Assembly: GCF_000172975.1 (NCBI RefSeq)
Contig: NZ_ABTR02000001.1
Location: forward strand, 62,001 to 126,000
Origin: Dethiosulfovibrio peptidovorans DSM 11002
GTDB lineage: Bacteria > Synergistota > Synergistia > Synergistales > Dethiosulfovibrionaceae
Reading direction: 5' to 3'
DNA length: 64,000 bases
Of the stretch, positions 1 through 64,000 are shown one piece after another (positions within the stretch are counted from its first letter, which is position 1; the number at the start of each line of letters is the position of its first letter). Made by a program: the position numbers and the translations under genes. The notes under the pieces were generated by a model that did no database searches, was not told the DNA's origin, and saw only the letters and a list, made by a program, of their open reading frames with translations.

Positions 1-1444
1 TCTTGGCAACCTCCCTGGGGTCCGCCTGCCCTCTGGCTTCCTTCATGACCTGTCCCTGAAGGAACTTGCGTTTTTTGTCCTTTTTGTCATCGCCGGAACG
101 TATTACGTCGACGACGTCTCCGTTGGCCTCCAGGACCGATCGAATCAGAGAAGTCAGTCCATCTCCCGAGAGGTTCCCGGCGGTCACACCGCAGGCATCT
201 ATGGCCTCTTTCAGGGAGATCTCCCTGGATATCATGGCGTCGAAGACCTCTTTTGCCGCCGTGGTCGAGAGCTTTTTGCCCTCCACCATCCGCAGCAACT
301 CTACTAGGGCGGTCGGGGACAGGGAAAACTCGGAGATATGGCCTCCCTTTTCGTTCAGTACCCGAAGCACCTCTGTTCTTATCCAGTTGGAAGCCCTGGC
401 GGGAGACGCCCCGGCCTCCACGCAGGCCTCGAAATACTCGGCCAGGTCCTTTTGCTCCGTAAGTACCGAGATGTCGTCCTGGGGGAGGTCGAAGTCCCTC
501 TCATATCGAGCCTTCTTGTCCCATGGAAGCTCGGGCAGATCCCTCTCGATATCCTCTACATAGCTATCCGACAGGACCAGTGGAGGAAGATCCGGCTCGG
601 TGAAGTAACGATAGTCGTTGGACTCCTCCTTGCTCCTGGACGAGCTGGTCTCTCCGGCGCTGTCGTCCCAGTTACGGGTTTCCTGATGGATCTCTCCTCC
701 GTCGGAGAGGATGGCACCCTGACGTCGGATCTCGAACTCCAACGCCCTCTCCAGTGCCCTGAGGGAGTTCATGTTCTTGACCTCAACCCTGTTGCCCCAC
801 CGCCCGTCCGACACCTTGAGGGAAATGTTGGCGTCTACCCTCATGGACCCCTTTTCCATGTCCCCGTCGGAAACGCCAAGATATCTGACCATCTGACGAA
901 GGGTGGCGACGTATTCCTTGGCCATCCTGGGGGAAGTTATGTCCGGTTCGGAGACTATCTCCGCCAGGGGAACGCTGGAGCGGTTGTAGTCCACGAAGGA
1001 CTGGGTAGATCCGACGATACGACCGTCCGAGGCTCCGTGGACCAGCTTTCCTGCGTCCTCCTCGAGATGAAGCCTGGTTATGCCGACTTTATAGGGCCTA
1101 CCGTCGTCGTCTGTGACAGTAACCTCTCCCTTCTCCGCAAGAGGAACGTAAAATTCGGAGATCTGGTATGCCTTGGGCAGATCGGGGTAAAAATAGTTCT
1201 TCCTGTCGAAGCGGGTAACCCGGTTTATAGTACACCCCAAGGCCAGACCGGCTCTGACACCGAGCTCAACAGCTCTCTCGTTCAGAACCGGAAGGGTTCC
1301 GGGCTGACCGGTGCAGAGAGGACATATATTGGTGTTGGGCGTCGCTCCTATGTAATCGGTGGAACAGCCGCAGAAAAGCTTTGTCCTGGTGTTCAGCTGT
1401 ACGTGTATCTCCAGCCCTATGACGGTCGTAAAGGTCAGGGACAT
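1..1444 (-). CDS. gatB: Asp/Glu-tRNA amidotransferase subunit B (partial at window edge)
   Basis: This is the GatB subunit of the GatCAB complex, which converts Glu-tRNA(Gln) or Asp-tRNA(Asn) to the amide form in the cytoplasm. Translation from the ATG at 1444 gives MSLTFTTVIGLEIHVQLNT, the typical GatB N-terminus. It continues through a zinc-type Cys cluster (CGCS, later CPLC) and the GatB core, and ends in the GatB/YqeY tail domain as it leaves the window at base 1. About 481 codons are visible, so only a few residues should be missing. Its ATG shares one base with the gatA stop (TGATG), so gatC, gatA and gatB are translationally coupled. The reading frame is open across the whole span. Confidence 0.96.
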   Translation of the reverse strand, partial: MSLTFTTVIGLEIHVQLNTRTKLFCGCSTDYIGATPNTNICPLCTGQPGTLPVLNERAVELGVRAGLALGCTINRVTRFDRKNYFYPDLPKAYQISEFYVPLAEKGEVTVTDDDGRPYKVGITRLHLEEDAGKLVHGASDGRIVGSTQSFVDYNRSSVPLAEIVSEPDITSPRMAKEYVATLRQMVRYLGVSDGDMEKGSMRVDANISLKVSDGRWGNRVEVKNMNSLRALERALEFEIRRQGAILSDGGEIHQETRNWDDSAGETSSSRSKEESNDYRYFTEPDLPPLVLSDSYVEDIERDLPELPWDKKARYERDFDLPQDDISVLTEQKDLAEYFEACVEAGASPARASNWIRTEVLRVLNEKGGHISEFSLSPTALVELLRMVEGKKLSTTAAKEVFDAMISREISLKEAIDACGVTAGNLSGDGLTSLIRSVLEANGDVVDVIRSGDDKKDKKRKFLQGQVMKEARGQADPREVAK

Positions 1445-2916
1445 CACAGATCACCTCCATCGGCTATTTTGGCCCCTCCGAAACGGTGTTCCATCACCAC
1501 AGCGGTGGAGAGAAGCTCTTTCTCGCCCCATCGGGGAGCTATGAACTGGACTCCAAGAGGAAGACCTTCCTCGGAAAAACCGACGTTGATGGATATTCCC
1601 GGAAGCCCCGCCATATTGACCGGAATGGTGAAGACGTCGGCCATGTACATGGCGATCGGATCGTCTATCAACTCACCGACCTTGAAGGCCGGGGTCGGAG
1701 AGGGAGGCAGTATTATGGAGTCGACCTTTTCGAAGGCCTTGGCAAATTCCTGCTTAATGACCTTTCGCACCTTCTGAGCCTTCAGATAATAGGCGTCGTA
1801 GAAACCGGCGCTCAGAACGTAGGTCCCTGTCAGGATACGTCTTTTGACCTCGTCCCCGAAACCGTCCTTTCTCGTCTTGAGATAAAGCTCCATCAGGCTC
1901 TCAGAATCCTTTGAGGACGATCCATAACGGACTCCGTCGAAACGGGCCAGGTTGGAGCTGGCCTCGGCAGGAGCCAGTATGTAATAGCTGGCCAATCCGT
2001 GATCGATGGCGGTTCCCAGAGATATCTCGACCATCTCCGCCCCGGCTTCCTCACAGGCCTTCATCGCTTCGGAGAGAGCCTTTTTCATCCTTTCATCATA
2101 ATCGTACTCGGCGACCTCTTTAAGATAGCCGATCCTCTTTCCCTTCAGATCTCGAGCGGCTAGGGCCTGGGAGAACTCGTCCGCGGGTACCGGCTGACTG
2201 GTGGAATCCATTGGATCGTGAACTCCCAGAACCTCCATCACCAAGGCAACGTCCTCGGCGGTTCTGGCAAAAGGGCCTATCTGATCCAAAGAGGACGCGA
2301 AGGCAACCAGACCGTAGCGGCTCGTCCTTCCGTAAGTGGGTTTCAGACCGTAGACTCCACAGAAAGAGGCAGGCTGACGGATGGAACCGCCTGTATCGCT
2401 GCCCAAGGCGATTGGGGCATATCCCGCTGCGACCGCGGCAGCGCTTCCTCCGGAACTTCCCCCTGGAACCCTGTCAAGCGCCCATGGGTTGGAAGTGACG
2501 CCGAAGGCCGAGTTCTCGGTAGATCCACCCATGGCGAACTCATCCATGTTGGCCTTGCCCAGAAGGACCGCTCCTGCCTCTAAGAGAAGCCTCACCACCG
2601 TGGCGTCGTAGGGAGGAACCCATTTCTCGAGGATCCTACTGGCACAGGTGGTCTTTACCCCTGCTGTACACATGTTATCCTTCAGTATCACTGGAACCCC
2701 TCCGAGAGGACCTAGGTCCTCTCCGGCGGATCTTCGCCCATCCAGCTCCCTGGCTCGGGCGATGGCGGCATCGGCCGTAACGGTAAGCATGGCATGGATC
2801 TCGGGCTCTTTGGACTCCATCCTGGAGAGGCAGGAACGAACGACGTCCTCGGCGGAGAAACGACCATCTTTGACGCCGGACGCTACCTTCGTCGCTGAAA
2901 GTCTGAAAAGCTCCAT
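1444..2916 (-). CDS. gatA: Asp/Glu-tRNA amidotransferase subunit A
   Basis: GatA is the glutaminase/amidase subunit of GatCAB and supplies ammonia for tRNA transamidation. The amidase signature is complete: catalytic Lys79 in LKDN, cis-Ser154 in PGGSSGGS and nucleophile Ser178 in GSDTGGS (numbered from the ATG at 2916). The length, 490 aa, is normal. A GTG sits one codon upstream at 2919, but the ATG overlaps the gatC stop by one base and is preferred. GatA lies between gatC and gatB in one minus-strand operon. Confidence 0.97.
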   Translation of the reverse strand: MELFRLSATKVASGVKDGRFSAEDVVRSCLSRMESKEPEIHAMLTVTADAAIARARELDGRRSAGEDLGPLGGVPVILKDNMCTAGVKTTCASRILEKWVPPYDATVVRLLLEAGAVLLGKANMDEFAMGGSTENSAFGVTSNPWALDRVPGGSSGGSAAAVAAGYAPIALGSDTGGSIRQPASFCGVYGLKPTYGRTSRYGLVAFASSLDQIGPFARTAEDVALVMEVLGVHDPMDSTSQPVPADEFSQALAARDLKGKRIGYLKEVAEYDYDERMKKALSEAMKACEEAGAEMVEISLGTAIDHGLASYYILAPAEASSNLARFDGVRYGSSSKDSESLMELYLKTRKDGFGDEVKRRILTGTYVLSAGFYDAYYLKAQKVRKVIKQEFAKAFEKVDSIILPPSPTPAFKVGELIDDPIAMYMADVFTIPVNMAGLPGISINVGFSEEGLPLGVQFIAPRWGEKELLSTAVVMEHRFGGAKIADGGDL

Positions 2917-3209
2917 CACGCATCCCCTCCTATTCTGGGCACCTTTATGAAGTCGCCCTGCCGCGAGGGGGACTGATCCAATATGGCATCCCTGTTCTCC
3001 CAGCGAACCGGTTCGTCCTTGCGGAGCTTCAGTGGCTCGGCGTCCTCTATGGTGAAGGGATCCACGTCGGACAGATCCAGCTCCTCCATCTTGTCGAAAT
3101 AGTCCAGGATCGTGTTGAAGTGCTCCGTCAAAGGTCCGACTTCGTCTTCTCCGACCTCAAGTCGAGCCAGCAACCCCACCTTCTTTACGTCTTCAGGGGT
3201 TATTTTCAT
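2916..3209 (-). CDS. gatC: Asp/Glu-tRNA amidotransferase subunit C
   Basis: GatC is the small scaffold subunit that wraps around GatA and stabilises the GatCAB complex. The 97-aa product starts MKITPEDVKKVGLLARLEV and has the usual LDYFDKMEELDLSDVDP segment. A strong ribosome binding site (AAGGAGG) precedes the ATG. The gene begins three bases after the ligA stop, so the gat genes are probably cotranscribed with ligA and lysS. Confidence 0.95.
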   Translation of the reverse strand: MKITPEDVKKVGLLARLEVGEDEVGPLTEHFNTILDYFDKMEELDLSDVDPFTIEDAEPLKLRKDEPVRWENRDAILDQSPSRQGDFIKVPRIGGDA

Positions 3210-3212
3210 CGT

Positions 3213-6748
<3,536 letters not shown>

Positions 6749-6756
<8 letters not shown>

Positions 6757-7786
6757 CTTTTATTCCCCTTTCAAAAAATTGCCTCCAGTCCCTGATATGG
6801 GCGCACATGGTGCCCCAATCGGACGCGGACGCTATAGCCCTTCTGTAGGAGGAACAACCGGGTACGCCCCGGAAGACCCCCGACATCAATCTTTTCAACA
6901 AGACCATGGCCACCCTCTCTCCGTGGAAGGTCGACAGATCTTCCGCGAGATCGGAAAACAAAGCCGCTCTCGTCTCGATAGACGGCGGATCGTCGTAGAC
7001 CGAATCTCCGATATTATAGCCCAAGTGGGAGAGGATTCGTGGCAACACGAAGGGATCGGTCACGCCTCCTCTGGCTAGAAACACAGAGACACAGCCTCCA
7101 GCCAGAGCCTTCGACACGTCCTCGGGACCGGAGATATCTCCAGAGGCGGATATCACACCGGGCAGGGCTCGGGCTACCCGGCGGACCTCGTCGAAATCGG
7201 AGGTCCCCTCGTATCTCTGAGAAGCGGTCCTGCCATGGACCCCTACGTTAGCCGCACCTGCCTCCACAAGAGCCGACGCGAACTCCAGCGTATCCGGTCC
7301 CGATCCGTCCGGCACTATCTTTCTTATCTTGGGCCATACGGGAAGACCCAGGCGGTTCAGACGTCGGACCATATCGACCGCCAGGTCCAGCCGGCTCAGG
7401 AGTCTGGCTCCGGCCCCCTTCTTGAGAACCTTAGGCATGGGGCAGGCCATGTTTATGCCCAGGGCATCGAACGGAACTCCCAAGGACAGAGCGATCTCCG
7501 CACCTCGCATGAGGGTATCCGAGTCTCCTGCGAAAAGCTGGAGGACCAGAGGCCCCTCTCCGGGAGCCCTGAAAAGCATTTCCGTAGTCTTCCTGTTCTT
7601 CCTAGTAAGTCCGGCACAGCTGACCATCTCGGTGTGAGCCAACCCTGCTCCGAGCCGCCAGAACATCCTTCTAACCGCCGGAAGGGTGACTCCTGCCATA
7701 GGAGCCATCATTATCGGATTGGACAGCTCCAGCCCCCCTACGATGAAGGAGGGTCCCTCCATACCAGGCCTAAGTGAGCCTGTCAT
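6749..7786 (-). CDS. dus: tRNA-dihydrouridine synthase
   Basis: Dus enzymes are FMN-dependent reductases that convert uridine to dihydrouridine in tRNA. The 345-aa protein shows the TIM-barrel start (NPIMMAPMAGVT), the catalytic Cys115 in INMACPMPK, and the late VGVHGRTASQRYEG and SGDI flavin-binding segments. The subclass (DusB-like) is not certain. The start at 7786 overlaps the coaX 3' end by 17 bases; an internal ATG at 7762 is possible. It belongs to the miaB-to-gatB run. Confidence 0.93.
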
Positions 7787-8531
7787 ATATCAACCTCAAT
7801 CCCTCCAGGGTCAGCCATGGCTCCAAGGAAGAGATCGTCTCCGAGACCGATGCCACCGTCGCCGAATGTCCTCCGGTGGCGATCACGGGGCTCTCCCTTC
7901 CGATCTGCTTCCATATCCTGCGGACCAGAGCATCCACCGAACCGGCGGTACCGTAGACGACGCCGGACTGAATGGCCCACCTGGTGTTTTTTCCTATTAC
8001 CGATCCTGGGGCCTCCAGCGCCACCTGCGGCAGTTTTGAGGTCTTGCCGAAAAGGGCGTCCATGCTGGTGACCAACCCGGGCGATATGGTGCCTCCAAGA
8101 TAGGCTCCGTCTTCGGATATGACGTCCAGAGTTATGGCTGTTCCGAAATCCACCACTATCAGAGGCGATCCGTATTTGGATATTCCCGCCACCGAGTTGA
8201 CCAATCTGTCGGCCCCGACCTCCCAGCGGTTTTCGTAGGCTATGGAAAGCCCTATATCGAGATCGGCGTTAACCCTTATACAGCGAACCCCTATATATGA
8301 CTCGACCGCCTCCGCTATTATGAGATCCAAGGAGGGGACCACGCTGGACATGGCAGCCCCGGTTATGTCCGACGGAGAGATGGACGAAAGCGTAAGCAGG
8401 TTCAGCAGGAGGATCCCCACCTCGTCGGAAGTCTTCCTCTCGGACACCAATCTCCAATGTCGGACCAGACGGTTTCCCTCGAATACTCCTATAACGGTCG
8501 TAGTGTTCCCTACGTCAATGACCAGGATCAT
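7770..8531 (-). CDS. coaX: Type III pantothenate kinase
   Basis: CoaX phosphorylates pantothenate in the first step of coenzyme A synthesis. The 253-aa protein begins MILVIDVGNTTTVIGVF, the phosphate-binding motif of the acetate/sugar kinase fold. It also has the GADRLVN and VVDFGTAITLDV motifs that define type III enzymes. A GAGGAG ribosome binding site lies upstream of the ATG. It sits between comEC and dus in the minus-strand operon. Confidence 0.95.
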   Translation of the reverse strand: MILVIDVGNTTTVIGVFEGNRLVRHWRLVSERKTSDEVGILLLNLLTLSSISPSDITGAAMSSVVPSLDLIIAEAVESYIGVRCIRVNADLDIGLSIAYENRWEVGADRLVNSVAGISKYGSPLIVVDFGTAITLDVISEDGAYLGGTISPGLVTSMDALFGKTSKLPQVALEAPGSVIGKNTRWAIQSGVVYGTAGSVDALVRRIWKQIGRESPVIATGGHSATVASVSETISSLEPWLTLEGLRLIYDRLT

Positions 8532-8547
8532 GGTCTACACGCTCCTC

Positions 8548-9960
8548 TCACAAAAAATCCATCAACAACTTCTCGAGAGATACGAGGACCAGCAAAAGGA
8601 CCCCGCCTCTGTAGATAGGTATTCTGAATCTAAGGATCATCACTATCGTCACCACCCCGACTGCCAAAGCCGGAAACCATGGATTCCAACCCACGGAGAC
8701 GAAGGGGATAGAGTCCGCTCCCAGAGCCCAAAGCTCGAAGGCCCCCTCGGGAATCATGGTAAATATATCTCCTCCAGGAAGACCTAGAAGTGAGGGAAGC
8801 GAGCAGAGCGCCGCCAGAGGAAGCAGCACCGCGAAAACAGGCAGAGCTACGAGATTGAGGACCAGACCGTTGGCCGATACCGATCCGAAGGTCCCTGCTA
8901 TTATAGGAGCCGTTACGATCCATAAAAGAGGGCTCATAGCCAGTGCCTTTTTCCAGCTGGAGACTCCCTTGGTCGACGCCATGGCCGTCACCACAAGAGC
9001 ACAGGAGACCGACAGTCGCCACCCCAGATCCCAGAACCACCAGGGACGCCAGGCCAATAGAGCTATCGCGGCCAAAACCACCGAGTTTACCCCGGAGGAA
9101 GGCCGTCCGATCGCCGGTCCCAAGGTCGCCAGCTGTATCATCAGGGCAGCCCTGACCGAGCTAGCCGCCCCTCCTGCCAGAAGTACATAGAGCCACACTA
9201 CGGCGGAGACGAATAACCAGGCCAGGCGGAGCCGTCTGAAAACCACCCAGGTCAAAGCGGCCACCACCCCTACGTGAAAACCGGAGACCGCCAGGAGATG
9301 GGCCGTTCCCCATCTCCTGTGAGACCTTTCCAGTTCGGGGTCCCTCCCTCCCAGCAACGAAGCCAGAAGATAACCTCTAGTGAGAGGAGGCAATCTGAGA
9401 AGTATCCGTCTCCTGAGGTTCGATCTCAGGGATCCCAACGAGAAAGACCGGCCCCTGTCTATCGACTTCCTTACTATCAGCTCTCCCGAAACTCCCCTGG
9501 CCAGCCAGTAGAGCCTCTCGTCGAAACCTCCCTTATCCCTCGCACCTCTTAGAGGAACGACCTCCCCGGACAGATCCAACTCGGCTCCCTCGAGAGAGGA
9601 ACGGATCGCAGGAACCTTGGCGACGAAACGCCCCTCCGAGGTATCTATCACCATAGCCCTGCCTCTGCCCCAGCTACGCTCGGCCACGACTATACCGGTC
9701 GAGTCTATAGGACCGGACGGAGAATTTCCATCCAGCCTTACGGAACAATAAAAGGCGACGACGAAGGATATCGTCGTCACCAGGACCGCCATGACGTAAC
9801 GTCTTTTGTCCCATTTAACCGACAGGACCATCAGAGATCCCAGAGCGAAAAGTGCGGCTATCGCTCCCATGACGATGGGAGAGAGCCTTGAGGACCAGGG
9901 GAGAGACAGACAAAGCGACAGCAATACGGGGACGGCTGGAGCCTCCGCCAGGAGATCCAT
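8548..9960 (-). CDS. comEC: ComEC/Rec2-type competence protein, short form
   Basis: ComEC is the inner-membrane channel for single-stranded DNA uptake in natural transformation. The 470-aa product has N-terminal membrane helices, a DUF4131-like soluble part, and the competence domain with the hallmark AHLLAVSGFHVGVV segment (about residues 225-245), followed by multiple membrane helices. Many ComEC proteins also carry a C-terminal metallo-beta-lactamase domain; this one stops without it. The ATG directly follows the comEA stop codon. Confidence 0.9.
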   Translation of the reverse strand: MDLLAEAPAVPVLLSLCLSLPWSSRLSPIVMGAIAALFALGSLMVLSVKWDKRRYVMAVLVTTISFVVAFYCSVRLDGNSPSGPIDSTGIVVAERSWGRGRAMVIDTSEGRFVAKVPAIRSSLEGAELDLSGEVVPLRGARDKGGFDERLYWLARGVSGELIVRKSIDRGRSFSLGSLRSNLRRRILLRLPPLTRGYLLASLLGGRDPELERSHRRWGTAHLLAVSGFHVGVVAALTWVVFRRLRLAWLFVSAVVWLYVLLAGGAASSVRAALMIQLATLGPAIGRPSSGVNSVVLAAIALLAWRPWWFWDLGWRLSVSCALVVTAMASTKGVSSWKKALAMSPLLWIVTAPIIAGTFGSVSANGLVLNLVALPVFAVLLPLAALCSLPSLLGLPGGDIFTMIPEGAFELWALGADSIPFVSVGWNPWFPALAVGVVTIVMILRFRIPIYRGGVLLLVLVSLEKLLMDFL

Positions 9961-10650
9961 CTAACGCACCGTTACCAGAGTCCTGACGGTCTCCAGCTTT
10001 TTAGGACCTATGCCTTTCACCTTGGTTAGCTCATCCACCGAACGAAATGGACCGATCTTTTCCCTGTAGGATAGGATCGCCGCGGCGGTTTTAGGCCCTA
10101 TTCCGGGAAGGGTCTCCAACTCCTCCGACGAAGCGGAGTTGAGGTTTACCGCTCCGGAACGTTCCGAAGCGGAACCGGTGGAAGTTCCGGCATAGGACAG
10201 AGCCGTAACCGAAGACGAACTTCCGGGGCGGCCGGTATCGACCGAAGCCCTCGCTGCCTTCGATCGAAGAGGAACGTGTACGTGGGCACCGTCGGCCAGT
10301 GGAGCGGCCAGGTTAACCGCGACGTCGTCGGCCCCCGATGTCATTCCTCCGGCGGACTCCACCAGGTGGTACACCCTGCTACCGCTGGGCAGGTGGTAGA
10401 CCCCGGGAGATTCGACCGCCCCGGTCACGTAGACCACCCAGCTCTCGGGGACTTGGACTTTCCTGGGAGCTGGGTCCTCCTCGACCCTGGGAGCCTCCTT
10501 CACGGACAGAGCCGGTCCCGCCTTGGATGTAGGTTCGGACATACCTTCCCAGCGTCCCGAAAAAGAGCGGATCATAAGCCCGGCGCCGCCGAAACACACC
10601 AGACCCAACAGGATCAATCCTATATGGAGAATCCGGTCCTTCCCCTTCAT
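9961..10650 (-). CDS. comEA: ComEA-like DNA receptor (SLBB + helix-hairpin-helix)
   Basis: ComEA binds double-stranded DNA outside the membrane and hands it to ComEC. The 229-aa protein has one N-terminal membrane anchor (about residues 8-29) and an SLBB-like domain (VYVTGAVESPGVYHLPSG onward). Two helix-hairpin-helix motifs close the protein, with LETLPGIGPKTAAAI and LTKVKGIGPKKLE. A GGGAGG site precedes the ATG. The adjacency with comEC supports a DNA uptake role; no other competence genes are in the window. Confidence 0.93.
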   Translation of the reverse strand: MKGKDRILHIGLILLGLVCFGGAGLMIRSFSGRWEGMSEPTSKAGPALSVKEAPRVEEDPAPRKVQVPESWVVYVTGAVESPGVYHLPSGSRVYHLVESAGGMTSGADDVAVNLAAPLADGAHVHVPLRSKAARASVDTGRPGSSSSVTALSYAGTSTGSASERSGAVNLNSASSEELETLPGIGPKTAAAILSYREKIGPFRSVDELTKVKGIGPKKLETVRTLVTVR

Positions 10651-10668
10651 ATTAAGACCTCCCGAAAT

Positions 10669-11997
10669 CTATGATAGCCCCTCCACCTCTGATATCTCGC
10701 CGTGAAGACACCAGTTCTCCGCCCTGACTATTTTCACATCGGCAAAACGGCCTGCCCACGAGGCCTCCCCGGGGCATATGACCACCTTATCGGTCATGGT
10801 CCTTCCCTGCACGAGTCCATCGCCCTTGGGTGCCGGGCCGTCTATAAGTATACGGTAACGTCGCCCCACCGTGGCCTCGTTTATCTCCATGGCGATGGAC
10901 GACTGGAGTCGATTTATCTCGGAAAGCCGCCGGAACTTCTCCTCATCCGGCAGTTGATCCTCCATTTTCGCCGCCGGGGTGCCCGCCCTAGGGGAATAGG
11001 CAGCGGTATGGACCAGGTCGAAACGAAATTGTCTCACCGCTTCCATCGAGGCCATAAAGTCCTCCTCCGTCTCTCCGGGGAAACCGACTATTAGATCCGA
11101 CGTAAGACCGACCTCCGGCAGCCCCTCCCTTATGATCCTCACGGTCTCGGTATATTCGGCAATAGAGTAGTGCCTGTTCATACTCTTCAAAATTCTGTCG
11201 CTTCCCGACTGTATGGGAAGGTTTATCCCCGGACATATTTTAGGATATTCGGCCATGACGGACACCACGTCGGCGGTCAGATCCTTTGGATAGGAGGTCA
11301 TGAACCTCACTAGATCCACACCGTCGGTCTCGGCCACGTCCCTGAGGAGGTCGGCGAAACGATAGGACCTATCGAAATCGGCACCGTAGGTATCCACGTT
11401 CTGCCCCAACAGGGAGATCTCCCTGACGCCATCGTCCACCAATGCACGTATCTCCTCCAGTATCTCCTCGCTGTCTCGGGACATGAAGCGTCCTCTGACG
11501 TAGGGAACGATACAGTAAGTGCAGAAATAATCGCAACCGTGAGCTATGGTGACGTAGGCCTTCCAGGGGTTATCCCGTTTTATCGGGACAACGTCGAGAT
11601 CGTTGAACTCCCTGGCGTCGGCGTCCAAGAGATCCACCCTCTCACCGGAGACAGCCCTGATCAATCCGTCCGGTATGAAACCGATGCTTCTGGGACCGGC
11701 TATCATCCTTATCCAGGGGAAACGCTTCATCATGTCCCTTCCGACATTTTGAGCCATACATCCCACGAGACACACGATCGGGGATTTTTTGCCTTCCCAA
11801 CCGGGACGGTATCTCCCCATCTCGCTCCATATCTTGTGCTCCGCCTTGTCCCTTATGCTACAGCCCACGTAGACCACGACGTCGGCATCTGTCTCGGGAA
11901 CCTCCCGCCACCCCTTGAGGATCATTGCGGTCCTTATCTTGTCCCCGTCGTACACGTTCATCTGACACCCATATACCTTTATGCAAAAACCAAACAC
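10669..11997 (-). CDS. miaB: tRNA-2-methylthio-N6-dimethylallyladenosine synthase
   Basis: MiaB is a radical-SAM methylthiotransferase that modifies A37 of tRNAs reading UNN codons. The 442-aa protein has the three N-terminal cluster cysteines (Cys11, Cys46, Cys80), the radical-SAM CxxxCxxC at Cys155, Cys159 and Cys162, and a C-terminal TRAM domain (about residues 375-435). It is the first gene of the run that continues through comEA, comEC, coaX, dus, lysS and ligA to the gat genes. Confidence 0.96.
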   Translation of the reverse strand: MFGFCIKVYGCQMNVYDGDKIRTAMILKGWREVPETDADVVVYVGCSIRDKAEHKIWSEMGRYRPGWEGKKSPIVCLVGCMAQNVGRDMMKRFPWIRMIAGPRSIGFIPDGLIRAVSGERVDLLDADAREFNDLDVVPIKRDNPWKAYVTIAHGCDYFCTYCIVPYVRGRFMSRDSEEILEEIRALVDDGVREISLLGQNVDTYGADFDRSYRFADLLRDVAETDGVDLVRFMTSYPKDLTADVVSVMAEYPKICPGINLPIQSGSDRILKSMNRHYSIAEYTETVRIIREGLPEVGLTSDLIVGFPGETEEDFMASMEAVRQFRFDLVHTAAYSPRAGTPAAKMEDQLPDEEKFRRLSEINRLQSSIAMEINEATVGRRYRILIDGPAPKGDGLVQGRTMTDKVVICPGEASWAGRFADVKIVRAENWCLHGEISEVEGLS

Positions 11998-12077
11998 TAG
12001 ATCTCCTCCAATTACGGACGGAAAAATATCGCCCCGACATCGCCCGGCCAGAGTATATTACCCCAAAAACGGGCACT

Positions 12078-12102
12078 AAAAAAGGAGGGCCTGAGCCCTC
12101 CT
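12078..12102 (-). terminator. Rho-independent terminator after amino-acid binding protein
   Basis: On the minus strand an 8-bp perfect stem (AGGAGGGC/GCCCTCCT) with a 4-base loop is followed by a T-rich run. It separates the binding-protein gene from miaB. Confidence 0.85.
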
Positions 12103-12136
12103 CTATATAATCTGTCGATTTTGAAGTCAATAAAAC

Positions 12137-12898
12137 CTAGTCTATTCCCCACTTATCCTTGAGTTCCTGGAAGGTGGGCCCGGAAAGCACCTCTGCGAGA
12201 GCTGCGTTGACGTTCTTCTTCAGCTCCATGTCCTCCAGACCCATGGCCAGAGCCATGCCGGTCTGGGATATGGGATGGAAGAAGGCTACCTTCAACGTGT
12301 CGGTGTAGTCCTTGTTGTTTTTCAGGTTTTCTTTAGTAACGGTACCATCCACGCAGGCGACGTCTACCCTGCCGAGGAGGACCTCTCTGAAAGCGTCGTC
12401 GGTCTTCTGGTATCTCTTCACCTCAAGCCCCTTCCGCTTCGACACGAAGGCATCCTGGATGGTCCCGAGCTGCACAGAGACCTTTTTACCGTCCAGATCA
12501 TCCAGGGAGGCTATATCGGTTCTGTCCGCTTTCACTGTGAATGCGTCAGGGGTAGTGTAGTACACGTCGGAGAAAGCCACTCTTTTTGCCCTCTCGGGAG
12601 TAGCACTCATTCCGGCCGCTATCATGTCTATCTTGCCGGTGAGAAGAGAGGGTATGAGAGCATCGAAGGCCATGTCCACTATCTCGACCTTCTTGCCCAT
12701 CTTGCTGGCGATCGTATTTATCAGATCGATATCGAAACCCACTATCTTATTTTCCTCGTTTCTAAACTCGAAGGGCTTAAAGGTAGACTCGGTTCCCACC
12801 AGAAGGGTATCCTTGTCCATGGCTGAGGCGGCTAAAACCGTCGACGACAGAACAAAGAAAGACAGGACTGCCATACATAGGATCAATACTTTTTTCAT
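12137..12898 (-). CDS. Amino-acid ABC transporter substrate-binding protein
   Basis: This is a family 3 periplasmic solute-binding protein of 253 aa. It has a Sec signal peptide (about residues 1-23, ending VLAASA) followed by the typical TFKPFEF, GFDIDLI and IAAGMSATPERAKRVAFSD segments of polar amino-acid binding proteins. No permease or ATPase gene is beside it, so it is either an orphan partner for a transporter elsewhere or a single-gene unit. It has its own strong promoter and terminator. The exact ligand cannot be read from the sequence. Confidence 0.92.
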   Translation of the reverse strand: MKKVLILCMAVLSFFVLSSTVLAASAMDKDTLLVGTESTFKPFEFRNEENKIVGFDIDLINTIASKMGKKVEIVDMAFDALIPSLLTGKIDMIAAGMSATPERAKRVAFSDVYYTTPDAFTVKADRTDIASLDDLDGKKVSVQLGTIQDAFVSKRKGLEVKRYQKTDDAFREVLLGRVDVACVDGTVTKENLKNNKDYTDTLKVAFFHPISQTGMALAMGLEDMELKKNVNAALAEVLSGPTFQELKDKWGID

Positions 12899-12961
12899 GA
12901 TCTACACCTCCAAAGATTTGAACTTCACTTTACGCGCAGCTAGCTAAAAAAACCTCATGAT

Positions 12962-12989
12962 ATTATAGATCACGATAAAATCCTGTCAA
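12962..12989 (-). promoter_or_regulatory. Sigma-70-type promoter for the binding protein
   Basis: On the minus strand TTGACA (12984-12989) and TATAAT (12962-12967) are separated by 16 bases, a near-consensus promoter about 65 bases upstream of the start codon. Confidence 0.85.
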
Positions 12990-13021
12990 GCCTATGTCGA
13001 AAATGTGAACGATCGTTCCCC

Positions 13022-13052
13022 AAAAAAGCGGAGGAGCCCATAGGGCTCCTCC
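13022..13052 (-). terminator. Rho-independent terminator after rubredoxin
   Basis: On the minus strand an AGGAGGAGCCC / GGGCTCCTCC-type stem is followed by CGCTTTTTTG. It lies just after the rubredoxin stop. Confidence 0.85.
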
Positions 13053-13088
13053 TAGATAACGCGTCATCAAACGATTTCAGGGCCGGAT

Positions 13089-13247
13089 CTAGGCCTCCTC
13101 GAACATATCCTTGCCGACGCCGCATTCGGGACAGACCCAATCGTCGGGGATGTCCTCAAACGCCGTTCCCGGAGCGATTCCGCTGTCGGGATCGCCTACG
13201 GCAGGATCGTATTCCCAGCCACAAACGGTGCAAACGTATTTTTTCAT
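13089..13247 (-). CDS. Rubredoxin
   Basis: This is a small iron electron carrier, 52 aa, beginning [16 protein letters not shown]. The iron ligands are Cys6, Cys9, Cys39 and Cys42 in the two classic CxxC(P/G) knuckles, and the [20 protein letters not shown] core is intact. In anaerobes rubredoxin usually donates electrons to oxygen- or peroxide-detoxifying enzymes; its partner is not in the window. The gene has its own promoter and terminator, so it is probably a single transcript. It is too short for many gene-length cutoffs. Confidence 0.97.
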
Positions 13248-13302
13248 CCCTATATATCCCCCTTTATATTGGCTTACGCCCCCTAGGACGCACTCTAACC
13301 GG

Positions 13303-13330
13303 ATTATACACTACCGGGGCGATGGATCAA
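13303..13330 (-). promoter_or_regulatory. Sigma-70-type promoter for rubredoxin
   Basis: On the minus strand TTGATC (13325-13330) and TATAAT (13303-13308) are spaced by 16 bases, about 55 bases upstream of the rubredoxin start. Confidence 0.65.
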
Positions 13331-13334
13331 AATC

Positions 13335-14450
13335 TCAAAGAGAAAGTATCCTGAAATCCTGAGGGAGATCGCAGGAAAGACGACGATGTCCGTCCTCTGT
13401 CACAAGATAGTCGTCCTCCAGCCTCAGACCGCCTCTTTCAGGGATGTACACCCCCGGTTCCACCGTCACCACGTCTCCGGGAGAGAGGATCTCGGCCGAC
13501 CTGGGAGACAGTCGAGGCGATTCGTGTATCTCGACCCCGAGTCCGTGCCCCAGACCATGACCGAAGAAATCTCCATAACCGGCCTTATCGATAACGGAAC
13601 GGGCCACAAAGTCGACATCTCTACCGGTCTTTCCCGGGGCTATGGCCTCCGCTCCCGCACTGTGGGCCTTTTCCAGAAGCGAGTGGATCTCGAGAAACTC
13701 CGGATCGGACACCTCTCCTAGGGAAAAGTTTCTGGTGAGATCCGACATGTAACCGCCGTAGGCCGCTCCGAAATCGACCGTGACCCACTCGCCTTTGGCG
13801 AGCTTCTTGTCCGAAGCGGTGCCGTGAGGCAGGGCGCTTCTTACCCCGGAAGCCACTATGAAACGGTGATCGGGCCACCCTCCCTCGCCGCCTAAGGATA
13901 CGATATGACCTTCCAGACATTTGGAGAACTCCAGTTCGGTCATACCTACAGAGACGTCCGTCAGAGCTCTTTCATAAGCATCCGACGCTATTTGACAGGC
14001 CTTCACTATCGTGGAGATCTCCAGATCGTCCTTGGTCCTGCGGATGGCCGGAATCATTCCGTCCGTATCCTCCCAGATAACGGAAAAGCTGGACAGCCTC
14101 CGATAGGTTCCGTAGCTCAGGGTCTCTCCCTCAAAACCGCAACGACGGACCGAGTGCCTCCGAAGCATTTCCTCGATCATGTCGAATATGGTCTGTTGCT
14201 TGCTCTGGACCAGCACCCTGAAGGGGGTCTGTTCCGCCGCCTGGGACACGTAACGACTGTCGGTGGACAACATGGCGTCGTCGTCCGTTATGAGAACCGC
14301 CGCAGAACTTCCTCTAAAACCGGAGAGATAGAACACGTTTTCCCATCCGTACCTTTCGACGTCGGTGAGCAAGACCCCGTCCAGCCCCCTGACGGCCATC
14401 TCCTTACGAAGACGGCCAACCCTGTTCCAGAGATGATCGAAATTCGACAT
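13335..14450 (-). CDS. M24 family aminopeptidase (Xaa-Pro peptidase type)
   Basis: This is a metallopeptidase of the creatinase fold, 371 aa, expected to cleave an N-terminal residue before proline in cytosolic peptides. The N-terminal creatinase domain (about residues 1-130) is followed by the M24 catalytic domain. The metal ligands are visible: Asp in VTVDFGAAYGGYMSDLTRNF, His in GHGLGHGLG, and the glutamates in VTVEPGVY and LRLEDDYLV. It abuts the next gene (stop and start adjacent). Members are annotated PepP, PepQ or YqhT; the exact substrate is not resolved. Confidence 0.93.
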   Translation of the reverse strand: MSNFDHLWNRVGRLRKEMAVRGLDGVLLTDVERYGWENVFYLSGFRGSSAAVLITDDDAMLSTDSRYVSQAAEQTPFRVLVQSKQQTIFDMIEEMLRRHSVRRCGFEGETLSYGTYRRLSSFSVIWEDTDGMIPAIRRTKDDLEISTIVKACQIASDAYERALTDVSVGMTELEFSKCLEGHIVSLGGEGGWPDHRFIVASGVRSALPHGTASDKKLAKGEWVTVDFGAAYGGYMSDLTRNFSLGEVSDPEFLEIHSLLEKAHSAGAEAIAPGKTGRDVDFVARSVIDKAGYGDFFGHGLGHGLGVEIHESPRLSPRSAEILSPGDVVTVEPGVYIPERGGLRLEDDYLVTEDGHRRLSCDLPQDFRILSL

Positions 14451-15443
14451 TCAGATGCGCCTCCCGGCCATGCCTAAAACTCTCCACAGCTCTTCCTCCG
14501 TGGAGATCTCCAGATTTCCCTTCCCCTCGGTTATCCTGCCCACCAGACTCCCCGCGATACCGCAGGATTCCAGAATACAGAGCGACTCCTCCACGTCTTC
14601 GTAGGAGACCACAGCAAGGAGGACCCCGGAGGATATAAGCTTCAGGGGATCGAAACCTATTTCCTCCGAAGCCCTGATGGTCAGGGGATGTAAGGGCAAA
14701 TTCTCCCTGTACAGATCCACCCCGGTACGACCGAGTCTGGACAGTTCCGAAAGCCCTCCCAGAAACCCGCCCTCGGTGGGGTCGTGCATATATTTGGCCA
14801 GATGCCTGATCTTACGTGCCTCCGGCACCACCGATATTTCATCCAGCCAGGATCGAATCGAGGAGATCTCATCCCGAGACATGAAGGAAAGCAGATCGGG
14901 CCTGTCGTTGGCCAATATGGCCATTCCCTCCAGGCCTATGTGCTTGGTGGCGATTATGCCATCCCCCGGGGCGAGATCGGTAGAGCTGTAACGGTAGGAG
15001 GTAGTCCCTATCATTGTACCCATCACTACCGGCTTTTCGTAACGATCGGTCATCTCCGTATGACCACCAACCACGGCCACTCCTATCTCACGGCAGACCT
15101 GATCTATCTCCGCCATGGTCTTCTCGGCGAAGGTCTTTCCCATCGATACCGGCACTATCAAGGTCACCACCAGATAGGCAGGGTCTCCTCCCTTACAGGC
15201 TATATCGTTGGCATTTACGTGGACCAGATACCGACCGGCTCCCCCCTCCGCCCCCACTATGGGATCGGAGGATACGGTCAGAAGAGCTCCCTCGGGCCAC
15301 TCTATGAGGGCGGCGTCCTCTCCGATACCAGGGCCTACTATGACCTCCGGTCTGAGAGCTCCGCAGTATCTCAATATCTGATTCTCCAGCTCCGCCGGAG
15401 GCAGTTTCCCAACCAGGTATTCTCTATCGGTCATGCTACTCAT
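14451..15443 (-). CDS. AIR synthase-related protein (HypE/PurM-like fold)
   Basis: The 330-aa product has the ATP-binding AIR synthase fold: an N-terminal half with GPGIGEDAALIEW and DPIVGAEGGAGRYLVHVNAND, and a C-terminal half with HDPTEGGFLGGLSELS. These motifs occur in HypE, ThiL, PurM and SelD. A true hypE is present at 54286-55272, so this is a paralogue of unknown substrate. It lacks the Cys/Sec-containing N-terminal motif of SelD, so it is not called selenophosphate synthetase. Neighbours are an M24 peptidase and queH; stop and start codons touch or overlap. Confidence 0.8.
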   Translation of the reverse strand: MSSMTDREYLVGKLPPAELENQILRYCGALRPEVIVGPGIGEDAALIEWPEGALLTVSSDPIVGAEGGAGRYLVHVNANDIACKGGDPAYLVVTLIVPVSMGKTFAEKTMAEIDQVCREIGVAVVGGHTEMTDRYEKPVVMGTMIGTTSYRYSSTDLAPGDGIIATKHIGLEGMAILANDRPDLLSFMSRDEISSIRSWLDEISVVPEARKIRHLAKYMHDPTEGGFLGGLSELSRLGRTGVDLYRENLPLHPLTIRASEEIGFDPLKLISSGVLLAVVSYEDVEESLCILESCGIAGSLVGRITEGKGNLEISTEEELWRVLGMAGRRI

Positions 15444-15996
15444 CTCGATTCCTCATGCTGTATATGCATCCGCAGTAGTTCTGGCGATAGATCCCTAGAC
15501 GGCGGCTCTCCCTCACGGACCGTAGGAACCCGTCTCTCTTGCGCCATACCCGGTCCTCCCAGATAAGACCCAATCTATCCGCCTCTTCTCTGCCGATGAA
15601 GTTTATAAATTCCGGATCCTTATGTGGACTTATAGTCAAGGTGGTGGTCAGACGATCGATGCCGAGTCCAGAGGCCACCTCGGCTGCCGCCCTTAGCTGA
15701 ACCCTGAAACAGACGGAACAACGCCGTCCACCTTCCGGCTCGTCCTCCAGTCCTCTCACCGCCTCGAACCAGGGATCGGCCAGATACCGACAGGGAGCCA
15801 GATTTCCGGAGTTACTCCGGGCAACGGCCTCGACCGCCTGTAACCTGCGGGCATATTCGCCTGCCGGATGGATGTTGCCACCGTAGAAAAAACCGGTGAC
15901 GTCGAACCCCTCCAAGGCCAGCTTCGGCCAGGGAATGGTGGCGTCCGGACCGCAGCATATATGGAGAAGAATTCTTTTGGCATCACCAGTACTCAT
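15436..15996 (-). CDS. queH: Epoxyqueuosine reductase QueH
   Basis: QueH (DUF208 family) carries out the last step of queuosine formation in tRNA, reducing epoxyqueuosine, and is the non-orthologous replacement for QueG. The 186-aa protein has the family cysteine pairs: HICCGPDA near the N-terminus, a central RRCSVCFRVQL and a C-terminal QNYCGCIYSM. The last two pairs fit iron-sulfur and redox roles. It overlaps both neighbours by several bases, indicating cotranscription with the tRNA methyltransferase gene upstream. Confidence 0.92.
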   Translation of the reverse strand: MSTGDAKRILLHICCGPDATIPWPKLALEGFDVTGFFYGGNIHPAGEYARRLQAVEAVARSNSGNLAPCRYLADPWFEAVRGLEDEPEGGRRCSVCFRVQLRAAAEVASGLGIDRLTTTLTISPHKDPEFINFIGREEADRLGLIWEDRVWRKRDGFLRSVRESRRLGIYRQNYCGCIYSMRNRDE

Positions 15997-16789
15997 CGGG
16001 AACCACCCCTGCCTTCAAGGTTGAGGCAAACACCATGAACCCGGTGTGGGCGACCATGGAGTCTTCCGGACGAAGCCTCTTAGGATTGGTCTTCCAGTTT
16101 CTCTGAGAGGTCTCGGTAACGACCAGATCGGCACATCCGGCCTCTCTAAGGCTTTCCAGCACCATCTCGACCTGGTTGACCGTGGGAACCAAGACGGCAA
16201 GCCGACCCCCAGGAGCCAGGGCAGACACGGCGGGCTCCACGATCTTCCAAGGACAACGCACGTCCAGGAACAGGGCGTCCAGATCCCTCTCTTGGAATCC
16301 CGCCTCCTCTACGTCGGCGACCCTGAAGAGAACCCTATCGTCCACCCCCCAGCGTCTACAGTTATCCATGGCGACCTTCTGATGATCCTCCCGGACATCG
16401 TAGCTGTAGACTCTGCCCCCGGGACCCACGAAATGGGCGAGAAATACCGTCATCCCTCCGGAGCCGGAGCCGCATTCCAACACGGAGGCTCCGGGACGGA
16501 TGTCCAACGAGGTGAGCAGAACTCCGGCGTCCTTCGGATAGACCACCTGGGTGACCCTGTGTATCTTTCGGCAAAAATCGGAGACGGTAGGCCTCACTAC
16601 GAAGAACCTCTCTCCCTTCGTCGAGAGGACCTCGCCTCCGAAACCGGCGGCTAGTACGTCGTCGTGGCGGACGGCACCTATCCTGCTCCCCAGAGATCCG
16701 CCTTTGGCGAGACGGATCAGAAAAGAGTCTCCTTTTTTGTTAGAGGCCCAGAGCCTGACGTAGTCTCCCTCCTCTATGGGTTTAGCCAT
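15983..16789 (-). CDS. trmI: tRNA (adenine-58-N1) methyltransferase
   Basis: TrmI methylates A58 in the T-loop of tRNA using S-adenosylmethionine. The 268-aa protein has an N-terminal beta domain (PIEEGDYVRLWASNKKGDSF) and a Rossmann methyltransferase core with motif I VLECGSGSGGMTVFLAHFVG. It also has the DALFLDVRCPW segment and a late QRNWKTNPKRLRPEDSM region typical of TrmI. It starts immediately after the transketolase stop and overlaps queH, placing two tRNA modification genes side by side. Confidence 0.93.
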   Translation of the reverse strand: MAKPIEEGDYVRLWASNKKGDSFLIRLAKGGSLGSRIGAVRHDDVLAAGFGGEVLSTKGERFFVVRPTVSDFCRKIHRVTQVVYPKDAGVLLTSLDIRPGASVLECGSGSGGMTVFLAHFVGPGGRVYSYDVREDHQKVAMDNCRRWGVDDRVLFRVADVEEAGFQERDLDALFLDVRCPWKIVEPAVSALAPGGRLAVLVPTVNQVEMVLESLREAGCADLVVTETSQRNWKTNPKRLRPEDSMVAHTGFMVFASTLKAGVVPDEYW

Positions 16790-16790
16790 T

Positions 16791-18698
16791 CTATCCCCGA
16801 AGGACTCTCTCCACCTTGGCCACCAGGCCTTCGGAGGAAAGTCCCATTGCCTCGTAAACGTCCGAACTGGGGCCCGAGTCCCCGTAACGCTTGACTCCCA
16901 TGAAGCTCCAACGTCCGGTCAGGCCAGCCTCGGCCGCTGCGGAAGACCATATCGAGCCCATGCCGGTCCTGGCACAGTGGTCCTCCAGAGCTATCACCTT
17001 TCCGGTGGAACAAGCGTCCTTCAGGGCGTCCATGTCCACCTCCAGAGGGCAGGATACGGCATAGACCTTGACCTCAACTCCCTTATCGGACAGACGATCC
17101 GCCGCCTCCATAGCCTTCGAAGCCATGGCTCCCAGGGCTAGAACGGCACAGTCGCCGCCGTCTCTCAGAAGGTGGGCATCGCCGTATCGGAAAGTCTCGT
17201 CTCCTCCGAAGAAGGGCTTGCCCTTGCCGTCCGACAGGGGGTGCAGCGTGCTGCGTCCCATGGCTAGGCATACGTTGCCCCTCTCGGCCAGAGCCCATCT
17301 GGTTGCCCGATCCGCCTGGTTGGGGTCGGAGGGCACCACGAGCTTCCATCCGAAGGTATTGGCCAGGAGCGACACGTAGTCTATGCACTGATGGGTCATG
17401 CCGTCCTCTCCCACGTCCAGTCCCACATGGGTCAGTGCCAGCTTCAGGTTGCAGTGGTTTATGTCGTTGAGCCTCTGCTGGTTGTAGGCCTCGGCAAGGC
17501 CGAAAACCCCAAAATCGGCCCATACGGGGATAACTCCGCAGCAGCTTGCGGCCCCGGCCACGGTGGCGGTGGAGTGCTCCTGTATGCCGCACTGGACGAA
17601 GCCATCAGGACAGGCCTTGGCGAAAGAGGCCGTCTTGACCGACCCTGCCAGATCGCAGTCGAACACCAGTATGGGGGTCCGCCCCTCCACGCCACAGTTA
17701 AGCGATCCCAGATCGGCCAGGGCATTGCCGAATCCGGAGCGGTTATCCACCTTTTCCTCGACCCCGTAGGTCCTTGGAGACCCGGTATCTACGGACACTG
17801 CAGGGACCTCCACCGATCTCCCCCTATAGTGAACCTGGTCACCCAAAGAGGCTGCCTCGACAAGGATATCGGGCTGACCTAGCTCCTCCATAGCCTGACG
17901 GTACAGGTCTCCGGTGGCGGCCTTGCCGTGGTAGTCCGGGCGGTCTTCCATGAAGGAGACTCCTTTTCCCATCACGGTACTGCACAGGATGACCGCCGGA
18001 ACATCCATACCCTGAGCTTTTTCCATGGCACAGTAGATCGAACGGAAATCGTGGCCGTCGGCCTTCAGAACGGCCCAGCCGTCGGCCTTCCACAGAGCCT
18101 CTATGTTTACCGGCATGACGTCCTCTACCTTGCCGGATATCTGGATATCGTTCATGTCCACCAGAACGGTTATGTCCTTTATACCGTGGGCCACCGCTAT
18201 TCGTCTGGCCTCGGCGAGCTGTCCTTTAGGCTGCTCTCCGTCTCCCATGAGAACGTAGACGTGACGGTCAAGTCCCCTCTTCTTAAGGGCCAATCCGTAA
18301 CCGACACCGGCAGAGAGTCCCTGTCCGAGATTGCCACTGCCCCAGTCTATTCCCGGGATGGCCCTCTCCACGTGTCCCTGAAAGGCGCTGCCGCACCGTC
18401 TGAAATCGGCGACCGCCTCCAGGGGGTCCACGAAGCCGTTATGGGCCAACACCGCGTAGGCCGCCGGGGAGGTATGTCCGTGGCTTATCACCACGTAGTC
18501 CCTGTCGGTTCCGTCGCAGTTTTCCGGGGTCAAATCCGCAACGTCATAGGCCGCCAGATAGAGCTTCATGCTCGACAGAGACCCAGCCGGATGACCGCTC
18601 TTGGCCCTGGCCACCATGGACACCGCCAACCCTGAACACCGTCGTGCGGCCTCCTCCATCTCGTTCAATTTAACGTCGTTTAAGTCGTACTTTACCAT
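16791..18698 (-). CDS. tkt: Transketolase, single-chain
   Basis: Transketolase transfers two-carbon units between sugar phosphates in the pentose phosphate pathway, using thiamine diphosphate. The 635-aa protein carries the N-terminal half with KSGHPAGSLSS and the cofactor motif at GDGEQ (about residues 152-156). The C-terminal halves follow (CGIQEHSTATVAGAA). The upstream frame stays open to 18731, but the ATG at 18698 has a perfect GAGGAGG site and matches the family start. Many Synergistota and archaea have split transketolases, whereas this one is fused. Confidence 0.95.
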   Translation of the reverse strand: MVKYDLNDVKLNEMEEAARRCSGLAVSMVARAKSGHPAGSLSSMKLYLAAYDVADLTPENCDGTDRDYVVISHGHTSPAAYAVLAHNGFVDPLEAVADFRRCGSAFQGHVERAIPGIDWGSGNLGQGLSAGVGYGLALKKRGLDRHVYVLMGDGEQPKGQLAEARRIAVAHGIKDITVLVDMNDIQISGKVEDVMPVNIEALWKADGWAVLKADGHDFRSIYCAMEKAQGMDVPAVILCSTVMGKGVSFMEDRPDYHGKAATGDLYRQAMEELGQPDILVEAASLGDQVHYRGRSVEVPAVSVDTGSPRTYGVEEKVDNRSGFGNALADLGSLNCGVEGRTPILVFDCDLAGSVKTASFAKACPDGFVQCGIQEHSTATVAGAASCCGVIPVWADFGVFGLAEAYNQQRLNDINHCNLKLALTHVGLDVGEDGMTHQCIDYVSLLANTFGWKLVVPSDPNQADRATRWALAERGNVCLAMGRSTLHPLSDGKGKPFFGGDETFRYGDAHLLRDGGDCAVLALGAMASKAMEAADRLSDKGVEVKVYAVSCPLEVDMDALKDACSTGKVIALEDHCARTGMGSIWSSAAAEAGLTGRWSFMGVKRYGDSGPSSDVYEAMGLSSEGLVAKVERVLRG

Positions 18699-18727
18699 TC
18701 GTATGAATCCTCCTCGACGCAGCGGCG

Positions 18728-19138
18728 TCAAACTCTAATCCGAACGCCTCGGTCCGATAGCCAACGACCGGCTCGTTCTCGGTTGTCTCCCTGAAGCACC
18801 ACCCCGGAATCCTCCACGGAGGATCCGCAGCCCAGGGCTTTTCTCAGCTCCTTGGCCACCGACTTCAGAGAGACATCGTCCAAGCCCAATCCCTCAATCA
18901 GGGTCACCGTCTTTCCCCGTCGACCCTTTCTCTCTATTCTGAGCCCCGCCTTTTTTCCCTTCAAGAAATCCGAGACGTCGGAGGGAGAATCCTCTATGGG
19001 TAACTCCTTATCGCCCGAAAGGGAATCATCCTCGAAACGAACGTCGAATCCCATAGAGGCAGCGGCCTCGGCAAAGGCATCCTCCCCTGTGGGAAGCTCC
19101 TCCGCCAGGGGAACTTTGCGTTTCTTATCCCTTGCCAT
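18728..19138 (-). CDS. SUI1/eIF1-like translation factor (YciH family)
   Basis: The 136-aa protein has a C-terminal eIF1/SUI1 domain (about residues 65-136). Its GLRIERKGRRGKTVTLIEGL and LGCGSSVEDSGVVLQGD segments are hallmarks of bacterial YciH, which influences start-codon fidelity. The N-terminal 60 residues are acidic and probably disordered. The ATG overlaps the stop of the 63-aa gene upstream (TGATG). Transketolase begins about 30 bases downstream, so they may share a transcript. Confidence 0.9.
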   Translation of the reverse strand: MARDKKRKVPLAEELPTGEDAFAEAAASMGFDVRFEDDSLSGDKELPIEDSPSDVSDFLKGKKAGLRIERKGRRGKTVTLIEGLGLDDVSLKSVAKELRKALGCGSSVEDSGVVLQGDNRERAGRWLSDRGVRIRV

Positions 19139-19329
19139 CAGCCTATATCATAGCCACCGGGAACACATTTTATCGAGAAATCCTCTCCCGGCTCGAACTG
19201 GACCGTCATGGACTGGCCTTCCTCCATGGACAACATCCTTTCGTACACCGCAGCGGCAACCTGAGCTCCCTCCAGATCGCTTGCCCCGGCGGTGTTACGC
19301 ATCTCCTCTATCAACCTTCTGTCCAACAT
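19138..19329 (-). CDS. Small conserved-looking protein, unknown function
   Basis: This 63-aa ORF (MLDRRLIEEMRNTAGASDL...) ends in PGGYDIG and overlaps the YciH-like start by one base. That overlap and its fit between two real genes are the main support. It is acidic, has no membrane segment or signal, and shows no recognised domain. The ribosome binding site is weak. It could form a coupled pair with the YciH-like factor. Confidence 0.55.
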   Translation of the reverse strand: MLDRRLIEEMRNTAGASDLEGAQVAAAVYERMLSMEEGQSMTVQFEPGEDFSIKCVPGGYDIG

Positions 19330-19347
19330 CTCTATCTATCAATCCCT

Positions 19348-19575
19348 TCAGTCCAGACGATGCCAACCGATAACGTCTATATCCCTATCGACACAGATAG
19401 ATCGTATTTTCTCCTCGTCCTCGCAAGGATATTCGCAGGCCAACCCACAGCTCGACGAAAGACTTCTGGGCACCGGAACGACCTTGACGTTGAGGCCCTT
19501 TTTGCGAAAAAGCCGCTCGAACATTATAGCCATGCTGGTAACGTCGAAAGTGGCTAAACAGCGTATGACACACAC
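19348..19575 (-). CDS. DUF3343 protein, putative selenium/sulfur carrier
   Basis: The product (75 aa from a GTG at 19575) matches the DUF3343 pattern: RCLATFDVTSMAIMFERLF at the start, then PVPRSLSSSCGLACEY and IDVIGWHRL. Proteins of this family commonly sit next to YedE-like transporters and selenium-related genes. Here the divergent neighbour is exactly such a transporter. The frame stays open to a TTG at 19695, but the extra 40 residues do not resemble the family, so the shorter start was chosen with moderate certainty. Cysteines in SSSCGLACEY are candidate carrier residues. Confidence 0.75.
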   Translation of the reverse strand: MCVIRCLATFDVTSMAIMFERLFRKKGLNVKVVPVPRSLSSSCGLACEYPCEDEEKIRSICVDRDIDVIGWHRLD

Positions 19576-19790
19576 CTCCCAACCTTTATCCAGGTCATGA
19601 TAACGCCACCCCAGAAGGTAGGCAAGGATCGGGTTGAACAAATCCCTCGACTGATCTATAATTTCAAAGAATAAATTCCATAAAGGAGGTAACAAGAACC
19701 CTCTGATACCGCCGTTTAGTATTTTGTTTCCACTTTTATCCGTGTCGTTTCTAGAGACAATTCAAGTCGAAAGAAGAGGTGTTCGTCGAT

Positions 19791-20882
19791 ATGAAAGGTT
19801 TGGACAGGATCCTGTTGTCCAGGATGGGTCCTATCGTAGCGGGAATCGCCGTAGGGGTTCTGGCTCCTCTGTTGGTCCACTTGGGGAATCCGGGCAACAT
19901 GGGAATATGCGTGGCCTGTTTCGAGAGGGACATAGCCGGTGCCCTGGGACTGCATAGGGCCGGGGTAGTCCAGTATCTCAGGCCGGAGATAATGGGAATA
20001 ATACTGGGAGCCTTCCTCTCCGCCATGGCCTTCGGAGAATACAGGCCTCGGTCTGGTTCGTCTCCGGTGGTCCGGTTCTTCCTGGGGATGTTCGCTATGA
20101 TAGGGGCCCTGATCTTCCTGGGATGTCCATGGAGAGGGTATCTCAGACTGGCAGGAGGAGACTGGAACGCTCTATTCGGGCTGGCCGGTCTCTTCGTAGG
20201 CATAGGAATAGGCATATTCTTCCTCTGGAGAGGGTTCAGCCTGGGAAGGAGCCACCCGGAAGAGAGGAGCTCGGGACTGATGATGCCCCTGATGGCTCTG
20301 GGACTTCTGGCTCTGCTCCTGATAGCCCCCAAATTCGGAGCGGAGGGTTCGGGCCCGGTATTCTTCTCCGCCAAGGGGCCGGGATCGATGTACGCTCCCT
20401 GGGTGGTCTCCCTTATCGTGGGTTTGTCCATAGGGTGGCTGGCCCAGAGAAGCCGGTTCTGCACAGTCGGCTCGGTCCGAGACCTTTTCATGCTGAAGGA
20501 CTCCCACCTGTTCAACGGCATAATAGCCCTCTTGATCGCCGCAGTCGCGACTAACTACGCACTGGGACTGTTCAAACCGGGCTTCGCCGGTCAACCTGTG
20601 GCTCACACCGACGGCCTTTGGAACTTCCTCGGGATGGTTCTGGCCGGTCTGTCTTTCACCCTCGCCGGAGGCTGCCCCGGTAGACAGCTCATCATGAGTG
20701 GAGAGGGAGACGGAGACGCGGCGGTCTTCGTGCTGGGCATGGTAGCCGGAGCGGGAATAGCCCACAACTTCTCCCTGGCCAGCTCCCCGAAAGGCATAAC
20801 CCCCTACGCACCGGGAGCTTGGATCGTAGGAATGATATTCTGCCTGGCGATCGGCTTCATGATGCGCCAGAAGTTGGACTGA
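19791..20882 (+). CDS. yedE: YedE-family putative selenium transporter
   Basis: The 363-aa membrane protein of the YeeE/YedE family has about ten hydrophobic segments and two internal repeats. Each repeat carries a thiol-rich motif: GICVACFERD and GCPWRG in the first, RFCTVGS and GGCPGRQ in the second. Family members move thiosulfate or, when next to TusA-like and DUF3343 genes, are thought to import selenium compounds. The ATG at 19791 has an AGAGG site; a GTG at 19779 is possible. It is followed after 12 bases by the TusA-like gene. Selenium is needed for the Sec proteins in this window, which supports the assignment. Confidence 0.85.
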   Translation: MKGLDRILLSRMGPIVAGIAVGVLAPLLVHLGNPGNMGICVACFERDIAGALGLHRAGVVQYLRPEIMGIILGAFLSAMAFGEYRPRSGSSPVVRFFLGMFAMIGALIFLGCPWRGYLRLAGGDWNALFGLAGLFVGIGIGIFFLWRGFSLGRSHPEERSSGLMMPLMALGLLALLLIAPKFGAEGSGPVFFSAKGPGSMYAPWVVSLIVGLSIGWLAQRSRFCTVGSVRDLFMLKDSHLFNGIIALLIAAVATNYALGLFKPGFAGQPVAHTDGLWNFLGMVLAGLSFTLAGGCPGRQLIMSGEGDGDAAVFVLGMVAGAGIAHNFSLASSPKGITPYAPGAWIVGMIFCLAIGFMMRQKLD

Positions 20883-20894
20883 GGAGGGATCGAT

Positions 20895-21116
20895 ATGGCT
20901 TCGGAGACTACAGTGGACGCCAGAGGGCTTTCCTGCCCTCAACCTGTCCTGGAGACAAAGAAAGCCCTGAACAAGGCATCCTCTGACGTGGTGTCCATCC
21001 TGGTGGACACGGAGACGGCCAGAAACAACGTAGAGAGGTTCGGAAAAAGCAAGGGATGGTCGGCATCCTGGGAGGAACAAAACGGAGAGTACAAGGTAAC
21101 GTTCTCCCGTAAGTAG
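20895..21116 (+). CDS. TusA-like sulfur/selenium carrier protein
   Basis: This 73-aa TusA/SirA-family protein has the CPQPV motif at Cys14 (ARGLSCPQPVLETKKAL). The Cys normally carries a persulfide or selenopersulfide. The pairing with a YedE transporter matches the YedE/YedF arrangement linked to selenium metabolism, although the longer YedF C-terminal domain is absent here. GGAGGGAT precedes the ATG. Confidence 0.88.
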   Translation: MASETTVDARGLSCPQPVLETKKALNKASSDVVSILVDTETARNNVERFGKSKGWSASWEEQNGEYKVTFSRK

Positions 21117-21129
21117 AAGATAGAGAAGG

Positions 21130-21173
21130 ACGATCGGCGAGGAGGGATGCGTCATTTCCGTCCTCGCCGATCG
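21130..21173. terminator. Stem-loop between convergent tusA-like gene and thrC
   Basis: A 13-bp perfect stem (CGATCGGCGAGGA and its complement) with a 17-base loop fills the gap between the convergent genes. No clean T-run follows on the plus side; a pyrimidine-rich stretch follows on the minus side. It may act as a two-way terminator. Confidence 0.55.
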
Positions 21174-21175
21174 TG

Positions 21176-22372
21176 TTATCGTCGGTCCAAAGCGTCTCCC
21201 AAACTTACCAGGGTGCTTTCCTCCCAGGTCAGATCGTGCTGTCCGAACACCGCCGTGTATTTGAGGCCGCTCCCGGTCAACACGAGAACCGCGGACTGGC
21301 CTGACTCGACCAGGCCGTCTCTGACAGCATCCTTCAAGGCAGCTAGGGAGACCGCCGAGGCAGGCTGAACGAACAACCCCTCCATCGCCAGCTCCCTCTG
21401 GGCCTCCAGTATGGAATCCTCCGAAACCGCCCGGCAGCTCCATCCATTCTCTCTGACGAGGCGAAGGACCTCGTTACCGCTGGGAGGAAAGGGATTCTCT
21501 ATGGCATGGGCCACGGTGTGGGGAGAGTCAAACCTGCCCACCTTTGGACTTCCCTCCTCGAAGGCCCTTACGACCGGAGAACAGCCGTCGGCCTGAACCG
21601 CCATAAGCCTAGGCACCTTGTCTATCAGACCTGACAGAAAAAACTCCCTGAACCCCCTGGCTATTCCTCTGAAGTTTCCTCCTGCGCTAACCGGTATCAA
21701 CACCCAGTCGGGCACGGTAAAGTTCAACTGTTCGCATATCTCGTAGGCGATGGTCCTAGATCCGGCCACCCTGAACGGGGCATCCGAGTTTATGAAGGCT
21801 ATATCCCTGTCCTTGGCGAGCCAGAGACTTTCGTAATAGAGCCTGCCATAGTCTCCGTCCACCTTTATAAGCCTGGCACCGTACATGGCGATCGGCCCCA
21901 ACTTTTCCCTTGGAAGCCCTCTTCCGACCAGGATGACCGTCTCAAGTCCGGCCTTGGCTCCGTATGCCGCCACGGAAGCGGCCATATTACCGGTGGAGAC
22001 CGTGCCTATCCTGCTGTACCCCGACTCCAAAGCGTGTATGACCCCTGCAAGGGTTCCCCTGTCCTTGAAGGACCAGGTCGGATTCGCCCCCTCGTTTTTG
22101 CCCCACAATGAGGAAAGTCCCAGTCTTTTTCCAAGTCCGTCAAGCTTTACCAAAGGGGTGAACCCCTCTCCCAAGGATAGATCGGCTCTTCCGTTTGCGA
22201 AAGGAAAAAAGTCCTTGTATCGTTCTATCAGGGTCTCGCCGGCAACCCTAGGACCCGGCCTACCACCGACGACCTCCGGCAGCTCCAGTGGACCGTCGCA
22301 ACCGGGACAACGAAGCGCTTTTTCGTCGTCGACCTGCTCGCCACATCCGGTACATACCAAACTAACACCCAT
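21176..22372 (-). CDS. thrC: Threonine synthase
   Basis: ThrC converts O-phosphohomoserine to threonine and needs pyridoxal phosphate. The 398-aa protein starts with a zinc-ribbon (CTGC near residue 7, CPGC near 22), then LGEGFTPLVKL. The PLP-binding Lys103 is in SFKDRG, followed by VSTGNMAASVAAYGA. The glycine-rich VSAGGNFRGIARG segment and GSGLKYTAVF end the fold. It stands alone between the YedE/TusA pair and the kinase. Confidence 0.93.
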   Translation of the reverse strand: MGVSLVCTGCGEQVDDEKALRCPGCDGPLELPEVVGGRPGPRVAGETLIERYKDFFPFANGRADLSLGEGFTPLVKLDGLGKRLGLSSLWGKNEGANPTWSFKDRGTLAGVIHALESGYSRIGTVSTGNMAASVAAYGAKAGLETVILVGRGLPREKLGPIAMYGARLIKVDGDYGRLYYESLWLAKDRDIAFINSDAPFRVAGSRTIAYEICEQLNFTVPDWVLIPVSAGGNFRGIARGFREFFLSGLIDKVPRLMAVQADGCSPVVRAFEEGSPKVGRFDSPHTVAHAIENPFPPSGNEVLRLVRENGWSCRAVSEDSILEAQRELAMEGLFVQPASAVSLAALKDAVRDGLVESGQSAVLVLTGSGLKYTAVFGQHDLTWEESTLVSLGDALDRR

Positions 22373-22475
22373 AATCCAAGTCCCTCCTAAGCTGTGTATC
22401 TATTGCTGCGGCTTTTCGGATGGTAACATCGAGAAGAATCCCGTATGATTATACTGGAAGGGGATGTAGACCTGC

Positions 22476-23579
22476 ATGAAAAGACAGGAAAAAGGGCTGG
22501 ATGAGCTATCCTACAGGATATTTTTCGAGAGAACCTTCGACCCGATCTCCCTCTACGAGGTGGAGGCGGGAAAGGTTCGATTCATCGATGTAAATCCGGC
22601 CTACGAAGAGATAATGGGCATACCGAAAGAGGACATCGTCGGAAGGACTTTCCTGGAGGTATGGCCCGACGTGGAGCCTTGCTGGCACGACATCATAATG
22701 AAATGCCTGGAGACGAAGGGGTCTGTGCACTGCGAAAGCTACTGCGCCTCCATAGGCAAGTACCTGGAAGCCATAGCCTTTCCGATTCTGCCGGATCGGG
22801 TATCGGTAATATTCCTGGACCGTACGAGATGGAAAAAATCGGACGAAAAACTGAGGGAAAAACAAAAAGAACTCCTGGATTACAGGGAGGAGCTCCGTGA
22901 ATTGGCAGCTCAACTGACCCTGTCGGAGGAAAAGACGAGAAGATCCATAGCCGGACAGATACACGATTCCATAGGACACTCTCTGGTAACTCTACTCCAT
23001 AAACTGCAATCTCTCAGAGAAAGAGGCTGCTCCAAAGAGGAGCTCGACAACGCAATAGAATCGGTGGAGACTGTCATAGCCCAGAGCAGGGAACTGATAT
23101 TCCAGGTGAGCCCCCCTACCCTATACGATATCGGCCTTAACCCGGCCCTGGAATCCCTGGCAGAACATCTATTGATTCCTCGGGGGATCCAGTATGACTT
23201 TCAGGGAGGAAACCTCGTACACCAGGCGGACGACAGGATATGCGTCCTCCTCTATCAGATGACCAGGGAACTGCTCATCAACGTCATCAAACACGCCAGG
23301 GCATCCCACGTATCGATAAGAGTCCACAGAGGCCCGGGAAAGATACAGGTCGTCGTAGAGGACGACGGCGTAGGTTTTCCCTCTCCCTTCACCTTCAAAT
23401 GGGGAAAGCTGGATGGGTTCGGGCTCTTCAGCATCAGAGAGAGGCTTCACCCCATAGGGGGATCGATACAGATAATCTCCGAACCAGGCAAAGGAGCCAC
23501 TGTAGCTATGACGGCACCTCTGAACATGCCGTCTCACGGAGAGAGAGGCGAACCCCTTGATACCGCTCATAATAGCTGA
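22476..23579 (+). CDS. PAS-domain sensor histidine kinase (NarX-like class)
   Basis: This is a soluble sensor of 367 aa. Residues about 14-115 form a PAS domain (FIDVNPAYEEIMGIPKEDIVG). A short coiled coil precedes a HisKA_3 dimerisation domain with phospho-acceptor His163 in GQIHDSIGHSL. An HATPase domain follows with N-box ELLINVIKHA and G-boxes EDDGVGF and GFGLFSIRERL. There is no membrane span, so it senses something inside the cell. It overlaps the response regulator gene by 23 bases. Its position just upstream of the betaine-reductase-like operon suggests it may control that operon; this is inference. Confidence 0.92.
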   Translation: MKRQEKGLDELSYRIFFERTFDPISLYEVEAGKVRFIDVNPAYEEIMGIPKEDIVGRTFLEVWPDVEPCWHDIIMKCLETKGSVHCESYCASIGKYLEAIAFPILPDRVSVIFLDRTRWKKSDEKLREKQKELLDYREELRELAAQLTLSEEKTRRSIAGQIHDSIGHSLVTLLHKLQSLRERGCSKEELDNAIESVETVIAQSRELIFQVSPPTLYDIGLNPALESLAEHLLIPRGIQYDFQGGNLVHQADDRICVLLYQMTRELLINVIKHARASHVSIRVHRGPGKIQVVVEDDGVGFPSPFTFKWGKLDGFGLFSIRERLHPIGGSIQIISEPGKGATVAMTAPLNMPSHGERGEPLDTAHNS

Positions 23580-24204
23580 CGATCACGAGCTGTTTCTGGA
23601 GGGTGTCAGGGACATACTCTCCAGAGAGGACGACCTGGACGTGCTGGCTCTGGCCAGGACGGGACAGGAGGCCTTGGAGCTCACGCTACAGCACCATCCC
23701 GACGTGGTAGTCATGGACGTCACCATGCCGAAGATGAACGGCATAGAGGCCTCAAGGAGGATAAAGTCCTCCTTGGGGGACGTCAAGATACTGGCCCTCT
23801 CAATGCACGCCGACAAAAGACTCATAGCGGAGATACTGAAGGCGGGAGCATCGGGATACGCCCTCAAGGAGGGCAGCTCGGAGGAACTGATAAGGGCCAT
23901 ACACATAGTGTCCTCCGGCGAGACCTACCTGAGCCCGAAGATAGCTTCCATACTGATAAAAGACTACCTCAAGTTGCTGGACACGGCGGTTCCGTCACGG
24001 GCCTCTCTACTGTCCGATAGGGAAAGAGAGGTTCTGGCGTTACTGGCGAAGGGCTCCAGCACCAAGGAGGTGGCCTCCTCCCTCCACATCAGTAAGAACA
24101 CAGTGGACACACATAGGAGAAGGATAATGGAAAAACTGGACTGCGGAAACATAGCTGAACTGATCCGATTCGCCATAAGAGAAGGCCTCATAGACCTAGG
24201 ATAA
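23557..24204 (+). CDS. NarL/LuxR-type response regulator
   Basis: The 215-aa protein has a receiver domain with phospho-acceptor Asp54 (VVVMDVTMP), the acidic pair in IADDHELF and a conserved Lys in YALKEGSS. The C-terminal LuxR helix-turn-helix reads LSDREREVLALLAKGSSTKEV. The start is a TTG at 23557 inside the kinase gene, giving the expected IPLIIADDH N-terminus. It is partner to the kinase and is followed by a terminator, then by the grd promoter region. Confidence 0.92.
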   Translation: MIPLIIADDHELFLEGVRDILSREDDLDVLALARTGQEALELTLQHHPDVVVMDVTMPKMNGIEASRRIKSSLGDVKILALSMHADKRLIAEILKAGASGYALKEGSSEELIRAIHIVSSGETYLSPKIASILIKDYLKLLDTAVPSRASLLSDREREVLALLAKGSSTKEVASSLHISKNTVDTHRRRIMEKLDCGNIAELIRFAIREGLIDLG

Positions 24205-24212
24205 CCGCTAAA

Positions 24213-24257
24213 CGAGCCCCTGACCACGAAAAACGTGATCGGGGGCTCACGTTTTTC
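24213..24257 (+). terminator. Rho-independent terminator after response regulator
   Basis: A GC-rich stem (GAGCCCC... with GGGGGCTC) encloses a smaller CACG/CGTG hairpin and is followed by ACGTTTTTCG. Confidence 0.75.
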
Positions 24258-24319
24258 GTTACTTGTGATTCACGGATACCTCTATAGCCCAGAGGTGAAA
24301 TCTAGATCATAATTATAAC

Positions 24320-24367
24320 CGTAACGACGTTACGATAGTTAAAGACATAACTTTTGGTAGCTATAAT
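24320..24367 (+). promoter_or_regulatory. Palindromic operator-like site plus promoter of reductase locus 1
   Basis: A perfect 7-1-7 inverted repeat (CGTAACG A CGTTACG) occupies 24320-24334. Just downstream are TTAAAG (24339-24344) and TATAAT (24362-24367) with a 17-base spacer. The palindrome ends 5 bases before the -35, a common place for an activator site. It is the only such repeat seen in the 250-base gap, which otherwise holds only the terminator of the preceding gene. Confidence 0.6.
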
Positions 24368-24456
24368 GAACCGCTCTAAAGTGGTTTGAGAAGGCTCTGA
24401 CAGGAAAGACATCGTAGAGATCCTGCAGAAGACCGAGGAAAAGGAGAGTCACGTCA

Positions 24457-25770
24457 ATGAGACTTGAGATGGGTAATTTCCACGTGAAAGACATCGTCTT
24501 CGGAGACCGCACCTCCTACGCCGACGGAGTTCTCACCGTCGACAAGGAGGAGCTGTTGAGCTACGTGAAGGAGGAGGAACCGGGGATCACCACCGCGGAT
24601 CTCAGGATAGTTAAACCCGGAGAGATGGTTAGGCTCTGCCCCGTCAAGGAGGCCATCGAGATGAGATGCAAGGTCTCCGGGAAGAGCCAGGGCATATTCC
24701 CCGGGGTCACATCTCCCATGGGCCAGGCAGGCCACGGCAGGACCCACGCCCTAAAGGGATGCAGTCTCATAGTCGTCGGAGAACACATGGGCGGGTTCCA
24801 GGACGGCGTTATCGACATGGGGGGGAAATACCAGGATCAGACCATCTTCGGAGACATGGTCAACCTCGTCTTAGTAGCGGACACCAACGAGGACTTCGAG
24901 AGATTCGAGCAGCAGAAGAAGAACAAGGCTCTCCGATGGGGTGGGATGAAGCTTGCCGAGTACATAGGCCAGTGCGTCAAGGAGAAGGACCCCGAGGACA
25001 TCGAGGTGTTCGAACTTCCGGCCGTGACGGACAGAACCGCCGAGGTCAACGCCCTTCCCGGAGTCGTCTACGTTCTTCAGCCCCAGACCCAGATGGAGGC
25101 CATGGGCTACAACACCCTCATCTACGGCTGGGACGGCAACCACATGCTGCCCACATTCATGCATCCCAACGAGCTTCTGGACGGCTGTATGATATCCGGC
25201 AGTTTCATGCCCTCTTCCTCCAAGATCTCCACCTATGAATTCGGGGTAAACCCTGTGGTCAAGAGGCTTATGGCCGAACACGGCAAGACGATCAACTTCC
25301 TCGGAGTCATAATGGCGAACCTCAACGTCAAGATGAACGAGAAGGACCGTTGCGCCAAGATGATCGCTCAGATGGCCCACAACCTGGGAGCCACCGGAGC
25401 CATAGTAGCCGAGGAAGGCTACGGCAACCCCGACGTGGACTACACCGCCGCCTTGGTCGAACTGGAGAAGATAGGGGTCAAAACCGTCGGCATCTCCGAC
25501 GAGGCCACAGGCAGAGACGGTGGATCTCAGCCTTTGGTGTCCATGAATCCCATGACCGACGCTTTGGTCTCCACCGGAAACGTCTCCCAGGTCTACGAGC
25601 TCGAGCCCATGGAGGTCATAGGCGAGCTCGAGGCTCTTGCCAGAGACGGAAACTCCGGAGGCTGGGAAGGCTGTGTAAAACCCGACGGCTCGGCCACCAT
25701 GGAGAACAACGGTATGTTCTGCTGCAACCATATCAGCGGCTTTTCCAGAAAAACCTGCGCTGAATTTTAA
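24457..25770 (+). CDS. grdI: Reductase component B pyruvoyl proprotein, GrdG/GrdI type
   Basis: This is the substrate-specific component B precursor of a glycine-type reductase. Such proproteins self-cleave into two subunits, the second carrying a pyruvoyl group. The 437-aa protein shares the plan of GrdE at 47152-48438 (MRLEMGNFHVKD; IVAEEGYGNPD; GRDGGSQPLV) but is diverged. It ends in GWEGCVKPDGSATMENNGMFC. The BCCT carrier downstream favours betaine (GrdI) over sarcosine (GrdG); symbol given on that basis. The residues aligned with the GrdE GNCVSACDK site read GSFMPSSSK, without cysteine. AAGGAGAG precedes the ATG. First gene of the locus 1 operon. Confidence 0.82.
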   Translation: MRLEMGNFHVKDIVFGDRTSYADGVLTVDKEELLSYVKEEEPGITTADLRIVKPGEMVRLCPVKEAIEMRCKVSGKSQGIFPGVTSPMGQAGHGRTHALKGCSLIVVGEHMGGFQDGVIDMGGKYQDQTIFGDMVNLVLVADTNEDFERFEQQKKNKALRWGGMKLAEYIGQCVKEKDPEDIEVFELPAVTDRTAEVNALPGVVYVLQPQTQMEAMGYNTLIYGWDGNHMLPTFMHPNELLDGCMISGSFMPSSSKISTYEFGVNPVVKRLMAEHGKTINFLGVIMANLNVKMNEKDRCAKMIAQMAHNLGATGAIVAEEGYGNPDVDYTAALVELEKIGVKTVGISDEATGRDGGSQPLVSMNPMTDALVSTGNVSQVYELEPMEVIGELEALARDGNSGGWEGCVKPDGSATMENNGMFCCNHISGFSRKTCAEF

Positions 25771-25782
25771 GGGGTGAAGAAG

Positions 25783-27099
25783 ATGGCGCTGAAAGCAATT
25801 CACTATATAAACCAGTTTTTCGGTCAGGTCGGAGGCGAGGAAGCCGCCGACTCCAAACCCAGCTTCCATTCCGAGCTGGTAGGATGCTCCAACATGCTGA
25901 ACCAGATGATGCCAGACGTAGAGGTAACCCATACGGTCGTCTGCGGCGACAACTACGTGACAGGTCACACCGACGAGGCCCTCGGGGAGATCATGTCGTG
26001 GCTCGAAAAACAGGAGTTCGACATATTCTTCGCCGGACCAGCCTTCATGGCAGGAAGATATGGAGTAGGCTGCGGTCTAGTATGCAAGGCCGTCAAGGAG
26101 AAATTCGACGTACCGGTCATAACCTCCATGAACGAGGAGAACCCCGGGGTAGAGCAGTTCAAGTCTGAGGCCTACGTATTCCAGGGCGGCAGGAAGGCCA
26201 CCTTCATGAAGGAAGACATGGAGAAGATGGCGACCTTCGCTGAGAAGATAGCCAAAGGAGAGCCTCTCAATCCCGCCTCGGAGGAAGGCTACTTCCCCAG
26301 AGGAGTCCGTTTCGAGATGCCCCATCCGGAGGGCAGGTTGGCCTCGGACCGCGTGGTGGACATGCTCATAAAGAAACTCAGAGGGGAAAGCTTCACCAGC
26401 GAGCTGGTCATCCCCAAGATGGACAAGATTCCTCCGGCAGCGCCTCTCAAGGACCTGAGTAAGGCGACCATCGCCCTGGTGTCCTCCAGCGGAGTCGTTC
26501 CGGTGGAGAACCCCGATCGGATACAGTCGGCATCCGCCACCAAGTGGGGAAAATACGACATATCCAAGCTGGATAAACTTCCCGAAGGGGTGTTCAAGAC
26601 CATCCACGCTGGATTCGATCCCGCCGCCATGTGTGCCGTCCCCGACCGTGGTGTCCCGGTCGACGCCATGAGACACTGGGAGAACGAGGGCAAATTCGGC
26701 AAGCTGTTCGACCACTACTACGTGACGGTAGGAACGGGAACAACCCAGGCCTACGCCGCCAAGTTCGGTAAGGAGATCGCCCAGGAGCTTAAGGATGCCG
26801 GGGTCGACGCGGTGGTACTTACATCCACCTGAGGCACCTGCACTCGTTGCGGTGCAACGATGGGAAAAGAGATAGAGCGCTCCGGAATCCCGGTCGTAGT
26901 CATGTGTAACCTCATCGACGTGGCCAAGACCGTGGGATCCAACAGAATGGTACAGACAGTGTCGGTCCCCTACCCCCTCGGGGACCCGGAGATGAGCCCC
27001 GAGGACGAATGGGCCCTGAGGAAACACAGGGTCGCCATCGCTCTGGACTCTCTCACCGACGAGATACAGGAACCCAAGGTCTACCCGACTAAACTCTGA
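25783..27099 (+). CDS. grdH: Reductase component B selenoprotein, GrdF/GrdH type (UGA = Sec350)
   Basis: This is the large selenoprotein subunit of component B, which takes the alkylamine substrate as a Schiff base and passes its carboxymethyl group to selenocysteine. The frame runs from the ATG at 25783 (AAGGGGTG site) to an in-frame TGA at 26830-26832, and continues without break to the real stop at 27099, giving 438 aa. The junction reads TST-U-GTCTRCGATM, the UxxCxxC motif of GrdB/F/H. A hairpin 11 bases after the UGA is a candidate SECIS. The terminal stop is also UGA. BCCT context favours betaine (GrdH). A standard gene caller would split or truncate it. Confidence 0.93.
26844..26860 (+). 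promoter_or_regulatory. Candidate bacterial SECIS hairpin of grdH
   Basis: A 7-bp perfect stem TCGTTGC/GCAACGA with loop GGT begins 11 bases after the UGA codon. A matching hairpin with the same loop lies at the same distance in grdB. GGU-type apical loops are a feature of known bacterial SECIS elements that bind SelB. Confidence 0.75.
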
Positions 27100-27114
27100 C
27101 GAAGCCCCCCTTCC

Positions 27115-27147
27115 GGGAGAGGGAGGAGCCTTATCCCTCTCCCTTTT
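27115..27147 (+). terminator. Terminator-like hairpin between grdH and BCCT gene
   Basis: A 10-bp stem GGGAGAGGGA/TCCCTCTCCC with a 9-base loop is followed by TTTTG. It may reduce rather than stop read-through into the transporter gene. Confidence 0.7.
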
Positions 27148-27202
27148 GCCTCGCTCCGTGTCGCGAGGGGATTTTTGACAAAAAACGGAAGGAGTAGAGA
27201 GA

Positions 27203-28708
27203 ATGAGTGCAAAAAAAGACAACTCTGTATTCGTCATATCTATGGGTATAACCATGGGAGTCGTTCTTTGGGGCCTGTTCTCCCCCGATAGCTTCGGAGC
27301 CTTTGCAGGAGGGCTTTTCAACGTCCTAACCGATAAGTTCGGATGGGGTTATCTGCTTTCGATGAACCTGTTCGTCCTGTTCTGCATCTTCATAGCCACC
27401 AGTCGGTTCGGAAAAGTGAGACTCGGTCCGGACGACTCTAGACCGGAGTTCAAGACCATGTCGTGGTTTGCCATGCTTTTCTCCGCCGGTATGGGAGTCG
27501 GGCTGGTTTTCTACGGAGCAGCGGAACCTATATACCACTTCGGATCGGTTCCTTTCGGGGCCGAGGCCGGATCGGTCCAGGCCGCCAGAGACGCCATAAG
27601 GATATCCTTCTTTCACTGGGGGCTACACCCCTGGGCGGGATATTCGGTCATAGCCCTTTCGCTGGCATTCTTCCAGTTTCGCAAGAACTCGCCCGGACTC
27701 ATCAGCAGCATATTCCTGCCTCTGGTAGGCGAAAAAGGAATAAGAGGTCCCTTCGGCAAGACAGTAGACGTCCTGGCGATCTTCGCCACCCTGGCGGGGA
27801 TAACCACGTCTCTTGGGTTGGGAACCCTCCAGCTTAACAGCGGCCTCAGCCAGGTATTCGGGATCCCCAAAAGCCTGATGGTACAGATAGCCATAATAGC
27901 CATTCTGGCTGTACTCTACACCGGCTCGGCTGTGATGGGGATCGAAAAAGGCATAAAGAAAGTGGCCGATTTCAATCTGCTCATATGCGGCATATTGATG
28001 CTTTCCCTGTTCCTGGTGGGACCGACTCTTCCCATAATAGAGTCGCTCATGACAGGAGTTGGAGATTACCTCTCCAACGTCGTATCCGAGAGCTTCACCA
28101 TGGCACCCTACGGCGGAGAGTACAAAGGATTTTTGAGCAGCTGGACCCTGTACTACTGGGCCTGGTGGATCGCCTGGGCTCCCTTCGTGGGATCCTTCGT
28201 GGCAAGAATATCCAGAGGTCGTACGATTCGGGAATTCGTAGCCGGAGTTCTCATTGTCCCTGCCCTCGGAAGCTTCACATGGTTCGCCATATTCGGGACC
28301 TCCGCTCTGGATCTGGAGATAACTAAAAACGTCCAGATCTCCCAGAAGATACTGGCCGATATGTCCACCGGAGTATTCGAGATGTACGCCAACTACCCCC
28401 TCGGAACAGCCATGTCTATACTCATGGTAGTGCTCATAACGACCTTCTTCGTGACCTCCGCAAACTCGGGTACCTTCGTCCTGTCCATGTACTCTACCCA
28501 CGGAGACCTGAACCCTCCGAAGAACAAGATGGCCATATGGGGAGTGCTTATGGCCGCTCTCGCGATCGTGCTCCTGATGACCGGAGGACTTCAGAACCTT
28601 CAGACCATATCCTTGGCTGCAGCTCCACCTTTCGCCATCATCATGGTGCTGGCCTGCTACTGCCTCTATAAGAGCCTTCTGAAAGAAGAAGCCGAGGGAC
28701 GACTTTAA
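27203..28708 (+). CDS. BCCT-family betaine/choline/carnitine transporter
   Basis: This is a 501-aa membrane carrier with twelve predicted helices. It has the family signature around WTLYYWAWWIAWAPFVGSF followed by ISRGRTIREF, plus the GMGVGLVFYGAAEP segment that lines the substrate path. BCCT carriers import quaternary amines such as glycine betaine by ion coupling. Its place directly after the GrdH-type gene is the best clue that locus 1 reduces betaine. A GGAAGGAG site precedes the ATG. A long hairpin terminator follows. Confidence 0.93.
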   Translation: MSAKKDNSVFVISMGITMGVVLWGLFSPDSFGAFAGGLFNVLTDKFGWGYLLSMNLFVLFCIFIATSRFGKVRLGPDDSRPEFKTMSWFAMLFSAGMGVGLVFYGAAEPIYHFGSVPFGAEAGSVQAARDAIRISFFHWGLHPWAGYSVIALSLAFFQFRKNSPGLISSIFLPLVGEKGIRGPFGKTVDVLAIFATLAGITTSLGLGTLQLNSGLSQVFGIPKSLMVQIAIIAILAVLYTGSAVMGIEKGIKKVADFNLLICGILMLSLFLVGPTLPIIESLMTGVGDYLSNVVSESFTMAPYGGEYKGFLSSWTLYYWAWWIAWAPFVGSFVARISRGRTIREFVAGVLIVPALGSFTWFAIFGTSALDLEITKNVQISQKILADMSTGVFEMYANYPLGTAMSILMVVLITTFFVTSANSGTFVLSMYSTHGDLNPPKNKMAIWGVLMAALAIVLLMTGGLQNLQTISLAAAPPFAIIMVLACYCLYKSLLKEEAEGRL

Positions 28709-28715
28709 AAAACTC

Positions 28716-28755
28716 ATTCAAAGGGGGAGAGCTGAATCGCTCTCCCCCTTTGAAT
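28716..28755 (+). terminator. Long perfect stem-loop terminator after BCCT gene
   Basis: Two 17-base arms (28716-28732 and 28739-28755) are perfectly complementary around a 6-base loop. The stem includes AAAGGGGGAGAGC and GCTCTCCCCCTTT. Confidence 0.8.
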
Positions 28756-28853
28756 GAAGAGGGTGCTTCCCATTCCATTTTGGTGTAGAATCTTGCCGTG
28801 TCGCTACACCGGAGGGAATACTCTCCGAAGAGATCTGACAGGAGGTTTTAGAC

Positions 28854-29174
28854 ATGACGGCAATCAACACCAAGGAATTTTGCAAACTGATGAAACAGGA
28901 AGGCACGTTCATAGTTGACGTCAGAGAGGCTGAACAATACGCAGACGCTCACATAAAGAACGCATTCAACATACCGTCCGACGAGGTGATCGAGTGCTCC
29001 GACGACCTTCCCAAGGAGGAGAAGATCCTGGTCGTATGCGGAGACGGTGAGACCTCCAAGACCATTGCAGAAGAGCTCAAGGGAAAGGGCTTCGACGCTT
29101 CCTATCTTGAGGGCGGAATCGAGAAGGGCTGGAAGGCATTCAAACTTCCGACCGCCCATTCCTGCGCTACCTGA
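28854..29174 (+). CDS. Single-domain rhodanese-like protein
   Basis: The 106-aa protein is a single rhodanese domain with VDVREAEQYADAHIKNAFNIP and the active-site loop VVCGDGETSK (Cys62). Such proteins carry sulfane sulfur, and sometimes selenium, on the cysteine. It lies between the component B/transporter genes and grdCD, with its own upstream -10-like TAGAAT (28786-28791) and a clear AGGAGG site. A role in selenium or thiol chemistry of the reductase is plausible but not shown. Confidence 0.9.
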   Translation: MTAINTKEFCKLMKQEGTFIVDVREAEQYADAHIKNAFNIPSDEVIECSDDLPKEEKILVVCGDGETSKTIAEELKGKGFDASYLEGGIEKGWKAFKLPTAHSCAT

Positions 29175-29187
29175 GGCTAAAGCACAG

Positions 29188-29206
29188 ATGTCTCCGGTTC
29201 GGAGAC
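29188..29206 (+). terminator. Small hairpin after rhodanese gene
   Basis: GTCTCCG and CGGAGAC form a 7-bp stem around GTT, followed by a short TTTAAG. It is a weak terminator candidate. Confidence 0.45.
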
Positions 29207-29266
29207 TTTAAGTTATGAAATCGATCACCATTTTTTGACGGTCTATACTATAATGGTAGCGCGAAA

Positions 29267-29301
29267 GACGAGAGGGGTAGGGAGATCCGACCCCTCTCGT
29301 C
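29267..29301 (+). promoter_or_regulatory. Leader hairpin upstream of grdC
   Basis: Two 12-base arms, GACGAGAGGGGT and its complement, enclose an 11-base loop about 40 bases upstream of grdC. A TATAAT (29249-29254) lies just before it, so the hairpin would be near the 5' end of the transcript. No T-run follows, which argues against a plain terminator. Confidence 0.5.
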
Positions 29302-29340
29302 GTGAGATTAGAGATATCTTCAAGGAGGTCGTTTTCTGTC

Positions 29341-30876
29341 ATGTCACGTGTCGCAATCAAAGGATCAGCTTACTGTCTCCAGCATACCCCTGAGCTGGGA
29401 CTCCACTACGGCAACACTCCCTACGTCGAGCGCCATTCTCACGGCGAGTCCGAGTACCTCAAGAAGCTCCCTGAGCACGCTCAGAGTTTTGAGGAGGCCA
29501 AGGACTACGCCCCCAACATGGCCTATATAGGCACACTTCCCCTCGAGGACCTGGAAAATCAGGCCAAGCCCATGTACGAAAACCGCCTTTCCGGCGCCGA
29601 CCGCTACGGAAAGTTCGGAGAGATAATGCCCGAGGACGAGTTCATCGGACTCATGGATATATGCGACGTATTCGACCTCGTATGGCTTGAGAAAGACTTC
29701 GCCGCATCGGTGAAGAAAAAACTCTCCAGCCACAAGTTCATGACCGAATCCATGCTGGCCCGTCTGGAGGAAGGCAGAGACGGAGCGGAGATAGAGGCCG
29801 ACTGCGACGAAAAACACGGTGCCCTTCCCCTCTATTTCGACGGTAAGGTCGTTGGCTGCGTCAGAAGGGGACACGAGGTCGACGAGAACCTCAGCGCCCA
29901 CGTCCTTTTGGAGAACATCGCCAGCAAAGCCAGCGCGGTACTATCTCTCCTACACCTCCTGCAGAACACAGGGATGAAGGCCGAGGACGTAGACTTCGTC
30001 ATAGAGTGCTCCGAGGAGGGAGCCGGAGACATGTGTCAGAGGGCCGGAGGAAACTTCGCCAAGGCAATAGCCGAGATAGTGGGCTGTAAAAACGCCAGCG
30101 GATGCGACGTCAGAGGATTCTGTGCCGGACCGGTCAACGCCATGATAGCAGGAGCGTCCCAGGTCGCCGCGGAGGCTCGCTCCAACGTTGTCGTCCTCGC
30201 AGGAGGAGCGGTTCCCAAGCTATACATGAACAGCAAGGACCACGTTAAGAAGGAACTCCCCGCCCTGGAGGACTGTCTCGGAAGCTTTGCCGTTTTGATC
30301 ACCCCCTGCGACGGAGTCAGCCCGGAGATGCGTCTAGACGCCATAGGCAAGCACACAGTCGGAGCCGGAGCCTCTCCTCAGGCCGTAACCCAGGCTCTTA
30401 CCTGGGAGCCACTCCAGAAGGTCGGTCTCGACCTGGCCGACGTCGATAAGTTCGGGGCTGAGCTTCACATACCGGAGATAACCCTTCCTGCCGGAGCGGG
30501 AGACGTTCCTATGGCAAACATAAAGATGATCGCTGCTCTTGCCGTGATGAAGAAGTCCATAGAAAAGGCCGACATGATGAACTTCGTCAAGGAGAAGGGG
30601 CTTCCCGGATTCGCCCACACACAGGGACACATCCCTGCCGGTGCACCCTTCATAGGCCAGGCAGCCGAATGGATAAAGGACGGGAAGATAAAGAGGGCCA
30701 TGATAATAGGAAAAGGAAGTCTTTTCCTCGCCAGACTGACCAACCTGGCCGACGGAGCGTCCTTCCTGATCGAGACGCCCGCCTCTGCCGATTCCGTGGC
30801 GGCGGTGAGCAAGGACGACGTCAAGAACATACTTCTGGAGGCCCTCTCCGAGATCTCCGATTCCCTGACGAAGTAA
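29341..30876 (+). CDS. grdC: Glycine/betaine reductase complex component C, beta subunit
   Basis: Component C converts the Se-carboxymethyl group on GrdA to an acetyl thioester and then acetyl phosphate, conserving energy. The 511-aa protein begins MSRVAIKGSAYCLQHTPELG and keeps the cysteine-rich FVIECSEEGAGDMCQRAGG and CDVRGFCAGPVNAMIAGA segments of the GrdC family, which resembles FabH-like thiolases. The ATG at 29341 follows an AAGGAGG site. It is paired with grdD and is the only GrdC in the window, so both component B systems probably depend on it. Confidence 0.95.
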   Translation: MSRVAIKGSAYCLQHTPELGLHYGNTPYVERHSHGESEYLKKLPEHAQSFEEAKDYAPNMAYIGTLPLEDLENQAKPMYENRLSGADRYGKFGEIMPEDEFIGLMDICDVFDLVWLEKDFAASVKKKLSSHKFMTESMLARLEEGRDGAEIEADCDEKHGALPLYFDGKVVGCVRRGHEVDENLSAHVLLENIASKASAVLSLLHLLQNTGMKAEDVDFVIECSEEGAGDMCQRAGGNFAKAIAEIVGCKNASGCDVRGFCAGPVNAMIAGASQVAAEARSNVVVLAGGAVPKLYMNSKDHVKKELPALEDCLGSFAVLITPCDGVSPEMRLDAIGKHTVGAGASPQAVTQALTWEPLQKVGLDLADVDKFGAELHIPEITLPAGAGDVPMANIKMIAALAVMKKSIEKADMMNFVKEKGLPGFAHTQGHIPAGAPFIGQAAEWIKDGKIKRAMIIGKGSLFLARLTNLADGASFLIETPASADSVAAVSKDDVKNILLEALSEISDSLTK

Positions 30877-30895
30877 ACAGGAAGGGGTATAACCT

Positions 30896-32044
30896 ATGTC
30901 TGACGTTAAAAAACTGATCGGCGGAGCCCTTTCGGAAATAGTCGAGGCGGCCCGCACCGGTGGTCCTAGGGTAAAAGTTGGACTGATGGCTCACGGAAGC
31001 GAGCACGGCCCGGAGGAGCTCGCCATAGGCGGAAGGCTGGCTCAACAGAACAACCAGGGCGTTCAGGTGGTCATGATAGGCCCCAAGGTCGAGGGATACG
31101 AAGATCTTCAGTGGATCGAGACCGATCCCTGCGACGCCGACATCGCCAAGGCAATGGAAACCGCCATATCTGACGGAACCATAGCGGGAGCGGTGGCGCT
31201 CCACTACCCCTTCCCCATGGGAGTTACCACCATCGGAAGGGTGCTGACCCCGGCGAAGGGCAAGGACATGATAGTAGCCTCCTCCACCGGCACATCCGCC
31301 ATAAACAGGGTCGAGGCCATGATAAGAAACGCCATCTACGGCATAGCCACGGCCAAGGCGGTGGGCAAAGCCAACCCGACGGTGGGGATACTGAACGTAG
31401 AGGGAGCCCAGCTGGTATTCAAGGCCCTCAACAAGCTCAAGGAAAACGGCTACGACATCACCTTCGGAGAGAGCCTAAGAGCCGACGGAGGGTCGGTCCT
31501 CAGAGGCAACGACATACTAGCCGGAGCGGTAGATGTCTGCGTATGCGACACCCTCACAGGCAACGTCCTGATGAAGATGTTCTCCTCCTTCAACACCGGA
31601 GGATCCTACGAAGCCCTCGGATGGGGTTACGGCCCCTCCGCAGGGGAGGGATGGAGTAAGGTAATATCCATCATCTCCAGGGCATCCGGAGCTCCCGTCA
31701 TAGCCAATGCGGTGGCATACAACGGGGAGGTCGCCAAGGGAGGCCACTCGGAAAAGGTCGCTTCCGAGGTGGCTGCGGCGAAGAAGGCCGGACTCGAGGA
31801 CATAATAAAGGGCGTACTTCCCAAGCCGGAATGCTCCGAGGAAATCGTGGCACCTCCGGCAGAGCCTACCGACGAGGAAATCCACGGAGTGGACGTCCTC
31901 TCCATAGAGGACGCTGTAAGAGAGCTCTGGAAAAACAAGATCTATGCGGAATCGTCCATGGGATGCACCGGACCGGTGGTCAAACTGCCGGGCAAACACA
32001 TGGAAAAGGCCAAAAAGCTACTCGCACAGGCCGGATACCTGTAA
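30896..32044 (+). CDS. grdD: Glycine/betaine reductase complex component C, alpha subunit
   Basis: GrdD releases the acetyl group as acetyl phosphate; it resembles the PlsX/phosphotransacetylase fold. The 382-aa protein contains KVGLMAHGSEHGPEELA near the start and a late SSMGCTGPVVKLPG with Cys357, close to the position of the Cys reported as essential in GrdD. A GGAAGGGG site precedes the ATG 20 bases after grdC. A strong terminator follows. Confidence 0.94.
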   Translation: MSDVKKLIGGALSEIVEAARTGGPRVKVGLMAHGSEHGPEELAIGGRLAQQNNQGVQVVMIGPKVEGYEDLQWIETDPCDADIAKAMETAISDGTIAGAVALHYPFPMGVTTIGRVLTPAKGKDMIVASSTGTSAINRVEAMIRNAIYGIATAKAVGKANPTVGILNVEGAQLVFKALNKLKENGYDITFGESLRADGGSVLRGNDILAGAVDVCVCDTLTGNVLMKMFSSFNTGGSYEALGWGYGPSAGEGWSKVISIISRASGAPVIANAVAYNGEVAKGGHSEKVASEVAAAKKAGLEDIIKGVLPKPECSEEIVAPPAEPTDEEIHGVDVLSIEDAVRELWKNKIYAESSMGCTGPVVKLPGKHMEKAKKLLAQAGYL

Positions 32045-32060
32045 ACACTCCAAAAAAGAC

Positions 32061-32090
32061 AAAAAGGGCCTCCTGAGGAGGCCCTTTTTG
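32061..32090 (+). terminator. Rho-independent terminator after grdCD
   Basis: AAAAAGGGCCTCC and GGAGGCCCTTTTTG form a perfect stem around TGA, ending in a T-run. Confidence 0.9.
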
Positions 32091-32154
32091 TATGGAATCC
32101 CCCGTCGATACTGTGATATAGTGACGAAGACAAGGATCAAAGGAGGGAACTCAT

Positions 32155-33378
32155 ATGAAATCGACTACAGATAGGATAAAGGAACTGATCGAGGCCACAA
32201 GAGAACGCTGTATGGAGCATTACCGCCACATACATCGTCACCCTGAACTCAGCTACCAGGAGGAGAAAACGGCGGCATACGTAGCCCAGGTACTCGAGAA
32301 ACTACCTATGGACGAGATCAAAAAAAGAGTAGGGGGATACGGTCTCACCGCTCTCCTCAAGGGGAATCGTCCCGGACCGGTAGTGGCTCTCAGGGCAGAC
32401 ATGGACGCACTGAACATTCAGGAAGAGACGGGAGTCCCCTTCGCCTCCGAAAACCAGGGGGTCATGCACGCCTGCGGACACGACTCCCACACTGCCATGC
32501 TCCTGACCGCGGCGGAAGTGCTCTGCTCAATGAAGGAAAACCTGGCGGGAGCGGTTAAATTCGTGTTCCAGCCCGCCGAGGAGATGACTCCTCGAGGAGG
32601 GGCCCAGGGAATGATAGAGGACGGAGCTCTCGAAAACCCCAAGGTCAACGCAATAATAGGCATCCACGTATGGCCGACCCTGGCGACCGGCACGATGGGA
32701 ATACAGTCCGGAGCGGTATCGGCATCGTCCGATCACCTCAAACTTACGGTCACAGGCAAATCCTGCCACGGATCCATGCCAAACCAGGGAGTGGACGCCA
32801 TAGTCGCAGGATCGTCGGTCGTCATGGCATTACAGACAATAGTGTCCAGAAACGTAAGCCCCCACGAGGCAGCTGTCATAACCCTGGGGACTGTCAACGG
32901 AGGGGACCGCTATAACATCGTGCCCAGCAGAGTGGACTACGACGGAACGGTGAGATGCTTCAGCCAGGAGATTCACGAAAAGCTACCTTGTTGGATCGAG
33001 AGAACCGCCACCCACGCGGCACAGGCTATGGGAGCGGAGGTGAAGATCGACTACCAAAAGGGCTACCCCTCCACCATGAATCACCCTGAGATAGTCGAGA
33101 TATGCAGAAACGCGGCGGAGAAAATCCTCCCCGAAAACGGCGTGCTACCCCCTCTACCGGTTCCTCCCGGAGGCGAGGACTTCGCCTTCTACACCCTGAA
33201 GGTCCCAGCTACCTTCGCCTGGCTCGGATGCCGCCCCGAGGGAGTCTCTCCGGAAGACATGCCTGCTCTGCACAACGATAAATTTCTGCCCGACCCTAAG
33301 AGCTTCCCCTTGGGAGTAAGCTATCTGGTACAAAGCGCCGTTGACCTCTTGGAGACGCCTTTGGAGGATATAAAATGA
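32155..33378 (+). CDS. M20D amidohydrolase (N-acyl amino acid / hippurate hydrolase type)
   Basis: This is a zinc-dependent hydrolase of N-acyl or peptide amide bonds, 407 aa. The metal ligands are visible: HRHPELSYQEEKT, MHACGHDSHTAMLL and FQPAEEMTPRGGAQGMIEDG. A dimerisation domain interrupts the catalytic domain (about residues 185-300), and the late GGEDFAFY supplies the last ligands. GGAGGGAA precedes the ATG. It is translationally coupled (ATGA) to a second M20 gene. Coming right after grdCD, it could release glycine from N-acylglycines, but the substrate is not readable. Confidence 0.92.
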   Translation: MKSTTDRIKELIEATRERCMEHYRHIHRHPELSYQEEKTAAYVAQVLEKLPMDEIKKRVGGYGLTALLKGNRPGPVVALRADMDALNIQEETGVPFASENQGVMHACGHDSHTAMLLTAAEVLCSMKENLAGAVKFVFQPAEEMTPRGGAQGMIEDGALENPKVNAIIGIHVWPTLATGTMGIQSGAVSASSDHLKLTVTGKSCHGSMPNQGVDAIVAGSSVVMALQTIVSRNVSPHEAAVITLGTVNGGDRYNIVPSRVDYDGTVRCFSQEIHEKLPCWIERTATHAAQAMGAEVKIDYQKGYPSTMNHPEIVEICRNAAEKILPENGVLPPLPVPPGGEDFAFYTLKVPATFAWLGCRPEGVSPEDMPALHNDKFLPDPKSFPLGVSYLVQSAVDLLETPLEDIK

Positions 33379-34655
33379 CAACGGCTAAAAAAGAGATCCT
33401 CTCCCGTATGATCGAAAGGCGCAGAGACTTCCATCGCTATCCGGAGACGGGATGGGCCGAGTTCAGGACGACCGCCGCCATCGCCACTATTATGGAATCC
33501 CTCGGATGGGAAATCCAATTCGGAGGAGACTTCGTAGACCCCGAAACGGTCATGGGAAGAACCATAGACCCCGAGGCCGAGATGAAACGAGCGATATCTC
33601 AGGGGGCGGACCCGTCCATGGTGAAGAGGACCGGAGGCTACACCGGCCTGAGCGCAGAACTGGATACAGGGCGCCCTGGCCCCATCACCGCCCTGAGATT
33701 CGACATAGACTGCGTCGACACCGACGAATCCCACGCATCGGATCATCTCCCGGTCCAGGAGGGCTTCCGATCCCAAAACCCCGGATGGATGCACGCCTGC
33801 GGTCACGACGGACACACAGCCCTCGGACTGGCCTTGGCCGAAACCCTGACCGCCGAGAGAGGAAATCTTTCGGGCAAGATACGGCTGCTCTTCCAGCCAG
33901 CAGAGGAAGGAGTCCGAGGAGGGTACGCCATGACCCAATCGGGACTTCTTGACGACGTGGACCGATTCGTGGCCCTCCATCTGGGACTGGGCCAGCCGAC
34001 GGGAACGATCTTCGGAGGGGTAAGAGGGTTCCTCTGCACCACCAAATTCGACGTGGACTACACCGGCTCCGGGGCCCATGCCGGAGGAGAGCCCGAGAAG
34101 GGGAAAAACGCACTCCTCGCGGCAGCGACAGCGGCTCTGAACCTCCACGCCATAGCCCCCCACTCTGGAGGGGTAACCAGGCTCAACGTGGGGGTCCTCA
34201 ACGCCGGAGAGGGAAGAAACGTAGTTCCTCCCAAAGCCCACATGAAGATAGAGACCAGAGGAGAGACCAACGAAATAGCAAGCTACGTCTACGACAGAGC
34301 GATGCAAGTCCTCTCCGGAGCAGCTTCAATGTACGACGTAGGTATTTCCGTGGCAAAACGGGGAGAATCCATAGTAGCTGAAAGCGACCCGGAACTGGCC
34401 GATCTGGTGGTCCAAGCGGCTAAAAGCGTCCCCGACGTCTCCTCAGCCGAGAGATTCCGCAGAATGGCCGGAAGCGACGACGCCTGCTGGATGATGCAGC
34501 GAGTGCAGAGCAAGGGTGGTCTGGCCACGTATATAGGACTGGGAGCCACCACCGCCGCAGGACATCATAACGATCGATTCGATTTCGACGAAAAGGCTCT
34601 GCCCATAGGTCTGGACCTCCTGGAAAAACTCACTCTTAAACTAAACAAAATTTAA
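33375..34655 (+). CDS. M20D amidohydrolase, AbgA-like
   Basis: This second M20 hydrolase, 426 aa, is most like the AbgA branch (p-aminobenzoyl-glutamate hydrolase subunits), with a long insertion between RRRDFHRYPETGWAEFRTT and the DIDC segment. The metal motif is MHACGHDGHTAL, then FQPAEEGVRGG. The C-terminal region has GSDDACWMM in place of the usual GGEDF. Its ATG overlaps the stop of the first M20 gene, so they form a pair. The two proteins are diverged, not a recent duplication. The substrate is unknown. Confidence 0.9.
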   Translation: MTTAKKEILSRMIERRRDFHRYPETGWAEFRTTAAIATIMESLGWEIQFGGDFVDPETVMGRTIDPEAEMKRAISQGADPSMVKRTGGYTGLSAELDTGRPGPITALRFDIDCVDTDESHASDHLPVQEGFRSQNPGWMHACGHDGHTALGLALAETLTAERGNLSGKIRLLFQPAEEGVRGGYAMTQSGLLDDVDRFVALHLGLGQPTGTIFGGVRGFLCTTKFDVDYTGSGAHAGGEPEKGKNALLAAATAALNLHAIAPHSGGVTRLNVGVLNAGEGRNVVPPKAHMKIETRGETNEIASYVYDRAMQVLSGAASMYDVGISVAKRGESIVAESDPELADLVVQAAKSVPDVSSAERFRRMAGSDDACWMMQRVQSKGGLATYIGLGATTAAGHHNDRFDFDEKALPIGLDLLEKLTLKLNKI

Positions 34656-34666
34656 AACATCAATAA

Positions 34667-34704
34667 AGCAGGGACTCCGATTTTATTCGGAGTCCCTGCT
34701 TCTT
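34667..34704 (+). terminator. Rho-independent terminator after the M20 pair
   Basis: Arms at 34667-34680 and 34687-34700 form a 14-bp perfect stem around TTTTAT, followed by TCTT. Confidence 0.85.
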
Positions 34705-34731
34705 GAGGTGAAATATAACTAAAGCACCTCC

Positions 34732-34771
34732 TTGACAAACCGTGTTACCTAAGTTAGTCTAATCGAACTAA
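34732..34771 (+). promoter_or_regulatory. Promoter overlapped by a DtxR-like operator
   Basis: TTGACA (34732-34737) and TAGTCT (34755-34760) have a 17-base spacer. The sequence TTAGTCTAATCGAACTAA (34754-34771) covers the -10 and is imperfectly palindromic, resembling the boxes bound by iron- or manganese-dependent DtxR-family repressors. Confidence 0.5.
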
Positions 34772-34863
34772 ATGGAACGACTAAGCCACAAGGGAGGTGA
34801 GCTTTGATTATCAATAAGCTTATGTCGTCAAAAATTGACAGACTAAAATAGGGAGGATATAAA

Positions 34864-35661
34864 ATGTTCTGCTTCGACAAGAAAAAGGTCTACTCCGTTT
34901 TTATGGTAGCTGCCATCTGCGTCGCCACGACGGCGACCGGTGCTCAGGCTCACGATTTCTGGGTAAACGCCCATGACCCCGAGGGAAGCACGATCAAAGC
35001 GGATATCGCCTACGGCCACGACTTCCCTAATCCCGAGACTATCCCGGACGGGAGAACTCATCTGTTCAACCCTCTCTATCTCGTAACCCCTGAAGGTAAC
35101 GTGGACATGGTTCAATCCGGAGAGAACTTCTCCTATACGGTGGAGAAAAAGCTGGACAAAGGCAGCTATATCGTGGCTGGAACCTATAAGCCCACTTACT
35201 GGTCGAAAGGCCCCGACGGAACCTGGACACAGACCAACAGAAAACAACGTCCCGACGCGGTTCACGCCGAAGAAGCCATAATGTACGCAAAAACCATCCT
35301 CAACGCAAACGGATCTCAGGACGAGAGCCTTATAACCAAGCCCCTCGGGCACAGGCTCGAGATCGTTCCTCTTAAGAATCCGGCGAAGGTCCATGCCGGA
35401 GAGACCTTCCCCGTTCAGGTTCTTCTCGACGGCAACCCCCTCAAACTGGCCAAGCTGGAGGCGACATTCGACGGTTTCTCCAGCAACAAGGAGCACAAGG
35501 CCTTCGTAGGACGCTGCGATCTCAAGGGAAGAATCGACATCGTGACCCTAAAAGACGGTTACTGGTTCAGCGAGGTCACCCACATCATAGAAAACGAGGA
35601 CAAATCGATCTGTGACGAGGTAATCCTGGTAGCCACCCTGACCTTCGAGGTAGAGAAATAA
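34864..35661 (+). CDS. DUF4198 secreted protein, possible metal-uptake component
   Basis: The 265-aa protein has a signal peptide (about residues 1-30, ending GAQAHD) and then the family hallmark HDFWV. DUF4198 proteins are extracytoplasmic and often encoded with nickel, cobalt or iron transporters. No transporter is beside it here. The upstream promoter carries a DtxR-like site, consistent with metal control. A GGGAGGA site precedes the ATG. The next feature is tRNA-Glu. Confidence 0.8.
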   Translation: MFCFDKKKVYSVFMVAAICVATTATGAQAHDFWVNAHDPEGSTIKADIAYGHDFPNPETIPDGRTHLFNPLYLVTPEGNVDMVQSGENFSYTVEKKLDKGSYIVAGTYKPTYWSKGPDGTWTQTNRKQRPDAVHAEEAIMYAKTILNANGSQDESLITKPLGHRLEIVPLKNPAKVHAGETFPVQVLLDGNPLKLAKLEATFDGFSSNKEHKAFVGRCDLKGRIDIVTLKDGYWFSEVTHIIENEDKSICDEVILVATLTFEVEK

Positions 35662-35710
35662 CCGTTGCAAAAGGCGAGAACCTGTTATAAAATACTTTTC
35701 GTCCAAGCAC

Positions 35711-35786
35711 GGTCCCTTCGTCTAGTGGTCTAGGACGCCGGGTTCTCAGCCCGGTAACAGGGGTTCGAACCCCCTAGGGACTGCCA
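35711..35786 (+). tRNA. tRNA-Glu (anticodon CTC)
   Basis: A full cloverleaf of 76 bases with encoded CCA: acceptor GGTCCCT pairs with AGGGACT (one G-T pair), the D-arm lies in TCGTCTAGTGG, and the anticodon stem CCGGG/CCCGG frames loop TTCTCAG. The T-arm is GGGGTTCGAACCCC. Anticodon CTC reads GAG. Confidence 0.97.
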
Positions 35787-35798
35787 TATGAAAGTTGG

Positions 35799-35832
35799 AG
35801 AGGTCGGATTTTTCCGACCTCTATTTTTTTTC
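35799..35832 (+). terminator. Terminator after tRNA-Glu
   Basis: AGAGGTCGGA and TCCGACCTCT form a 10-bp stem with a TTTT loop, followed by a long T-run. Confidence 0.9.
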
Positions 35833-35940
35833 CAACATGTTATCAAGGATAAGACCTACGATATTTCTATTGATTCAACTTGTTCGATAGGATAGCATCC
35901 TCTTATAGCCAGCGCTAAAAGGGCTGATCGGAGGTAGGAG

Positions 35941-36903
35941 ATGGACCGGGAGATAAGGATAAACGAAATAGACGGCTTCGCCATAGGGCATGATCAGGAC
36001 ATCCAGGGAGCCACTGGACTCACCGTGATCATCTGTCCCGAAGGCGCCTCTGCAGGAGTCGACGTCAGGGGCGGAGCCCCGGGAACCAGGGAGACCGACC
36101 TGCTGAACCCCACCAACCTGGTAGACAGGGTACACGCCGTGATGCTGGCGGGTGGAAGCGCGTTCGGACTGGACGGAGCCTCGGGCATCATGAGATACCT
36201 TGAGGAAAAGGGCATCGGTTTCGACGTAGGGGTTACCAAAGTTCCCATAGTCTGCGGAGCGGTACTGTTCGACCTGACAGTGGGAGATTGGAGAGCTCGC
36301 CCCGACGGAGAGATGGGATACAGAGCCTGTCTTAACGCCTCAAACCGAAGCTGCCCGAGAGGAAACGTAGGTGCCGGAACGGGAGCCACAGTAGGAAAGA
36401 TACTCGGCATGGAAAGAGCCGTTAAAGGCGGTCTGGGAACCTGTGCCGTCCAGACAGGAGACGTGAAGATAGGCGCCATCGTCGCGGTAAACTGTCTCGG
36501 AGACGTGATCGATCCATCTGACGGAACAGTCGTGGCCGCTTGCAGGACCGACTCGGGACCAGGTAACACAGAGGATATTTTAAGCCACTCCTTGGGAGAC
36601 AAGAAAAACCTTTTCGCCTGCAACACCACCATAGGTGCTATACTGACGAACGCCGAGCTGACAAAAGCCCAGGCGACAAAGGTAGCGTCCATGGCCCAGA
36701 ACGGATTCGCCAGAACCATGAGACCTGCCCACACCCTTTTCGACGGAGACACCATATTCACAATGGGAACCGGCGAGGTTCAGTCGGACATCAGCTCCCT
36801 GGGAGCGATCGCAGCCAGGGTTATGGAGAGAGCCGTGATCGACGGAGTCAGATCGGCCCGAGATCTTTGCGGAGTACCTTCAGCAACCGGAGAGCATCTC
36901 TAA
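35941..36903 (+). CDS. P1-family (DmpA-like) aminopeptidase
   Basis: This is an N-terminal nucleophile peptidase of family S58, 320 aa, expected to self-cleave into two chains and remove N-terminal residues from small peptides. Recognisable parts are TGLTVIICPEGASAGVDVRG, the AVMLAGGSAFGLDGASG core and the self-cleavage region NTTIGAILTNAELTK (about residues 229-243), where the threonine pair supplies the nucleophile. GGAGGTAGGAG precedes the ATG. The substrate may be D- or beta-aminoacyl peptides; this is not resolved. Confidence 0.88.
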   Translation: MDREIRINEIDGFAIGHDQDIQGATGLTVIICPEGASAGVDVRGGAPGTRETDLLNPTNLVDRVHAVMLAGGSAFGLDGASGIMRYLEEKGIGFDVGVTKVPIVCGAVLFDLTVGDWRARPDGEMGYRACLNASNRSCPRGNVGAGTGATVGKILGMERAVKGGLGTCAVQTGDVKIGAIVAVNCLGDVIDPSDGTVVAACRTDSGPGNTEDILSHSLGDKKNLFACNTTIGAILTNAELTKAQATKVASMAQNGFARTMRPAHTLFDGDTIFTMGTGEVQSDISSLGAIAARVMERAVIDGVRSARDLCGVPSATGEHL

Positions 36904-36918
36904 AAAATAAGGGATTTC

Positions 36919-36933
36919 GGAGGCTCAGCCTCC
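36919..36933. terminator. Short hairpin between convergent genes
   Basis: GGAGGC and GCCTCC form a 6-bp stem around TCA between the P1 peptidase and the YjfB-like gene, within a longer imperfectly paired stretch (GGGATTTCGG / CCAAAACCCC). Confidence 0.5.
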
Positions 36934-36952
36934 AAAACCCCTATGCTTTGGA

Positions 36953-37126
36953 CTAGGCCTGGATATCCAGATTACCTCCGAGTCCCATGGAGGCCATCAT
37001 CTCCTGGAGCATCTGCCCCTGGGTCTCGGCAAGATCCATGGCCTTTTTCTGAACGGCAAAACCGACCTTGACGGCGGTTTCCGCCTGCTTCATTCCAGAC
37101 ACGCTCTGAACCATACCCATATCCAT
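36953..37126 (-). CDS. YjfB-family putative motility protein
   Basis: This 57-aa protein begins MDMGMVQSVSGMKQAETAVKVG and continues VGFAVQKKAMDLAETQGQMLQEMM, the pattern of YjfB-like small proteins often associated with flagellar regulons. It is probably helical, with no membrane segment. The ATG at 37126 follows AGGAGG at normal spacing; a GTG three codons upstream is less likely. No flagellar genes are in the window. Confidence 0.75.
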   Translation of the reverse strand: MDMGMVQSVSGMKQAETAVKVGFAVQKKAMDLAETQGQMLQEMMASMGLGGNLDIQA

Positions 37127-37210
37127 GTGCCTCACCTCCTAAAAAGGGTTCGTCCCACTATCTGTTTCGGATATAACCGAAAGGAACATAACCCAACCTC
37201 GTAGGGGGGC

Positions 37211-38572
37211 TCAAATCTCCTCGAGTATTCTGAAGAGAGCGTCCTTGAAACACTCGCTCAAGGTAGGATGAGGGTGAACTGTATAGGCCACCTCTTTTAC
37301 GGTCAACCCTCTGTCGACCGCTAATGCCGCCTCTGATATCAGAGTGGCCGCCTCGGGGCCTATTATGTGGACACCCAACATCCTGCCGCTTTCTCGATCG
37401 GCCAGAACCTTTACGAATCCGTCGGAACGATCCATGGCCAGAGCCATACCGTTGGCGACGAAGAACACCCTGCCCACCACGAACTCCAGACCTCTCTCCA
37501 TGGCCTCCTCCTCGGTGAGCCCTACTGAAGCTATCTCGGGGTCGAAGAAGATACAGGATGGAATTGCGTCGGGGTTTATCCTGTATTCCCTGCCAGCCAT
37601 GTGCTCCACCGCGGATAAAGCCTGATATTCCGCCAGGTGAGCCAACATCGCTCCGCCGGTACAGTCGCCTACGGCGTAGACTCCCGGTACCGAGGTTTCC
37701 ATGAATTCGTCTACAGTGATACCCTTATCGGAAAAAGCTATGCCACTCTCCTCCAAGCCGTACCCCTTCAGGATCGGGACCATGCTGGCCGCCAATATGA
37801 GCCTGTCGCAGCCGATCTCCATCGACTCACCCTGGGCTTCTCCGAATACGGTCAGCCTGCCGTCCTCCCGAGCGACCTTTTCGATGCGAAAGAAATCCAC
37901 GGTGGGTATCTTCCTTTTTTTGACCAGTTGATTGACCTTCTTCTTTATCTCGCCGTCGCTGCGTCGAAGGATCTGATCCGAGTGTTTGAGCAAGGTCACT
38001 TCCTTGCCCATCTCCTTCAATATGCAGGCAAGCTCGACAGCAATGACCCCGGCACCTACGACGGCGACCGACTCGGCCCCGTCCTCGAAGGAAGGATCCC
38101 AGAGGGCTCTGTCCGTGACCGCCCAGTCGCCTCCGACGATCCCTTCAAGATCGCTTCCGGGAAAACTCAGAGGCCGAGACATAGCCCCCACCGCGATCAA
38201 AAGCCTCTTGGACTCCAGGACGACCTCGCCTTTTTCAGTGGTCACGGAAAGTCTTTTGACATCTTGAGACACGTCCGTTATACGCCCCTCTCCCTCTATC
38301 ACATCGACGGAGGAGCGATTCATAAGGGTGGAAACTCCCTTTCGGAGTTTATCCACAACCTTCTCCTTTTTCTCCCACATGGCATCCAGGGAACCAAGCT
38401 TTCCGACCACGTCGGAATAGTAGGATTTAGTCGGGATACAGCCTCTGTTGAGACAGGTTCCCCCCAGTCGGTCCTTCTCCACCAGCGCGGTCTTGAATCC
38501 CTCTCGGGAGGCGAGCTCGGCAGCTCTGTAGCCGCCGGGCCCTCCTCCCAGGATAACGAGGTCGTAAATCAT
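37211..38572 (-). CDS. lpd: Dihydrolipoyl dehydrogenase (glycine cleavage L-protein)
   Basis: This flavoprotein reoxidises lipoyl groups with NAD+. The 453-aa product begins MIYDLVILGGGPGGYRAAEL and has the redox pair Cys40/Cys45 in GGTCLNRGCIPTKS, an NAD-binding AVVGAGVIAVELA motif, and a C-terminal HPHPTLSE active-site segment. The ATG at 38572 has an AAGGAG site; the frame extends further upstream without homology. Its place as the last gene of the gcv operon identifies it as the glycine cleavage L-protein. Confidence 0.94.
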   Translation of the reverse strand: MIYDLVILGGGPGGYRAAELASREGFKTALVEKDRLGGTCLNRGCIPTKSYYSDVVGKLGSLDAMWEKKEKVVDKLRKGVSTLMNRSSVDVIEGEGRITDVSQDVKRLSVTTEKGEVVLESKRLLIAVGAMSRPLSFPGSDLEGIVGGDWAVTDRALWDPSFEDGAESVAVVGAGVIAVELACILKEMGKEVTLLKHSDQILRRSDGEIKKKVNQLVKKRKIPTVDFFRIEKVAREDGRLTVFGEAQGESMEIGCDRLILAASMVPILKGYGLEESGIAFSDKGITVDEFMETSVPGVYAVGDCTGGAMLAHLAEYQALSAVEHMAGREYRINPDAIPSCIFFDPEIASVGLTEEEAMERGLEFVVGRVFFVANGMALAMDRSDGFVKVLADRESGRMLGVHIIGPEAATLISEAALAVDRGLTVKEVAYTVHPHPTLSECFKDALFRILEEI

Positions 38573-38582
38573 ATAACGCTCC

Positions 38583-40052
38583 TTAACCTTTGTCCTCGGT
38601 CCAGCGGAGAACCGGCTTCCTCGCCGCCCGAGTCTCGTCGAGTCGGGAGACCACCGTGGTATAGGGGGCATCGTGGAAGATCTCCGGTTTCTCCTTGGCC
38701 TCCTTGGCTATCTCGATCATGGCGTCGACGAATCTATCCAGCGTCTCTTTGCCCTCGGTCTCGGTGGGCTCGACCATCATAGCCTCGTGAACGATGAGGG
38801 GAAAGTATATCGTCGGTGGATGTACCCCGTGATCTATCAGCCTCTTGGCCATATCAAGGGTGGATACGCCGTTTTCATCATGCTGTTTCTCGCCGGATAT
38901 GACGAACTCGTGCTTACAGGGCACGTCCGAGAAGGGGATATCGAACTCTCCTTCGAGCTTCTTCATTATGTAGTTGGCGTTCAGGACGGCGTTCTCCGAG
39001 GCCAACAAAAGTCCTTCGGCTCCCATGGACATTATGTAGGCGTAGGCCCGCACCAGGACCCCGAAATTACCGTAGAAAGACCGGACCTTTCCTATGCTAT
39101 CCGAAAGATCGAAATCCAGGGAATAGCCGTCGCCCTTCTCCACCACGACTGGAGTCGGCAGAAACGGCAGAAGCCTCTGGCTGACACCGACCGGTCCAGA
39201 CCCGGGACCTCCTCCTCCATGAGGGGTGCTGAAGGTCTTGTGGAGATTTAGATGGAGTACGTCGAATCCCATATCTCCCGGCCTTATCTTGCCCAAAATG
39301 GCATTGGCGTTAGCTCCGTCGTAATAGAGCAGACCACCGGCACCGTGAACGATCTCGGCGATCTCCAGGATATCCTTTTCAAACAGGCCCAGGGTGTTCG
39401 GGTTGGTCAGCATTATGCCGGCGGTATCCTCGCCCACCACTGCCTTGAGGGCCTCTATATCCACGTTGCCTCTATCGTTGGATGCCACCTCTACCACGTC
39501 GTATCCCGCGACGGAAGCGGTAGCGGGGTTGGTCCCATGGGCGGAGTCGGGAACTATTATCTTGGTTCTCTTTCCCTCGTCTCCGTTTTTACGATGATAG
39601 GCCTTTATCAGGAAAACCCCTGTGAGCTCTCCGTGAGCTCCTGCCGCGGGCTGAAGGGTCATGCCTGCCATACCGGTTATCTCGCATAACATGGTCGACA
39701 GATCGTACATTAGCTTCAGAGCTCCCTGAACGGTCTTCTCCGCCTGAAGTGGGTGGATGTTGGAAAAACCGCACAGCCTAGCCGCGTTTTCGTTTAGCTT
39801 CGGGTTGTACTTCATCGTACATGAGCCCAAAGGATAGAATCCCTCGTCCACCCCGAAGTTCAACTGGGAGAGATTGGTGAAATGGCGAACTACGTCGACC
39901 TCGGATACCTCGGGAAGAGAAGGAGCCTCGGACCGGCGAAACGACTCGGGCAAAAGGGTAGAAGGATCTCCCGGAACGTCGCACCGAGGAAGGGATACTC
40001 CGACACGGCCCTTACGACTCTTCTCGAATATGAGTTTTTCCTGGCTGAGCAT
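38583..40052 (-). CDS. gcvPB: Glycine dehydrogenase (decarboxylating) subunit 2
   Basis: This is half of the split P-protein, which decarboxylates glycine and passes the aminomethyl group to lipoylated GcvH. The 489-aa protein carries the pyridoxal-phosphate Lys272 in [17 protein letters not shown] and the [15 protein letters not shown] segment. The split form is common in anaerobes and thermophiles. It starts 4 bases after gcvPA ends, with a GGGGGGAG site. It acts with GcvPA as a heterotetramer. Confidence 0.96.
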
Positions 40053-40056
40053 CTCT

Positions 40057-41394
40057 CTACTCCCCCCTCGCTACTGAGACGAAACGGTCTATCTCGTCTT
40101 TGGTTCTTTTTTCCGTAACTGCCACCAGCCAGGCATTTTCCAGCTCGGGATAGTCTTTGGAAAGATCGTAGCCTCCGATCATCCCCTCAGAGAGGAGCCT
40201 GTCGTTTATCGACTTGGGAGCCTCGTCGGAAAAGACCACGAACTCCCTGAAAAAGGGCCCGTCGAAGGCGGAACGGAACGATCCGGTCTCGATAAGCCTC
40301 TCCTTTCCATAGGCAGCCTTAAGAAGAGACTGGTTCGCCGCCTCTTTCATGCCGGACAGTCCCATGAGGGACATATGCACCGCCGAGGCTAGAGCGTTCA
40401 GGCTATGGTTCGAACATATGTTGGATGATGCCTTCTCCCGACGGATATGCTGTTCTCTGGCCTGAAGGGTCAAGACATAGCACTTCTTACCGTTGCGGTC
40501 CAAGGTCTCCCCCACTATTCGCCCGGGCATCTTGCGCATCAGTTTCTGAGTAGTGGCAAAAAATCCGAAATGAGGCCCCCCGAAATTCATGGCGTTTCCA
40601 ACGCTCTGACCGTCACCTACAACCACGTCGGCGCCCAACCTGCCGGGAGCCTCAAGGACCGACAGAGCCAGAAGGTCCGACACAGCGACGAACAGGGCCT
40701 TGACGCCGTGGGCCTCGTCGGCCAGGGCTTTCAGGTCCTCCAGGGAGCCGAAAAAATTAGGAGACTGGACTATCACGGCGGCGACCTCGTCGGAGAGGTT
40801 ACCCTTGAGATCTCCCATGTCTAAAGTACCGTCGGAATAGCCGATCTCCCTGACCGTAATCCCTCTGAGGCTGGCATAGGTCTCCAGAACGGCTCTACCG
40901 TGGGGATGAACCGATCGAGCGACCAAGACCACGTTTCTCTTGGTGGAAGCGCAGGCCATGAAGGCAGCCTCTGCTATAGAACTGGCCCCGTCGTACATGG
41001 AGGCATTTGCCACCTCCATGCCCGTAAGAGAGCAAACCATGGACTGATACTCGAATATGGCCTGTAGGGTCCCTTGGCTGATCTCGGGCTGATAGGGCGT
41101 GTAACTGGTGGTGAACTCCTCCCTGGAGATGATGTGATCCACCACCAGAGGGACGAAATGATCGTAGACCCCCGCTCCTAGAAAACACGTTTGGGAACAG
41201 GCATCGACGTTTCTCCCTGCCAGCTCGTTGAGATGTTTCATCAGCTCCATCTCCGACATTGGTTCTGGAAGATCGAGCTTTCCTTCGAATACGGCGGAGG
41301 CGGGAAGATCGGAGAAGAGATCGTCTACCGACCCTGCGCCGATGGTCCTCAACATCTCCGACCGTTGGTCATTGGTATTCGGTATATATCTCAT
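40057..41394 (-). CDS. gcvPA: Glycine dehydrogenase (decarboxylating) subunit 1
   Basis: This 445-aa protein is the other half of the split P-protein, with the typical start [15 protein letters not shown] and the [20 protein letters not shown] region. [21 protein letters not shown] lies near the middle. It lacks the PLP lysine, which is in GcvPB, as expected. A GGAGG site precedes the ATG. The gene lies between gcvH and gcvPB. Confidence 0.96.
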
Positions 41395-41413
41395 ACATTC
41401 CTCCGACTTCCGA

Positions 41414-41800
41414 CTACTCCAGCCCTTCGCAGTAACTACGATAGGCCTCTTCGTCCATCAGACCGTCCAATTCGGACAGGTCACTCAGTTCCACCAAGGC
41501 TATCCAGCTCCCAAAGGGGTCTTCGTTGATCTTCTCTGGCGAGTCCTCCAGATCCTCGTTGACCTCGGTTATCTTTCCGGAAGCCGGAGAGTAGACGTCG
41601 TTGGCTCCCTTGACGGATTCGACCACACAAAGATCTCCTCCGGCCGACACATCCTGGCCAACCTCGGGAAGCTCTACGAATACGATATCTCCCATGGCGT
41701 TTTGGGCGTAATCGGAGATGCCTACATAGCCCTTCTCTCCTTCTACCTTTATCCACTCGTGCTCCTTGGTGTACTTAAGTCCTGCTTTGATCTCGGCCAT
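41414..41800 (-). CDS. gcvH: Glycine cleavage system H protein
   Basis: GcvH carries the aminomethyl group on a swinging lipoyl arm. The 128-aa protein has the lipoylation Lys64 in VVESVKGANDVYSP and the family start GLKYTKEHEWIKVEG. GAGGAGG precedes the ATG. It lies 14 bases after gcvT. No lipoyl ligase gene is visible in the window. Confidence 0.96.
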   Translation of the reverse strand: MAEIKAGLKYTKEHEWIKVEGEKGYVGISDYAQNAMGDIVFVELPEVGQDVSAGGDLCVVESVKGANDVYSPASGKITEVNEDLEDSPEKINEDPFGSWIALVELSDLSELDGLMDEEAYRSYCEGLE

Positions 41801-41814
41801 GACGTAATCCTCCT

Positions 41815-42909
41815 CTACTTTTTATAGTTTTTTCTGTAAAAAGGCTTCTTGACGACTTCCGCCGCCTTATCCTTGCCTCTGATCACGACGTTCATCTTTC
41901 CTCCGACCTCGGCGGAGCTGGCCTCCACTAGGGCAAGGGCGATGTTCTCCTCCAATGTAGGAGAATAACCTCCGGTTGTAACGTGACCGACCTCTCGACC
42001 GTCGACCGATACGGGATAACCGTGACGAGGAACCCCTTTATCGACCATCTTCAGTGCAACCGTCTTTCTCGGAAGGCCTTCGGCCTTCATTTTTCTCAAG
42101 GCCTCGGACCCTATGAAATCCGAGCTATCCAGCTTTACGAAGAAGCCCAGTCCGGCCTCCAGCGGGGTGATGTCCCTGTCTATCTCGTGCCCATAGAGGG
42201 GGAGACAGGCCTCAAAACGCAGGCTGTCCCTGGCCCCAAGCCCTATCGGCAATATACCGAAAGTCTTTCCTGCCTCCATAATGGCGTTCCAGACCTTAGA
42301 TCCCTCTTCCCAGTCCACGTAAACCTCGAAACCGTCCTCTCCGGTATAACCAGTACGGGAGACGAGGGCCTTTACCCCTGCCACCGAGACGTTCTCCCTG
42401 AAGAAGAAAAAGCCTATATCCGACAGATCGACGTCCACTATGGTCTGAAGGATCTCCTGAGCCAAGGGCCCCTGCAGGGCTACCTCGGCCGTCGAGGGAG
42501 AAGCGTTCTCTGCCTTGACGTCCCCAGAAAGGTGGGACTTCACCCACTCGAAATCCTTATCTACGTTGGACGCGTTGACCACCAGCAGGAACCTGTCGTT
42601 CGATACCTTATAGACGAGCAGATCGTCGACAACTCCTCCCTCGGGGTAACACATCATGTTGTACTGGACCTGACCGTCGCACATGACGGATATATCGTTG
42701 GATACCAGGCTCTGCACGAAAGAAAAAGCGTCCGGACCGGTGATCCAGAACTCCCCCATATGGGAGACATCGAAAAGACCTGCCTTGGTCCTGACGTTTC
42801 TGTGCTCGTCCTTTATCCCAGGAGCGTAATGTACCGGTAGCTCCCATCCCCCGAAGTCGACCATCGTCCCTCCTAATGCGACGTGATCTTGAAACATTGG
42901 AGTCTTCAT
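41815..42909 (-). CDS. gcvT: Glycine cleavage system T protein (aminomethyltransferase)
   Basis: GcvT releases ammonia and transfers the one-carbon unit to tetrahydrofolate. From the ATG at 42909 the 364-aa protein begins MKTPMFQDHVALGGTMVDF and has the folate-binding VSHMGEFWITGPDA region and SRTGYTGEDGFEVYV. The open frame extends 31 codons upstream into the leader, but the ATG has a GGAGGTGA site and matches the family. It is the first gene of the gcv operon, with a glycine riboswitch about 250 bases upstream. Confidence 0.95.
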   Translation of the reverse strand: MKTPMFQDHVALGGTMVDFGGWELPVHYAPGIKDEHRNVRTKAGLFDVSHMGEFWITGPDAFSFVQSLVSNDISVMCDGQVQYNMMCYPEGGVVDDLLVYKVSNDRFLLVVNASNVDKDFEWVKSHLSGDVKAENASPSTAEVALQGPLAQEILQTIVDVDLSDIGFFFFRENVSVAGVKALVSRTGYTGEDGFEVYVDWEEGSKVWNAIMEAGKTFGILPIGLGARDSLRFEACLPLYGHEIDRDITPLEAGLGFFVKLDSSDFIGSEALRKMKAEGLPRKTVALKMVDKGVPRHGYPVSVDGREVGHVTTGGYSPTLEENIALALVEASSAEVGGKMNVVIRGKDKAAEVVKKPFYRKNYKK

Positions 42910-43095
42910 ATCAGCTTCACCTCCACTGCTCTCGACCGCCTCTGGCGGCACGACGAGGGGTTCTTCCTCGGGCCCTGAGGAAAAACTCCACCTCCGGCTC
43001 ATGGACCGGAATATTCGTTTTTATAAACAGATATCGAGATAGGAAAGACCTTCCCGATCGACTGTTCGGTCCTGCAATTTAGGACTCCTCAAGGT

Positions 43096-43149
43096 CGTCG
43101 GTTCCAAGGTCATGGATGGTGGGAAAAAAAGACAACCTGGAACCTGACG
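43096..43149 (-). promoter_or_regulatory. Inverted repeat in the gcvT leader
   Basis: CGTCGGTTCC...ACC-type arms (GGTTCC/GGAACC plus flanking CGTC/GACG and GGT/ACC) form a 13-bp interrupted stem. Its loop contains a run of seven T on the transcript. It lies between the riboswitch and gcvT and may be part of the expression platform. Confidence 0.45.
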
Positions 43150-43160
43150 ACAAAGCAAAA

Positions 43161-43292
43161 GCGTGTCTCTGTCGCACAGCCCCGAGGCGGCGTCTTTCAG
43201 AGGTCCGTCCAGCAGAGGTCCTTGTGCCTGAGAGTTTCGGCTCTAAGCCTTGCCCCTTCGGCGTTCGAATATATCGAACTCTCCCACTGCCT
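43161..43292 (-). promoter_or_regulatory. Glycine riboswitch (one aptamer plus ghost) upstream of gcvT
   Basis: On the minus strand the core shows GGGAGAG, then CGCCGAAGGGGCAAGG, GAGCCGAAACTCTCAGGCA and AAGGAC, the conserved glycine aptamer. The downstream half (CTCTGAAAGACGCC ... GCGACAGAG) keeps only a closing helix and no binding core, as in singlet riboswitches with a ghost aptamer. The closing strand CGACAGAG can also pair with CTTTGTCG just downstream. Glycine binding is expected to raise expression of the gcv genes. Confidence 0.9.
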
Positions 43293-43319
43293 TCATCCGG
43301 AAACGAAGTGTCTATAGAC

Positions 43320-43349
43320 CATATACATCGCCCAGGGGTCGTTCGTCAA
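43320..43349 (-). promoter_or_regulatory. Promoter of the gcv operon
   Basis: On the minus strand TTGACG (43344-43349) is followed after 18 bases by TATATG (43320-43325), or after 17 bases by GTATAT. It lies just upstream of the riboswitch. Confidence 0.6.
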
Positions 43350-43390
43350 GTTTGGCTAAAGCTTCACAAATAATAATACAAAATACAAAA

Positions 43391-43418
43391 AAGAGGCGAA
43401 GGACATCCTCCGCCTCTA
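43391..43418 (-). terminator. Rho-independent terminator after the AGCS gene
   Basis: On the minus strand AGAGGCG and CGCCTCT, with an inner AGGAT/TCCT pairing, are followed by TTTTTTG. This separates the symporter from the gcv riboswitch transcript. Confidence 0.85.
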
Positions 43419-43424
43419 AACCAT

Positions 43425-44783
43425 CTATTTCGTCTTCAAAGTGCCGTCCGACTCGAAATCGTCCAAGGCCCTGCTGACGACCTTCGCCAGCCCGATGAGG
43501 GCTATGAGGTTCGGAAGGACCATCAGACCGTTGAACATATCGGCCAATTCCCATACAAGGCGGACCTTCAAAGTGGCGCCTAAAACGATAAACAGCATGA
43601 CCAGTATCCTGTAGGGGGTCAATCCCTTGGAACCGAAGAGAAACTTTATGTTAGCCTCTCCGAAGAAATACCAGCCTATTATCGTGGAGAAAGCGAAGAA
43701 CAGGAGGCAGATAGCTATGAAGGGATTACCAAAGGAACCGAGCCCCAGCTCGAAAGCCCTCTGGGTCAGGGCGATACCGGTGGTCTGACCGTCGATAGCA
43801 CCGGTAGAGAAAATGACCAAAGCGGTCATGTTCAAGACTATGAAGGTATCGATGAAAACGCCCATGATAGCCACCAGTCCCTGCTGGGCCGGATGCTTCA
43901 CCTTGGCGACGGCGTGAGCGTGAGGGGTGGAGCCCATGCCCGCCTCATTGGAGAACAGCCCTCTGGCCACACCGTAACGAACAGCTTCCTTGACGCCGAC
44001 TCCGATAAGTCCTCCGGTAGCGGCTCTGGGGTCGAAGGCACCCACGAAGATCATCTTAACGGCGGGGACAAAGTTAGCCGCCTGAGTTATCAGTATGTAG
44101 AGACCGCCGAGAAGGTAAAGGACGGCCATGACGGGAACTACCTTTTCGGTAAAGGAGGCTATGCGTCCAATCCCGCCGAAGAAGATCAACGCACCCAGGA
44201 TGGCGACGCCTATTCCAACGTAGATGGTCGGAATGCCGAAAGCGCTGTTGAAGGCATCGGCTATGGAGTTGGACTGAACCATATTGCCGATGAAACCCAA
44301 GGCAAGGATTATCGTTATCGAGAAGAATCCGGCCAGCCATTTGCTACCGAATCCGTCCCTTATGTAGTAGGCGGGACCGCCTGTCACCTGTCCGTGATCG
44401 TCTCTGACCTTGTAGGTCTGAGCCAGAACGGCCTCTGCGAAGATCGTGCCCATACCGAAGAAGGCGGCGATCCACATCCAGAAGATGGCGCCTGGTCCAC
44501 CGGCTGCTATAGCAGTTGCGGCACCGGCAAGGTTCCCCGTACCTACCTGAGCGGCTATAGCGGTAGCCAGGGACTGAAAGGACGTCATACCCTCGGCATC
44601 GGCCTTCTCGCCGCAGAGGGTCAGACCTCCGAAAGTCTGCTTGATAACCGCACCGAATTTCCTGATCTGGACGAAACGAAGCTTCAAAGTGTAATAGAGA
44701 CCGGTACCGCAGAGGAACACGATGAGAAGTTTACCCCAGAGAATTCCGTTGATTGCCTGCACGATGCTCATAAGTTGATCCAT
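43425..44783 (-). CDS. Alanine/glycine:cation symporter (AGCS family)
   Basis: The 452-aa membrane protein imports glycine or alanine with Na+ or H+. Family marks include GTGLYYTLKLRFVQIRKFG near the N-terminus, ATAIAAQVGTGNLAGAATAI, the GGPAYYIRDG segment and RGLFSNEAGMGSTPHAHA. It is flanked by the gcv and grd operons on the same strand, so glycine is the likely main substrate. It ends before the gcv promoter and is not under that riboswitch. A GAGGAGG site precedes the ATG. Confidence 0.94.
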   Translation of the reverse strand: MDQLMSIVQAINGILWGKLLIVFLCGTGLYYTLKLRFVQIRKFGAVIKQTFGGLTLCGEKADAEGMTSFQSLATAIAAQVGTGNLAGAATAIAAGGPGAIFWMWIAAFFGMGTIFAEAVLAQTYKVRDDHGQVTGGPAYYIRDGFGSKWLAGFFSITIILALGFIGNMVQSNSIADAFNSAFGIPTIYVGIGVAILGALIFFGGIGRIASFTEKVVPVMAVLYLLGGLYILITQAANFVPAVKMIFVGAFDPRAATGGLIGVGVKEAVRYGVARGLFSNEAGMGSTPHAHAVAKVKHPAQQGLVAIMGVFIDTFIVLNMTALVIFSTGAIDGQTTGIALTQRAFELGLGSFGNPFIAICLLFFAFSTIIGWYFFGEANIKFLFGSKGLTPYRILVMLFIVLGATLKVRLVWELADMFNGLMVLPNLIALIGLAKVVSRALDDFESDGTLKTK

Positions 44784-45174
44784 AGTAGAAACCTCCTCGT
44801 TCCACGAAAGAACATATTAAGTCATTTTTTGTAATTATTTTATATCTTTTTGTTTCATTGACGCTCTCCTCTCTTTTTTATATAAAAATCATCACGAGAG
44901 AAAACGACTGAATAGCCCTCTTTTATTCGTCGTTTTCGCCTTCACTTTCTGTATTCTACACCCGTTGGAATGAAAAAAGAACCGTATATTCCATCCACGA
45001 GAAAGTCTTGCTTTGGCATAATTTCATTTTTGCCGCAAAATTTAAAAGACACCGATGATTTAAAAAACTAGAGAGATCCTCGTTGGCAAGGAGGGGGTTA
45101 TGTTTATTTTAGTTCTCCAGCGCAAGGGGTTTTGACGAACGAAATGAGCTGTAGTATACTTTCGCTCATACTCA
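44784..45174 (-). other. AT-rich intergenic region upstream of the AGCS gene
   Basis: No gene is seen here. On the minus strand there is a hairpin at 44900-44937 (GAAAACGAC with GTCGTTTTC, inner GAATA/TATTC, one bulged base). A TAGAAT -10 candidate lies upstream of it, in GGGTGTAGAATACAG, with a poor -35. No glycine aptamer motif is present. Confidence 0.5.
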
Positions 45175-45210
45175 TAAAAAAGGAGAGAGACCCGTAAGGG
45201 TCTCTCTCCT
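45175..45210 (-). terminator. Rho-independent terminator of reductase locus 2
   Basis: On the minus strand a 13-bp perfect stem (AGGAGAGAGACCC with its complement) and a 4-base loop are followed by TTTTTTA, just after grdB. Confidence 0.92.
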
Positions 45211-45258
45211 CTGTAACAGCTGCGATCCGCGATGTTTATCTTGATTTGAGCTAGGTGA

Positions 45259-46575
45259 CTAGTCCTCGTCCTTGAAGACCGTCTGCTCTGAGACCTCGGT
45301 CTCCAGGGCAACGAGAGCCTTGTCCACAAGGTGACGACGAAGCACCTTCTCGTCCTCAGGAGACATGTTGGGGTCTCCCAGAGGGTGAGGTATGGCGACG
45401 GTGGGAATGATCCTGTTGGCACCGACGCTGAGGGATATCGGGACGATGGTGGCCATGTGGACCACGGGAACGTCGGCGGTCTCCTCGATAGCCTTCACGA
45501 GCGTTGCACCGCAACGCGTGCAGGTTCCTCAGGTGGAGGTCAGGATAACGGCGTCTACGCCGGCTTCCTTCAGCTTATTCCCGATCTCTACACCGAACTT
45601 CTTGGCGTTTGCCACGGCCGTGCCGTTACCGACGGTGGTGTAGAAGAGATTGTGAAGGGAACCGATACGTCCCTCTTTCTCCAGATCTCTTAGGACATCC
45701 ACAGGAAGGACCCTGTCGGCGTCTTGGTTGGCATAGGTCTGATCGTATCCGCCGTGAGCTGTCTGATACTCGCCTTCCTTGAGATCCAGAACCCCGGTGA
45801 TATCGTACTCGCCGTAGTTCTGAGCGCTGGAAGCGGCGATGTGGTCCGGGTTGCCAAAAGGCACTATACCACCGGAGGTTACAATAGCGACCTTGGCGTG
45901 AGCCATATCCTTGATGGCGGGACGGGGATCTACCCTGTCGAACACAGGAAGCTTGTACTCGGTCTTGAAGGGCTCGCCCTTGAGCTTCTTGATCAGCATG
46001 TCGATGGCACGCTCGGCGCCGACCTTCTCGTAGAACATATTGATACGGACGCCCTTTTCGATGTATCCTTCTTCCTCGGGGGTCCCGATGGGCTCTCCTT
46101 TCATCAGCTTGAGCAGGAGAGAGGCCATGGCGGGCACGGCTTTGCCCATGCCGCGAGCGCTGTCGGCAGCCTCGATAACGTAGGTACCCTTCTTGTACAT
46201 CTCGGCACCGGGGTTTTCGGGATAGAGAGCGGTAACTGTGGGTATACCCAGCTTCTCTCCGACGGCGGTACATACAGCACCGCAGGCGGTGCCGTAACGT
46301 CCGGCGTTGAATCCCGGACCGGCGACGAACCCGTCGGCCTCGAACTTCTTGACGGTCTCGGCCACGAACTCGGAGGTCGAGTCGATGTTGTCGGCGAAGT
46401 AGTTGTCACCGCAGATTATGGTAGCGACCACCTCGGCCTCGCCCTTGAAAGCTCCTTTAAGAGCCATACCGGGACCGACTACGCCTTCGCGGACCTCCGG
46501 TTTGATGTCTGCCTTTTCCTCCCCGCCGATGCCGGCGAAGAACTGGTTGATGTAATGAACCACACGATAGGTCAT
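45259..46575 (-). CDS. grdB: Glycine reductase component B selenoprotein GrdB (UGA = Sec349)
   Basis: GrdB binds glycine and passes the carboxymethyl group to GrdA. The frame from the ATG at 46575 (MTYRVVHYINQFFAGIGGEE) meets an in-frame TGA at 45529-45531, then continues to a TAG at 45259, 438 aa in all. The junction reads TST-U-GTCTRCGATL, the family UxxCxxC motif, and a 7-bp hairpin lies 11 bases after the UGA. It is similar to grdH in locus 1 but clearly diverged, so the two serve different substrates. The order grdX, grdE, grdA, grdB supports glycine. It ends before the locus 2 terminator. Confidence 0.96.
45501..45517 (-). promoter_or_regulatory. Candidate bacterial SECIS hairpin of grdB
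   Basis: On the minus strand GCGTTGC and GCAACGC form a 7-bp stem with loop GGT, starting 11 bases after the UGA. Stem core and loop match the grdH hairpin. Confidence 0.75.
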
Positions 46576-46599
46576 TTGTTCCCCTCCTTACTCACAGGG

Positions 46600-47076
46600 C
46601 TACAGGGAGTACTTGGAGTACTGCTCCCGCATACCTTTAACGGCCTCGGCGAGAGCTTCTGGCTCGAGAACCATCTCCATCATACTGATCTGGTTCTCCC
46701 ACTCCTCCGGGTCTGCCTCTTCGCGGATTTCCTGGTCGAATATATCGTAAACGGCAAGTCCTAACTGGACGCCAGCAAGTGGCCCTGCATAGGTCGGATC
46801 TCCGTTGCAAACGGTCTCGGCGTAGATCTCTGCGCCTTCCGCATCGGACGATCCCAGTACGACCACGAGATCCTCGGGGTTGTACTTCTCGGCAGCGTCT
46901 TTAACACGCTGCTGGTTCTGCAGGTCCATCGCTCCGGCGGCCGTTCAGACAAAACACTCGGTCGCCGCGAAAATAACCTCCGCGCCGCTGTTCTTGAAGC
47001 AGGCCTCCATCGCCGGGGCGGGAACGCCATCGCGTTCGCCCAGAAGGATGAGTTTTTTTCCGGCCAACTTACCCAT
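46600..47076 (-). CDS. grdA: Glycine reductase selenoprotein A (UGA = Sec44)
   Basis: GrdA is the small selenoprotein that carries the Se-carboxymethyl intermediate between components B and C and is then reduced by thioredoxin. The frame opens at the ATG at 47076 (GAAGGAGG site) with [17 protein letters not shown], passes a TGA at 46945-46947 in the motif [16 protein letters not shown], and ends at 46600, 158 aa. Cys41 and Sec44 form the known CxxU redox pair. This is the only grdA in the window, so it probably serves both the GrdE/GrdB and GrdI/GrdH complexes. Confidence 0.97.
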
Positions 47077-47151
47077 ATCAGCAGCACCTCCTTCTATGCG
47101 TAATTATGTTTCCTCAAGTGCCTAAGGCACATGGACGTCGGTGGTAACCTC

Positions 47152-48438
47152 TTATATGGTGTAAGCGCCGATCTTGTTGAAACCGAGCTCGTTGGTGGCT
47201 CCCAGTATAGCCTGGATCTCCACCTCGAGGCTGCCGTCTTCCTGAAGGGTTCCGAAGAAACCTCCGGCGATGACGTCGGCGACGGGAAGCTCACCTATGA
47301 CCTTCTCCATAGGAGGAAGCATGATCAGCTGATTGGCGTTGCCGGCGGTCACGCAGGCATCGCCCTCGGGGCAGGAGTCGGCCAAAGACTGGCTGGCACC
47401 GTCGCGACCGGCATACTCGTCGGTGATGAGAACGGTCTTTATTCCAGCCCTCTCGGCCTTCCAGCAGTTCATCACAAGGTCGGCGTCGGGATTGCCGAAA
47501 CCTTCCTCTGAGATGACCACGGCGTCGACGCCCAGCATCTTGGCCAGCTTGATCGCATAGGAAGAGCTGCGCTTCTTGTCCGCCAGGGTGACGTTCTCGT
47601 TGGTGATGATCACTCCGACGAAGTTGAAATCCTTCCCGTGGTGGGCGTAAAGGTTCTTTATGACGGGATTGTTGAGGTGGACGTAGGTATTGTTCTTATC
47701 GCAGGCGGAGACGCAGTTTCCGGAGATGATCGCTCCGTCCATAACCTCGGTAGGGCTGATCATGGTGGGGATTATCTTCTTGGCGTCGACGCCGTATACC
47801 CACGTATCGTGAAGAAGGCCCTGAGTCTGAAGCATGTAGACGTAAGCAACCTTGGGAAGACCTTCATGCGCTTTCATGGACTCGGTAAAAGCGGGGAAAT
47901 CGTAGGTCTCCACGTTATCCGCCACGGCGTCTTTGCAGCACTTGGCGAGATAATGGGCGGACTTCAGACCGACCTCGCGGCAGGCGGCCTCACGGGCGTG
48001 GAGCTCGACTCCCTCGTCTGGAGTGATGACGACCACCAGGTTGTTGGTCTTGGAAAAAGGAGTGTAGTCGGCACCGGGACCGGACATGTCCACGATACCC
48101 TCCTGAGGGGCTACGAGACGACCGGTGGTCAGTACCACCGCGCCATCCAGGACGAGGGTTTTTCCCTCTCCGACAGGATCGACGTCACCGATCCAGCCGG
48201 GGAACACCTCGTTGGTACCTTCTATCTTGCAACGAGGCTCGATAGCGTCTTTCACAGGAAGGATACGAACGTTCTCCCCGGGATGCGCCAGATCCAGGTC
48301 GAGATCGGCGACTCCCTCGATACCGGAGAGCATATCGATCATTTCCTGCTTGTTGATGGTGAGGACACCGTCTTTAACGGAGGTCTTCTCACCGAAAACC
48401 AGCTTGTTAACCTTCACCTTATGGAGTTCGAGTTTCAA
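47152..48438 (-). CDS. grdE: Glycine reductase component B pyruvoyl proprotein GrdE
   Basis: GrdE is cleaved into two subunits, one bearing a pyruvoyl group that activates glycine. The 428-aa protein has Cys242 and Cys246 in SGNCVSACDKN, the expected cleavage and pyruvoyl-forming region, plus EEGFGNPDADLVMNC and GRDGASQSLAD. It is shorter than the locus 1 paralogue at the C-terminus. A GGGGGGAG site precedes the start (48438, ATG or alternative TTG one codon before). It lies 75 bases upstream of grdA. Confidence 0.95.
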   Translation of the reverse strand: MKLELHKVKVNKLVFGEKTSVKDGVLTINKQEMIDMLSGIEGVADLDLDLAHPGENVRILPVKDAIEPRCKIEGTNEVFPGWIGDVDPVGEGKTLVLDGAVVLTTGRLVAPQEGIVDMSGPGADYTPFSKTNNLVVVITPDEGVELHAREAACREVGLKSAHYLAKCCKDAVADNVETYDFPAFTESMKAHEGLPKVAYVYMLQTQGLLHDTWVYGVDAKKIIPTMISPTEVMDGAIISGNCVSACDKNNTYVHLNNPVIKNLYAHHGKDFNFVGVIITNENVTLADKKRSSSYAIKLAKMLGVDAVVISEEGFGNPDADLVMNCWKAERAGIKTVLITDEYAGRDGASQSLADSCPEGDACVTAGNANQLIMLPPMEKVIGELPVADVIAGGFFGTLQEDGSLEVEIQAILGATNELGFNKIGAYTI

Positions 48439-48812
48439 AGCGACTCCCCCCTTCTAAAAATCAACGTCGAACGAAAAGACGAACGACGCGCCTGAAGCGG
48501 CGAAACGAACGATACCGCCCGCTCCTCCGCTCACCTTCGTCATGACGGCAAAGCGGCGAAAACGGTACCGAACACCTCGAGGAAGGAGTCCTGGCTCCCG
48601 AACCGGGAACCGGAGAGGGCGACTCAACCCCCTAGCAACAGGGAACTCCTCAAGGCTTTCGAGGACCACAAGCATATAGAATTAACGCCCTTGGCCTTAG
48701 CCATGACCACATACCTCCTCGCGACACGGGGAAACTGATTCTCAAAGAAAAACCTTTCAAGAGAGATGCCTACCGAGCCACGGTCACCTCCTTTTAGTGA
48801 TATCACGGATAT
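48439..48812 (-). other. 374-base gap between grdX and grdE
   Basis: No recognised gene is present. On the minus strand it contains a strong Shine-Dalgarno sequence leading only into GTG GCT CGG TAG (about 48766-48795). A 26-codon ORF follows (48624-48704), then a stable hairpin GGTTCCCG GTT CGGGAGCC (around 48591-48611), and a weak open frame up to grdE. It may be decayed coding sequence or a structured leader for grdE. Confidence 0.5.
48624..48704 (-). CDS. Possible 26-aa peptide ORF between grdX and grdE
   Basis: MAKAKGVNSICLWSSKALRS and six more residues follow a very good GAGGAGG ribosome binding site at 9-base spacing. No family is recognised. The stop is TGA; reading through would add about 33 residues with no known selenoprotein motif. 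It could be a leader peptide or a degraded gene start. Confidence 0.3.
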   Translation of the reverse strand: MAKAKGVNSICLWSSKALRSSLLLGG

Positions 48813-49226
48813 CTATCGCAGGACGCCCTCTTTGTAGAGGGTTTCTTTCATAAGATCGTAGTCCAAAATGGAACAATCTCTATACATGACTTCGGGAGTC
48901 TCATCGGGAATCAGCCATCGGTCCGAGCAGGACAGATAGACCTCTATGGCCTTCTCGACCAAAGACAACGAGGTCTCGTCGACCGCAGGACGAGATTGGT
49001 CCATAGGAGCTCGGAGAAACATAGATCGAAACGGCTGATGATAAGGTCTGAAATTTCCGTAGAGAGGATGATTGAGGAGGGTCCAGCCCAAGTGAATGCG
49101 ATCCCTTGCGGCGACGACTACGTCATAAGCGGAGCCATCCAGGAAGATCAACTCGAGCCCCTCCTGATGAAGAGAGGAAAAAGCGGGATTATTGGTTATA
49201 AATACCATACGACAGTTCAAGAACAA
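48813..49226 (-). CDS. grdX: GrdX family protein
   Basis: GrdX is a conserved first gene of many glycine reductase operons; its function is unknown. The product (137 aa from TTG at 49226) has the family pattern MVFITNNPAF, FLDGSAYDVVVAARDRIHLGWTLLNHPLYGNF and PYHQPFRSMFL. The start is uncertain: an AGGGG site lies just before TTG codons at 49226 and 49220, whereas the ATG at 49208 fits the family start but is about 20 bases from that site. The start region can pair with the riboswitch (see findings). Confidence 0.9.
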   Translation of the reverse strand: MFLNCRMVFITNNPAFSSLHQEGLELIFLDGSAYDVVVAARDRIHLGWTLLNHPLYGNFRPYHQPFRSMFLRAPMDQSRPAVDETSLSLVEKAIEVYLSCSDRWLIPDETPEVMYRDCSILDYDLMKETLYKEGVLR

Positions 49227-49248
49227 ACACCCCTATTTTGGAGAAGTT

Positions 49249-49396
49249 CGTCTCTGTCGTATGGCCTTTTAGCCTATTCCAGAGTAACGTCCCGTCGCAA
49301 TCCCTTTGCCTGAGAGTTTCGACCGCATACCGGCCTTGCACCTTCGGCGCCTCCATTCCAAGAAAGCATGGATATAGAGAGGTCTCTCTTGCGACG
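49249..49396 (-). promoter_or_regulatory. Glycine riboswitch (one aptamer plus ghost) upstream of grdX
   Basis: On the minus strand the P1 helix CGTCGCAA/TTGCGACG closes an aptamer with AGAGAGACC, GCGCCGAAGGTGCAAGGC and CGAAACTCTCAGGCAAAGGGA. The 3' half (ACTCTGGAATAGG ... CATACGACAGAGACG) keeps the ghost closing helix only. The element leads straight into grdX. Glycine binding would be expected to switch on the reductase operon. Confidence 0.92.
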
Positions 49397-49414
49397 TTCA
49401 TCCGTACACTTCAG

Positions 49415-49442
49415 ATTGTACCGGAAAAGTACAGGCCGTCAA
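49415..49442 (-). promoter_or_regulatory. Promoter of reductase locus 2
   Basis: On the minus strand TTGACG (49437-49442) and TACAAT (49415-49420) are spaced by 16 bases, about 20 bases before the riboswitch. Confidence 0.8.
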
Positions 49443-49502
49443 GGTTTTTTCTGTGAAAAAAATATCTTTATTTTTAGGCTCGTGGAGCAAAACAAGAAAA
49501 CA

Positions 49503-49540
49503 TTAATTGGGGACGGCCTTAGAAGCCGCCCCCCAATTAA
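49503..49540 (-). terminator. Rho-independent terminator after thioredoxin
   Basis: On the minus strand TTAATTGGGG and CCCCAATTAA arms with an inner CGGC/GCCG pairing are followed by TGTTTTCTTGTTTTG. Confidence 0.8.
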
Positions 49541-49558
49541 ACCGATAAACATTATAAA

Positions 49559-49876
49559 TTACAGAAGCTTCTCGATCTCTGCCTTGATCTGCTCGATAGT
49601 CACGGCATCTCCACTCATGCGGGCCTTCTCCTCGCCGCCATTCCAGAAGAGAAAGGCGGGAAGTCCCATAACCTTGTGGGCTATGGCCACACGGCGGTTA
49701 CCCTGAATGTTAACCTTGCAAAACTTAACCTTACCGTCGAACTCCTCGGCAAGCTTCTCCACTCCGGGCATAAGGGCCAGACAATGGGTGCACTTGGGAC
49801 CCCAAAAATCCACCACTACGGGAAGATCGCTTTCCTTTACCTCGGCGTCAAAGTTATCCTTATCCAGTTCAATCAC
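49559..49876 (-). CDS. trxA: Thioredoxin with unusual active site (CTHC)
   Basis: This 105-aa thioredoxin-fold protein starts at GTG 49876 after an AAGGAG site (MIELDKDNFDAEVKESDLPV). In place of WCGPC it reads DFWGPKCTHCLALMP, so the redox pair is Cys29/Cys32 in CTHC and the WGP precedes the motif. The cis-proline segment GLPAFLFWNGGEE is normal. Thioredoxin reduces GrdA after each turnover, and the gene sits directly upstream of the glycine-riboswitch operon, so it is a likely dedicated electron donor. It has its own terminator. Confidence 0.9.
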   Translation of the reverse strand: MIELDKDNFDAEVKESDLPVVVDFWGPKCTHCLALMPGVEKLAEEFDGKVKFCKVNIQGNRRVAIAHKVMGLPAFLFWNGGEEKARMSGDAVTIEQIKAEIEKLL

Positions 49877-49983
49877 GAAGATCAGCTCCTTGTTATCGTT
49901 ATATAGGGGTAGACTCCATTCCAACAACGACTATTGTACACCAACGACAAGTTCCGTCAAGAGAAAAAGAATATCAAAGACTT

Positions 49984-50007
49984 AGGGGCCCGGCATGCCG
50001 GGCCCCT
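49984..50007 (-). terminator. Palindromic hairpin after the NSS transporter gene
   Basis: A 24-base self-complementary sequence (AGGGGCCCGGCA and its complement) lies just after the stop codon at 50033; a T-rich run follows further on. It is a probable terminator. Confidence 0.75.
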
Positions 50008-50741
50008 AGATTCCTACAATTCGGTTATATCGTCACCATTTGAGCCCGGTCACGAAGATGTAGAGGATGGCCAGGGGCGAGACGAACTTGACGAAGATCA
50101 TCCATATGTCGAATCCGGCGAACACAGGGATCCTGCCGTTTCCAGTGACCTCGTCCTTGGCGACGTCGGCTATGACCCATCCGACAAAGATGGATATCAG
50201 CATCCCGCCAAGAGGCATCATTATCTGGTCTGTGAAGAAACCGGCCACGTCCATGAAGTCCTTGCCGGCTATCTTGAGACCGCCTCCGAGGGATATGCCG
50301 GAGGGTATACCAAGGAGAAATATCAGCGTACCCATGGTCCAGGCAGCCTTGGCACGGCTCCAGCCTTTATCTATGAAGTAGGCGCAGGCCACCTCCAGAA
50401 GGGAGATGGCAGAGGTGAGAGCCGCCACGAAGAGAAGCAGGAAGAACAGGGCAGACCATATCATTCCTCCCGGCATCTGGGCGAATATCCCAGGCAGGGT
50501 TATGAAGGTGAGACCAGGTCCCGCTCCTGGCTCGACGCCGAAAGCGAAGACCGCCGGGAATATGACCAGACCGGCGAGCAAGGCGACCATCGTATCGAGG
50601 AAACAGACCTGTGCAGCCGCTCCGGGAAGGCTGATGTCCTTCTGAAGGTAGCTGCCGTAGGTTATCATACAGCCCATCCCGAGGGAGAGGGAGAAGAACG
50701 CCTGTCCCAAAGCGGCGAGAACCGTACCGGCAGTAACCTTA

Positions 50742-52039
50742 GGGCACCTCTAGCAACCCCATATTTAGCGGTCTAAGCAGACAAAAAAGCCACAGACCAG
50801 AAACAGCGACAAATTAGGCTAAATCAGCGTTAAGATGATTCTCTATTGTCGCTCCGGTGACCTGAACAACTCGGCTTTTACCGTCATTTGGGCACGGCAG
50901 ATATCGCCCCTGACTTCATCATCAGGAACGAGAATCGAACGATGTTATAGGCCAGGTTTCTCAGTCCTATAGCGGTTGAAGCTCTGGCTTTCCCGATAGT
51001 TCGAACTATCAGGTTGCCGGCCTTCATGGTTTGGGCTCCAAAGACGTGCTCCACTCGGCTTCGGACTTTGGATCTTGTTCTGTTACCCTGTTTTTCCCAC
51101 CACGTGATGGGTTTGCCTCTGTATCCTTTTCGTTGGATCTTCGGTCTGTAGCCTTGTTCCTCAAGCCAAGAGATTTTCTCATGGCTTCTATAAGCTGAGT
51201 CGGCATAGACGTCTTTGCTGCTGTTACTGGGATCGATGAGTTCCTCGAATACATTGCTGTCGTGGACCGATGCCTCGGTTACGCTGTATTTACGGATGAT
51301 CTTGTTCTGAGAGTCGATCTCTATGTGGTTCTTGTAGCCGAAGGAGCTTTTGCCGTTTTTCTTCGTCCACCTGGCATCGGTGTCTTTTTGAGATCTCTTG
51401 TTGTCGGGCCAGTCTTCCGGTGGTTCTCCATCCTTGATCTTGCGGTTTTCATCCCGTTTGTTCCTCTGGATCGGGACCTTCACTATGGAGGCATCCACTA
51501 TCTGCCCTTTTTTTGCCTCGAAGCCGCTTTTACGGATGTGACCGTCAAAAAGATCGAACAGAGGCTTCATCAGTTCCGCCTTGGTCAGCTGCTCCCGAAA
51601 AAGCCATATAGTCTTGGCATCAGGGACTTTGGCTTCCAGGGAGAGGCCGAGAAAACGTCTGAAGGAAAGCCTGTCCCTTACCTGAAACTCCATTGCGTCG
51701 TCCGACAGGTTGTACAGTGCCTGAAGCACCAGGATCTTGAACATGAGAAGAGGAGGGAAGGGCTTTCTTCCTCCCAGAGAATCCTTCTGTCTGAGCCCTT
51801 CGCGGAAGTCCTTCAACGGCTGCTCGAAGATGGACCAGTCCACCGCTTTCTCTATTCGTACCAGTGGATCGTTCACCTTTTCAAGGCTATCGTAGGCTAT
51901 TTCTTCCGCAAAGAGGCTCCGCTGTTTCAAGGGGATCCCATCCCTTCTCGAGAATTTTTGGTTACAACCGGTATTTTAACATCCCAGCCTAAACAGGGGT
52001 TTTTCTCCCTGCCAGTTAGGGGAGTTTTTAGAGATGCCC
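50742..52039 (-). mobile_element. IS5-like insertion sequence, 1298 bp
   Basis: The ends are imperfect inverted repeats: GGGCACCTCTAGCAAC on the left, GGGCATCTCTAAAAAC (complement) on the right. They are flanked by a CTTA target duplication at 50738-50741 and 52040-52043. The single transposase gene runs inward on the minus strand. The 4-base duplication and size fit the IS5 family. The element splits the NSS transporter gene. Confidence 0.92.
50884..51930 (-). CDS. IS5-family DDE transposase
   Basis: The 348-aa transposase has an N-terminal DUF772-type domain (LKDFREGLRQKDSLGGRKPFPP and LLMFKILVLQALYNLSDDAME). The catalytic core includes QIVDASIVKVP (first Asp), DVYADSAYRSHEK (second Asp) and SRVEHVFGAQTMKAG (Glu). 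The start is a TTG at 51930. The frame is intact, so the element may be active. A long open frame on the opposite strand is a shadow. Confidence 0.93.
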   Translation of the reverse strand: MKQRSLFAEEIAYDSLEKVNDPLVRIEKAVDWSIFEQPLKDFREGLRQKDSLGGRKPFPPLLMFKILVLQALYNLSDDAMEFQVRDRLSFRRFLGLSLEAKVPDAKTIWLFREQLTKAELMKPLFDLFDGHIRKSGFEAKKGQIVDASIVKVPIQRNKRDENRKIKDGEPPEDWPDNKRSQKDTDARWTKKNGKSSFGYKNHIEIDSQNKIIRKYSVTEASVHDSNVFEELIDPSNSSKDVYADSAYRSHEKISWLEEQGYRPKIQRKGYRGKPITWWEKQGNRTRSKVRSRVEHVFGAQTMKAGNLIVRTIGKARASTAIGLRNLAYNIVRFSFLMMKSGAISAVPK

Positions 52040-52678
52040 CTTAGAGAAATCGGGTTTGAGGTAGAATGAGATACCCTCCCCTGCTCCCTCCAGAGTGACG
52101 GAACGTCCGATTAGAACTATCAGAAGGATGAAAAGCCCGGGCATGAGGACCTTGCAGTAACGCTCTATCCCCTCGCCGACCCCTCTGTAGACGACCCAGA
52201 TGGTGATGAACATGAACAGAGCCTGATACAGTATTACCATTATGGGATTGGAGATAAAGCCTCCGAAGGCATCTCCAGCCTGACCGGCTGCGGCAAGCTC
52301 CATGAGCCCGGTAAACGAGTGGAGGATATACTTTATAGTCCAGCCTCCTACGACACCGTAGTAGGAGAGGATGAGAGCGCCGCAGGCGAGCCCCAACCAA
52401 CCTACCGCCGGCCAGGCGCCGCCCTTTATTTTCTTGAAAGAGCCGACCGCGTTGAGCTGGGCGTTACGGCCTATGACCAACTCCGCCAACATGACGGAAA
52501 AACCGATACAGGCGACCATGGCCACGTATATTACGACGAAGGCTCCGCCGCCGTTCGTACCCGTAACGTAAGGAAATTTCCATATGTTTCCCAGACCGAC
52601 GGCGGATCCCGCCGCGGCGAGAATAAAGCCTATCTTGCTTCCCCACTGTTCTCTCTGCTGCTCTACCTGATTCGCCAT

Positions 52679-52980
52679 AAACCCTTACCTCCTTTTAGGG
52701 TGAATAATACAGATCCCGAAAAAAATACCCCTCTTATAGACCTACATCGTAACCGGCTCTCGACACCTCCTTCTTCGAGGAAATGATAAACGACGAGACA
52801 TAAAGAAGACAGAGAACCAAGCAAATTATCTGAATTCGTCGTTTAGATGGATCTGACCGCATTATACACCATAGTATGCATTTTAGAACAGTGGGTTTCA
52901 TCAAAAAAAAGATCTACATGTAAAATCCACGAAGAGTTGTACAATAGGGTAAGCGTCGACATAGGAAAGGGGAGAAATCC
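52679..52980. other. Divergent promoter region between NSS transporter and hypC
   Basis: No gene is seen. For the minus-strand transporter there is TATAAT at 52861-52866 with a poor -35. For plus-strand hypC there is TACAAT at 52940-52945 about 36 bases before the start codon, also with a weak -35. Ribosome binding sites abut both genes. Confidence 0.5.
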
Positions 52981-53226
52981 ATGTGCCTTGCAGTACCGCA
53001 CGTCATAATCGATTTGGCTCAGGATGGATCGGCGATGGCTAAGGCAGGAGCGATAGTCAGAGAGATCAGGACCGATCTCGTAGACGATCCTGCCGTAGGA
53101 GACACGGTATTGGTCCATGCTGGCTTCGCCATAGAGAAGGTCTCTCAGGAGGACTCGGAGGAACTGACGGCCATGTGGGACAAAATAAGAGAGCTCGCCG
53201 GAGAGGAAATCGATGAGTTCAAATAG
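52981..53226 (+). CDS. hypC: Hydrogenase maturation chaperone HypC
   Basis: HypC carries the Fe(CN)2CO unit with HypD during assembly of the NiFe-hydrogenase active site. The 81-aa protein starts MCLAVPHVIIDL with the essential Cys2 next to the start Met, and keeps VGDTVLVHAGFAIEKV. A GGGGAG site precedes the ATG. It overlaps hypD by 14 bases. Confidence 0.95.
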   Translation: MCLAVPHVIIDLAQDGSAMAKAGAIVREIRTDLVDDPAVGDTVLVHAGFAIEKVSQEDSEELTAMWDKIRELAGEEIDEFK

Positions 53227-54298
53227 GGCAAAACTGCTGTCCTCGGCCCTGAAAAAGCTGACAAAAAGGCCGACGACCATCATGGAGGTCTGCGGAACTC
53301 ACACCGTATCGATCTTCAGACAGGGGCTGAGATCTCTTTTCCCGGAAGATCTCAAACTGATATCCGGCCCAGGCTGTCCGGTATGCGTAACATCTCAGGG
53401 GGAGATAGACGGAGCCATCGAATTGGCCACGAGGAAAAACGTCGTCATGGCTACCTATGGGGACATGATGAGGGTTCCCGGATCGAACGGTACCTTAGGG
53501 GAGCTCAGAGGCACGGGATCCGACGTGAGGGTGGTACTGTCGGCCATGGAAACCCTGAGGATGGCCGAGGAGATGCCCCACAAGGAGATAGTTTTTCTAG
53601 CGGTAGGATTCGAGACCACCGCACCGGCGACGGCGGCACTGCTGATAGAAGCGCGAAAAAGGAAACTAGAGAACCTGTCGGTCCTATGTCTGCACAAAAG
53701 AGTGCCTCCGGCACTTGAAGTGCTCTCAAAAGCCGACGGAAACCGGGTCGACGGCTTTCTATTGCCCGGCCACGTAGCGGTAATTCTAGGGCACGAACCG
53801 TTTAAATTCATTCCTGAAAAACACGGAATAGCCTGCACGGTAGCTGGCTTCGAGGCGGACGAGATAATGTTGGCCTTGGTGGACCTGCTGGAACAGATAT
53901 GCGAAAATCGTCCATCTCTGACCTCCCGCTACGAAAAAGCGGTGAGGCCGGAGGGCAACGTCAAGGCCGTCGATCTGATGGACCGAGTATTCGACACGAG
54001 CACATCCGCGTGGAGAGGAATAGGTCCGATAGACGAATCGGGCATGTCCATAAAGGAAGAATATTCCCTCTGGGATGGATCTAGAAAATTCGACGTCGCC
54101 GTCAGGAACGTACCTGAACCGAATGGATGCAGGTGCGGAGATATCCTCTCGGGAACCATAACTCCCAAGGAATGCCCCCTCTTCGGAACAGGATGCACGC
54201 CGGTAACCCCGGTAGGCCCCTGTATGGTTTCCAGCGAGGGGACCTGTTCGGCTTGGTACAGATATGGAAGAAAGGGAGACCTCAAGTGGGAAAGCTGA
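53213..54298 (+). CDS. hypD: Hydrogenase maturation protein HypD
   Basis: HypD is the iron-sulfur scaffold on which the Fe(CN)2CO group is built. The 361-aa protein carries the conserved MEVCGTHTVSIFRQGLR, GPGCPVCVT, VGFETTAPATAALL and LPGHVAVILG motifs. Clustered C-terminal cysteines (GCRCGDILSG, CPLFGTGC) bind the Fe-S cluster. It overlaps hypC and hypE at its ends. No hydrogenase structural genes, hypA, hypB or hypF lie in the window. Confidence 0.96.
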   Translation: MSSNRAKLLSSALKKLTKRPTTIMEVCGTHTVSIFRQGLRSLFPEDLKLISGPGCPVCVTSQGEIDGAIELATRKNVVMATYGDMMRVPGSNGTLGELRGTGSDVRVVLSAMETLRMAEEMPHKEIVFLAVGFETTAPATAALLIEARKRKLENLSVLCLHKRVPPALEVLSKADGNRVDGFLLPGHVAVILGHEPFKFIPEKHGIACTVAGFEADEIMLALVDLLEQICENRPSLTSRYEKAVRPEGNVKAVDLMDRVFDTSTSAWRGIGPIDESGMSIKEEYSLWDGSRKFDVAVRNVPEPNGCRCGDILSGTITPKECPLFGTGCTPVTPVGPCMVSSEGTCSAWYRYGRKGDLKWES

Positions 54299-55272
54299 AC
54301 CTGGGCCAGGGAAGCGGAGGAAGGCTTACCTCCGAGCTGATAGGAAAATTCAAGGCTCAATTCGACGACGTAAACGTCCAGAGAGACCTGGAAGACTGCA
54401 CCATGATCTCTCCGGAATGGGCCGTCACCATAGACGGCTTCACCGTGTCGCCCATGGATTTTCCCGGAGGAAATATAGGGAAATTGGCCATATGCGGTGG
54501 AACCAACGATCTGGCGGTCCGTGGAATAGAACCCAAGTTCGTCACCCTAAGCGTCATCGCCGAGGAGGGGCTGGACGAAGAGGAACTATTGAGATACGGC
54601 AGGAGCGCCGCGTCGGTGTGTCACGGGCTTGAAGTGAAACTTGCGGCGGGAGACACCAAGGTAGTTCCCAAGGGAACAGTCGACGGCCTTTTCCTAACGG
54701 TAGCGTCCATGGGGCAACCGTTAGGAAAACCTCTGGGAATGGACCACATAAAGCCCGGCGACAGGCTAGCCGTCACGACTTCCATAGGTAGGCATGGAGC
54801 CACCATAGGCTCGATCAGATTCGACCTGAACGTGGAGGGGCTCTCCAGCGACTGTGCTCCGCTTTGGCCTCTCGTAAAGCCGCTGGCTGTACTTCCAGGC
54901 GTAAGGGCCATGAGGGACTGCACCAGAGGAGGACTGGGCACCACCCTGTGCGAATGGGCGGAGGGAACCGGACTGGGAATTGAGATAGACGAATCGTCTA
55001 TACCCATAGACGAAGAGGTGTCGTCGGTTTGCGACATACTAGGTTTCGACCCCCTCCATCTGGCCTGCGAAGGATGCGCCCTGATCGCCTACTCACCGGA
55101 CGACGAGGACCGGATAATCGAGATCCTCAGGGCCCATCCCTCCGGGATCCAGGCGACTTCGATAGGCACGGTGGTCGAGGGACATCCATCCATGGTGGGA
55201 ATGAGAACCAAGGCAGGAGGTATGAGGGTCGTCGATATGCCCGTAGGCGAGCTACTTCCCCGTATATGCTGA
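54286..55272 (+). CDS. hypE: Hydrogenase maturation protein HypE
   Basis: HypE dehydrates a carbamoyl group on its C-terminal cysteine to give the cyanide ligand. The 328-aa protein starts at GTG 54286 (GGGAG site; overlaps hypD by 13 bases) with GKLNLGQGSGGRLTSELI, has the AIR-synthase motifs CGGTNDLAVRG and VKLAAGDTKVV, and ends in LLPRIC with the required terminal Cys. The upstream frame extends to 54127 but that part lies over hypD and is not used. Confidence 0.95.
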   Translation: MGKLNLGQGSGGRLTSELIGKFKAQFDDVNVQRDLEDCTMISPEWAVTIDGFTVSPMDFPGGNIGKLAICGGTNDLAVRGIEPKFVTLSVIAEEGLDEEELLRYGRSAASVCHGLEVKLAAGDTKVVPKGTVDGLFLTVASMGQPLGKPLGMDHIKPGDRLAVTTSIGRHGATIGSIRFDLNVEGLSSDCAPLWPLVKPLAVLPGVRAMRDCTRGGLGTTLCEWAEGTGLGIEIDESSIPIDEEVSSVCDILGFDPLHLACEGCALIAYSPDDEDRIIEILRAHPSGIQATSIGTVVEGHPSMVGMRTKAGGMRVVDMPVGELLPRIC

Positions 55273-55290
55273 TGGAATAAAGAACGAAAC

Positions 55291-55314
55291 GGAGGGCCCC
55301 GATCGGAGCCCTCC
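55291..55314. terminator. Hairpin between convergent hypE and ymdB
   Basis: GGAGGGC and GCCCTCC form a 7-bp stem around a 10-base GC-rich loop; a T-rich stretch follows on the plus side (CATATTTTTAAA). Probably terminates hypE and possibly both genes. Confidence 0.7.
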
Positions 55315-55355
55315 GTCAGTCCTCATATTTTTAAATTGAACCTTGAACTATCGAT

Positions 55356-56141
55356 TCAAAGCCATTCTTCCCACTTAACCGAAACTCTTCTAATGTCCAG
55401 GGCTATCCCGGTCTCATAATCCACGTCCACCACCACACCGTTGAGTCTCAGATCCTCCGTCGCCACCTCGAACCGAGAGGGAAGACCTGTGAGGAACTTG
55501 GGCATAACGCTCTCGACGGTCATGCCGATAGCGCTTGAGAAAGATCCAGTCATCCCCACGTCGGAGATATAGGCAGTTCCCCTCGGTAAGACCTCCTCGT
55601 CGGCGGTCTGCACGTGAGTATGAGTTCCCACCAACACGGAGACCCGCCCGTCCAGATAAGCGCCCATGACCTTCTTCTCCGATGTCGCCTCGGCGTGAAG
55701 ATCCACGAATACGGGCATTCCGTCCATATCACCCAGGAGCTCGTCGATCTTCCTGAAGGGACAATCTGTAGAAGGCATGAAGACCCTCCCCTGAAGATTG
55801 ACAACCCCCAGGGAGAGATCTCCCTTCCGTAAGACCATAACCCCGCTGCCGGGACATCCCGGAGGATAGTTCGCCGGACGGACAACTCGAGACTCCTCGT
55901 CCAAAAACGGAATAAATTCCTTTTTATCCCAGATATGATTTCCCGAGGTAAGACCGTCTATCCCCATATCGAAGAGCTCCTCCGCGACCTTGGCGGTGAG
56001 CCCCCTTCCGGCCGCGGCGTTCTCGCCGTTGGCCAGGATGAAATCGAAGGGGCCCTCCTTCGCTCGAAGGTAAGGGAGTGACTCGGATACCATCCTACGG
56101 CCCGGTTTACCAACCATATCGCCTATGAAGAGAATTCTCAT
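55356..56141 (-). CDS. ymdB: YmdB-like metallophosphoesterase
   Basis: This calcineurin-like phosphodiesterase is known in Bacillus as a cAMP phosphodiesterase that affects RNase Y. The 261-aa protein begins MRILFIGDMVGKPGRRMV and keeps the dimetal motifs ILANGENAAAGRGL, LTSGNHIWDKKEF, FVDLHAEATSEK and GTHTHVQTADEEVLP. Its ATG directly follows the rny stop (rny is the upstream gene), matching the conserved rny-ymdB pairing. Confidence 0.95.
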   Translation of the reverse strand: MRILFIGDMVGKPGRRMVSESLPYLRAKEGPFDFILANGENAAAGRGLTAKVAEELFDMGIDGLTSGNHIWDKKEFIPFLDEESRVVRPANYPPGCPGSGVMVLRKGDLSLGVVNLQGRVFMPSTDCPFRKIDELLGDMDGMPVFVDLHAEATSEKKVMGAYLDGRVSVLVGTHTHVQTADEEVLPRGTAYISDVGMTGSFSSAIGMTVESVMPKFLTGLPSRFEVATEDLRLNGVVVDVDYETGIALDIRRVSVKWEEWL

Positions 56142-57680
56142 CTACTTGGCGTACTCCACCGATCGGAACTCCTTGATAGCGGTCACCTTTATCTGTCCCG
56201 GATACTTCATCTCTTCCTCTATCTTCTTGGCAATGTCGAAAGCCAGTTTGGCTATGACTCCCTCGTCCGATACGTTGGGAGCCACCATCACCCTGACCTC
56301 CCTGCCGGCCTGAATAGCGAAGGCCTTGCTCACGCCCTTGAAGGACTTAGCCAACGTCTCCAGTTTCTCCAGACGTTTGACATAGGCGTCCAGACTCTCT
56401 CTACGAGCACCTGGCCTGGCCGCACTGATGGCGTCGGCGGCGGCCACTATAACGTCGTAGATCGACTGGACCTCCATGTCCTCGTGATGGGACCCTATGG
56501 CGTTTATTATCTCCGGAGACTCGTTGTATCTCTTCGCCAGATCGGCTCCTATTACGGCATGGGGGCCCTCTATCTTGTGGTCCACTGCCTTACCGATATC
56601 GTGAAGCAGCCCGGCTCTTCGGGCCAGTTCCTCGTCTGCACCCAGTTCAGCCGCGATGATACCGGATATATGGGCGACCTCCATGCTGTGCTGAAGGGCG
56701 TTCTGACCGTAGCTGTAGCGATATCTGAGAGACCCTATCAGCCTGATAAGATCCGTATGCATATGCTTGACGCCCAGATCAAGCAGACACTGATCCCCGG
56801 CCTCCATGATGGACTCCTCCACCTCTTCGGTTGCCTTCTGGATGAGTTCCTCGATACGGGCGGGATGTATCCTGCCATCGGTGACCAACCTCTCCAAAGC
56901 CAGCCTAGCTATCTCCCGCCGAACCGGATCGAAACAGCTTATGGTAACCGCCTCCGGGGTATCGTCCACTATGAGATCGACTCCCGTCTCGGTCTCGAAG
57001 GCCCTAATATTTCTGCCCTCTCTGCCAATTATGCGCCCCTTCATCTCGTCGGAAGGAAGGTTTACCACGCTGACCGACACATCGGAGGAATACTCCACAG
57101 CACAGCGTTGAATCGCCGTGACTATGACCTCCCTGGCCTTTCGGGAAGCCTCCCTGCGGGCCTTCTCCTCAAGATCCTTGACCAGAAGACCTAGAGAGTG
57201 CTGGGCCTTCTCTTCGACGTCCTTCATCAGGATATCTCTGGCGTCGTCTCTGTTGAGCTGAGCGACCTCCTCCAACTTCACCAGCTGATCCTGCTTGAGA
57301 CTCTCTATCTCCTGAAGCCTCTTCTCCGCCGAATCGAGCTTGTTCTTGAGGTCCTCTTCACGACGACCGACCTTGTCGAGCTTCCGTTCGAGGTTTTCCT
57401 CCTTCTGCTCCAGACGTCTCTCGGACCTCTGAAGTTCCCCTCTTCTCTCCTTAATCTCGTTTTCCGTCTCCTGCTTCATCTCGAAGATCTCTTCTTTTAC
57501 CTCCGAGAGCATTTCCCTCTTGTGGTGCTCCCCGTCCTTGACGGCCTTTTTCAACAACTGGTCCGCCTGCCTTTGAGCGTTGGCGAGGTGCTTTCCACCG
57601 AGATATCTGGAAATCAGGAGACCGCCTACGACGCCGAAGACCAGCCCCGCAGCGATTCCGAGAATCATCGTAGATTCCAT
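56142..57680 (-). CDS. rny: Ribonuclease Y
   Basis: RNase Y is the membrane-anchored endonuclease that starts mRNA decay. The 512-aa protein has one N-terminal membrane helix (about residues 6-25), a long coiled coil (about 30-200), a KH domain ([20 protein letters not shown]) and an HD domain with [10 protein letters not shown]. The length is typical. Upstream DNA (57681-57959) is AT-rich and must hold its promoter, although no clear -35/-10 pair was identified. Confidence 0.96.
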
Positions 57681-57959
57681 AGACAGATCTCAACTCCTTT
57701 ATTTTATGAGGACGATGACAACGATGAGGCCTATTTTACAGGTTCTGTAAAAAGCCAACAAGACCCAACAGAGACCTCAGATTTAAAGGTTGCGTTTTTC
57801 TTTCGGCGGAAGGGGCAAAAAACACTACACCGCCTAGACTGCATCGGTCGGAAACAAAATCACGAAAAACTTTACGTCATGAATCACGCATGTAAGGATG
57901 CCTTTAGGTCATACCCCCTGGTATATTTTAACGGGAAACTTGATTCTCAATTCCCTTAA
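57681..57959. other. Intergenic DNA upstream of rny
   Basis: Nothing recognisable as a gene is seen. The DNA is AT-rich and is followed by the palindromic mobile element at 57960, which separates rny from the chemotaxis gene. Confidence 0.5.
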
Positions 57960-58209
57960 GAGCACCTCTAAAAACTAACGTTCGGGTCTCCTCGTAGAGG
58001 TCGTCCCGCCTGCGCCCTGTCTCGCCCGAGCGTCTTTTCGACCTGCCTGTTTCGTACGGACCGTCTCGGAGGGCACGTCCTGTGCCCCCTCGGCTTGGGG
58101 CGACGTCCTGTCGCCCCATTCGTACTACACGACGGCAGGTCGAAAAGACGGGCTCGAACGGGCTCCGTCGGGACGACCTCTACGAGGATCAGCGTTTTTA
58201 GAGATGCCC
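57960..58209. mobile_element. MITE-like palindromic element sharing termini with the IS
   Basis: The 250-base element begins GAGCACCTCTAAAAAC and ends with the complement of GGGCATCTCTAAAAAC. The latter 16 bases are identical to the right end of the IS at 50742-52039. It is flanked by TTAA at 57956-57959 and 58210-58213. Inside, a 20-bp perfect arm (57989-58008 with 58169-58188) and a 17-bp arm (58031-58047 with 58134-58150) form a long stem capped by two hairpins, both with loop GTCCT. It has no transposase gene and would be mobilised by the IS transposase. Confidence 0.85.
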
Positions 58210-58238
58210 TTAAAGAGATTTCGATCGGAGGAATATAT

Positions 58239-60323
58239 ATGAGCCTCAGAGGAAAAATGTCGCTCTGGATCATCGTACCGGTAACGCTGGTCTTTTTAAC
58301 CGTCATATCGGTGGTAGGAACGGCAGTCAGGAAAACCTACATGAGCCAACTGGAGGACAACGTACTGACTACTACCTTTCGATATGCAAACCAGGTTCAA
58401 AACGACCTTATTCATCTCACCCAGACGGCAGAAAAACTTCGGGACGGATTTATCGGCCTCCGGGAAACCGGAGCCACCAGGGAACAGTACGACAGCCTGC
58501 TCAGGAGCACCCTGGAAGGAGACCCATTTATATTCGGTCTATACACTGTATGGGAACCCAACTTACTCGACGGCAAAGACCATGTCTACAGAGGCAAACC
58601 AGGATATAACGACGACGGAAGATACACACCGTGGGTCGCCCGCTCAGGGTCAAAGGCCACCATACAGCCCTGCACAGCCCAGGGAGGCTACCTGAAACCG
58701 GGAGGTTTTTACCTCGATATAAAGGACTCTGGTAGGGCAAGGATCTTTCCTCCCGCTACATGGACATTCGAAGGCGACAAGGTCACTGTCGTGGACTACG
58801 GTATACCCATAATACACAGAGGTGAATTCCTAGGGGCCATTTACTCTGAGTTGGAACTCTCAGGGATAAGGGAAATAGTCGAAAACATAACCCCTCTGGA
58901 CACCGGCTACGCCTCCATCCTCACCGATCAGGGAATCTACGTTGCATCTCCCGAGGATGAGCTCTTGGGAGAGAGAAGCGATAACATCAAACTAGACCGA
59001 ATCATAGAAGAGATCTTACAGGAAAAAACCTACTCTATAACCTCGGATCATCAGGGAGAATCTATGCTACATCAATACGTCCCCATCTCCATACAGGGAG
59101 TGGACAGACCCTGGATATTCGAGCTGGTTTTTCCCATGGGGAAGGCCATGGCTCCTATCAGGAAACTCACCGTGACCTTGGCTGTGGTCGCCGCTGTCTC
59201 ACTGATCTTTTTGGCATGTCTTATATGGTATATATCCAGAAGGATAACCGACCCTGTCAGAAACGTGGCTTCCATAGCAGGGAAAGCCGGAAGCGGAGAT
59301 ATTTCCGCCAGAGAGGGCGATTTCGGCCCTATGGCGAAAGACGAAGTTGGAGAACTGGCCCGATCATTGGCCCTGATGCTCGAAGCCCAAAGGGACATGA
59401 TAGGACAAGCCAGAAACCAGTCCGATAGGACATCGGAAAAAGCCCGATCCATAACGGAACGAAGCGACGCCACAGCCAGAGCGATGGAAAAAGTCCGAAC
59501 GGCAGTGTTCCAGTTGATAAACGATCTGGAGACAAGCTCCGCCTCTCTGGAACAGGCTAACGCCGGCATAGAGGAGATATCCGGAGGGGCAATCTCCGTG
59601 GCGGAGAGGACCACCGACGGAGCGGAGATCGCCGCCAGGACCTCTGACCGGGCGGAAAAATCTGCATCCCATATGTCTAGCCTTATGGAGAAGGTAACCT
59701 TGGCGGAGCAAGCCTCGCGCAGCGGCTCCTCGGACATGGAGCAACTGGGAGAATCGGTCGGTTCCATATCGTCCTTCGTCGAAACGATAACTAAAATCGC
59801 CGATCAGACCAACCTATTGGCACTCAACGCCGCCATAGAGGCGGCCAGAGCGGGAGAGGCCGGAAAGGGTTTCGCCGTGGTCGCCGAGGAAGTCCGAAAA
59901 CTGGCGGAGGAATCCTCCGTAGCAGCCGGAAGCATAGACGGACTGATAGGAAATCTACAGTCTCAGACAAAAGCATCCATGGAGATGACCAAAGAAAACG
60001 CCTCCGACATGTCCGAAGCTCTAATCCTGGCTCAAGATACTAAAAACTACATGGAAGAATCAATAAAGGATATCCGCGATCTAAACGAAGCCATACAGGA
60101 CATAGCCGCCGTATCTCAGGAACAGGCAGCCTCCAGCAAAGAGATGGCCTTGGTCTTGGACAGCGTCACATCCACGGTAGCTCAGATGGTGGATAGGATA
60201 CGTACTGTAGGAGACTCCTCGGAGAAAACCCTTGAAATAGCGAAAAGCATGGTATTCGACTCGGAGGACCTCATGGAAAATACCGAAAAACTCAGAGAAG
60301 ACATGGGAAGATTTAAGCTATAG
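58239..60323 (+). CDS. Methyl-accepting chemotaxis protein
   Basis: This is a chemoreceptor of 694 aa. A first membrane helix (about residues 10-32) is followed by a periplasmic Cache-type sensor (about 35-315), a second helix ([17 protein letters not shown]) and HAMP. The cytoplasmic signalling domain ends in the hairpin tip [21 protein letters not shown]. The ATG at 58239 follows a GGAGG site; upstream codons in frame lie inside the mobile element and are not used. The ligand is not readable; many Cache sensors bind amino acids. It is a single transcript, downstream of the MITE. Confidence 0.93.
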
Positions 60324-60373
60324 TAACCCTACACGACGTCAAGGCAACCTGACGGCGGACTTACGCTTAAAAA

Positions 60374-60399
60374 AAGAGGGGGGCTGACGCCCCCCTCTT
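60374..60399 (-). terminator. Rho-independent terminator of the Rrf2 gene
   Basis: An 11-bp perfect stem (AAGAGGGGGGC and its complement) around TGAC is followed on the minus strand by a run of T. It lies between the convergent chemotaxis and Rrf2 genes. Confidence 0.85.
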
Positions 60400-60404
60400 C
60401 GATA

Positions 60405-60827
60405 TCAACCGGTACACTCTCGGTCGTATTCCTCAATTATATCCCAAAGGGTAGTAGACGACGTAACCCTCTCTATGCTGTCGCTCACCTTTTCCCAAAG
60501 AAACCTGGCTGGACAGCAGCCTCCTCGCTCGCAGGTACCGTAGTCCACGCAATCGGCCAGGCTGATGGGCCCCTCTAGAGAATCTATTATCTCCGAGGTA
60601 AGGATCTCTTTAGGATCTCTACTCAGAAGATACCCTCCCTGAGCGCCTCTGACGCTGGATACCAGACCGGATTTCCGGAGCTTGGAGAAAAGCTGCTCCA
60701 GATAGCTCTCGGACAGAGTCTGGTTCTTGGCGACCTCGCTTATCGATATAGGACGACCGGTACCGTAGCCTCGAGCCAAGTCTATCATCGCCCTGAGTCC
60801 ATATCTGGTTTTAGTCGACAGCTTCAT
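60405..60827 (-). CDS. Rrf2-family transcriptional regulator (Fe-S type)
   Basis: The 140-aa winged-helix regulator begins MKLSTKTRYGLRAMIDLARG, with recognition segment TLSESYLEQLFSKLRKSGLV. The Fe-S cluster cysteines are present in DCVDYGTCERGGCCPA. IscR, CymR and NsrR are relatives; the ligand cannot be told from sequence. It lies downstream of ilvD on the same strand, but a promoter with an inverted repeat between them suggests separate, possibly self-regulated, transcription. Confidence 0.92.
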   Translation of the reverse strand: MKLSTKTRYGLRAMIDLARGYGTGRPISISEVAKNQTLSESYLEQLFSKLRKSGLVSSVRGAQGGYLLSRDPKEILTSEIIDSLEGPISLADCVDYGTCERGGCCPARFLWEKVSDSIERVTSSTTLWDIIEEYDRECTG

Positions 60828-60849
60828 CTACATCACCCTCCGTGATAGG

Positions 60850-60885
60850 AGGATACTATACCCAACTTTATTTGTCAAGTATCCT
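60850..60885 (-). promoter_or_regulatory. Rrf2 promoter inside an inverted repeat
   Basis: AGGATACT (60850-60857) and AGTATCCT (60878-60885) are perfect 8-base inverted arms 20 bases apart. On the minus strand they span a TTGACA -35 and a TAGTAT or TATCCT -10. This is a good position for autoregulation. Confidence 0.6.
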
Positions 60886-60901
60886 ACGAGCCCCGTAGGG
60901 A

Positions 60902-62563
60902 TCAGTCCTGAAAAACCGCCCCTCTGTTGCCGGACGTCACGAAAGCCCTGTAGCGCTCCAGATACGAGGTGGCCCCTGGCTGCATCGTTGGGGTCCATTC
61001 CCTCTTGCGGCGTTCCAATTCATCGGCATCAACCATCAGATCCAATTTTCTGGCAGGTATATCTATCACTATCTCGTCGCCGTCTTCGACAAGCCCTATA
61101 GGTCCTCCTGCGGCGGCTTCCGGCGACACGTGTCCTATGGAGGCTCCTCTGGTGGCCCCGGAGAAACGCCCGTCGGTTATGAGAGCCACCGAGCCGCCCT
61201 GACCTCTTCCCATTATCGCCGAGGTGGGAGCAAGCATCTCCCTCATTCCAGGACCACCCTTAGGCCCCTCGTAACGGATGACGATAACGTCTCCGTCGGA
61301 GATGAGGCCTTTCATTATGGCCTCTCCTGCTGCCTCCTCCGACTCGAAAACCCTGGCTGGCCCTCTGTGACGCATCATCTCGGGAGATACGGCGGTCTGT
61401 TTGACCACAGCTCCGTCGGGAGCCAGCGTTCCCTTGAGGACGGCTATACCACCCTCGGGGTCAACAGGATCGGAGACGGGATGGATAACCGACCTGTCCT
61501 TGATCTCCGCTTCAGCCACGTTCTCCGCCACGGTACGACCGGTGCAGGTGATCGAATCTCCGTGGATAAGATCGGCGTCCAGGAGCTCTTTCAGCACAGC
61601 CTGGATTCCTCCGGCCTTCCAGAGATCCTCTATATGATGGGCTCCGCCAGGGCTCATGCTGCACAGGTGAGGTGTACGGCGACTGATGGCGTCCATGTCC
61701 TCCAAGGTTAGTACAACCCCGGCAGAGTGGGCGACGGCGGGAAGATGGAGAGCCGTGTTGGTGGAACCTCCCAAAGCCATATCGACCGCCACAGCGTTCT
61801 CGAAGGCCTTTTTCGTCAATATCTTGCTGGGCCTGATATCCTTCTCCAACAGTTCCATGATCTGTCTGCCGGCGTCCTTGGCCAGACGATCCCTGGCGGC
61901 AAACACGGCTGGAATGGTTCCATTCCATGGAAGTGCAAGTCCCAAAGCCTCCATCATGCAGTTCATGGTGTTGGCGGTGAACATTCCCGAACAGGAACCG
62001 CAGGTAGGACAGGCCGAATCCTCTAGCTCGAGAAGCTCCTTATCGGATATCTGATCGACCGCCTTTTTCCCCACCGCCTCGAATACCGTGCTCAGGTCGG
62101 TGGCACAACCGGGTGAGGAACCTGCCAACATGGCACCTCCGCTGATCACTATGGAAGGTATATCCAGAGTGGCCGCCGCCATCGCCATGGCCGGAATGAT
62201 TTTATCGCAGTTTGTCACAAGAACAAGACCGTCCAGACCGTGGGCCTGGGTCATAAGCTCTATAGAGTCCTTTATCAACTCTCTGCTTGGAAGGGAGAAC
62301 TTCATCCCCTTGTGCCCCATGGCTATTCCGTCGCACACCCCTATTACGGGGAACTCCAGAGGTAGACCTCCTGCCGCATAGACGCCGGCTTTCACCGCTC
62401 CGGCTATGCGGTTGAGGTGAATATGCCCCGGAATGATCGAGTTATAGGCGTTGACGATCCCTATCCAGGGACGGTCGATCTCCCAATCGGTGTAACCGTT
62501 TGCCTTCATCAAGGATCGATGAGGAGCCCTCTCGAACCCCTTCTTTACGAAATCGCTGTTCAA
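60902..62563 (-). CDS. ilvD: Dihydroxy-acid dehydratase
   Basis: IlvD dehydrates dihydroxy acids in valine and isoleucine synthesis, using an iron-sulfur cluster. The 553-aa protein begins [19 protein letters not shown]. Cluster ligands appear as the Cys in [10 protein letters not shown] and in [14 protein letters not shown], and the [15 protein letters not shown] region is present. It follows dctM by 18 bases, so it may be cotranscribed with the TRAP transporter. That context leaves open a related sugar-acid dehydratase role, but the sequence favours IlvD. Confidence 0.92.
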
Positions 62564-62581
62564 GTTAAATCCCCCTTTAGG

Positions 62582-63859
62582 TTAACCCCATATCAGACTG
62601 GGCAGAAAAACCGTCAGCCACGGAACGTAGGTGGTCAACAAAAGCACAGCCATAAGCACCAGAACCATAGGAACTATAGGGCGGCTTATCTCCTCCACAG
62701 ACAGCCCCGTTATGGCGCTGGCGACGTAGATATCTATAGCCACCGGAGGCGTGGCCATACCGATAGCCAGTCCAACCGCTATCATCACGCCGAAATGGAT
62801 CAGATCTCCTCCCATCTGAATTACCGTGGGCAGAAAGATCGGGGTAAGTATTATCAATGCCGAAGCTGTCTCCATCACCATACCGGCCAGTAGCACGATC
62901 ACCAGTATCATCAGATACACCATGGCCTCATTGCCTCCGGCCACGCCTAACAAGGCACTGGCAATAGCTTCCGGGACCTCGTAAAAGGCCAATCCCCATC
63001 CGAAAAGCTTGGACGTCGCTATGATGAACATAATCAAAGACGAGGTAACCCCCGCCCCCACCACCAGGCGATAGAACTTCTTCCAATCCATGGAACGATA
63101 GACGAAGAAAGCGACTCCCAGGGAATACACCACGGCTATGGCCGCCGCCTCCGAAGGGGTGAAGAAACCGGAAAAGATTCCCCCTAGTATTATCACAGGA
63201 GTCATCAGGCCCCATATCGAATCCTTGAAACGCCGCCTCTTCTCCTCCTTAGGCACGGGATCGGCGGCAGGGTAGTTTCTCTTCTTGGCCACATGGAGAG
63301 CCAGGAGAATAAGCCCGGTTCCCATAAGAGCTCCGGGAATAAACCCAGCCATAAAAAGCTTCGCCACCGACTCCCCGGCTATAACGGCATAGAGCACCAT
63401 CGGAACGCTGGGCGGTATAACCACTCCGATGGTCCCCGACGCAGCGATAAGAGCGGCGGAAAAATCCAGATCATAACCCTTTTCCTTCAGCTCCGGCAGA
63501 AGAGCCGAACCCACAGCGGCGGTAGTCGCCGCGCCGGAGCCGGAGATGGCCGCTATGAACATGGAGGCCACCGTGGAGACTATCGAGAGCCCTCCTCTGA
63601 TCCTGCCCAGAGATGCCTCGGCAAACGCCACGATCCTCTCGGAAATGCCCCCCTTGGCCAGGATATCACCGGCCAATATAAAGAATGGAACTGCCACCAG
63701 GGCAAAAGAGTTATTCCCCGTGAACATCATCTGAGGCACCATCTGAAGAGGCAGACCGTTGAGCAGCAGGACTATAGTGGCAGCCACCCCTATGGCCAGG
63801 CCTATCGGCATCCCCAGCGCCATCAGCAGGAAAAAAGCGCCTCCCAACACGAACCCCAT
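62582..63859 (-). CDS. dctM: TRAP transporter large permease subunit
   Basis: This is the large membrane subunit of a tripartite ATP-independent periplasmic transporter, 425 aa, about twelve helices. Family segments are GNNSFALVAVPFFILAGDILAKGG, ISGSGAATTAAVGSALLPELKEKGYD and GTIGVVIPPSVPMVLYAVIAGESV. TRAP systems import organic acids with Na+. It overlaps the small-permease gene by three bases (TGATG). The binding protein is not in the window. Confidence 0.94.
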   Translation of the reverse strand: MGFVLGGAFFLLMALGMPIGLAIGVAATIVLLLNGLPLQMVPQMMFTGNNSFALVAVPFFILAGDILAKGGISERIVAFAEASLGRIRGGLSIVSTVASMFIAAISGSGAATTAAVGSALLPELKEKGYDLDFSAALIAASGTIGVVIPPSVPMVLYAVIAGESVAKLFMAGFIPGALMGTGLILLALHVAKKRNYPAADPVPKEEKRRRFKDSIWGLMTPVIILGGIFSGFFTPSEAAAIAVVYSLGVAFFVYRSMDWKKFYRLVVGAGVTSSLIMFIIATSKLFGWGLAFYEVPEAIASALLGVAGGNEAMVYLMILVIVLLAGMVMETASALIILTPIFLPTVIQMGGDLIHFGVMIAVGLAIGMATPPVAIDIYVASAITGLSVEEISRPIVPMVLVLMAVLLLTTYVPWLTVFLPSLIWG

Positions 63860-64000
63860 CAGGAATCCCCCTCAAAGAGACACTTGAAACCGACTACGAG
63901 ATGAATAATCACCACGACACAGAAAAAAGGGTACATGGCGTAAACCCACCTCATCGATATGCCCAAAGCCGGAGTCGTCTGAAAGGCCTCACTCTCCATC
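63859..64000 (-). CDS. dctQ: TRAP transporter small permease subunit (partial)
   Basis: Only the C-terminal part (about 46 codons) is inside the window. It reads ESEAFQTTPALGISMRWVYA, then MYPFFCVVVIIHLVVGFK, matching the last helix of DctQ proteins, and stops at TGA 63859-63861 overlapping the dctM start. The 5' end lies beyond base 64000. Confidence 0.88.
   Translation of the reverse strand, partial: MESEAFQTTPALGISMRWVYAMYPFFCVVVIIHLVVGFKCLFEGDS

Follow-up and report, generated by a model that had tools for sequence, protein, structure and literature searches.

The grdX locus and its leader

The window, a 64,000-nucleotide stretch of the Dethiosulfovibrio peptidovorans DSM 11002 genome, carries grdX on its minus strand (48813-49220 from the proposed TTG start). 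The predicted product begins with M-N-C-R-M-V-F-I-T-N-N and matches NCBIfam GrdX (NF038093) with 91.6 bits, for a cut-off of 40. The ORFs downstream of grdX, among which a SECIS_4 element is found at 45491-45528, are presumably glycine reductase genes, named by their position. Upstream of grdX, on the same strand, lies a single glycine aptamer (49288-49401; RF00504, 68.2 bits for a gathering score of 32). RF03166 (glycine-GGAnGA) reached 76.8 bits over 49250-49405, below its gathering score of 110; this assignment was rejected and the locus is therefore not classed as glycine-GGAnGA. Just upstream of the aptamer, a pattern scan gave a sigma-70-like promoter, TTGACG-16-TACAAT (49415-49442, minus strand; 10 of 12 matches), which is weak by itself because 0.8 such matches are already expected in shuffles.

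The aptamer is followed by a ghost aptamer (49252-49284, minus strand) composed of a closing helix, CTCTG (49284-49280) with CAGAG (49256-49252), and a short inner stem. Its folding energy is -8.5 kcal/mol. The closing helix is also present as a helix in the Rfam model RF03166, and the CTCTG...GACAG motif was found again in most of the grdX leaders that we fetched. Of the putative tertiary contacts between aptamer and ghost, these conserved letters are what the sequence shows. One RF00504 match before grdX, with the CTCTG/CAGAG ghost helix 3' of it, is the layout of a type-1 singlet. We consider it likely that the leader serves a type-1 singlet glycine riboswitch as its expression platform, with control over grdX and the presumed glycine reductase genes that follow.

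Elsewhere in the window, a sodium-dependent transporter gene looks split by an insertion: its two fragments (50033-50710 and 52028-52678) flank an IS5-family transposase gene (50884-51930).

Two partners for the ghost 3' strand

The segment CCATACGACAG (49264-49254, minus strand) is the exact reverse complement of CTGTCGTATGG (49215-49205) over 11 nucleotides, and a flanking G-U pair (49265/49204) extends the helix to 12 bp. The 5' arm, GCCATACGACAG (49254-49265), is shared with the ghost 3' strand; it is supported by complementarity and folding, by the cognate test and by covariation (see below). The 3' arm, CTGTCGTATGGT (49204-49215), covers positions +6 to +17 from TTG 49220, within codons 2-6 of grdX. 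None of 2000 dinucleotide shuffles of the 96-nt segment contained a perfect inverted repeat of 11 bp, the longest being 10 bp (6 cases). Bases 49256-49254 are claimed twice, because CAGAG 49256-49252 pairs with CTCTG 49284-49280 in the ghost. The perfect complementarity of the ghost strand with the grdX start region, and its incompatibility with the ghost closing helix, had both been proposed in a sequence-only reading of this DNA, and both hold.

That reading also placed an AGGGG site and TTG starts in an intervening loop. The Shine-Dalgarno-like AGGGG (49230-49234) and TTG 49220, 9 nt after it, are indeed there, but the segment is folded rather than open. CTCC (49243-49240) pairs with GGGG (49233-49230) of the Shine-Dalgarno (SD) sequence and 49253-49246 pairs with 49228-49220, giving a local stem-loop (49220-49253) of -11.0 kcal/mol alone. 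Because the intervening segment pairs internally, folding of 49285-49185 yields one 62-nt hairpin (49265-49204; -29.3 kcal/mol alone) that buries the SD, the start codon and codons 2-6. An alternative helix hiding the translation start is thus found, and it is conserved with covariation. Sequence and comparison show that the ghost 3' strand can pair in two ways that exclude each other, with the ghost 5' strand or with the grdX start region and first codons. We regard the alternative helix, and the fact that it competes with the ghost, as well supported.

The same exchange may occur in the gcvT leader of the window (minus strand). This leader carries a second glycine aptamer (43206-43296) and a ghost formed by CTCTG (43202-43198) and CAGAG (43171-43167), and the possibility arises from the complementarity between its ghost strand CGACAGAG (43174-43167) and CTTTGTCG (43155-43148).

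The start codon of grdX

In relatives of the window type, grdX starts 24 nt before the conserved T-N-N codons, with ATG, GTG or TTG, and the N-terminus often reads M-S-C-R-x-(V/I/L)-L-(I/V)-T-N-N. The corresponding position in the window is TTG 49220, with AGGGG (49234-49230) nine bases upstream. The ATG within the paired segment (49208-49206), first taken for the grdX start, is in frame and has no SD. By comparison with the relatives, TTG 49220 is probably the start and ATG 49208 is probably codon 5.

A single in-frame TGA is observed in grdX of L056-L059, L097-L099, L108, L122, L113 and L126-L127, which belong to unrelated genera (f2, f10, g53). It sits at differing places of the N-terminal part. 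Selenocysteine is a possible reading of this codon, the carriers being selenoprotein users.

Cognate pairing across Synergistota

In a phylum search of 188 genomes, grdX was found in 120 and glycine aptamers in 119, the two being adjacent in most cases. One hundred leaders were fetched, and the strand surrounding the ghost CAG of every leader was paired with the region before T-N-N. Over 42 genera, the mean energy of cognate duplexes is -15.7 kcal/mol versus -12.3 kcal/mol for permuted partners (p <= 5e-5, z -7.6). When each family is represented by a single genome, the values are -19.6 and -13.9 kcal/mol (p <= 5e-5). Within Dethiosulfovibrio (G111-G113), the ghost strand is almost unchanged and the matching segment has shifted onto the start codon. 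This comparison shows that selection has maintained the ghost-to-start pairing in many genera.

The helix is not a general rule. Ten f6 genera gave no cognate signal (p = 0.70), and the helix is missing in f6 genera g12, g13, g16 and g18-g25. Several f6 leaders (L060, L064, L066, L067, L074, L082, L086) carry GTCCGG just before the SD, and their ghost strand is not paired with the start. Pairing of this GTCCGG with the 3' strand of aptamer P1 (p = 0.075) is suggestive of a different platform for grdX in these genera. In f10 leaders (L097-L099, L108, L122, L124-L125), a near-invariant hairpin ACCTATTC...GAATAGGGGGT covers the SD directly 3' of the ghost, in what looks like a third kind of platform.

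Covariation of the two arms

Covariation was measured in two sets of leaders. In f8, nine pairs were counted over 12 leaders, whose N-terminal peptide differs (for example M-G-L-S-S-F-S-Y). Standard pairs occupy 96.3% of cells, and 45-66% after sliding the partner by 1 to 3 columns. Both sides change at 4 of the 9 pairs, with 15 double-changed cells versus 5.8 in shuffles and a covariation of 0.455 versus 0.236. The second set comprises 19 leaders in the register of the window, among them those of two Desulfovibrionaceae and of Candidatus Adiutrix. The pair beside CGAC/GTCG is G-C in 11, A-U in 5, and U-A, G-U and unpaired in one each. Its 3' base is the third (wobble) position of an Arg codon and tracks the ghost base. 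Two f7 genera by themselves show both A-U and U-A at this pair. Covariation in the window register is 0.233 versus 0.124, and none of 500 shuffles reaches the observed value. As many alignment rows are related, independent changes are fewer than these counts. The four inner pairs (C-G, G-C, A-U, C-G) never vary and are thus uninformative; ghost structure and protein sequence alone could be sufficient cause for them. In alignments A2 and A3 the arms were anchored and kept free of gaps, and A3 has an artificial AAAA spacer between them. They thus test fixed registers only and omit leaders that contain indels or use another register, G112 for example. The comparison of other grdX leaders that the sequence-only reading had called for is therefore positive in the cognate test, in f8 and in the window register. 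The competition of the ghost aptamer with the start region, proposed there, is supported by these comparisons.

In the Desulfobacterota (L140, L143, L147 and L176; Desulfovibrionaceae and Ca. Adiutrix), the riboswitch and grdX are found together with a ghost-codon pairing GCGCGAC/GTCGCGC, which suggests that leader and gene were moved together by transfer.

Coding sequence probably shaped by the pairing

Riboswitch-free grdX paralogs start with M-I-I-T-N-N, M-R-I-L-S-N-N and the like. They lack four to seven extra N-terminal codons, and these extra codons are those that form the 3' arm. Codon choice goes with the pairing: in the AT-rich genus g11, the paired codons are CGC AAG/ATG CTC CTC, with GC-ending CGC, CTC and CTC, whereas GC3 is 0.27-0.37 in the remaining gene. 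In Pyramidobacter, the arm is followed by TTT ATT TTG, with a GC3 of 0.79-0.80 otherwise. A tentative reading, slightly short of probable, is that the platform, half ghost and half coding sequence, may have moved between translational sequestration and termination within the ORF across the phylum, adding and shaping the first four to seven grdX codons, in peptide and in synonymous choice, so that the pairing was kept.

Energetics and a model for switching

Forcing the ghost helix costs 9.7 kcal/mol with respect to the hairpin (secondary-structure energy). In the ghost state, the start codon is 82-99% unpaired and most of codons 2-5 are open. The proposal that the ghost helix frees the start region stands for the start codon and codons 2-6 but not for the SD, which stays within the local hairpin of -11.0 kcal/mol; the ON state is for this reason maybe only partial. 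In partition-function folds of a transcript growing from 49412, the ghost helix makes up over 90% of the ensemble while the 3' end lies within 49252-49224, and 53-62% by 3' end 49216. The ghost is favoured for 3' ends from 49252 to 49212, and the hairpin takes over at 49210. The order of synthesis thus gives the ghost the first chance, and it is at this stage that glycine would need to act. Since the complete hairpin is favoured by 9.7 kcal/mol, switching at equilibrium is improbable, and the switch has to be taken as kinetic. The gap amounts to only 0.3-7.2 kcal/mol in f6 genera g10-g17 and g27.

In the model that we propose, the ghost helix would be the first to fold as the RNA is made. The aptamer would then bind glycine, and aptamer-ghost contacts would keep the ghost helix while the 3' arm emerges. 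The start codon and codons 2-6 would remain open and grdX would be translated. Without glycine, the emerging codons CTGTCGTATGG would invade the ghost, and the 62-nt hairpin would bury the SD, the start codon and the early codons. The block is most likely translational in Dethiosulfovibrio. In Pyramidobacter and several other genera, where the hairpin is followed by a T tract, it may also terminate transcription inside the ORF. We infer both the role of glycine and the stage at which control is exerted, and a cotranscriptional glycine ON switch, translational in this genus, is in our view the probable mode of action. The choice made by the ghost strand is very probably the on/off switch of grdX, as related bacteria preserve it through mutations that match on both sides. 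The ON logic fits the physiology and the induction of the C. difficile grd operon by glycine (PMC11477304).

Termination and other explanations

The main competing view is that the hairpin is chiefly an intrinsic terminator whose stem ends in the first grdX codons, the ghost helix being the antiterminator as in clostridial leaders. In 12 of 28 genera, the T tract directly behind the 3' arm is among the top 5% within its own CDS, with TTTTTTTT in g36, TTTTTTT in g5 and TTTTATTTTG in Pyramidobacter, the last despite 79-80% G/C at third positions. Moreover, the ghost strand of Acetoanaerobium supplies the 5' arm for an ordinary terminator in the leader. Our terminator scan of the 64-kb window did not list the platform hairpin, which its loop limit of 8 nt skips, and the T tail was therefore scored separately. 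The window tail ATTTATAACC scores 2.44 and ranks at 7.5% in its CDS, outside the top 5%. Furthermore, f6 genera having the same helix show no T tract, and the hydrophobic codons preceding T-N-N are T-rich on their own. We find it unlikely that termination is the main role. Translational control, as the sequence-only reading had it, is favoured here because the T tract lies outside the top 5% in the genus of the window and in f6, but it does not generalise, since in about a dozen related genera a T tract resembling that of a terminator goes with this hairpin.

The hairpin could also be a constitutive attenuator or an mRNA stability element that does not respond to glycine, with a ghost that merely scaffolds the aptamer. 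Its advantage of 9.7 kcal/mol over the ghost state and the pairing of the SD in either state are consistent with this. Yet the shared arm is the ghost 3' strand across families, a reuse that a constitutive hairpin would not need, and the small gap of the f6 genera cited above also argues against it; we consider such a role very improbable. Least credible of all is a coincidence in which ghost structure dictates GACAG and the protein dictates the Cys-Arg codons. The invariance of the four inner pairs is what such a coincidence would give, but the cognate permutation test, the double changes in f8, where the N-terminal peptide is not the same, the register shift inside Dethiosulfovibrio and the paralogs without N-terminal extension all speak against it. 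Chance complementarity was rejected on the cognate test and on the f8 and window-register covariation.

Comparison with known systems

The C. tetani type-1 singlet of Torgerson et al. 2018 (RNA 24:1813) reportedly uses its ghost helix as an antiterminator, with an energy gap of about 2-3 kcal/mol. As in that case, the grdX leader has one aptamer with a 3' ghost whose 3' strand would swap between helices, and a proposed ON logic. The differences are a leader terminator in C. tetani versus a partner arm in the start site and coding sequence here, and a computed gap of 9.7 kcal/mol.

Acetoanaerobium noterae (Clostridia, L178) also has a glycine aptamer and a ghost before grdX, with the ghost 3' strand as the 5' arm of a hairpin. 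There, however, the ghost strand ACAGGGAAACA forms the 5' arm of a leader terminator with TTTTTTTT. This terminator is of the ordinary kind, its T8 tail lying over 100 nt upstream of the start codon, and grdX has no N-terminal extension (M-V-I-I-T-N-N).

Type-1 singlets and ghost aptamers have already been described (PMC6944388, PMC9481103). The tandem glycine riboswitch of Neisseria gonorrhoeae gcvT is a translational ON switch in which aptamer 2 pairs before the start codon in the OFF state (PMC13104608). It resembles the switch proposed here in its translational ON logic and in the pairing of riboswitch nucleotides beside the start when OFF. It differs by its tandem aptamers, by pairing -1 to -11 rather than early codons, and by using nucleotides of the aptamer pocket instead of a ghost strand. 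The E. coli thiC TPP riboswitch also holds the start codon region in a sequestering stem and decides cotranscriptionally (PMC5234074), as in our model, but it is an OFF switch for another ligand and has no ghost aptamer.

The ghost strand as a switch element appears to be known already, and the principle looks known because C. tetani (reportedly), Acetoanaerobium and N. gonorrhoeae show related exchanges. Literature treating grdX together with a riboswitch makes no mention of such a platform. What is new is the partner arm in the start site and coding sequence, with its covariation. On comparative grounds, it shows that the strand that switches can come from a ghost aptamer, which is then more than a scaffold, and that its partner can be protein-coding, and it would be a clear case of an RNA switch shaping a protein N-terminus and codon choice. 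The leader terminator of Clostridia and the start-site hairpin of Synergistota, with or without a T tract, form a natural series that is useful for studying how expression platforms shift between transcriptional and translational control.
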